Shown one piece after another: positions 1 through 30,123 of a stretch of DNA of 30,123 bases. The notes under the pieces are model-generated. The model was not told the DNA's origin. It searched no databases and saw only the letters and a list, made by a program, of their open reading frames with translations. How positions within the stretch are numbered: the stretch's first letter is position 1; each line of letters begins with the position of its first letter. This DNA is from a virus: positions 30,272 through 60,394 of the IMG/VR virus record IMGVR_UViG_3300001450_006449. One strand, 5' to 3'. Made by a program: the position numbers and the translations under genes.

Positions 1-2
1 CG

Positions 3-3000
3 ACGGTAAGCGATATGTTGAACTCGGCAGAATTTAAAGTTCCTATTGGAGTATCTATACCTCCTGTTCAACCTTTACTACCTGAAAATCTTTCTAATCA
101 AGGGGGAACTTTAACTGATAAATTTAATAACTATATACAGGCTCCTCCTAATACACTTTTAGAAATTATTAATACTTCTATTACTTCATCATGTTCTAAT
201 CCGGGTAATCCTGGACCTGGAAGTACTGCAGTATGTACTCCTCAAGGGTTTAAATATATTACTTCTGGAAGTACTTTTTCTATTCAAATCCCTGCCGCTA
301 CTTATTATTATGATGATGGAGCGGGAAATATAAGTGAACAATTTGAATTTTTTCAATTTATAGATTTTAGCTCTACGGTAGGATATCTTTTAACCTCCAA
401 TACTCTAAGCCTACATAGTAATAGAGATTATGAAACAGGAATTGTATATATGGATGGATATGGTAGAGCATCTACTGTATTAGTTTCTAATGATAATACT
501 GTCTATGTACCCCCTTCTGCCTCTATAGATAAAAATACTATTAAAGTAAATTTATCCAATTTACCTCCTTATTGGGCGGAAAAATATAAGTTTGTAGTAA
601 AGCCAAGTCAAGGAGATTATTTTACAATATATTCCCTGCAATATTTTGAAGATGTAGATGATCCTTCTGTGTACTGGTTTCTATTAGAGGGAAATAACTC
701 TAATATTGTTACTGTGGGGATGAATCTTATAGTTAAGATGGATACACAAGGGCCTTTAAACAGCGAGATTACATGTAAGGTATTAGCAATAGAGCCATTT
801 GGTAGGAATGATGATGATATGACATCAGCTCCCCAAAATCCTCCTGGAGTATATATGAAACTAAAACCGGGGGGGTTTGCTACTGAGGTGCCTGATGGCG
901 CTATAATTGAGTATGGGTTAAAAAGCCGTAGCTCTACTTCTACCAATTGTAATATAGCTGAGGATTATAGTTTAAATACAGATTGGACGCTGGGTAGTAG
1001 TGGAACTCCTTACGATTTACCGGCAGGTTCTCAGGTTAGAATATATATTGATAATTGGAGAGGAAGTGTAGGGAACGGAAGTTGTACTAAAAGAAAATAT
1101 AAATTTGACGAAACTTTTACTGTAAGTCAATATTATCCTAACTTTTATCTATGGTGGGTAGGTGATGTAGTAAATCTTACTACAGGGACCGCGCAGAATA
1201 TGACATGTAAGCAGTTTTTAAATAATGGGGCAGGGCCATATCCCTCTCTTAACTCTATTGGGGCAGCATGTGATCAGACAAGATTATTTGTATATCAAAA
1301 CGGTACATCTTTACTTTTTAGAAATAGGGCTGGTATTAGAAGGTGTTCTAATTTTTGGGGAGACACAAGACCTGCGCATGTGGGGATAAGAATAGATGTA
1401 TTAAAAGGGGGAGGATTAATTGCATTTGAGACTGAACCTTCAGAGGTAGATCCTAATTTATTTTATGATGCCTCGGATATGTATGATATATATACAGACC
1501 CTGTTAATTCTGTTCGATACCATAAGTCGGGGAATAGCGATGGTGATGTTGATCAATCCAATGTTTCTCCCACCTTACAAACCACCTTACATTTTGGAGA
1601 TTGTTATACTTTTGGAAATGGAATAGAAAGCTTTAGAATATCAGATGCTCCTGGAACAAAGAGTTTTAATTTAGGGCAAAGAGTGTTGGCGGTTTCTAAT
1701 CAAGAGTTTAAAGAAGCTCATCGTTTTTCTGGATTAACATATAGTGGAGTATTTAGTGGTGCTGCTAATAATAATAATTTAAATGAGTTTAATTTAGGAC
1801 TATTAAATTATAAAGATTGTGAAAGCGCATTTGGTCCTATAGAATTATTACACTCACGAGAAACAGATATTTTAGTATTACAAGAAGATAGAATATCCTA
1901 TGTATTAGCAAGTAAAAATGTTATTACAGATTCTACTGGAGGGGGGGCTATTGCTTCTGTACCTGAAGTTTTAGGAACTCAGGTAGCTCGAATAGAAGAA
2001 TATGGGATAAGCTTTAATCCAGAAAGTTTTTGTTCTTGGGGTCCTGATATGTTTTTTACAGATGCTAAAAGAGGTTCTGTAATAAACTTACGTGGGACAT
2101 CTCGAAATACTGATCAGATCCAAATAATTTCTCACTCCGGAATGAGGTCATGGTTTAGAGATCAATTTGCCGCTCAATTACAAACTCAAAAATTAGGAGG
2201 GTTTGATCCATATATGAATGAGTATGTTTTATCTACTAATAATAAAGCTATTCCTTTACCTTCACAAGGAACTCCTTGTGGAACTACTTTAACCCAGGCT
2301 AATGCGGTTAATAATTTATCTTACAGTGTAAATGTAGGTAACGGTATAGGAGCCATTACAATTCCTTTTACAGTAACAAGTGGGCAAATTACAGTTACAG
2401 CTACATGGAATAATGTGCCTGTTAGTATAGGACCGACAGATACTAATGGATCTCTTACTATAAATAAAACCTCTAATGCTCCCACTACTATAGACATATT
2501 AGTGGAGCCTAATATTAATGCTGCAAATCCATCCGCTTCTTATGGAATTACAGTAAATTGCGCTCCTCAAGATGAATTAACAATTGTAAGAATTGTATTG
2601 ACTTCTCCTAATGATACTGGAGAGTTTATACATTTTGCATATAACTATAATTTTGGATCTTATGTGAGTCCTCAAGTTACTCAACAGGCTTCTTTTGGAA
2701 CCTCAACTCCTACTGAATATATATCTCAAGTAGGTGTTAGGTCTATAGGAGCGTTCCCTAATACGGGAGCAACTATTACTATGAAGAGCATAAAACAAGG
2801 GTTTGATGATTTTGTGTTTAATAGTGCGGAGGATAAATTTAAGTGGTTATCAAGCAACACTCTGTATAATAACACTGCTTCAGATATAAATTTATTATTA
2901 TCAAATTCAAGTTTAGCGGATATGACTCCAATATCTAATCCTTCTAATGGGGTATTTCAGGCTTCAGTAACTACTACTTCAGGAAATTTCCCAGCAAGTA

Positions 3001-3386
3001 GACAGTATTTATATTTAGTATGGGATTTAAGAGAAGTAGGAAACAGTGAATTATGTTATGACGCAAATAGTCCGGAAGCAGCGTGCTGTCTATGCACCCC
3101 AACTTGTAAGACGACTTGGTTTGGCCCAGCGAGAACTTCTCTTACAAGTGTATGTGCTACTAATACTAACACGCAAGGAGCAAGCTTTAATTCCTTCCAT
3201 GGCAATGGTACTAATATACCGCTGGTAGGGGATGTAGCCTATATAGGCAGCTCATGCTCTCCTATTACTAACTATGTGTTACCAGGATATTATATTGTAG
3301 ACCCTAATCAACCTTCTGCAGCGCAACCTAAAAATTGGATTGAAATAGGGGTAAATGGAGCGGTAATAGATTCAGGTAAATGTTAA
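3..3386 (+). CDS. Large phage tail (stump/stabilisation-type) structural protein, 5' partial
   Basis: Long, Gly/Asn/Ser/Thr-rich virion protein. The first ATG is at 15, but the frame is open to the left edge (codons from base 3) and no A-rich leader precedes that ATG, so the true start is probably upstream. Numbered from ATG 15, residues about 447-740 (from the NFWGDTRPAHVGI segment, through HSRETDILVLQEDRISYVL, to GGFDPYMNEYVLS) resemble the conserved core of tail stabilisation proteins in Bacteroidota podovirus-like phages; this is family recognition from memory. Residues about 771-853 form a beta-rich module also present in the next gene. The last 100 residues are Cys-rich (ACCLCTPTC) and end in a GDVAYIG...GYYIVDP...NWIEIG pattern, probably a receptor-facing domain. 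It is followed after 13 nt by the next tail gene. The exact tail role is inferred. Confidence 0.8.
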   Translation, partial: TVSDMLNSAEFKVPIGVSIPPVQPLLPENLSNQGGTLTDKFNNYIQAPPNTLLEIINTSITSSCSNPGNPGPGSTAVCTPQGFKYITSGSTFSIQIPAATYYYDDGAGNISEQFEFFQFIDFSSTVGYLLTSNTLSLHSNRDYETGIVYMDGYGRASTVLVSNDNTVYVPPSASIDKNTIKVNLSNLPPYWAEKYKFVVKPSQGDYFTIYSLQYFEDVDDPSVYWFLLEGNNSNIVTVGMNLIVKMDTQGPLNSEITCKVLAIEPFGRNDDDMTSAPQNPPGVYMKLKPGGFATEVPDGAIIEYGLKSRSSTSTNCNIAEDYSLNTDWTLGSSGTPYDLPAGSQVRIYIDNWRGSVGNGSCTKRKYKFDETFTVSQYYPNFYLWWVGDVVNLTTGTAQNMTCKQFLNNGAGPYPSLNSIGAACDQTRLFVYQNGTSLLFRNRAGIRRCSNFWGDTRPAHVGIRIDVLKGGGLIAFETEPSEVDPNLFYDASDMYDIYTDPVNSVRYHKSGNSDGDVDQSNVSPTLQTTLHFGDCYTFGNGIESFRISDAPGTKSFNLGQRVLAVSNQEFKEAHRFSGLTYSGVFSGAANNNNLNEFNLGLLNYKDCESAFGPIELLHSRETDILVLQEDRISYVLASKNVITDSTGGGAIASVPEVLGTQVARIEEYGISFNPESFCSWGPDMFFTDAKRGSVINLRGTSRNTDQIQIISHSGMRSWFRDQFAAQLQTQKLGGFDPYMNEYVLSTNNKAIPLPSQGTPCGTTLTQANAVNNLSYSVNVGNGIGAITIPFTVTSGQITVTATWNNVPVSIGPTDTNGSLTINKTSNAPTTIDILVEPNINAANPSASYGITVNCAPQDELTIVRIVLTSPNDTGEFIHFAYNYNFGSYVSPQVTQQASFGTSTPTEYISQVGVRSIGAFPNTGATITMKSIKQGFDDFVFNSAEDKFKWLSSNTLYNNTASDINLLLSNSSLADMTPISNPSNGVFQASVTTTSGNFPASRQYLYLVWDLREVGNSELCYDANSPEAACCLCTPTCKTTWFGPARTSLTSVCATNTNTQGASFNSFHGNGTNIPLVGDVAYIGSSCSPITNYVLPGYYIVDPNQPSAAQPKNWIEIGVNGAVIDSGKC

Positions 3387-3399
3387 AAAATTAAATGAT

Positions 3400-4365
3400 A
3401 TGGCAACTTTAGGAACTTATTTTTATGACGGAAGCAGCTTTCAATTTGCTACAGTACTCTGTACTAATGCGTCTCTTACTACTCCTGCTCCTAATGGATG
3501 GTATTCTCAAGGTGGTATATATAGAGAGATGGCGGGTGGAATTTTAGGTGCACCTCAACCTTGCGTATCTTGTATTTACGCCTGTAATGATCCTGCAATT
3601 GCACCTGCTGGTGGTCTTTTGGGGAAATTCATAGTTACGGTAGATGTCGGTATAGGGGTAGGGGCTGTTATAGCAGAATTTAATCTTACTTCTCAAAATA
3701 CAATTGCACGAGCAACCTGGACTTATAATGGTGTGACAGCCAGTGAATATTCTTCTGCAAATTATGGGTATGTTCAAGGAGTTTTAGGTAATGAATATTT
3801 AGGTATACAATATAATTGTATTAGTAATGCCCTGGGGTCTAATGGAAACACATTTAGCGGAACCGAATATTCAAATACTGGGTCTACATTTGTTCCCACA
3901 GGGATTACTCCTACATGGGGGCCTTATTTGAATCAAGCATCAGGTGGGTGTGATTTGGTTAATGTTGGAACAGGTAATCCTAATTACGGAATAAATACCA
4001 TGGTAATACCTAAACCTAACACTACTCCATCTACTATACAATTTGTAATAGATGGGCCATTATGTGCAGGTCAATCTTTTTCATTAGAAGTAAAGTGTCC
4101 GGCTCCATTGTCTTCTATGCAAATGGCTTATGGTCCAGGAACTGATTGTCCTACTGCAGCTAACACTCCTTTAACTGTTACTTACTATTATCATAACACT
4201 AACGGGAATGCATACCCTCAGGTTCACGACTGGGTCTTTACGGATATTAACGGGGTAACTCCTCTGGCAGATGCTTTTTATTTTGTATATGATCCCAACT
4301 ATCCTTCCTCTGGAAATATAGCGTGTATAGAAGTAGTAAATGGTGTAATAAAAACTAAAGTATAA
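3400..4365 (+). CDS. Tail-fibre-like structural protein with Cys-rich N-terminus
   Basis: A 321-aa protein between two tail proteins. The N-terminus (residues about 5-60) has the pattern TYFYDGSSF, CTNASLTTPAPNGWYS, GGIYRE and CVSC, a short Cys-containing repeat-like region that I associate with Flavobacteriia phage and surface proteins. Residues about 76-113 and 217-240 match a module in the preceding 1123-aa protein (GxGxGA, TS, ATW, then a Thr-Ile beta strand and a Cys). The C-terminus again has a DWVFTDING...ACIEVVNGVI pattern. No signal peptide or membrane segment is seen. The start is ATG after an A-rich leader (aaaaaattaaatgat). It is most likely a distal tail or adhesin subunit; function is inferred from position and composition. 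Confidence 0.7.
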   Translation: MATLGTYFYDGSSFQFATVLCTNASLTTPAPNGWYSQGGIYREMAGGILGAPQPCVSCIYACNDPAIAPAGGLLGKFIVTVDVGIGVGAVIAEFNLTSQNTIARATWTYNGVTASEYSSANYGYVQGVLGNEYLGIQYNCISNALGSNGNTFSGTEYSNTGSTFVPTGITPTWGPYLNQASGGCDLVNVGTGNPNYGINTMVIPKPNTTPSTIQFVIDGPLCAGQSFSLEVKCPAPLSSMQMAYGPGTDCPTAANTPLTVTYYYHNTNGNAYPQVHDWVFTDINGVTPLADAFYFVYDPNYPSSGNIACIEVVNGVIKTKV

Positions 4366-4376
4366 AAAATATAACT

Positions 4377-5177
4377 ATGTCTGAATACGATTCTAAAACT
4401 TTATCATATAGCGGCGAGGCTGCGGGCTGGCCTTCTTTCTACTCTTTTATTCCGGAAATGATGGTGGGTATGAATAGTTATTTCTATAGTTTTAAAGGAG
4501 GTAATTTATTTAGACATAATACTAATGACCTGCGTAACAATTATTATAATGTGCAAGGGAGTTCTCAAATAACAGGAGTGTTTAATACTGAGCCTCAGAC
4601 GATTAAGCTTTTTAAAACAATGTCTTATGAGAGTGATGAGGCATGGACGTGCACTTCATTAATCACAGAACTAAGTACAGGGTCTATGTTAGATACTTAC
4701 TTTGTCCAAAAAGAAAGAGAGTGGTTTACTTTTTTAAGAGAAAATACCTCTACTATAAACTGGAGTGCTCGATCTGCTAATGGGATGGGTACTTGTACTG
4801 CTGTTTCAGGATTCCCTGCAGGAGTTACTATCCAATTTACTATAGAAATAGGAAGTATAATAAGTGTGGGAGATTTTATATATAGCTCTATTCCTGGCGT
4901 TTATCCCTTGCCGGCTGGGCCTCAAGTTTTTAATGGTAAAGTTACGGCGGTAAATAGAAATCTTAATAATATAATAGTAGATTGTAGTGCAACGGATCCA
5001 GCTGGAACTGTAGGTGTAGTACCTTCTAACAATACATATGTTATGTTTATAAAAAATGCTCAAGCAGAGTCTCATGGCGCTCGTGGTTATTTTATGCAAT
5101 TCACGTTAGAAAATGATTCTCTAAAACCTGTAGAACTGTTTTCTGTAGGGAGTAGTGTAATGAAAAGTTATCCATAG
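4377..5177 (+). CDS. Tail protein, stabilisation-protein-like
   Basis: A 266-aa protein ending the tail cluster. The first 70 residues contain SGEAAGWPSFYSFIPEMM, YFYSFKGGNLFRHN and a QTIKLFKTMSYES segment. This combination (W-x-S-F-Y-S, FKGGxLFxHN, KxFKxxxYE) resembles the C-terminal part of tail stabilisation/stump proteins in podovirus-like phages of Bacteroidota. Here it is a separate gene, so the large upstream tail protein and this one may be two pieces of what is a single protein elsewhere. The middle is beta-rich, and the end (residues about 230-260) is rich in Phe and Gln. It starts 11 nt after the previous stop. Assignment is by remembered family resemblance. Confidence 0.65.
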   Translation: MSEYDSKTLSYSGEAAGWPSFYSFIPEMMVGMNSYFYSFKGGNLFRHNTNDLRNNYYNVQGSSQITGVFNTEPQTIKLFKTMSYESDEAWTCTSLITELSTGSMLDTYFVQKEREWFTFLRENTSTINWSARSANGMGTCTAVSGFPAGVTIQFTIEIGSIISVGDFIYSSIPGVYPLPAGPQVFNGKVTAVNRNLNNIIVDCSATDPAGTVGVVPSNNTYVMFIKNAQAESHGARGYFMQFTLENDSLKPVELFSVGSSVMKSYP

Positions 5178-5181
5178 ATTT

Positions 5182-5195
5182 TTGTTATCTTTGCA
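5182..5195 (+). promoter_or_regulatory. Bacteroidota-type -7 box upstream of the GNAT gene
   Basis: The sequence tatctttg at 5186-5193 matches the Bacteroidota -7 consensus TAnnTTTG, in the 21-nt gap before the acetyltransferase ATG at 5199. No TTTG-type -33 element is visible at the expected spacing, so support is partial. If used, transcription would begin at about the start codon, giving a leaderless or nearly leaderless mRNA. Confidence 0.35.
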
Positions 5196-5198
5196 TAA

Positions 5199-5609
5199 AT
5201 GAAATTAAATATATTACCGTTAAAGGAAAAGGATTATGAAGAGATTCTGTGCGGGTGGTGGAAACAATGGAGATGGACTCCTCCTTCACGAGATTTTTTA
5301 CCAGATAATGGTACGGGAGGGTTTATAGTTTATGATGGAGAAACGCCTATTTGTGCTGGCTTTATGTACATAACTAACTCACAGGCAACATGGTGTGATT
5401 GGATTATCTCTAACTTAAAGTATAAAGATAGACAAAAAAGAAAAGAAGCTTTAGAGTTATTAGTAAAAACTATAAGTGATAAAGCAGAAAAATTGGGAAA
5501 GAAATATGTATACGCTTTAATTAAAAATCAACCTTTAATTAATGTATATAAAAAAGTAGGGTTTGTAGAGGGTAATTCTTACACCCATGAAATGATTAAA
5601 ACAATATAA
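5199..5609 (+). CDS. GNAT-family acetyltransferase-like protein
   Basis: A 136-aa protein with the size and layout of a small GNAT fold: an N-terminal strand-helix, a central strand pair at residues about 45-70 (GGFIVYDGETPICAGFMYI), a helix after a basic stretch (DRQKRKEALELLVKTISDKA) where acetyl-CoA would bind, and a C-terminal NQPLINVYKKVGFVEG segment. That last motif (N-x-x-x-x-x-x-x-Y-x-x-x-G-F) is typical of GNAT enzymes. The classical R/Q-x-x-G-x-G/A loop is not clear, so the protein may be divergent or inactive. It sits between tail and ejection-protein genes. Its substrate is unknown; a virion or host protein is possible. It has its own candidate -7 box immediately upstream. Confidence 0.7.
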   Translation: MKLNILPLKEKDYEEILCGWWKQWRWTPPSRDFLPDNGTGGFIVYDGETPICAGFMYITNSQATWCDWIISNLKYKDRQKRKEALELLVKTISDKAEKLGKKYVYALIKNQPLINVYKKVGFVEGNSYTHEMIKTI

Positions 5610-5610
5610 T

Positions 5611-6393
5611 ATGGCAGCAGTAACAGCAGCAGTAGTAGGTATAGCATCAGCAGGAGTATCAGCTTATCAAGGTTTTAGTGCAGCATCACAAGCAAAAAGA
5701 GACGGAGAAGAAGCTGCAACAGCAGCCCAAAATGCTATGGATGATGCAAAGAAAAAAGCTGAAAAAGATTTTTACGGAGGATTAGCGGTTCCTTTAGATG
5801 CTTATGAAGCGGAGTTTGAAAACAACTTAGCGGTAGCTCAACAAAGTACAGAAGCTCTTCAAGAGGGGGATGCCAGAGCATTAGCCGCTGGGGTAGGTAG
5901 AGTAGGAGCAGCTGCAGGTGCTCAAGCCGAGAAGAGTCGTATTGCTATGGGTGAAGAAATCTCTGATTTAAATGAGATGAAAGCTACCTCTAAAGACGCT
6001 ATGAATCAACAGCTCATAGAGATGGATGTGGCTAACGCGAGACAACAAAATGAAATTTCCGCACAAGCAAAAGTTGCTCAATCCCAGGGTATATCACAAG
6101 GAATACAAGGAATAGCGGGAGTAGCTTCCGGAGTAGGATCTATGGCTAAATTATATCCAGGTGGTGGAAAAACAGCAGGGGCAACAACTCCAGCTGCAGG
6201 AGCATCAGGTGGTGGAGGACAGTTTTCACAACAAGCAGCTCAAGGTCAATTATCAACAGGGGCAGGTGGGTTAATGGGAGGAAATAAGAGTGCGTTTGGT
6301 TCTGGTGGAGGGCCAAGCTTAAATGTTAAGGACCCCTTTGAAGGGCTTGGTGGGTTTACTCCAAGTGCTATGTCTCCTAATTATTTCAAATAG
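5611..6393 (+). CDS. Internal virion (ejection) protein, T7 gp14-like in layout
   Basis: A 260-aa Ala/Gln/Gly-rich protein. It begins with a hydrophobic helix of about 20 residues (AAVTAAVVGIASAGVSAY), continues with Ala/Lys/Gln-rich helical, coiled-coil-prone sequence to about residue 160, has a second small hydrophobic stretch (GISQGIQGIAGVASGVGSM), and ends in a Gly-rich disordered tail. This layout, together with its place as the first of three consecutive genes rising in size before a giant protein, parallels the T7 internal core proteins gp14-gp15-gp16, which assemble a trans-envelope DNA ejection channel. No sequence identity to gp14 is claimed. It starts one base after the acetyltransferase stop, so the two are translationally close. 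Confidence 0.55.
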   Translation: MAAVTAAVVGIASAGVSAYQGFSAASQAKRDGEEAATAAQNAMDDAKKKAEKDFYGGLAVPLDAYEAEFENNLAVAQQSTEALQEGDARALAAGVGRVGAAAGAQAEKSRIAMGEEISDLNEMKATSKDAMNQQLIEMDVANARQQNEISAQAKVAQSQGISQGIQGIAGVASGVGSMAKLYPGGGKTAGATTPAAGASGGGGQFSQQAAQGQLSTGAGGLMGGNKSAFGSGGGPSLNVKDPFEGLGGFTPSAMSPNYFK

Positions 6394-6411
6394 TAAATAA
6401 AAAAATATAAT

Positions 6412-8436
6412 ATGGCAGTAGATCCAAGTAGAACAAAAAGAAATATAGATTTTGATACTTATGTAGCTCCTAAAGAGGGGTCAAGAGTTGATTGGGGAAA
6501 ACAAGCAAAGGTTATCAGTGATGCTTTTTCAAATGTAGCTACTGATAGACAAAGGAGAAAAGATGAAATAGATGCAGATACTAAATCTAACATAGATAAG
6601 CTTAATGAGTTAGATCAGATGGATAACAAGACGTTAATGGATATGACCATTGACGGATCTAACGGAGCAGCTAACGCAATATATGAGGCAGAACAAAAAA
6701 TGAAACGAGGAGAATTAAGACCTCAAGACTTTCAAAAACTAAAACAAAATATAAGTTCAGGGTTTACTCAGTTTCAAAAGAACGCTAAGAGTTGGGATAC
6801 TGATTTTCAAAGGTATACAGAGAGAATGCAGTCCGGAGAATCAAGTTCTTTAGAACAATACTTAGGAGAACGAATGGAGTCTTTTGGTAATCTTAAAAAT
6901 TTACAATTAGTTACTAATCCTGATACAGGGAATTTAGCATTTGGTAGGATAGATGAGGATGGGAATTTACTAACAGGACCAGATGACTTAATTAGTCTTA
7001 ACAGAATGACTGCTATTAGTAAGCAAGAGATTAACAAAGTAAATGTAGGGGAATTTGTAAAATCTTCCGTAGAGGAGTTAGGAACATATATCCTTGCTGG
7101 AAATGCTACAACAATGGGAGTAGATGGTAGTTCTCGAGCGGTAGTTACTATAGAAGATTTTATGCAAACGGAGGATGCTGATAACTATATAACAGATAAA
7201 GCTAATGAAATTCTTAATTCTCAAGGAGCTTTTTCGGTAGGTAGTATATTAGCAGACAGTGGAGTTAAAAATAAATATAAAGAAGCATTTAGAGGAGGAG
7301 ACCAAGAAGAATTTGATAAGTGGTTAAAAGATAATCCAAATGCTGAACCATCTGAGAACCCTATTATTGTAATGGGTTATAAAGAAAATGGTGTAGTAGT
7401 AGAGCCGGCTATAACCGAAGGTCAAGAAACCATAGCTCGAGATTATATAAAGAGATCTATTAGAGGAGCTTTAGACCGTAAGGAAACAATGAAAGAAAGT
7501 TCTTTTCAACCACAACAACCAAATCCTGCTTCTATTGCGAAAGGAGATAAAGATAAAAGAATAGATGCTTCAGGACAAAGTGTTAATTTATTAGTAACAG
7601 GAGATGCTACAGCGGCAGAAGCGGCAGCAGCAGATTTAATAAGTAGTTCTGAAAAAATAGAAGACATTGAAAGAGTGGTAGATGATAATAATGTAGTTAC
7701 TTCATTTAAGGTTAAGGTAAAAGGAAAGGTATCAAAAAATATTGATGTTAAAGATAAAAAAGGAAAATTAAAAACTACTGATGAGTTAAATAGAGAGATT
7801 TATAAGTTAGTAGAAGCAGAAGGAACTTATGATGAGTGGAAGGAGCGTAATGATGTAGGAAAAAATATAGGAGAAGGAGGAGCTCAAAGTACAGTGGCTG
7901 CTGATGAAATTAAATACACTTTACCGGTGAATGTGGTTATATTAGACCCTATATCAAAAAAATCACAAACTTATGATGAGTTTTTTGATAGTGAGTCAGG
8001 AGGTAATCTTGGTTCTGAACTTGTTGAATATGGCTTCTCAAGTGATGGAGAGGCAGATGTTCAAGTAGGATTTACTAATTTATTAGAATCGGCTAATTTT
8101 ATTCCTAAAGGATTAAAAGACTTCTACGCTAAGAACGGAGGAGAGATTAAAGTTCAAGTAGGTAAAGCGGGAGGTATAGAAGATGATAAAATGCTTATTA
8201 CTATTGGTGAAGAAGAAGTAGAATATGCCGATGTATTTGCTGACGGGAAAACAGGAGGAACCGCAGGTATAGCACAAGCAGTAAGAGAAGCAATACAAAG
8301 AGAGATACAAAGAGCAAACACTGGTAAGTCGCAGTTTGATTCTGGTAATAAAGATAAAAAATTAACCAAGACGGAATGGATGGAGGCCAACCCAGGCAAG
8401 ACAGCTGCAGATTATGTAGCATATTTTAACGCATAA
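6412..8436 (+). CDS. Putative internal virion (ejection) protein, gp15-like in position
   Basis: A 674-aa acidic, mainly helical protein with no signal peptide or membrane segment. Residues 1-150 are charged and coiled-coil-like (repeats of K/E/D/Q with DRQRRKDEIDADTKSNIDKLNELDQMDNK). The middle includes an Ala-rich run (about 400-410) and Lys/Asp-rich sequence. The last 40 residues end in GNKDKKLTKTEWMEANPGK, an EF-hand-like or motif-peptide tail also seen in other phage virion proteins. It lies between a gp14-like protein and a giant ejection-type protein; its size is close to T7 gp15 (about 750 aa). It starts after an A-rich leader. Virion role is inferred from context only. Confidence 0.55.
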   Translation: MAVDPSRTKRNIDFDTYVAPKEGSRVDWGKQAKVISDAFSNVATDRQRRKDEIDADTKSNIDKLNELDQMDNKTLMDMTIDGSNGAANAIYEAEQKMKRGELRPQDFQKLKQNISSGFTQFQKNAKSWDTDFQRYTERMQSGESSSLEQYLGERMESFGNLKNLQLVTNPDTGNLAFGRIDEDGNLLTGPDDLISLNRMTAISKQEINKVNVGEFVKSSVEELGTYILAGNATTMGVDGSSRAVVTIEDFMQTEDADNYITDKANEILNSQGAFSVGSILADSGVKNKYKEAFRGGDQEEFDKWLKDNPNAEPSENPIIVMGYKENGVVVEPAITEGQETIARDYIKRSIRGALDRKETMKESSFQPQQPNPASIAKGDKDKRIDASGQSVNLLVTGDATAAEAAAADLISSSEKIEDIERVVDDNNVVTSFKVKVKGKVSKNIDVKDKKGKLKTTDELNREIYKLVEAEGTYDEWKERNDVGKNIGEGGAQSTVAADEIKYTLPVNVVILDPISKKSQTYDEFFDSESGGNLGSELVEYGFSSDGEADVQVGFTNLLESANFIPKGLKDFYAKNGGEIKVQVGKAGGIEDDKMLITIGEEEVEYADVFADGKTGGTAGIAQAVREAIQREIQRANTGKSQFDSGNKDKKLTKTEWMEANPGKTAADYVAYFNA

Positions 8437-8438
8437 GA

Positions 8439-11400
8439 ATGGAAAAATTAGAAGAATTATATTCATTAATCCCTGAAGGAATGTACTCTTCAATGGAGCA
8501 GTTTCAATTAGATTTAGAACAAGAAGGATTAGAATCTATATTTGAACTTATACCTGAAGGTATGTATGCTGATATTGAGCAATTTACAGATGACTTTGTT
8601 GAGTTAAAAAAAAAAGACGATTCACAATTTTCTTCTCAAGAGGAAGTTATGGAATCAGATACAGAGGTGGTGGAAGAGCCTGGTACATCGGTGCCTTTGT
8701 CTCCCGAAACTCCTGAACAACCTCAAGTAGTTACTGAAGAGGTTGTTGAAGAAGATCAAACACAAATAGAAACTCCTCCAGACCAAGTAGAAGACACAGC
8801 CAGTTATATTAATTTAGAAGGCTCTACTGATCTTACTGAAGAAGAATTACAAAACCTTACTCCTGGAGAAAAAAACACAGCTCTTGAAAGAACGTTTGGA
8901 AAGAATGAGTTCACTGATTTTTTTGGAGATATGTATCGAGCTGGATCTCAAGGACAAGGACAGGCTGGTTTAGTAGATGACTCCTTAGAGATATTTGGTA
9001 AAGGAAAGAGTGCTTCCGATTCAGACATTGAAGATTTTATAGCGGCTCATAATGTTATGACATCCAGTGGACCATCTGATGAGATGAAGGATTTTGATAA
9101 AGTATTTGAACAGTCGGGTGGTGGTATATATGGTTTCTTAAAAGGATTATTAGAAAGCCCAAGTGTTGCTCCTCAATTATTTGTTAGTTCTATTTCAGCT
9201 ATGCTCAACCCAGCGTCATTAGCCGCAGCCGGTGCTACTACGGGTGGGTTTGCTTTATCAGGATCTGGAGCGGGACCTTTAGGTGCAGTAGCAGGAGGAA
9301 TTGCCAGTATACCATTTGCTATGGGAGCAGCAGGTGCTACCTTGGAGACAGGCTTATCTTTTGCTGAGTTCTTAAATGAAGAGTTAGAAGAAAAAGGATT
9401 AAAGTTTACTAAAGAAGATATTAGAAAGGTTCTTAATGACCCTGAGGCTATGAGTCGTATACGTGCTAAATCAGCAGGTAGAGGGGCTATTATAGGTATT
9501 GTAGATAGATATGCTGCAGGACTTGGCGGAAAATTAGTAGGTGGTATGGCAAAGACAGGAGCTAAGAAGGGAGCCAGGATTTTAGCAGCAGCTGGAGTAG
9601 AGGCTGTAGGGGGTTCTACAGGTGAGGCGGCAGCTCGAGCAGTAGTAGGGCAAGACATGGATATTAAAGAGATTGGTTTTGAGGGAATAGCAGGAACATC
9701 TACTACTCCTATAACTTATCTATATGGTACTCAATTAGCCAAGCCTGTTTATAAAATAAACAACAAAGGTACTATGGGGGTAGTCGATAGAAAGACTATG
9801 GTGGAAATGATTAACACTCCTGATGACAAGGCTTTTGCTGCAATGGATATAGAGATTGTAAATGATCCTGAGTTAAAAGCAATTGCTAAAGCAAGAAAGA
9901 CTAAGTTAGTACAAGAATCTGCTATCATAAACCAATTAAAAGAAGCAGGAATTACAGATGAGACTGCTATTGCAGAACTCACAGCTTTAGAAAGAGAGAA
10001 ACAAGCATTACAAGGAAACACAACAAGAGCAGGAAAGAAAAAATTATCTGAGATTGATGCAAAGATTGACGCTATCATGGACCAGGAAGTAACAGAAGAG
10101 GTAGAAGTAACAGAAGATGAATTAGTTACTCAAGACTCAGACGCTGTAAAAAGAGAAACTTACGAAACCATTAATGATGATGGTAATAAAGTGACAGTAG
10201 AAGTTACAACAGCTAAAGATGGTAGTAGGATTTTAAGGTATAAAGATGCTGAAGGAAATACTTTTCAGACAGAAACTTTGGCTAAAGATAATGATATAGC
10301 TAATGAAAAAATTATTGAGTTAAATGTAGCTGAAGAAGGAGCTGATATCACTAATATAGAAACAATAGAAGGGTTTGAAAATATAGCAAACAAAAAAGTA
10401 GTAGCCAAAAGAAAACAAGAACTTAAAACTAAACAAGATGCCATTCAAGAGTCAAGCACAGAGAGCGTGGATGTACAAGAACAAACCGAAGATGGCCGAG
10501 CAGTGGGAGATGGAGACACCCAGGCGACCATTACCGAAGAGAGTATCCAAGAAGAACAAACCGATGTTGACGCGCCAACGCAGGAGGAAATAGATACTGA
10601 GTCAAGAGACTTAGAATCTTTCCTTAATGATAATGATGTTGTTACTGAAGAAACAGAAGTAACTACTAATGAAATAGTGGATGAAACTCCAGGACAAATA
10701 GTAAATGATAACTTTACGGTTACTGAAAAAACTACTACGGAGAATGATAGTTATTATAACTCTGACGTATTTACTCAAGAGAATCCTAACACTACAGTAG
10801 ATCAGCATGAGAATAAGATAATTAACTTAGCTACTAAAGCAGTTAAAGCAATAACTAAAATATTACCTGACACTAAGGTAGTGGTTCATAGGTCTCAAGA
10901 AGCTTACAATAAATATGCAGATGTTAAAAATACCAGAGGAACTTTTGATCCAGGTACTAATACTATTCATATTAATATGCCTTTGGCTAATAATAAAACC
11001 ATAGCTCATGAGGTATTTCATGCGGTGTTATATACCAAGTATGGAACTGATATTAAGATAGCTGAGGTTACAGATCGAATGGTGAAAGCTGTTAAGAGAA
11101 AAGTAAAAGATAAAAAATTAATCAAACAGTTAGATGACTTTGCAGCTAAGTATGATAACTTCCAAAACGAAGAATATCTTTCTGAGTTGGTTGGTATATT
11201 AGCCGACAACTACCCATCACTCGCTGCACCTGAAAAAAGTATTGTACGTAAATGGTTTGAGAAAGTAGCTAAGATGTTAAAGATAGAAGTAGCTATTGAT
11301 ACAGATGCAGATGTTTTAGATTTATTAAATACTATTAGTAAGAAAGTTAAAGAAGGAACGGAGATTGCTACTGAAGAAGTAACGCAGTTAGATGCGTTTG

Positions 11401-14400
11401 AAGGGGGGCAAGTGGTAGAAAATCCTGCATCAGCTTTACAAAAAAATCAGGTAGGAGATTTTGAAGTGACATATACTCAGCAAGAAAGTGTAGCTGACAT
11501 GATTAATGCAGGTTTAATTACTGAGCCGAAAGATATTTCTTTTATAGAAGATTCGGAAGTAACTATAACTGCTCCTGATGATATGTTAGCGGGAGAGATT
11601 AAATATAAAGGAAAGGTAATTTTTGAAGGAGAAGGAGGTGTATTTTTTGTAACTAAGTTTGGAGATGTTTGGGCTTCCGGTAAAAAGGGGACTGCTAATA
11701 CAATAGCAAATAGTTTGAATAAACAATTAAAAAATAATAATGGTAAAGCATATTTAGTTTTAACTAAAGGTACTGATGCTAAGTTAGTTAGTAGTGCTTC
11801 GGGAGTTACCTCTACGTTGGCTATTTTAAATACCATGTTAGATAATAATTTAATTGCTCCTTCTATTTTTAGAAGTGCTGTATCTTCAGCGGTAAAAAAA
11901 GCGGGAGGTATAATTGATTTACGTCAAAGTGCAAAAGATTTAAAAACCGATATAGCTAATTATTTTACTGACCCTACTACAACAACTTTTGAAAAGAGAG
12001 GTTTTGTTGTTAAAGATATAGTTGGTGAGATTGCTAAAACATTAGATAAACCAAGTCAACAAGCTATAGCAAAATTTTTAGGTGGAGATATTAAAAGGTC
12101 AGTAACTAAAGGGGAAACAAAATTTGGATCTCAATCTCTTGTAGATTTAATTGCTCGTATTGCTGCAGAAAAATTAACTAAAGGTCTAAATGTAGGGGAT
12201 GTGTATGCGGTAATAGAAGTTAATAATGAGGTAGAAGTAAAAGAAGACTCGCATCCAAGTTATCCATTTCATATATCATTAAAAGATGGTGGTAAACCTA
12301 TCTTACATTTATTAAAAAATAGACAGCCAGGCGGAGAAGTATTAATTCAAAAATCTGGTAAGCCTTATGCGGTAAGAAATGTAAGTGTGGTGGAAGGTAA
12401 AGTAAAAAAGGCTGACTCTAAAGTAACTGAAAAGAAAAAAACTACTAAACAACGTCAGCAGAAAGTAGTGTTTAATATAGAGAAGCAAAGAGTATATAAA
12501 GATGATGCTTCAGGAGTTACATTCTTGACTAAAGGATATGGTGGTAGGTTTATTAATATATCAAGGAAAGCAGTTACTATAAAAGATATTGATGGCTTAA
12601 GTCAATATCAGAAACCATTAGTAGAGGTAACTATGGAGAGAGATGTGTATAACAAACAGCCTGACGCAAGGACTGTAATAGATGGGAAAGAGAAGTTTGT
12701 GAATCAATTAGATACTATAAGAGGATTTAAAAAGATAAGATTAATTGAAGATACCCCTGCTGTTAAAAATACCCTACAAAGGATAAGGTCCTTAGCACAA
12801 CAAAGTGGTATTAACAAAAAGAATTTTTTACCAGGAACATTATCTAATCCTCAAGCTCTTAATAGAATACTAAAAGAATTAGGATATAGTTTAAAAACAT
12901 ATGGACCACCAACTAAACCTTATGGTTATGGTATTATAAAACCAGATGGTAAGTTATTTAGAATGTCTCAGCAAAGACAACAAGTGGCAGACGTGTTAAC
13001 CACAGATATGGATGCGGTAGAAATAATTACTATTGCCAGAGCCAATAACTTTAGAGGACCAGCTATTAAAGACTACTTAGTTAGAGTAAAGAAAATGAAA
13101 GTTAAAGATGTAGTCGATTTACTTAAAGTTCCTGTCGATATATTCTCTAATATTCCTGAAGCATTTACTAATATAAAAGAAGGAATGAATGAAGGTGTTA
13201 GACTTTATACTGACATCATAGAGAAATCTAAGAAGTGGCAAATAAAAAATAAAGCTACTGACGCAGCAACTTTTGATAAAGCTGTACAGTTTTTAGAAGA
13301 AAGCAAATTGTTTAAAAATCAAGCCGACCCAAAAAGAAAAGCATTATCTACTCTTCAAAAAGAAATGATTGTAGGTATGCAAAAATCTTTAGGAGTTCGC
13401 CCAATGAAAAATACTAACTTAAAGCTTAGAGCCCTAAGACAATCATTAAAAGATACTAAGCGAGGAGCTAAAGAATTAAAGGCTGTTCAGTCTAAATTAA
13501 GAAACTTTATTAGAAGATCTTTACCAGCAAAGCTATATACTAAAGGGGAGATAACTACTTTAATATCTGATGTTACTAATGCAACGGAAGCTAATATAGA
13601 CAACCTTATACAAAAGGTAATAGATAAAATTACTACTATACAAGTAGCTGATTTAGAAACAACTATTGATAAACTATTAAATGATCAGTACGAGAAAGTA
13701 GAAAGCGGTAGAGAGAAAGGGAAGAAGATATCAGTAGATGTAAATGATAGGCTGAAAGCTTTAAAGAAAGATATGGTTACTGATAGTATGGTGGCTGATG
13801 ATGTAGTAAAAAGAAACTTAGAACTCAATCAAGAGTTTAACGAAATAACTAATAAGTCAGAACAATTAAGTGAAGGAGATTTAAGTAGATTAATAGATAT
13901 TAAAATCTTAATCAATCTTAATAATGCTACCTTAATGGAGAGCACTGATGTAAATAAAGTGCAAAGTTTAAATGAGGCAGTTCAACTTCTAACTGAAGTA
14001 GTTGGTAGAGGAAAAGAATTATTTAAAGCACAACTTAAAAAGGATCATAAAAGATACATGGATAATAAGGAGACTGTCTATGAGGCGGTAACTGGAGATA
14101 AAGTAGATATGAGTGACCCAGAGCAAGTAGCTAAAGCAAAAAAAACACAAGGAAAGAGAACCAGAAGAAAAGCCAGACGTGAAACAGATAGCTTATTTAA
14201 AAAAGCTATGAGGTCGATAGACTTAGCGTTAAACTCATTCGTAAAAGCAAGCGAAAGTTTATCTGGGTTAATGAATATAATTGACAAATTGCCTGGAGAT
14301 TTGATAGGAGGTAAAGTTCGTAAGATGGTATACAATAAGTTTAATGAAAGCTTAAGAGTATATAAGGCCAGAATGAAAGGTAATCGCCAAAATATTGAAA

Positions 14401-16442
14401 CTAAATTACAAGAAGTGTTTGGTAAAAAATGGAAGTCTGCAGTTACTAATATGAGAAAGCCTATTAATACTGGAATTTATATTAGCCCTGCTGAAGTGAA
14501 AAAAGCGCAAGAAAAATATGATGCGGATCCAAGTAGAAAAAATAAAAAGAATCTCAATAAAGTTATAACAGATAATGAAATTATCATGAGTCAAAGCGAG
14601 ATACTTTATCAATGGCAGCAATACCAAGACCCGGCTAACCTTCCTTCGTTTGCTAATCCTGACAACCCTTTCTTTGGGGAAGATCATAAACGTATTATGG
14701 ATGGTCTTATGGAAAAAGTTGATCCCAAAACCAAGGAGATAGGAGACTGGTTAGTAGAGGAATTTTATCCTTCTTTATATGACCATTATAATAAGACGTA
14801 TAAAGCTATTTATAGAACCAATCTACCTTGGAATGATAAGTATGCTGGTAGAATTTACAGGGAAGCCAATGTGCCTAATCCTTTAGACTTATTAGGAACA
14901 GATATTAAATCTAACAATCAAGTGTCTGCGGCTTCAACTAAAGTAAGAAGAGCTAATACTAAGCCTATCACTAAGATGGATATGATGGATGTAATGCTTA
15001 CTTACACTACAGATATGGAGTGGTTTGCATCACATGCAGAAGCAGTAAGAGATGTAAACAAAATGTTTGATGATCCATTAATTGCTCAAGCTATTGAAGA
15101 TAATAATGGAGAAGGAACTTTACTTCTAATTAGAAGTTCTATAGAAAAAATAGCAAGAAGAGGTATTAATAATGCAGCGCGTGGTAAATTTATTAATGCT
15201 ATTAATAATATGTTTATATCAGCAAGACTTGGTGCTAACCCTACTATTTTCTTAAAACAAATGACTTCCTTTATTACTTTTGCAAATGATATTGGATTTG
15301 TAAATTATATAAAGTATGCCGCTAAGAATAAAACAGAAGCTATAAAAGTATATAAAGAGATATGGAACAACTCTGTGTATGTACAAGACAGAGCTTCCGA
15401 AAGAATACAAAGTGTTATAGAAAGTTATACCGCTATGGGTAATCTGGAGTTTAACCCTTCTGATAATTTTATAATAAAATTAATGATGGCCCCTGTAAAG
15501 TATGGAGATTTAGGCGCTATATTTTTAGGAGGAAGTCCTAACTACTCTTATTATAAAGCTGAGTTTCAGAAGAAAAATCCAACTGCTACTGAGCAACAAG
15601 CGATTGATCATGCTATTAGAAAGTTTGAAGATGACACTAAGAACACTCAGCAATCAGCAGATTTACAAGATAAAGATTTTTATCAAACATCTGATCCTAT
15701 CATTCGTTCTTTTAATATGTTCTTAACTACTCCTAAACAATACTTAAGAAAAGAATTTGGAGCTATGAGAAACTTATATCGTAAGTTAAAAGCTTTTGAT
15801 AAAAATGCAGGACAGGGAACTTTAGGTGAAAATATTAGACAGTTAGCTATGTACCATACTGTTATGCCTATGTTCTTCCAGTTTGTTGCTCTTGGTTTCC
15901 CAGACTTAAGCGATTTAGAGGATGAAGAAAAAGAAGATTTATTAAGAGCTGCAATTATTGGAAACTTCAATGCTTTATTTATAGCAGGAGATGTGATAGC
16001 TATGTTAGCTGATGCCGCTCAAGATAAGCCATGGGCTGGAACTACTAAATCATTAGCTCCACTAAATGTAATGACAGAAATCACTACCCTTTATACGAGA
16101 GCAGAAAAAACAAAAGACCCTAAAAAGAAAGCAGAATTAACACAGAAATTAATATTAAGAGTAACTGAATTATCATTAACCCCTACCAAACTTCCTCTAC
16201 CACTGGTGAACATTGCTAAGTATGCTAAGAATATTGATAAATTAGGAGAGGGTGGTACTGAAAAAGATTTCTTAAGATTGTTTAATTACTCCGACTATGT
16301 AATTAATAAAGACGATAGAAAGAAAGGAACTAAACTAAGTAAAGAAGAAATGAAATTATATTTCCCAGACCTATATGAGCAAGAGATGGCACTGGATAAA
16401 GAAATGAAAGAGTTAGATAAATCTTTAGAGTTAGAATTTTAA
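8439..16442 (+). CDS. Giant (2667 aa) ejection/polyvalent virion protein with HExxH peptidase motif
   Basis: Visible layout: residues 10-22 and 37-49 are a repeat of LIPEGMY-x-x-x-EQF; residues about 60-130 form an acidic Pro/Glu/Gln linker; residues about 240-320 and 345-430 are Ala/Gly-rich hydrophobic segments that could enter a membrane; residues about 440-800 are acidic and coiled-coil-like; HEVFH lies at 857-861 with acidic candidates for a third zinc ligand at 911-916 (NEEYLSEL), as in zinc metallopeptidases; then come mixed alpha/beta regions and long helical C-terminal domains. Large phage proteins mixing enzymatic and helical domains are known as polyvalent proteins, and T7 gp16-type ejection proteins are similarly large. 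It starts 2 nt after the 674-aa gene. It probably travels in the capsid and is injected; the peptidase could cut peptidoglycan-associated or host proteins. No transglycosylase motif was recognised. Confidence 0.65.
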   Translation: MEKLEELYSLIPEGMYSSMEQFQLDLEQEGLESIFELIPEGMYADIEQFTDDFVELKKKDDSQFSSQEEVMESDTEVVEEPGTSVPLSPETPEQPQVVTEEVVEEDQTQIETPPDQVEDTASYINLEGSTDLTEEELQNLTPGEKNTALERTFGKNEFTDFFGDMYRAGSQGQGQAGLVDDSLEIFGKGKSASDSDIEDFIAAHNVMTSSGPSDEMKDFDKVFEQSGGGIYGFLKGLLESPSVAPQLFVSSISAMLNPASLAAAGATTGGFALSGSGAGPLGAVAGGIASIPFAMGAAGATLETGLSFAEFLNEELEEKGLKFTKEDIRKVLNDPEAMSRIRAKSAGRGAIIGIVDRYAAGLGGKLVGGMAKTGAKKGARILAAAGVEAVGGSTGEAAARAVVGQDMDIKEIGFEGIAGTSTTPITYLYGTQLAKPVYKINNKGTMGVVDRKTMVEMINTPDDKAFAAMDIEIVNDPELKAIAKARKTKLVQESAIINQLKEAGITDETAIAELTALEREKQALQGNTTRAGKKKLSEIDAKIDAIMDQEVTEEVEVTEDELVTQDSDAVKRETYETINDDGNKVTVEVTTAKDGSRILRYKDAEGNTFQTETLAKDNDIANEKIIELNVAEEGADITNIETIEGFENIANKKVVAKRKQELKTKQDAIQESSTESVDVQEQTEDGRAVGDGDTQATITEESIQEEQTDVDAPTQEEIDTESRDLESFLNDNDVVTEETEVTTNEIVDETPGQIVNDNFTVTEKTTTENDSYYNSDVFTQENPNTTVDQHENKIINLATKAVKAITKILPDTKVVVHRSQEAYNKYADVKNTRGTFDPGTNTIHINMPLANNKTIAHEVFHAVLYTKYGTDIKIAEVTDRMVKAVKRKVKDKKLIKQLDDFAAKYDNFQNEEYLSELVGILADNYPSLAAPEKSIVRKWFEKVAKMLKIEVAIDTDADVLDLLNTISKKVKEGTEIATEEVTQLDAFEGGQVVENPASALQKNQVGDFEVTYTQQESVADMINAGLITEPKDISFIEDSEVTITAPDDMLAGEIKYKGKVIFEGEGGVFFVTKFGDVWASGKKGTANTIANSLNKQLKNNNGKAYLVLTKGTDAKLVSSASGVTSTLAILNTMLDNNLIAPSIFRSAVSSAVKKAGGIIDLRQSAKDLKTDIANYFTDPTTTTFEKRGFVVKDIVGEIAKTLDKPSQQAIAKFLGGDIKRSVTKGETKFGSQSLVDLIARIAAEKLTKGLNVGDVYAVIEVNNEVEVKEDSHPSYPFHISLKDGGKPILHLLKNRQPGGEVLIQKSGKPYAVRNVSVVEGKVKKADSKVTEKKKTTKQRQQKVVFNIEKQRVYKDDASGVTFLTKGYGGRFINISRKAVTIKDIDGLSQYQKPLVEVTMERDVYNKQPDARTVIDGKEKFVNQLDTIRGFKKIRLIEDTPAVKNTLQRIRSLAQQSGINKKNFLPGTLSNPQALNRILKELGYSLKTYGPPTKPYGYGIIKPDGKLFRMSQQRQQVADVLTTDMDAVEIITIARANNFRGPAIKDYLVRVKKMKVKDVVDLLKVPVDIFSNIPEAFTNIKEGMNEGVRLYTDIIEKSKKWQIKNKATDAATFDKAVQFLEESKLFKNQADPKRKALSTLQKEMIVGMQKSLGVRPMKNTNLKLRALRQSLKDTKRGAKELKAVQSKLRNFIRRSLPAKLYTKGEITTLISDVTNATEANIDNLIQKVIDKITTIQVADLETTIDKLLNDQYEKVESGREKGKKISVDVNDRLKALKKDMVTDSMVADDVVKRNLELNQEFNEITNKSEQLSEGDLSRLIDIKILINLNNATLMESTDVNKVQSLNEAVQLLTEVVGRGKELFKAQLKKDHKRYMDNKETVYEAVTGDKVDMSDPEQVAKAKKTQGKRTRRKARRETDSLFKKAMRSIDLALNSFVKASESLSGLMNIIDKLPGDLIGGKVRKMVYNKFNESLRVYKARMKGNRQNIETKLQEVFGKKWKSAVTNMRKPINTGIYISPAEVKKAQEKYDADPSRKNKKNLNKVITDNEIIMSQSEILYQWQQYQDPANLPSFANPDNPFFGEDHKRIMDGLMEKVDPKTKEIGDWLVEEFYPSLYDHYNKTYKAIYRTNLPWNDKYAGRIYREANVPNPLDLLGTDIKSNNQVSAASTKVRRANTKPITKMDMMDVMLTYTTDMEWFASHAEAVRDVNKMFDDPLIAQAIEDNNGEGTLLLIRSSIEKIARRGINNAARGKFINAINNMFISARLGANPTIFLKQMTSFITFANDIGFVNYIKYAAKNKTEAIKVYKEIWNNSVYVQDRASERIQSVIESYTAMGNLEFNPSDNFIIKLMMAPVKYGDLGAIFLGGSPNYSYYKAEFQKKNPTATEQQAIDHAIRKFEDDTKNTQQSADLQDKDFYQTSDPIIRSFNMFLTTPKQYLRKEFGAMRNLYRKLKAFDKNAGQGTLGENIRQLAMYHTVMPMFFQFVALGFPDLSDLEDEEKEDLLRAAIIGNFNALFIAGDVIAMLADAAQDKPWAGTTKSLAPLNVMTEITTLYTRAEKTKDPKKKAELTQKLILRVTELSLTPTKLPLPLVNIAKYAKNIDKLGEGGTEKDFLRLFNYSDYVINKDDRKKGTKLSKEEMKLYFPDLYEQEMALDKEMKELDKSLELEF

Positions 16443-16443
16443 T

Positions 16444-16941
16444 ATGAAAAAAATAATTATAATTTTATTTGGTTTAATTATACTTCAAACTCAAGCACAG
16501 GTTAACCCATGTGATTCAATAACGTATTGGACCGATCAAGGACAAGGTTTGTTTGTAGGTGTTGATACAGCACTCATCCCCTTTTCTCCTGACTCAATAG
16601 ATGTATATTGGCAGGCTTGTAATACTACCACCTGTTATTCAGGGGTAGGTATGGATTTTTTCTTTGGGCAAATCCTAACTTCAGATACAATTAAACTTTG
16701 TTATGATGCTTATCTATATACCACTAACACATTAGAAATATGTACGCATTGTGACTCTTTAATATACGATGGGTTTTCATGGATATTATTTAGTATGAGT
16801 AACCCTGTATCTATAAATGAATTAACCTTTAATAAAATTACTTACAATAAAATGTATAACTTATTAGGGAGAGAAGTAAATGAATTACAAACAGGAGTAA
16901 TGTTAATTAGAAACCGCAAGAAATATATAATAATAAAATAA
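16444..16941 (+). CDS. Secreted protein with signal peptide and T9SS-like C-terminal sorting tail
   Basis: A 165-aa protein. Residues 1-19 are a classic signal peptide (MKK, hydrophobic IIIILFGLIIL, then QTQAQ). The mature part holds a CDSITYW segment, Cys pairs (C60/C64, C100/C103) and a CDSLIYDGFSWILF segment. The last 30 residues (YNLLGREV at 138-145, then G151 and a basic RNRKKYIIIK end) match the type A T9SS C-terminal domain pattern of Bacteroidota: y-D/N-LLG-x-x-V, a turn, G-x-Y/M-x-I/L, K-K-x-x-x-K. The family role is translocation across the outer membrane and surface attachment. Such a tail in a phage late operon suggests export through host T9SS, perhaps to modify the cell surface. 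It follows the giant gene by 1 nt. The functional role is not known. Confidence 0.65.
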   Translation: MKKIIIILFGLIILQTQAQVNPCDSITYWTDQGQGLFVGVDTALIPFSPDSIDVYWQACNTTTCYSGVGMDFFFGQILTSDTIKLCYDAYLYTTNTLEICTHCDSLIYDGFSWILFSMSNPVSINELTFNKITYNKMYNLLGREVNELQTGVMLIRNRKKYIIIK

Positions 16942-17178
16942 ATGAAAAACTTTAACGAAGACTCCTGTATGCGTCATAGTTATAATCTATTATTAGGTAA
17001 AAAAACATTAGAAGAATTAATAGAAGATACCGCGGAATTATATCTTATGTTTAGCCCCGAACAGAAACACGTACCTATGGTAGATGATGTGTATGATGTT
17101 TTAATTGAATACTTTACTAATACTGAAGAGTATGAAAAGTGTGCCGAGCTTTTACGGGCTAAGAATCTTGCGTCTTAA
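16942..17178 (+). CDS. Small conserved phage protein, unknown function
   Basis: A 78-aa soluble protein starting at the base after the stop of the T9SS-tailed gene, so probably co-translated. It is acidic and helical, with an LEELIEDTAELYLMF helix and a C-terminal DVYDVLIEYFTNTEEYEKCAELL segment that looks like a TPR-like helical pair. No known domain is recognised. It is the last + strand gene; its 3' end overlaps the end of the convergent - strand gene by 20 bp, with no clear terminator hairpin in the overlap. Confidence 0.6.
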   Translation: MKNFNEDSCMRHSYNLLLGKKTLEELIEDTAELYLMFSPEQKHVPMVDDVYDVLIEYFTNTEEYEKCAELLRAKNLAS

Positions 17179-17356
17179 TTTCTTTTTCTATTTCTTCCAG
17201 TAGTTGAGCAGGAGTATATATAGGGAGGTCATCATTATAATTATGATAAATACAAGTAAAGCTTTTTCCTTGCTTATCCCAAGTCCATAGATTATTAACA
17301 TTAGTTTTAATGTTGTTTCTTAGAACGGTTTTTATATTATTATATTTCATTTTCAA
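17159..17356 (-). CDS. Small unknown protein at the convergence point
   Basis: A 65-aa protein, last gene of the leftward module. It has a Thr/Asn/Lys-rich start, a WTWDKQGKSFTCIYHNYNDDLP beta-like segment, and an acidic C-terminal helix (AQLLEEIEKEIKTQD). A second ATG two codons in is an alternative start. Its 5' end overlaps the upstream gene by 17 nt and its 3' end overlaps the + strand gene. No family is recognised. Confidence 0.5.
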   Translation of the reverse strand: MKMKYNNIKTVLRNNIKTNVNNLWTWDKQGKSFTCIYHNYNDDLPIYTPAQLLEEIEKEIKTQDS

Positions 17357-17723
17357 ATTTTATTTGTTTATCGTGATCCCTATTTCTATTATATTGATCT
17401 ACTAAAAAATTCTTATTATAATTTCTACGCTCTGCTTCCAGTTTATAATATAAGAATGCTTGGAATCCGTTTATATGAGAATCGGTAGGGAAGAAGTATT
17501 TCCATCCTTTTGATTGTCCTTTAGCAATGTAATAACAGAAGGCTACTCCTATCTTTCCACTACTCTTTTTAAAGTTGATTATAGCTGTATGGTCCGAGGT
17601 TGGCACTACTTCCTCCACTACAAACGATTCATTACTTACATTTCCTTCTCTATTTTTATAAGAGAATCTTTTAGCAATAACTTTGCTAAATTCATTTAAT
17701 TCTTTTGCTATTTGTTTATTCAT
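17340..17723 (-). CDS. Unknown phage protein
   Basis: A 127-aa, basic, mostly alpha/beta protein. Notable segments are NEFSKVIAKRFSYKNREG near the N-terminus, a strand-rich middle (TAIINFKKSSGKIGVAFCYY), and a WKYFFPTDSHINGFQAF...YKLEAERRNYN motif near the end. I associate the PTDSHI...AF...YK pattern with small proteins of Flavobacterium-type phages but know no function. It overlaps the upstream gene by 8 nt, supporting an operon. Confidence 0.6.
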   Translation of the reverse strand: MNKQIAKELNEFSKVIAKRFSYKNREGNVSNESFVVEEVVPTSDHTAIINFKKSSGKIGVAFCYYIAKGQSKGWKYFFPTDSHINGFQAFLYYKLEAERRNYNKNFLVDQYNRNRDHDKQIKFENEI

Positions 17724-17973
17724 ATCTTCTTATATATATTGGTGTCTTTTTTCCTACATAAGCATTGACAGTATTGTAGTGAAAAAATTCTATTGCATCC
17801 TCTTCGCTAAACCTTTCTTCATCCTCTTCCATTAAACATCTTATACACTCATCAGCGTCATATACAGCTACTGGATTAGGTCCTTCCGTTATTCCTATTA
17901 AAGCTGAGTCATAACCAGCCGCAAGAAGACATTCATTATCCTCTAACTGTTGCATTAATATTTCATTTATCAT
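17716..17973 (-). CDS. Small acidic unknown protein
   Basis: An 85-aa acidic protein with a Glu/Asp-rich centre (DADECIRCLMEEDEERFSEEDAIEFFHYN) and a VGKKTPIYIRRYE end. The segment DSALIGITEGPNPVAVYD before it looks like a short beta-hairpin. It overlaps both neighbours (11 nt with the HNH gene upstream, 8 nt with the gene downstream), so it is translationally coupled. No domain is recognised. Confidence 0.55.
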   Translation of the reverse strand: MINEILMQQLEDNECLLAAGYDSALIGITEGPNPVAVYDADECIRCLMEEDEERFSEEDAIEFFHYNTVNAYVGKKTPIYIRRYE

Positions 17974-18310
17974 ATTTTCTTTTATCTGTTATTATTCTAT
18001 GACAGTTAGCACATCTCACTTCACACTTATCCATCTCTTCTGATATTGACTCTATTCCGTAAGCTCGGTTTGCCATATCAGAAATTGCTAATATTTTATC
18101 TCCCTTAACATGATCAAAGTCTAATACTAAAGGGTTACTCTCTCCGCAATCTATACACTCTGAAATTTCCTTAATAGATTTTACAAACTCTCTATTCCTT
18201 TTTCTTTGCACTTTATTTCGCTCATATGATCGGGCCTTAATTTTGTCCTTATTTTCTTGATAATGACGTTTTGCTGCAGCTACCTGGTCTTCAGGGTTTT
18301 TATAAGGCAT
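17963..18310 (-). CDS. HNH endonuclease
   Basis: A 115-aa HNH/McrA-like nuclease. After a basic helical N-terminus (residues 1-45, many Lys/Arg for DNA contact) comes a zinc-bound beta-beta-alpha core: C52-x-x-C55, then LDFDHV with D66-H67 as the catalytic His pair, and C100-x-x-C103-H104 closing the fold. The second zinc pair and the DH motif identify the family. Free-standing HNH genes in phages can be homing-type or packaging-linked nucleases. This one lies far from any terminase and between small replication-module genes, so a homing or host-DNA role is possible. Specificity cannot be read from the sequence. Confidence 0.85.
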   Translation of the reverse strand: MPYKNPEDQVAAAKRHYQENKDKIKARSYERNKVQRKRNREFVKSIKEISECIDCGESNPLVLDFDHVKGDKILAISDMANRAYGIESISEEMDKCEVRCANCHRIITDKRKYDK

Positions 18311-18318
18311 TAATATTA

Positions 18319-18510
18319 TTATATTTCATCTGACATAGATTGTATGAGGTCAGACAATAGCTTTATAAGTTCTTGTGCTTTTTCTGTAGCTTTCTGGTGT
18401 TCTCTATCCATCAAGTCTTCATATAGTTGGTCGCCGAAGTCATGGATGCTATCACATGTGTATTCAATGTGACTTATCATTTGAGTATCTTCAGTGGCTA
18501 CTCGTGACAT
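18319..18510 (-). CDS. Small acidic helical protein, unknown
   Basis: A 63-aa acidic protein, predicted helical along most of its length (FGDQLYEDLMDREHQKATEKAQELIKLLSDLIQSM). Its ATG begins right after the TAG stop of the DnaA-domain protein upstream, so the two are likely translated together. No family is recognised. Confidence 0.5.
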   Translation of the reverse strand: MSRVATEDTQMISHIEYTCDSIHDFGDQLYEDLMDREHQKATEKAQELIKLLSDLIQSMSDEI

Positions 18511-18963
18511 CTATATATAACTCATTTTTTGATGGTTTAAACGATCTTCAAGTTGTTTTAATCTTTTATCATACTTTTCTTGAACATCAATTAATGACAA
18601 ATTTAACAATTTATTTTGTTCCTCCAAATATTTTAATTGTTTTTTTATTTCAAGAGGTTTTAACTCTATATATTCTTTAGTCATACCTTTCCAGATAGCT
18701 AAGATTCCTTCGTAGTCTCTTTCCATTTGGCGATCGCTCATTATTAAATAAGGGAAGTCTCGTACTGACATTAACACTGTAGAATGATTCTTTTTAAACT
18801 GACGAGCAATAAAATTATAACTCATATACTCAGTGTCTCGAAGGATTTTATAACAAATTGCCCGAGCATTTACATATTCCCTCTTCTGGCTTTTTAGTTC
18901 TAAATTAACGCTGCATATTTCTTCAACTATCTTTTTTAGAGCGTTTGTTTTTTCGTTTTGCAT
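18511..18963 (-). CDS. DnaA domain IV-like DNA-binding protein with C-terminal coiled coil
   Basis: A 150-aa protein. Residues about 28-72 resemble the DnaA C-terminal helix-turn-helix (domain IV): NARAICYKILRD aligns with the aRqiamyL helix, YNFIARQF with the turn-helix, and KKNHSTVLMSVRDF with the signature D/N-H-T/S-T-V-L-x-x-x-x-x. Residues about 100-147 are a Leu/Lys/Glu heptad-rich coiled coil, a likely dimerisation arm. The AAA+ ATPase of real DnaA is absent, so it would bind DNA-box-like sites without initiating alone. It lies in the replication module and may mark an origin or act as a regulator. It overlaps its upstream neighbour by 41 nt. A distinct DnaA-IV-like gene lies at 25715-26008. 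Confidence 0.7.
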   Translation of the reverse strand: MQNEKTNALKKIVEEICSVNLELKSQKREYVNARAICYKILRDTEYMSYNFIARQFKKNHSTVLMSVRDFPYLIMSDRQMERDYEGILAIWKGMTKEYIELKPLEIKKQLKYLEEQNKLLNLSLIDVQEKYDKRLKQLEDRLNHQKMSYI

Positions 18964-19276
18964 TTAATTTTTTATTTAAGTTGATTAAATCTAAGTACTC
19001 ATCCATCTCTATAAGTGTAAGATCAGATAAAATAGTGTGGGGAGAACTGTCTTTTATAATTTCTACAGCAAAAGTAATAGGATTATTGTCATCATCTACT
19101 ATTAATCCTCCTAATACAGTAGACACTAATCGATTCATAGGAATTTTAATTACATTCTTTTCTATAAACTTAGCAATTTTAATTCCTGTGCGAATATCCA
19201 AACCTTGTAATTGCTCTACAAAGTATTCGTCTACATCATATCCCGCCTCCTTTATATATCTCCGTTTTACATCCAT
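18923..19276 (-). CDS. Unknown protein in replication module
   Basis: A 117-aa protein with an alternating alpha/beta pattern. A helical first third (VDEYFVEQLQGLDIRTGIKIAKFIEKN) is followed by strands (LVSTVLGGLIVDDDNNPITFAVEI) and a very basic tail (KKLNAKRKNKRSKK) that could contact nucleic acid. It overlaps the VRR-NUC gene upstream by 41 nt and the DnaA-domain gene downstream by 41 nt. No domain is recognised. Confidence 0.55.
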   Translation of the reverse strand: MDVKRRYIKEAGYDVDEYFVEQLQGLDIRTGIKIAKFIEKNVIKIPMNRLVSTVLGGLIVDDDNNPITFAVEIIKDSSPHTILSDLTLIEMDEYLDLINLNKKLNAKRKNKRSKKDS

Positions 19277-19484
19277 GTTTTTCTAATTCTTTCAATCTAT
19301 ACTCTTGTAGTTTTGACAATTTACCTGTTGGTTTTTTTACTTCTGAAAATAAAACCTCACATCCAGGTGGAATAGCAAGGAGATCGGGGATACCATTCTT
19401 ATTAGTCTTGATTAGCTTAAGAACATAGTATCCTTCCGACTCCAATTGCTTTATCCTTTTACTTTGTATCTGCTGCTCGGTCAT
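19236..19484 (-). CDS. VRR-NUC domain nuclease
   Basis: An 82-aa stand-alone VRR-NUC (PD-(D/E)XK superfamily) protein. Order of motifs: E3 with an adjacent Gln helix, K23 in a LKLIKT strand, G31-x-P33-D34 (NGIPDLLAIPPG), E48-V-K50 (SEVKKPTGKLSKLQ) and Q60 before a long helix. D34, E48 and K50 are the expected metal and catalytic residues; the PTGKLSKLQ segment is the usual family signature. Phage VRR-NUC proteins often sit beside SF2 helicases, as here (helicase two genes upstream), and are thought to act as structure-specific nucleases in replication or recombination. The partnership is inference. Confidence 0.85.
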   Translation of the reverse strand: MTEQQIQSKRIKQLESEGYYVLKLIKTNKNGIPDLLAIPPGCEVLFSEVKKPTGKLSKLQEYRLKELEKHGCKTEIYKGGGI

Positions 19485-19659
19485 TTTTATAATCTAAATA
19501 AAATCCAATAGCTACTATTATATTCATAACTATAGAGGATATAAACTCTATGGCATCATGGAAATTATGTATAGATAAATGGATGTGCCCCACTACCCAG
19601 AAAGGAATTGCTAAGTTTTGGCTAATCCATATAAGTGTAAATGTAATAAGTTTTTTCAT
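19459..19659 (-). CDS. Small two-helix membrane protein
   Basis: A 66-aa protein from ATG 19659; an in-frame TTG at 19674 would add 5 residues but lies inside the preceding ORF and seems less likely. Two hydrophobic stretches are visible: residues about 3-23 (LITFTLIWISQNLAIPFWVV) and about 36-54 (IEFISSIVMNIIVAIGFYL), followed by a charged end (DYKNDRAADTK). Size and topology would fit a holin-like or other small phage membrane protein, but no lysin gene is nearby, so this is not assigned. It starts 1 nt after the stop of a 28-aa membrane ORF. Confidence 0.5.
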   Translation of the reverse strand: MKKLITFTLIWISQNLAIPFWVVGHIHLSIHNFHDAIEFISSIVMNIIVAIGFYLDYKNDRAADTK

Positions 19660-19660
19660 T

Positions 19661-19747
19661 TTAATAAACTCCAATTAAAAAAACAATAATAATTAAAAAT
19701 ACATATAAAAAAAATGACATATCTACTTTATTTGTTTGATCTTCCAT
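19661..19747 (-). CDS. 28-aa single-pass membrane micropeptide
   Basis: Short ORF with a charged start (MEDQTNKVD) and a single hydrophobic helix (SFFLYVFLIIIVFLIGVY) that ends the protein. The ATG lies 1 nt beyond the helicase stop codon, and the TAA is followed after 1 nt by the ATG of the next membrane protein, which supports real translation in an operon. Function is unknown; it could pair with the next gene. Confidence 0.45.
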   Translation of the reverse strand: MEDQTNKVDMSFFLYVFLIIIVFLIGVY

Positions 19748-19748
19748 G

Positions 19749-21002
19749 CTACAAATTTACAAAATCTCTTCTAAAATGTGTTAGGGTGTAATCTTTCTTC
19801 TTCACAACAGCTTTATATATATCCGGTTCTATTCCTCCCTTACTAAATATCCAATAGATATTATTTTTTAATCTATCTTTAGTTGTCATCCGATCTCGGC
19901 TCTGCCAATAGGAGGTTGCACTAAAGTCAATATTGTAATATACTAAGCAGTCCGCTTTCCTTAAAGATATACCTTCTCTACCGCTAACAATTTGAAGAGC
20001 AATGTTTTTAGGTGTAGTATTAAAGCATTCTAAGTCTACACATATATCCTTTCCAAATACTTCTTTAATAGCATTAAGTTCTTCTTTAAACTTATAAAAG
20101 ATTCCTATCTTTTTTCCTTTAAAATGTTTCTTAATAAACTCCGCCTTACTTAAATCAACAATCATTGAATTACCGCTCTCAAACTTAATAGTTCCGCTAC
20201 ATAACTGGTGTACCTTTGTCATTAACTTTACGGAGGTATCAGCTAATATTACCTCATTTTTTCCTTCTACCACTAAGTCTCGTTTTAGTTTTTTAATAAG
20301 ATCTTTAGTGGCTTCTTTTAATTCTACTTCTAATACACTCTCTGTAGTTTCCACTATAAAGCCTGCATCCTTCTGACTAAAGTTAATAGTATAAGGGGAC
20401 ATATCTGCAATGATCTTTTTACTCCCTTTAGAATAATCATTAATATACATTCCTCCTATCTTTTTTTTCACCACTCCTACATAGTCATTAGCAAACTGAT
20501 AGAAGTTTTTATACTTTGCAAAGGGATTGTTAGGTATAAAAAATACTTGATGATACATTTGTGAGTAGGCTTCTGGAGTGGGTGTACCACTTAATAAAAT
20601 TATATAAGGATTGCATCTAAAAATTATGTTCTTCACTTTTTTAGATCTTCCACTTGGCTTTGGAAATGCTCCCATACCATGAGCTTCATCACATATAACT
20701 ACATCCCATCCTGTTTGACGTATCTTATGTAGGGATTCATAATTTATAACTTCTAATTCAAACTCCGGCATTAATAAGTCAAAGTCATTAACAATACTGG
20801 AGATAGCTTTCTTCTTAGTTATAAATAATACCTTCTTAACATCAAGTTTTTCGCAAATCCCTAAACTTGTTAAGGTTTTTCCCGTCCTTACCTCCATTGC
20901 TAAATATAAAAATCGATGAGGTTTTAAAATACCAACACCTTTAGATATAATATTCTTTTGGTATTCTCTAAACTCTATCATTTTTTTATATAGCTTATCC
21001 AT
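19749..21002 (-). CDS. SF2 (SNF2/DEAH-type) DNA helicase
   Basis: A 417-aa helicase with motifs in order: Walker A MEVRTGKT (36-43), DEAH box CDEAH (104-108), motif III SGTPTP (138-143), motif V SGREGISL (340-347) and motif VI SYWQSRDRMTTKDR (364-377, arginine fingers R369 and R371). The M-E-V-R-T-GKT and Q-S-R-D-R-M forms are typical of phage SNF2-like helicases that translocate on double-stranded DNA or remodel forks. The length is short for SNF2, leaving little room for accessory domains. Its start overlaps the primase-helicase by 25 nt and a VRR-NUC nuclease follows shortly, suggesting a replication or recombination role. Confidence 0.88.
   Translation of the reverse strand: MDKLYKKMIEFREYQKNIISKGVGILKPHRFLYLAMEVRTGKTLTSLGICEKLDVKKVLFITKKKAISSIVNDFDLLMPEFELEVINYESLHKIRQTGWDVVICDEAHGMGAFPKPSGRSKKVKNIIFRCNPYIILLSGTPTPEAYSQMYHQVFFIPNNPFAKYKNFYQFANDYVGVVKKKIGGMYINDYSKGSKKIIADMSPYTINFSQKDAGFIVETTESVLEVELKEATKDLIKKLKRDLVVEGKNEVILADTSVKLMTKVHQLCSGTIKFESGNSMIVDLSKAEFIKKHFKGKKIGIFYKFKEELNAIKEVFGKDICVDLECFNTTPKNIALQIVSGREGISLRKADCLVYYNIDFSATSYWQSRDRMTTKDRLKNNIYWIFSKGGIEPDIYKAVVKKKDYTLTHFRRDFVNL
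19752..19759 (-). promoter_or_regulatory. Candidate -7 box (TAaaTTTG) before the membrane micropeptides
   Basis: On the - strand, TAAATTTG matches the Bacteroidota -7 consensus TAnnTTTG and lies 5 nt before the micropeptide ATG, within the end of the helicase gene. No clear -33 TTTG is seen. One 8-base match in AT-rich DNA is weak evidence. Confidence 0.25.
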
Positions 21003-23356
21003 TTACCTAACATATCTTTTCCTTGTAAAGGATTGCAATCAAACTTATAATTTCCATAAGACACGAGCCATTTACCAAATTTTATCCGGCTTACAGTCAT
21101 TTTTGCTTTTGGTCCATAGTCAGGATACTCATTGATAAAATCTAAATATAAATCATTTTGGTAAATCCTTGTATCTAAACACAGCTTAGGATTAGATATT
21201 CCATCAATTATGCCACACCACTCAATAAATTCGTGAGATGTATCAGCAGAAAGTACACGAGTCTTAAGGTTTACAAATTCACTTTTTAGCAATCCTTTAT
21301 CTAAATGTAATTGTAAGCACTGAATCATATAATTATCAAACTGACACCAGTCATTATCATTCCACTCTCCAAACATTAGTTTCCCAAATTCTACCAGTGG
21401 AGTAAACTCTTTAGTATAAAACTGACTAAGTTCTAATTCCCACTTTCTTCTCGCAAATGAATTACCCTTACCCTTAATAGCATAGTTAGTAGTGATTGCT
21501 ACCTTTGGAGATTTACTAAATGGTATTTTAATTGAATCTTTATTTTTCTTTTCAAGAGTAAGGCCTTCAGTAACCACACTAAATAATCTTTCAAAGTCAA
21601 AATGTTTCTTTACATCATCAAAGCAAAGTATCTGAGTATCAGCAGAAACTAATTGATAAGCAAATGATTTATCAAAGTTAAATGATTTACCATCTATAAC
21701 TACTAACTTTTTCATATGAGATAATCCGTTCATAAACAATCCTTTACCTGTCCCTCCTTCTGGATTGTCTGATATAACCTCATCATTCAATATAGTTGCT
21801 GGACAATAGGATAAGTTTTTCCATCCATGCAATAGATAGCCCATAGTAGATTCCATAGACTTAGTTCTTTTCTCATTTCCTCCGGATATATTAGATATAA
21901 AGGTTTGAAAATCACAATCAGTAACACTACAAACATCAAATACTCTATCAATAACATGATCCTTCCAAACATAACCTCCTAAATCTAAATAATCAATAGG
22001 AATAATTTCATCTTTAGTTATCTTAACTGCACAATTTGTATAGTAAAGATATGCGGTATTTTTGGTATCAGCTACAAAGTATACATTTATAGATCCCAGT
22101 AGAGTTAGAAATTCTTCTCTAAAATACTTTACACTTTCAGCAAAGTAATTATATATACTGGTATCATCTACATCTAAAAGAAAACTTAATACAAAATCTT
22201 TTATTTCCTTTTCAGATGTATGGTCAATTAAATTATTAGTTACCTTAACAAACACATAACTCTTACTTCCCTCAGGATTAAATTTATAGAATCCATTATC
22301 TTCTAAAAAATCCTTAAATGAAAGATGAATAATTTTAACAACACCCTTATCACTTTTTGTCCAAAACTTTTGATTATCTTGTTCCTCCTCAAGTCTTCTT
22401 ACTACATTATCTAAAACATTATCCTCAACATCTAAGTCCTCTGAAATTTCAGATTTAATTTCAGAGGCGGTAGCCCCCTTTCTTAATTTTCTTTTTACAT
22501 TATTAACTTTTTCTTCATCTTCATAATACTTTGTGCCAAAGTTTTGTGCTTGCTTATATGCTGATTGTATAGTTCTTTTCACTTCATTTTGAGTAAAATC
22601 TTTACTAACAAAATTACCCATAACATATTCTGCTAATGTTTTATTAACTCCAAAATCATTAAATGCTGAGGCGAGTATGTAAACATTATTATTTCTTTCC
22701 CCACTATTTAATCCATACTTTCTTTCCCACCACTTTAAAAGAATTTCTACAATTTTATTTTCATTAGTTATTGGTATAGTTTGCACATCCTTATGTTTAG
22801 TAACCTCCTGATACTCTTGTTCAATAATTTGATTAAAAACACTTGACTGCTCATTTATAAATATTAAAGGATCATAAGACTCATAACATACTCTTGACAC
22901 ATTCTTACATGATACATCAAAGTATTCGCTATCATAGTGCAGTTGTAATGAATTAAAAAATTGTTTATGGGTATCTTTTTCGGCTGGTATTTTAACCAGT
23001 ACTTTTAAGCCTAAACCACTGGGAGATATGAATACTGAGTATGTATATCTATCCTTAGTTAACTTTTCTTTTTCCTCTAATAATAATTTATCAGATTCAT
23101 ATCCATCAAAATCTAAACATATTAACCCACTATGCTCAAGTAATGAAGAGTCATTTCTTTTACTAAATTTACCACTAAAACATACTGCCGGTAATGATTG
23201 CTTTAATTCGTTTCTTATTTCTTTGTCTTTCTCTGATCTTATTGATCTTACTATGTCTTGGGATGCTCCTTCTTGAATCCTTATTAATATTTTTGATACA
23301 TCTCTATAGAAAGGTTGAGCAGTATCTTTAATATCTTTAAATATTGTTATTTCCAT
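20978..23356 (-). CDS. Primase-helicase: BT4734/VirE-type primase N-terminus, PriCT-like domain, P-loop helicase
   Basis: A 792-aa replication protein. Residues about 1-170 match the BT4734/VirE-N archaeo-eukaryotic-primase-like domain: LDFDGY with D82/D84 (metal ligands), SPSGLGLKVLV (111-121), then a D-V-S-C-K-x-V-S-R (147-155) motif. Residues about 205-285 are a PriCT-like helical domain (LLKWWERKYGL, NNNVYILASAFNDFG, KRTIQSAYKQAQNF). The C-terminal half holds an ATPase: Walker A NPEGGTGKG (531-539, K538), an acidic FDD Walker B at about 570-580, and a KVAITTNYAI sensor-1-like strand with polar N, as in D5/SF3-type primase-helicases. It would prime and unwind phage DNA; no DNA polymerase is in the window. 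It follows the AT-rich gap. Confidence 0.88.
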   Translation of the reverse strand: MEITIFKDIKDTAQPFYRDVSKILIRIQEGASQDIVRSIRSEKDKEIRNELKQSLPAVCFSGKFSKRNDSSLLEHSGLICLDFDGYESDKLLLEEKEKLTKDRYTYSVFISPSGLGLKVLVKIPAEKDTHKQFFNSLQLHYDSEYFDVSCKNVSRVCYESYDPLIFINEQSSVFNQIIEQEYQEVTKHKDVQTIPITNENKIVEILLKWWERKYGLNSGERNNNVYILASAFNDFGVNKTLAEYVMGNFVSKDFTQNEVKRTIQSAYKQAQNFGTKYYEDEEKVNNVKRKLRKGATASEIKSEISEDLDVEDNVLDNVVRRLEEEQDNQKFWTKSDKGVVKIIHLSFKDFLEDNGFYKFNPEGSKSYVFVKVTNNLIDHTSEKEIKDFVLSFLLDVDDTSIYNYFAESVKYFREEFLTLLGSINVYFVADTKNTAYLYYTNCAVKITKDEIIPIDYLDLGGYVWKDHVIDRVFDVCSVTDCDFQTFISNISGGNEKRTKSMESTMGYLLHGWKNLSYCPATILNDEVISDNPEGGTGKGLFMNGLSHMKKLVVIDGKSFNFDKSFAYQLVSADTQILCFDDVKKHFDFERLFSVVTEGLTLEKKNKDSIKIPFSKSPKVAITTNYAIKGKGNSFARRKWELELSQFYTKEFTPLVEFGKLMFGEWNDNDWCQFDNYMIQCLQLHLDKGLLKSEFVNLKTRVLSADTSHEFIEWCGIIDGISNPKLCLDTRIYQNDLYLDFINEYPDYGPKAKMTVSRIKFGKWLVSYGNYKFDCNPLQGKDMLGKWISYIKK

Positions 23357-23545
23357 TTTATTTGATTTATGATGTGTTATTTTAACTTTATTTTAACTTT
23401 TTTTTACTAACTACTACTTATATATTCTTTATTTATGACTATATGATAAGAAATATATATATAAATAAGTAAAGAGAGTTTAAGTTTAATGTTTATATAT
23501 AGAGAGTCTATAATTTATAAGAAAACTTATCATCTCATCATTAAA
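23357..23545. other. AT-rich intergenic control region with an 11-bp tandem repeat
   Basis: Non-coding gap before the primase-helicase gene, extremely A/T-rich. At 23379-23400 an 11-bp unit (attttaacttt) is repeated twice head to tail, just upstream of the primase start. A small hairpin (ataag-aaaa-cttat, 23517-23530) lies on the other side. No TAnnTTTG box was found. It likely holds the promoter of the primase-helicase unit, because a terminator stands at its right end, and could include replication-origin elements; that is inference. Confidence 0.4.
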
Positions 23546-23575
23546 AAGAGGAAAGAAAAGGGGCAAAAAGCCCCT
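23546..23575 (-). terminator. Rho-independent terminator after the SSB-like gene
   Basis: On the - strand a GGGGC stem, TTTTT loop and GCCCC stem (23560-23574) is followed by TTTTCTTTCC and more T-rich sequence. It lies 24 nt after the stop of the SSB-like gene and is the only G/C-rich hairpin in this AT-rich region. It would end the recombination-gene transcript and separate it from the primase-helicase unit. Confidence 0.75.
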
Positions 23576-23598
23576 AATCTATTCTCTTAGAGTGAAAT

Positions 23599-23859
23599 TT
23601 AGAAAGGTAGATCCTCGTTTTTTTGAGGTATTGTTTCTTTCTTTGCTTCTGGTTTGAATGTGTCAACCACAACATAGTGTGTTTTCCCATACTCATCTTC
23701 ACCATCTCTTTTTGCTGATACATTTAACTTAACGTACTTCTTACCATTGTACTCGAACATATGTTCTTGGGGTAAGTCAGTTAAACATAAGCTGCATGAG
23801 ATCATGTTCCCATCAAACTTGGAAACGCCGTTTCCTACGTAGATTTTTTCATCTGCCAT
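23599..23859 (-). CDS. Small SSB-like protein with acidic DLPF C-terminal tip
   Basis: An 86-aa protein with a beta-rich body (KIYVGNGVSKF, MISCSLCLTDLP, YNGKKYVKLNVSAKRD, GKTHYVVVDTF) and an acidic, flexible end finishing NEDLPF. The tip resembles the DDDIPF-type tail by which bacterial SSB recruits partners. The body fits a compact OB-like or ssDNA-binding fold that I recall from Bacteroidota phages, where it lies next to recombination genes. It ends the operon of annealing protein and exonuclease, so ssDNA protection is a reasonable inference. It is much shorter than bacterial SSB (about 170 aa). Confidence 0.6.
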   Translation of the reverse strand: MADEKIYVGNGVSKFDGNMISCSLCLTDLPQEHMFEYNGKKYVKLNVSAKRDGEDEYGKTHYVVVDTFKPEAKKETIPQKNEDLPF

Positions 23860-23861
23860 AA

Positions 23862-23969
23862 TTAAAAATTTTTATATATTATTTTTTCCAACTGATTCAT
23901 TGTAGCTTCCATGAGTTTATCTCTTTCCGCTGTCGTAGTAAGGTTGGTTGGAATTTGCAACCAGACCAC
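23862..23969 (-). CDS. Possible 35-aa ORF between exonuclease and SSB-like gene
   Basis: The gap between exonuclease and SSB-like genes carries an open frame with a plausible protein-like sequence (VVWLQIPTNLTTTAERDKLM, then a helical EATMNQLEKII). It begins at a GTG (23967-23969), since no ATG is present upstream in frame except at internal Met codons, and its TAA lies 2 nt before the SSB-like ATG. The amphipathic end and tight spacing favour translation, but start choice and reality are uncertain. Confidence 0.35.
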   Translation of the reverse strand: MVWLQIPTNLTTTAERDKLMEATMNQLEKIIYKNF

Positions 23970-23982
23970 GTTTTCTTTATAA

Positions 23983-24720
23983 TTAAAGTATTTCTTTAAT
24001 GATATAATTTTCAATATCTTCTTTAGATTCATTGCTGTAAAATTTATTATACACTTCTATTGCTCTTTCTACTTTCCCCTTCCCATAATCTAAAAATGCA
24101 TGGGATGGATGATATATACCTAATTCATATGTTAGTTTATCAACTACGTAAAACACTAAAGGTTTACCGAAAAACTTTTGATATAAATATGCTTGGCTAT
24201 CATAGTTATATTTCCTTGCACTATATTTAAAGTCTTTTATATTAGATGTAGTTTTTAAATCTATTAAGCAGTCAGGTGTTACTATATCAGCTTTTCCTTT
24301 CCACATAACTCCCATTACTTCTTGAGTAGCTGGAACTTCAAATTCATTATCTTCATCAAAAATAGCATCATAAAACTCTAAGTTATTCTTCATTGTGCTT
24401 ATAGCCTTATCAATCCCATCTTTTTCTTTAGTTAGCATCATTAAAGATCTATTGTGCTCGGCTAATTCTTCTTTATATTTTTTAGTGTTTCTGCTTGATA
24501 CATCAATTGCACAAAATTCTTTAGATAATAATTTTTCAGGCTCTAACATAGCAGTATGAAAATATCTACCCAGAAGCATAGCTTTAGTGAAATCTTTTTC
24601 TTCCCTAAAGTTTTTAGGATCATTTAATAATGTAATGATATCTGAATTAGATAAAAATTGTCTACCAAACTCTCCATAGTAATGGTTATCATCTTTAAGT
24701 TTCTCTAATACATCTACCAT
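23983..24720 (-). CDS. PD-(D/E)XK exonuclease (RecE/DUF3799-like)
   Basis: A 245-aa nuclease. Motifs in order: a GRYFHTAMLEP helix with H55 (the G-x-x-x-H-x-x-x-L-x-P pattern of RecE/Cas4-like enzymes), a QE pair near 134, W-K-G-K-A-D with D145, I-D-L-K-T-T with D154 and K156, and Q176-x-Y178 (YDSQAYLYQ). These are the metal-binding D, the D-x-K active site and the QxxxY helix of phage 5'-3' exonucleases. The ATG overlaps the stop of the annealing protein gene by 1 nt (TAATG), typical of paired exonuclease/annealing systems. Its job would be resecting DNA ends to make 3' single strands for annealing during replication and repair. Confidence 0.85.
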   Translation of the reverse strand: MVDVLEKLKDDNHYYGEFGRQFLSNSDIITLLNDPKNFREEKDFTKAMLLGRYFHTAMLEPEKLLSKEFCAIDVSSRNTKKYKEELAEHNRSLMMLTKEKDGIDKAISTMKNNLEFYDAIFDEDNEFEVPATQEVMGVMWKGKADIVTPDCLIDLKTTSNIKDFKYSARKYNYDSQAYLYQKFFGKPLVFYVVDKLTYELGIYHPSHAFLDYGKGKVERAIEVYNKFYSNESKEDIENYIIKEIL

Positions 24721-25328
24721 TATTTAATATGCTTAGAGATCTCCTTTTTTACTAAAGGCTTAATTTTATATTTTACTTCTAAGTTTTTAATAATTTTAGG
24801 CAAACCTAACTCTTTATTATCAGCAACATATTTCAGCACCTTTTCCCAATTCTCATCTCCTACATTTAACTCTACTAAAGTTTTAGTTTGAGGTACAGGG
24901 CTTTTACTTACTGGTTGAGATGGAGCAGTTGTTAATATAGTGTCTTCACCAATCCATAAAGAAAGACCTAATCCATGCATCGCTATAGCTTTAGCAGTTG
25001 ATCTTTGTATTGCTGTATTTACATCCATAGACGTAACTTTTTCAATAGCAATAGAATTATTTCTATAATCCATAACAGGTAAGTAATCAATATGCTCCAT
25101 GTCATTTATAGTAATACCTACTTTTACATATGCAGTTTTACCATCACTAAAAAAGTTTAATCCAGTATGCTCTGATTCATATACATTTCTTTGAGCATTT
25201 GGGTGTTCAGATTTTATCATACTCCATGCACTTGCCCATGACAAGTAATCAAACTTTCCTTTTTTATCTGTTTTCCCTTTGATAGAGATAGATGATAATT
25301 CCTTAAAGATGTTCTTTTTCTTTTCCAT
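24720..25328 (-). CDS. Single-strand annealing protein, Sak/DUF1071 type
   Basis: A 202-aa protein. Residues about 25-150 match the DUF1071/Sak-type recombinase pattern: FDYLSWASAWSMIKSEHPNA, then strands with YVKVGITIND, YLPVMDYRNNS, and the helix VNTAIQRSTAKAIAMHGLGL...WIGED. The helix with Q-R-S/C-x-x-K-A-I-A-x-H-G-L-G-L is the clearest family mark. The C-terminus is Lys-rich and helical. Such proteins anneal complementary single strands and work with the exonuclease, whose gene follows with a 1-nt overlap, and with an SSB. It overlaps the preceding gene by 26 nt. Confidence 0.82.
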   Translation of the reverse strand: MEKKKNIFKELSSISIKGKTDKKGKFDYLSWASAWSMIKSEHPNAQRNVYESEHTGLNFFSDGKTAYVKVGITINDMEHIDYLPVMDYRNNSIAIEKVTSMDVNTAIQRSTAKAIAMHGLGLSLWIGEDTILTTAPSQPVSKSPVPQTKTLVELNVGDENWEKVLKYVADNKELGLPKIIKNLEVKYKIKPLVKKEISKHIK

Positions 25329-25722
25329 TTGTTAATTTATTTAATTGTTTATTTCTTTTTGAATATTTAATAAGTAGATTCTCTCTACTTGTTTTTAGTC
25401 TTTGTATATGTTTATCGTTTTTCCTTGTGTTTACTTCTCTTTTAATTCTCTCTTCTATTAAATCTAATTTCCTTTTACAATTCATCATAGATAAGCGTAG
25501 TCCACCTTTTTTCCATCCATGAATAAAAAACATTTCATATTCATCTTTAGAACATTCCTGAAAATAATCTCCACTTTTGCTACAATTTAATATCTCTATC
25601 TTAGAGGAAAACTTTTGGATTTTAACTCCATAGTTAATAACACTATATCCTAATGGCTTTTGTTCGTGAATAGCATTAGCATCTTTAAGTGCTTGAGAAA
25701 AAATTTCTTCTTTATTATGCAT
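25303..25722 (-). CDS. Basic coiled-coil protein in recombination operon, unknown
   Basis: A 139-aa protein with a short beta-rich N-terminal half and a strongly basic helical C-terminal half. A characteristic segment is EYEMFFIHGWKKGGLRLSMMNCKRKLDLIEERI, followed by KHIQRLKTSRENLLIKYSKRNKQLNKL. I associate such G-L-R-L-S-M-x-N-C-K-R-K-L sequences with phage genes beside recombination proteins, without known function. Its start overlaps the DnaA-like gene and its end overlaps the annealing protein gene. It may be a nucleic-acid-binding accessory; this is inferred from charge and place. Confidence 0.6.
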   Translation of the reverse strand: MHNKEEIFSQALKDANAIHEQKPLGYSVINYGVKIQKFSSKIEILNCSKSGDYFQECSKDEYEMFFIHGWKKGGLRLSMMNCKRKLDLIEERIKREVNTRKNDKHIQRLKTSRENLLIKYSKRNKQLNKLTNGKEKEHL

Positions 25723-26008
25723 TTTGTAATTTAGAAACTACCTCTTGAAAATCTTTATCACTATCAATCATTGATTTAGCTTTCTTATATCCATGAATAA
25801 TAGTAGAATGACAAACGCTATGTCCTTGTTCTTCCATAAATCTTTGAATGTAAGAGATACGTATCGGTCTTTCCATACATAAATAGTAGAGCATTTGTCT
25901 TGCATCTACCATTTCTCTTCTTTTAGTTTTAGTAAACATCTGATCGAGTGTCAAATGAAATTGCTTTGCTATCGCAGTAGCATAAGCATCAAATATATGC
26001 TTTTTCAT
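25715..26008 (-). CDS. DnaA domain IV-like DNA-binding protein
   Basis: A 97-aa protein made of little but a DnaA C-terminal domain. Residues about 10-40 fit the entry helices (IAKQFHLTLDQMFTKTKRREMVDARQMLYYL; compare vaRqiamYL). Residues about 50-75 hold the DnaA signature helix-turn-helix (ISYIQRFMEEQGHSVCHSTIIHGYKKA; compare G-x-R-D-H-T-T-V-L-H-A-x-x-K-I). The ATPase and domain I are absent. It opens the recombination/replication operon, after a 78-nt gap, and overlaps the next gene by 8 nt. It could bind DnaA-box-like repeats at a phage origin or regulate the operon. A second, different copy lies at 18511-18963. Confidence 0.78.
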   Translation of the reverse strand: MKKHIFDAYATAIAKQFHLTLDQMFTKTKRREMVDARQMLYYLCMERPIRISYIQRFMEEQGHSVCHSTIIHGYKKAKSMIDSDKDFQEVVSKLQNA

Positions 26009-26043
26009 ATTAAATTTTATTAAATTAAATTAGAGGGCTAATA

Positions 26044-26059
26044 TAATACTTTTGTATTA
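26044..26059. repeat. Perfect inverted repeat upstream of the DnaA-like gene
   Basis: The sequence taatac-tttt-gtatta is a 6-bp perfect inverted repeat with a 4-nt spacer, in the 78-nt gap between the DUF1599-like gene and the DnaA-IV-like gene. On the - strand no T-run follows it, so it is not a standard terminator; an operator-like site or mRNA hairpin is possible. Confidence 0.4.
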
Positions 26060-26086
26060 CTTGGCCAAATATTGTTTAACTTTTTT

Positions 26087-26380
26087 TTATTTCTTTATAG
26101 AATAATCAATGTTATTCCATGCATCTTTTTTTATCTGTACCCTGTATAAGATAAGGTATCCAATTAAGTCAAGCATTGTATCCTCTGTTTTATCATTGAG
26201 TCCTACTTGCTTGATTCTGCTTAACTTATCATCTATTCTCGCCAGTATTCCTTCTTTAGCAGAGAGTTTAGAAAATATTTGTGGAGGATCGTTTGCTGTA
26301 TCTCCATATGCTTTATTTTTTTCCAGCAATAAATCTATTACCTCATTACCTATTTGTTTTATTAAGTAGTCTGTTTTCAT
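26087..26380 (-). CDS. DUF1599 (nucleotide-modification-associated, MazG-like) protein
   Basis: A 97-aa helical protein. The motifs K-N-K-A-Y-G-D (residues about 21-27), F-S-x-L-S-A-K-E-G-I-L-A-R-I-D-D-K-L-S-R-I (about 36-57) and E-D-T-M-L-D-L-I-G-Y-L-I-L-Y (about 66-79) match the DUF1599/Nmad1 family of phages. The E-D-x-x-x-D...Y layout resembles all-alpha NTP pyrophosphohydrolases (MazG type). A role in nucleotide pool control or base modification is proposed for the family; no partner modification gene was found in this window. The ATG is preceded by the A/T leader motif (AAATTAAATA) used by many genes here. Confidence 0.75.
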   Translation of the reverse strand: MKTDYLIKQIGNEVIDLLLEKNKAYGDTANDPPQIFSKLSAKEGILARIDDKLSRIKQVGLNDKTEDTMLDLIGYLILYRVQIKKDAWNNIDYSIKK

Positions 26381-26385
26381 GTTAT

Positions 26386-26673
26386 TTAATTTTTATCGTG
26401 GTTTAGTAACCATTTTATACATTTATTATTATTAAATTCTATTTGTTTATAGTATTCTGTTGACTCTTCTGTTTCACCACTATTTTTAAAAAAGTCCTCT
26501 ACTTCCTGAGTGTTACTCTTATAAAGTTCTTTCTCAATATTTTGTCTTTTTATCTCATCTATGAAATATTCTTTAGGTGGTTTGTCAGTCATTTGTTGCA
26601 GGAATTGAATATACTCTTTGTTAGGACAATCCTTAGCTTTTTCTTTTAGAATTATATCGTATATTTCTTTCAT
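26386..26673 (-). CDS. Small charged unknown protein
   Basis: A 95-aa, highly charged helical protein (EKAKDCPNKEYIQFLQQMTD, FIDEIKRQNIEKELYKS, VEDFFKNSGETEEST). The last part (INNNKCIKWLLNHDKN-like end) is less charged. Its ATG overlaps the TGA of a 52-aa ORF upstream (ATGA), implying translational coupling. No family is recognised. Confidence 0.55.
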   Translation of the reverse strand: MKEIYDIILKEKAKDCPNKEYIQFLQQMTDKPPKEYFIDEIKRQNIEKELYKSNTQEVEDFFKNSGETEESTEYYKQIEFNNNKCIKWLLNHDKN

Positions 26674-26828
26674 CTTAATTTATTTGTTAAGGTTTCCCGT
26701 TTAGCTATTAATCTACTTGCTTCTTCAGGATTATCTATTACTTTCTTTTTCTTTAGCCTACCATCTATCTTTCTAATCTCATCATAGATAGCCATCTTAA
26801 TGTTTGTTTTACCCTTTCTTTTACTCAT
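26670..26828 (-). CDS. 52-aa basic unknown protein
   Basis: Short ORF of 52 residues starting at the ATG after an A-rich leader (AACTTAAAATAAAAACAA). The product is very basic and helical: MSKRKGKTNIKMAIYDEIRK, then IDGRLKKKKVIDNPEEASRL and a Lys/Thr/Arg end. Its TGA overlaps the ATG of the next gene by 2 nt. The tight coupling and standard leader support a real gene; the charge suggests nucleic-acid binding, which is only inference. Confidence 0.55.
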   Translation of the reverse strand: MSKRKGKTNIKMAIYDEIRKIDGRLKKKKVIDNPEEASRLIAKRETLTNKLR

Positions 26829-26844
26829 TTGTTTTTATTTTAAG

Positions 26845-27033
26845 TTAATCTATTAAGTTAATTTCACTAATTTGTTCTACACTACACATTACAACTACAC
26901 TATCATCTAATTTAGATAGTTTGTTTTCAAATTCTTCTGCCATCATTTCAAAGTCATAAGTTATACTACCATCCTCATTTACTATGTAATAGGTTGGTAC
27001 TACAATTTGGTTTACTGCAATTTCTTTTGCCAT
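26845..27033 (-). CDS. Small unknown protein directly downstream of a hammerhead ribozyme
   Basis: A 62-aa acidic protein (TYYIVNEDGSITYDFEMMAE, FENKLSKLDDSVVVMCSVEQ). It likely forms a small alpha/beta fold; no family is recognised. Ribozyme cleavage between 27057 and 27056 would leave this gene with a 23-nt 5' leader consisting of AGTATA, the AACTTAAATTAAATA motif and AA before the ATG, so this gene's mRNA 5' end is probably made by self-cleavage. Confidence 0.6.
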   Translation of the reverse strand: MAKEIAVNQIVVPTYYIVNEDGSITYDFEMMAEEFENKLSKLDDSVVVMCSVEQISEINLID

Positions 27034-27050
27034 TTTATTTAATTTAAGTT

Positions 27051-27104
27051 TATACTGACTACTCCTAAGAGTAGTTTCGACTATTAAAGTCTCATCAGAG
27101 TATA
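27051..27104 (-). ncRNA. Type I hammerhead self-cleaving ribozyme (copy 2)
   Basis: Read on the - strand: stem I 5' side TATACT (27104-27099); core CTGATGA (27098-27092); stem II GACT, loop TTAAT, AGTC (27091-27079); core GAA with A15.1 (27078-27075); stem III ACTACTC, loop TTAG, GAGTAGT (27075-27058); cleavage nucleotide C17 at 27057; stem I 3' side AGTATA (27056-27051). All canonical core positions (C3 to A9, G12-A14, A15.1-U16.1, C17) are present, and all stems pair perfectly (6, 4 and 7 bp). Cleavage is expected after C17. It begins 1 nt after the stop codon of the 88-aa gene. The companion at 29631-29684 has the same core but compensated changes in all three stems. Confidence 0.94.
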
Positions 27105-27105
27105 T

Positions 27106-27372
27106 TTATAAGTGTCCTCCATATTGTTTACCTACAATATCAAATCTCCATTCGCTATCTGACTCAGCATCTTCCATTCCATCAAACTCATACAAACCAG
27201 TTCCAAATTCATATTCTGTCTTTGATATTTTTTTATCTATCTCCTCAAAATATAAGTCCTCATTGTCAATTAGATATGATTGAACATCTTCTTCTTTAAT
27301 ATTCTTCGGTACTTCTACTTCTACCTCAGCGTATTTATGATATACACTTCTTTGCATAATTTTTACTTTCAT
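27106..27372 (-). CDS. Small acidic unknown protein
   Basis: An 88-aa, acidic, beta-rich protein (YAEVEVEVPKNIKEEDVQSYL, EIDKKISKTEYEFGTGLYEF, SDSEWRFDIVGKQYGGHL). It shows the small ferredoxin-like strand/helix pattern of many phage early proteins, without known function. Its stop codon lies 1 nt before a hammerhead ribozyme, so its mRNA 3' end is probably fixed by self-cleavage. It has the A/T leader motif before the ATG. Confidence 0.6.
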   Translation of the reverse strand: MKVKIMQRSVYHKYAEVEVEVPKNIKEEDVQSYLIDNEDLYFEEIDKKISKTEYEFGTGLYEFDGMEDAESDSEWRFDIVGKQYGGHL

Positions 27373-27377
27373 CTTAT

Positions 27378-27686
27378 TTAATTTTTATTATTATTACTAA
27401 ATACGTTTATCGTATTGTTAATTAATTCTTCTATCTCATCATATGTACCATTGTAATAGTCGTGAGCATCTTCCTGAAACATTAACACATGTTCTTGGCC
27501 TACTTCATTACTATAAGCATAAGTATCTTCTCCTAATTTAAGTTCAGTTAGCTGAGTAGCAATTTCATCTACTAACTCCATAAACCTACTATTATCTACG
27601 TATATTTTCTTCATTTGTGTGTATTTATTTAGTTGATAATCGTGGATATATTTTACCCACTTATCGTATGTTAATTCTCTATTCAT
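27378..27686 (-). CDS. Acidic unknown early protein
   Basis: A 102-aa acidic helical protein (ELVDEIATQLTELKLGEDTYAYS, EHVLMFQEDAHDYYNGTYDEIEELI). Asp/Glu are abundant, which could suit interference with a basic or DNA-binding host protein, but no family is recognised. It overlaps the gene upstream by 8 nt and is followed by the next gene after 5 nt. Confidence 0.6.
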   Translation of the reverse strand: MNRELTYDKWVKYIHDYQLNKYTQMKKIYVDNSRFMELVDEIATQLTELKLGEDTYAYSNEVGQEHVLMFQEDAHDYYNGTYDEIEELINNTINVFSNNNKN

Positions 27687-28170
27687 TTTCTAATAATTCT
27701 AATTCATATTCAACTTCTAAGTCAATTGATATTAAATGATGTTTATTAATATACTTAAACATATATTGTAGTAATATATCATCTTCTTTTATTATAGCAT
27801 CTAATCCTGAATAGAAACTACTAAACCCATCTCTACTTCTGCTTTCTTCATTAATCCAATCTACAAACTCTGTATCGTTTATATACTCTTGTTTTAGATC
27901 GGCAAACTCGCTGTGTGGTATTGATGCTATAATCTTATCAGTTGTAAAATTATATTCTCTTGGGCTATCTAACTCAACAAACTCTAAGTTCATATCTAAT
28001 TCATTGTTTACACTTTCTAATAATCCTTTGCAGTAATTATCGTGTGTTTTTTTATAGTCAACCTCTTCCCAGTCATAATCATAATTTGCAATATCATTAT
28101 CTATTGTTTCTGAATGCCATGAATGATAAAATCCTCCAAACTCTAAGGCAAACTCTAATTTCTTTTTCAT
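27679..28170 (-). CDS. Acidic conserved phage protein, unknown function
   Basis: A 163-aa acidic protein. N-terminal F-x-G-F-Y-H-S-W-H-S-E-T-I-D-N-D, a NYDYDWEEVDYKKTHDNYCK segment, FVELDSPREYNFTTDKI in the middle, and RSRDGFSSFYSGLDA near the end are visible. I recall similar (Y/F)x-S-x-HS-x-x-ID...L-x-SP-x-x-YNF-x-T-D proteins in phages and mobile elements, all of unknown function. The high Asp/Glu content would allow a DNA-mimic role, purely as a hypothesis. It begins 2 nt after the previous stop. Confidence 0.65.
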   Translation of the reverse strand: MKKKLEFALEFGGFYHSWHSETIDNDIANYDYDWEEVDYKKTHDNYCKGLLESVNNELDMNLEFVELDSPREYNFTTDKIIASIPHSEFADLKQEYINDTEFVDWINEESRSRDGFSSFYSGLDAIIKEDDILLQYMFKYINKHHLISIDLEVEYELELLENE

Positions 28171-28172
28171 AA

Positions 28173-28496
28173 TTAAAATGGTAATAGTGAGTTAATATAC
28201 TTTACTTTGTTTACTTGGATGTCAATTAATCTTCTTAATGGTATTGTTCTGTGACCACTCTTTTGTACATCCCATACAATAACATTACCTCTTTCTCTTG
28301 CATTGTATTTCAATCCTTTACCACTTAATCCTTTACTTACTCCTGTTCTGCAAAGCATCTTACGGATTGTTCCATCGCTTTTCTCAAAAACTGCTGAGAA
28401 GAATTTCCCATTAGTTTTATCAATCTCTTGTTGGATGTTTTCTAACCACATATTCTGTGATATAATTACTTTGTTTCTGTCAATTGTTCTTCTCAT
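28173..28496 (-). CDS. SH3-like/WYL_2 (DUF2693-type) phage protein
   Basis: A 107-aa protein with a beta-barrel-like pattern: FFSAVFEKSDGTIRKMLCRTGVSKG, GNVIVWDVQKSGHRTIPLRRLIDIQV. The F-x-V-x-F-x-K-x-D-G-x-x-R-x-M-x-C-R and V-x-V-W-D-x-x-x-x-G-x-R-x-x-x-L-x-R-I/L-x-x-I motifs match the Sm-like SH3-fold WYL_2 (DUF2693) family common in phages of many hosts. The family is thought to bind nucleic acid or act in regulation; the exact role is not known. It has the AACTTAAATTAAATA leader. Confidence 0.7.
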   Translation of the reverse strand: MRRTIDRNKVIISQNMWLENIQQEIDKTNGKFFSAVFEKSDGTIRKMLCRTGVSKGLSGKGLKYNARERGNVIVWDVQKSGHRTIPLRRLIDIQVNKVKYINSLLPF

Positions 28497-28567
28497 ATCT
28501 ATTTAATTTAAGTTAATTTATTGTGCAATAATAGTGTTTTACTTTTACATACACAAGTTTTTTAGTA

Positions 28568-28705
28568 TTAAAATATAACCTTTAGTATAACTACAAATAT
28601 ACTTAAGATAAATCCTACACAGAATGCAAAACATATTCCTTCTAATATAATGTTTCCTAACTCTTTTTTTAGTTTATTCCAATTTGGATCGTTGTACTCT
28701 TTCAT
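28568..28705 (-). CDS. 45-aa single-pass membrane protein
   Basis: Short ORF with a charged start (MKEYNDPNWNKLKKELGNII) and one long hydrophobic helix (residues about 22-45: GICFAFCVGFILSIFVVILKVIF). The A/T leader plus TAGATATG before the start matches other genes here, supporting expression. Function is unknown; a small phage membrane protein in an early operon could be a superinfection or host-takeover factor. Confidence 0.5.
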   Translation of the reverse strand: MKEYNDPNWNKLKKELGNIILEGICFAFCVGFILSIFVVILKVIF

Positions 28706-28707
28706 AT

Positions 28708-28893
28708 CTATTTATTTAATTTATTACTATGTTGTTTCCAATAGGATATAAAATTGTCTATATTCTCTAAAGGTTTTTTTGTGTCCGAATAATGTAGGTG
28801 TGTGGTGTTAATCATATCTACCAATACCTCAATATTCTTTTCTAATTTCTTTAAGTCATCTATTAGAAAATTTAACAATCTTTCTTTTTCCAT
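28708..28893 (-). CDS. Small helical unknown protein
   Basis: A 61-aa helical protein from ATG 28893 (MEKERLLNFLIDDLKKLEKN). An upstream in-frame ATG at 28950 would add 19 residues, but that stretch is part of a structured RNA element and lacks the A/T leader, while ATG 28893 has it (ATTAAAATTAAATAGA). So the shorter start is chosen. No family is recognised. The rest is EVLVDMINTTHLHYSD and a charged tail. Confidence 0.55.
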   Translation of the reverse strand: MEKERLLNFLIDDLKKLEKNIEVLVDMINTTHLHYSDTKKPLENIDNFISYWKQHSNKLNK

Positions 28894-28907
28894 TCTATTT
28901 AATTTTA

Positions 28908-29003
28908 ATTGTGTAAGGAACATTCCTCTACTACCAAATCCCCAATGCATTTACGCATTGAGGTTAAGGTAGGATAGGCACAACCCTATCGTTCACACAC
29001 AAT
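28908..29003 (-). ncRNA. Candidate multi-stem structured RNA element in the early operon (class unknown)
   Basis: Non-coding gap of 114 nt between two genes. On the - strand: an outer stem ATTGTGT (29003-28997) with ACACAAT (28914-28908); GAAC (28994-28991) with GTTC (28921-28918); hairpin GATAGG/CCTATC (28990-28985 with 28978-28973, 6-nt loop); stem CTACC/GGTAG (28972-28968 with 28935-28931); within it a 9-bp hairpin CCTCAATGC/GCATTGGGG (28963-28955 with 28948-28940, one G-U pair, loop GTAAAT). AGGAA/TTCCT (28927-28923 with 28920-28916) competes with the GAAC/GTTC stem, so two folds are possible. No hammerhead core is present. Confidence 0.5.
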
Positions 29004-29007
29004 TAAA

Positions 29008-29196
29008 TCATAACCAATACTCTTGACTGCACCACTTACTACAAAAGGCATCAGGTTCATCTATCTCTTCATTGCAGTTATTACATAAGTAAGGGCTTAA
29101 CTCTTCATTGCAGTCAGTACAATACTCTTCATCCCATCCTGATGGAACTTCTACAAACTCATACTGCTTATCGCAGTTGTAACATTCTTCTTTCAT
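29008..29196 (-). CDS. Cys-rich double zinc-ribbon protein
   Basis: A 62-aa protein with four Cys pairs: C5/C8, C26/C29, C38/C41 and C52/C56. The pattern C-x-x-C...C-x-x-C twice suggests two zinc ribbons or knuckles, the last being C-S-K-W-C. The region between is acidic (EEYCTDCNEELS, CNEEIDEPDAFC). Such small zinc proteins can bind nucleic acid or host transcription proteins; which one is not shown by the sequence. The ATG follows the TAAATAGAT leader. Confidence 0.65.
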   Translation of the reverse strand: MKEECYNCDKQYEFVEVPSGWDEEYCTDCNEELSPYLCNNCNEEIDEPDAFCSKWCSQEYWL

Positions 29197-29220
29197 ATCT
29201 ATTTATTTTTTTATTATTTC

Positions 29221-29604
29221 TTATACTAAAGGGTTTAATCCTTTCTTTAAATTAGCAATCTTATATACTGATTCGGCAAACTCCAACATCTGTTGAGCAT
29301 CCTTACCATCTAAATCATCATCTCCAATGATATCTTTATGGTAAACGCACATATCAAATAACTTGTCATCTCCTGATTCATAACACATAGATTCTGCCTT
29401 ACTAAGTGCTTCATATACCTTATTCCAAACATCCTCTACATACTCAGATGCCCATTCTAAAACTTGCTTAGAAGATGCTTCAGCATCTATGGTATCAGAT
29501 AACTCATCGTTCCATACTGATAAGTATACATTGTCCTCATAGATTCTTGCATCTATGCCATACTTGGTTTTAAGTACCTCTACTGCTTTTTCGCTTGTTG
29601 TCAT
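29221..29604 (-). CDS. Acidic unknown protein downstream of a hammerhead ribozyme
   Basis: A 127-aa acidic, helix-rich protein (TSEKAVEVLKTKYGIDARIYED, VLEWASEYVEDVWNKVYEALSK, DGKDAQQMLEFAESVYKIANL). It has no recognised domain. Its leader differs from the A/T motif used by the other genes (CACACCCACAATG), and self-cleavage upstream at 29637/29636 would leave a 32-nt 5' leader that begins with a hairpin (29635-29622). Confidence 0.6.
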   Translation of the reverse strand: MTTSEKAVEVLKTKYGIDARIYEDNVYLSVWNDELSDTIDAEASSKQVLEWASEYVEDVWNKVYEALSKAESMCYESGDDKLFDMCVYHKDIIGDDDLDGKDAQQMLEFAESVYKIANLKKGLNPLV

Positions 29605-29621
29605 TGTGGGTGTGTTAATTG

Positions 29622-29635
29622 GTATCTTATGATAC
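29622..29635 (-). promoter_or_regulatory. 5'-end hairpin that competes with ribozyme stem I
   Basis: On the - strand GTATC-ATAA-GATAC is a perfect 5-bp hairpin with a 4-nt loop. Its 5' arm is the 3' strand of hammerhead stem I, so the two structures exclude each other. After cleavage the downstream mRNA would start A-GTATC..., one base before this hairpin, which could shield the 5'-OH end or hinder re-ligation. Confidence 0.55.
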
Positions 29636-29684
29636 TGACACTACTTGCGTAGTGTTTCGGATATTAAATCCTCATCAGAGTATC
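29631..29684 (-). ncRNA. Type I hammerhead self-cleaving ribozyme (copy 1)
   Basis: Read on the - strand: stem I 5' side GATACT (29684-29679); core CTGATGA (29678-29672); stem II GGAT, loop TTAAT, ATCC (29671-29659); core GAA plus A15.1 (29658-29655); stem III ACACTAC, GCAA tetraloop, GTAGTGT (29655-29638); C17 at 29637; stem I 3' side AGTATC (29636-29631). Every conserved hammerhead core nucleotide is present and all three stems are fully paired; stem I is the open stem, making it type I. Cleavage is expected between 29637 and 29636. It directly abuts the stop codon of the upstream gene. The 54-nt length and stem II loop are identical to copy 2, while stem pairs differ in a compensated way. 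Confidence 0.95.
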
Positions 29685-30122
29685 TTATCCTTCCATTGAT
29701 TTGTATTGACTCCAATCTTTATAAGATGTTCTTACCTCTAATACATCATTCAAAGTTTCAATCTTACTGCCATTAATATGACATACTAATCTTAACTCAT
29801 CCTCAGTAGCAATTCCATACTCTATGATATTATCCCAGACCTCATCAAAAGTGTGTTCTTTTACATCAACTGCATCTCCATTCTCATCAAAATCTCCTAA
29901 GATATCCTCTGCTTGTATTCTCGGTAGGAAATGCTCATCTTCAGAGTAGATACCTTTAAAGTCATGCAGTACATCAGATAACTTTAACTCTCTATTGTTT
30001 ACTACTTCCTCTACCCATTCAGGATTCAATTCTACCATTTTACTCATTATCTTCCATCTCTCTTGTACATCAGATGATTGGTTTGGAATTAGATTATCCA
30101 TTACCCATTTGTATGGTGTTTT
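29685..30122 (-). CDS. Acidic unknown protein, possibly 5' partial at the right edge
   Basis: An acidic protein of at least 138 aa from the ATG at 30101. The frame is also open upstream to the window edge (TPYKWV precedes that Met) and the ATG lacks the usual A/T leader, so the real start may lie outside the window. Visible segments are VELNPEWVEEVVNNRELKLS, an Asp-rich centre (DILGDFDENGDAVDVKEH) and a WDNIIEYGIATEDELRLVC helix. No family is recognised. The TAA stop is immediately followed by hammerhead copy 1, so its mRNA 3' end is probably fixed by self-cleavage. Confidence 0.6.
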   Translation of the reverse strand, partial: KTPYKWVMDNLIPNQSSDVQERWKIMSKMVELNPEWVEEVVNNRELKLSDVLHDFKGIYSEDEHFLPRIQAEDILGDFDENGDAVDVKEHTFDEVWDNIIEYGIATEDELRLVCHINGSKIETLNDVLEVRTSYKDWSQYKSMEG

Positions 30123-30123
30123 T

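Follow-up and report, generated by a model that had tools for sequence, protein, structure and literature searches.

Two short RNA elements encoded on the minus strand of a phage genome, each lying in a gap between genes, have the organization of type I hammerhead ribozymes, and we suggest that both are probably catalytic and cut a polycistronic phage mRNA between genes while it is being transcribed. The window analyzed is a stretch of 30,123 nt, positions 30,272–60,394 of the record IMGVR_UViG_3300001450_006449 (~60 kb in all), and coordinates are those of the window unless a contig is named.

Two type I hammerheads in gene gaps of one strand

A first-pass annotation of this DNA had described one hammerhead, our site 1, with a full core, stems of 6, 4 and 7 bp, a GCAA tetraloop and a cut between 29637 and 29636. 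Direct reading of the minus strand confirmed the structure and its coordinates, with which the predicted cut agrees, and the ORF positions bear out the description of the site as lying in an ORF gap, sense to its neighbors and abutting a stop codon. The annotation overlooked a second complete copy, site 2, which was found by searching for the core motif and lies 2.6 kb away on the same strand (Table 1). At both sites stem I is open and stems II and III are closed by loops, the type I topology, and CTGATGA, GAA, the A...U pair and the C are all present, with stems of 6, 4 and 7 bp free of mismatches. They are among the features by which hammerheads were defined by Perreault et al. (2011), namely C3 U4 G5 A6 N7 G8 A9, G12 A13 A14, A15.1-U16.1 and H17, three stems with paired bases beside the core, covariation of the stems, a tertiary contact of stem I with stem II that speeds the reaction, and self-cleavage 3′ of H17. 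Stem lengths and loop II are equal at the two sites; the bases differ in all three stems, and pairing is kept.

Table 1. Hammerhead elements and flanking ORFs in the window.
Feature	Position	Strand	Description
Hammerhead site 1	29631–29684	−	type I order; all invariant core nucleotides; stems 6/4/7 bp
Site 1 P1, GATACT	29684–29679	−	pairs with P1′ AGTATC (29636–29631)
Site 1 core, CTGATGA	29678–29672	−	
Site 1 P2, GGAT-TTAAT-ATCC	29671–29659	−	
Site 1 GAA	29658–29656	−	
Site 1 P3, ACACTAC-GCAA-GTAGTGT	29655–29638	−	
Site 1 C17	29637	−	predicted cut between 29637 and 29636
Third strand, AGTATC-ATAA-GATACC	29618–29636	−	site 1 only; P1′ could re-pair after the cut
ORF upstream of site 1	29685–30101	−	138 aa; no PHROG family; TAA (29687–29685) touches P1
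ORF downstream of site 1	29221–29604	−	127 aa; no PHROG family; 32-nt leader after predicted cut
Hammerhead site 2	27051–27104	−	TATACT-CTGATGA-GACT(TTAAT)AGTC-GAA-ACTACTC(TTAG)GAGTAGT-C-AGTATA; predicted cut 27057/27056
ORF upstream of site 2	27106–27372	−	88 aa; stop codon one base before P1
ORF downstream of site 2	26845–27033	−	62 aa; 23-nt leader after predicted cut

From the observed core, stems, conservation, strand and position we infer cleavage during transcription, with an effect on mRNA stability and expression. As the polymerase passes, each hammerhead would fold and the RNA would be cut 3′ of C17, just past the upstream stop codon and 23–32 nt ahead of the next start codon. The upstream mRNA would retain the P2 and P3 hairpins and end in a 2′,3′-cyclic phosphate, and the downstream mRNA would begin with a short 5′-OH leader, such ends following from the known chemistry of the hammerhead reaction. 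The operon would thereby be divided into separately decaying mRNAs with no need for a host nuclease, and the benefit to the phage may lie in 3′ end formation and in separate decay rates.

The genes around the sites are consistent with such a role. Downstream of the two sites, on their strand, come genes for a Sak-like annealing protein, an exonuclease, a primase/helicase and a helicase, and no terminator-like site occurs on the minus strand between 23.7 and 30.1 kb, the first being at 23.57 kb. The first-pass annotation had placed its hammerhead on the sense strand of a gap in a phage early operon; the gap and the strand hold, and the early operon is plausible from gene content. In other phages, too, homologues of the 138-aa ORF have a hammerhead after them.

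Folding calculations gave a mixed picture for site 1. The minimum-energy fold of its 54 nt is exactly the hammerhead (−15 kcal/mol, z −3.15); with flanks included, a different fold is favored by ~3.8 kcal/mol in ViennaRNA, which ignores the energy of the core and of tertiary contacts, and this we count against cutting. Site 2 with its flanks has neither a preferred competing fold nor a third strand in the same program. At site 1, the third strand could, by re-pairing with P1′ after the cut, form a 5′ hairpin on the downstream mRNA, and it is also present in two relatives (L005 and L007). It is unlikely, though, that site 1 is a switch, in which P1′ would pair either with P1 or with the downstream strand (GTATC-ATAA-GATAC) while P2 would face competition from the end of the upstream ORF, with translation or some factor setting the extent of cutting. 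The alternative hairpin, the competing fold, the same strand in the two relatives and comparable arrangements in a handful of further lineages, in some cases around a ribosome-binding site, fit this proposal; site 2 nevertheless lacks the strand, as do relatives whose P1 sequence is different, and the strand was observed in 22 of 125 copies, where 12.6 were expected and the shuffles reached at most 22. A general third-strand switch was rejected, being not clearly above chance across all copies. In one lineage (L015, L022, L077, L080, L100 and L102) the strand that re-pairs with P1′ encloses the ribosome-binding site (TATAGC-ATGGGAG-GCTATA), an arrangement that could couple cutting to translation.

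A second structured RNA lies in another gene gap of the same strand (28897–29006, −43.2 kcal/mol, z −6.4) and has no credible Rfam match. Its homologues, with a covarying apical stem and a conserved TGGGNNTTTGGTNGTAGAGG, occur in L001, L003, L007, L288, L292, L296 and L298, and all of these contigs except L288 have hammerheads nearby. It is possibly an undescribed motif and perhaps another ribozyme.

Detection and spread among viral sequences

A scan for the type I core with its three stems gave two matches in the real window, compared with one in 300 dinucleotide shuffles of it (9 Mb); 2.16 Mb of reversed sequence yielded no match. The covariance model R2, built from 35 phage sequences that excluded this phage and its relatives, scored site 1 at 59.6 bits (E 6e-12) and site 2 at 57.6 bits (E 2e-11) in 489 kb searched, with no third match anywhere in the 60 kb record. 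Together with the comparative evidence below, this model supports the assignment of both sites to the type I hammerheads.

The Rfam check suggested in the first-pass annotation gave no hammerhead type I match in window or record: neither site reached the 34-bit cut-off of RF00163 Hammerhead_1, or E ≤ 10, in the window or in the whole record searched with that model alone. This miss does not refute the hammerheads, because the same cut-off misses nearly all sister copies. Across seven sources, among them the window and several contigs with arrays, a single copy exceeds the RF00163 cut-off (L114 1738–1786, 36.1 bits); another covariance model, R1, gave 43 matches in a set of six contigs that shares four members with those seven sources. 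The Rfam absence is thus a limit of the library model, and since Rfam models miss almost all such copies, current annotation undercounts phage hammerheads. Theta, HDV-like and other Rfam self-cleaving families gave no match at gathering cut-offs.

To follow this form more widely we used the search pattern CTGATGANNNNTTAATNNNNGAAA, in which 16 bases are fixed and the stems are free. Among the matches listed, complete hammerheads were present at at least 73 of 126 sites in viral contigs and at none of 118 in bacterial and archaeal contigs, and R2, run on 80 of those cellular loci, found no hammerhead in them. The pattern counts and R2 therefore tie this hammerhead form strongly to viral sequence; other hammerhead types occur in prophages (PMC3088659). 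Cultured carriers identified with R1 and R2 are the Pelagibacter phages HTVC019P, HTVC131P, Jormungand and Eistla (two sites), Agrobacterium phage OLIVR1 and Methylophilales phage MEP301, and cultured Flavobacterium phages, the Elemovirus strains, carry hammerheads as well. The HTVC019P, HTVC131P and Eistla sites are located among small genes, upstream of the gene encoding the phage RNA polymerase.

Most of the phages have one site or an array of varied spacing. Several records hold four to eight or more hammerheads each, and in the uncultured contig L115 (2288–8613) ~15 hammerheads alternate with ~14 ORFs within 6.3 kb, about one for each gene junction. A hammerhead between phage genes, called unusual in the first-pass annotation, was already described in 2011 (PMC3088659) and is a common arrangement in viral contigs; in openly readable articles we found nothing specific on phage hammerhead arrays or on pelagiphage hammerheads. 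The two same-strand sites, 2.6 kb apart, could also be imagined to release a 2,580-nt RNA (29636 to 27057, ~8 genes), possibly ligated into a circle. We consider this highly improbable, given the prevalence of single sites and of irregular spacing and given that a search by Perreault et al. for circular or spliced products was negative (PMC3088659).

Conservation, neighboring genes and alternative readings

Several features that the search did not impose recur among the copies. P1 is exactly 6 bp long in 119 of 129 hammerheads, and an A stands directly before P1 in 119 of 123 and directly after P1′ in 113 of 123. Outside the CTGATGANNNNTTAATNNNNGAAA matches, loop II mostly has five bases with U first and last (mostly UNANU). 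The fixed P1 length, the flanking A's and the form of loop II suggest a contact between stem I and stem II. H17 is C in 111 copies and A in 18. Placement relative to genes is likewise nonrandom: of 136 distinct hammerheads, 34% have a stop codon no more than 3 nt from P1, compared with 2% at random places and 1% on the opposite strand. The start of an ATG ORF is no more than 60 nt from the cut in 69% of them, compared with 13% and 12%, respectively.

In an alignment of hammerhead copies (A1), both partners have changed at every one of the 6 pairs of P1, at 3 of the 4 in P2 and at 2 of 4 in P3; the rows were chosen by a scanner that required pairing, so the 100% paired figure is circular. Support for stem covariation that is independent of A1 comes from the two window sites and from natural P2 alleles in Elemovirus strains, which infect Flavobacterium sp. 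BAL314 and have almost identical sequence flanking the hammerhead. P2 reads GACT/AGTC in strains 7-9A and E_6-9C, and GGTT/AACC in C_14-1A, B_14-3B and 8-9C, as well as in 15-9B and C_13-1C, which have C at the free position N7. Strain 6-3D (L253 16039–16106, minus strand) has the hybrid-looking GACT/AACC, with two positions unpaired. A strict scanner had suggested that there were Elemovirus records without hammerheads, which covariance model matches overturned. The annotated hypothetical protein at L253 16030–16137 (NC_055853.1 gp66) is antisense to the hammerhead, and the same CDS appears in other Elemovirus records; such CDSs are very probably spurious.

By primase, the nearest named relative of the phage is MW202828 (64% identity over 99%), followed by the Elemovirus phages, and from these relatives the host is probably a member of the Bacteroidetes. 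MW202828 has no hammerhead by the strict scan, as confirmed by R2, and in the close relative L087 both sites are damaged (11972–12034 and 10282–10340, minus strand), one by an extra base after the core and the other by replacement of stem III and of the P1′ sequence. The hammerhead is thus not essential. A blastn search with the hammerhead flanks gave no match among named phages. The window also contains, on the plus strand, a single ORF of 2667 aa (8439–16442), and MW202828 encodes, within its block of structural genes, a protein of 3859 aa.

The patchy distribution, with MW202828 lacking a copy and damaged copies in L087 and Elemovirus 6-3D, would suit a passenger relic, that is, a mobile or inherited hammerhead that looks intact and does nothing useful. 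We find this improbable, as the compensatory changes, the fixed P1 length, the strand and the placement at stop codons in unrelated phages point to selection.

A reading that is compatible with cleavage, and that we entertain as a tenable though tentative possibility, is that the hammerheads serve mainly as boundaries of portable gene cassettes. A small accessory gene that carries a self-cutting unit at its 3′ end could be placed before any other gene, and the shared core would let recombination swap the neighbors. We compared gene order among the window's relatives, the records behind L001, L003, L005, L007, L116 and L002. The neighboring gene was shared in 6 of 28 comparisons at hammerhead junctions, compared with 233 of 383 at nearby junctions without one and 682 of 860 at far-away junctions (Fisher p 8e-5); some of the 'syntenic' hammerhead junctions stem from a fused ORF that connects two gene families, and their retention biases against a mosaic pattern. 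A different gene comes after the 88-aa gene and its hammerhead in each of the window, L116 and L002, and the P2 of Elemovirus 6-3D resembles a hybrid of two alleles. The phages compared are few, however, the comparisons are not independent, the gene calls are crude and the accessory region is mosaic anyway, so that the location of hammerheads where neighboring genes are swapped in relatives is suggestive only. A broader proposal, rather doubtful at present, would join the two roles: many unrelated phages may use type I hammerheads as an inter-gene connector by which an operon cuts itself and accessory cassettes are reshuffled. The extreme case, if this were true, would be one hammerhead per gene, giving single-gene mRNAs.

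For cutting between genes, the reading we prefer, we count the core and stems at two sites, the R2 scores, the viral bias, the unimposed features, the Elemovirus alleles, the stop and start codon placement and the long minus-strand stretch free of terminator-like sites. Against it we count the Rfam miss, the competing fold at site 1, MW202828 without a copy and the damage in L087.

Comparison with known systems

In the early transcript of phage T7, RNase III sites divide the mRNA between early genes and leave 3′ hairpins. RNase III is a host protein enzyme, whereas here the proposed catalyst is the RNA itself, and the ends would be 5′-OH and cyclic phosphate. The Theta ribozymes of gut phages (PMC10879173) are likewise small, self-cleaving and phage-borne, but they have an HDV-like fold and are tied to suppressor tRNAs; the elements here are hammerheads, and the window has no tRNA.

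The role of prokaryotic and phage hammerheads was called an open question in a 2017 review (PMC6155905). The dense arrays, the natural alleles in cultured phages and the tie to mosaic junctions make the question of function testable. Direct tests are offered by cultured Flavobacterium phages from one mesocosm, whose hammerheads differ in stem changes that are compensated and, in one strain or more, in a change that is not; the contig with a hammerhead at nearly every gene junction offers a further test.

The type I element order of sites 1 and 2 is that of Rfam RF00163 Hammerhead_1. In halovirus HF2, the HHphage hammerhead lies upstream of an early helicase gene, and a transcript 5′ end was mapped within 3 nucleotides of the cut (PMC3088659); that element has a variant core and belongs to an archaeal virus, whereas the core here is canonical. 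Perreault et al. (2011; PMC3088659) had already described clusters of hammerheads that flank genes in prophages and phages, and the sites reported here join that class. Those authors demonstrated that three clusters are active in vitro and that the A. tumefaciens cluster is active in E. coli, and proposed that long phage transcripts are cut at prophage clusters (PMC3088659). As in those clusters, a hammerhead core is present in several copies beside single genes or small blocks of genes. Unlike the prophage-type clusters that were tested, the record here is of a non-integrated phage, all copies are type I and up to ~15 occur in one contig, with a P1 of 6 bp and a stem II mostly of 4 bp closed by a 5-nt loop.
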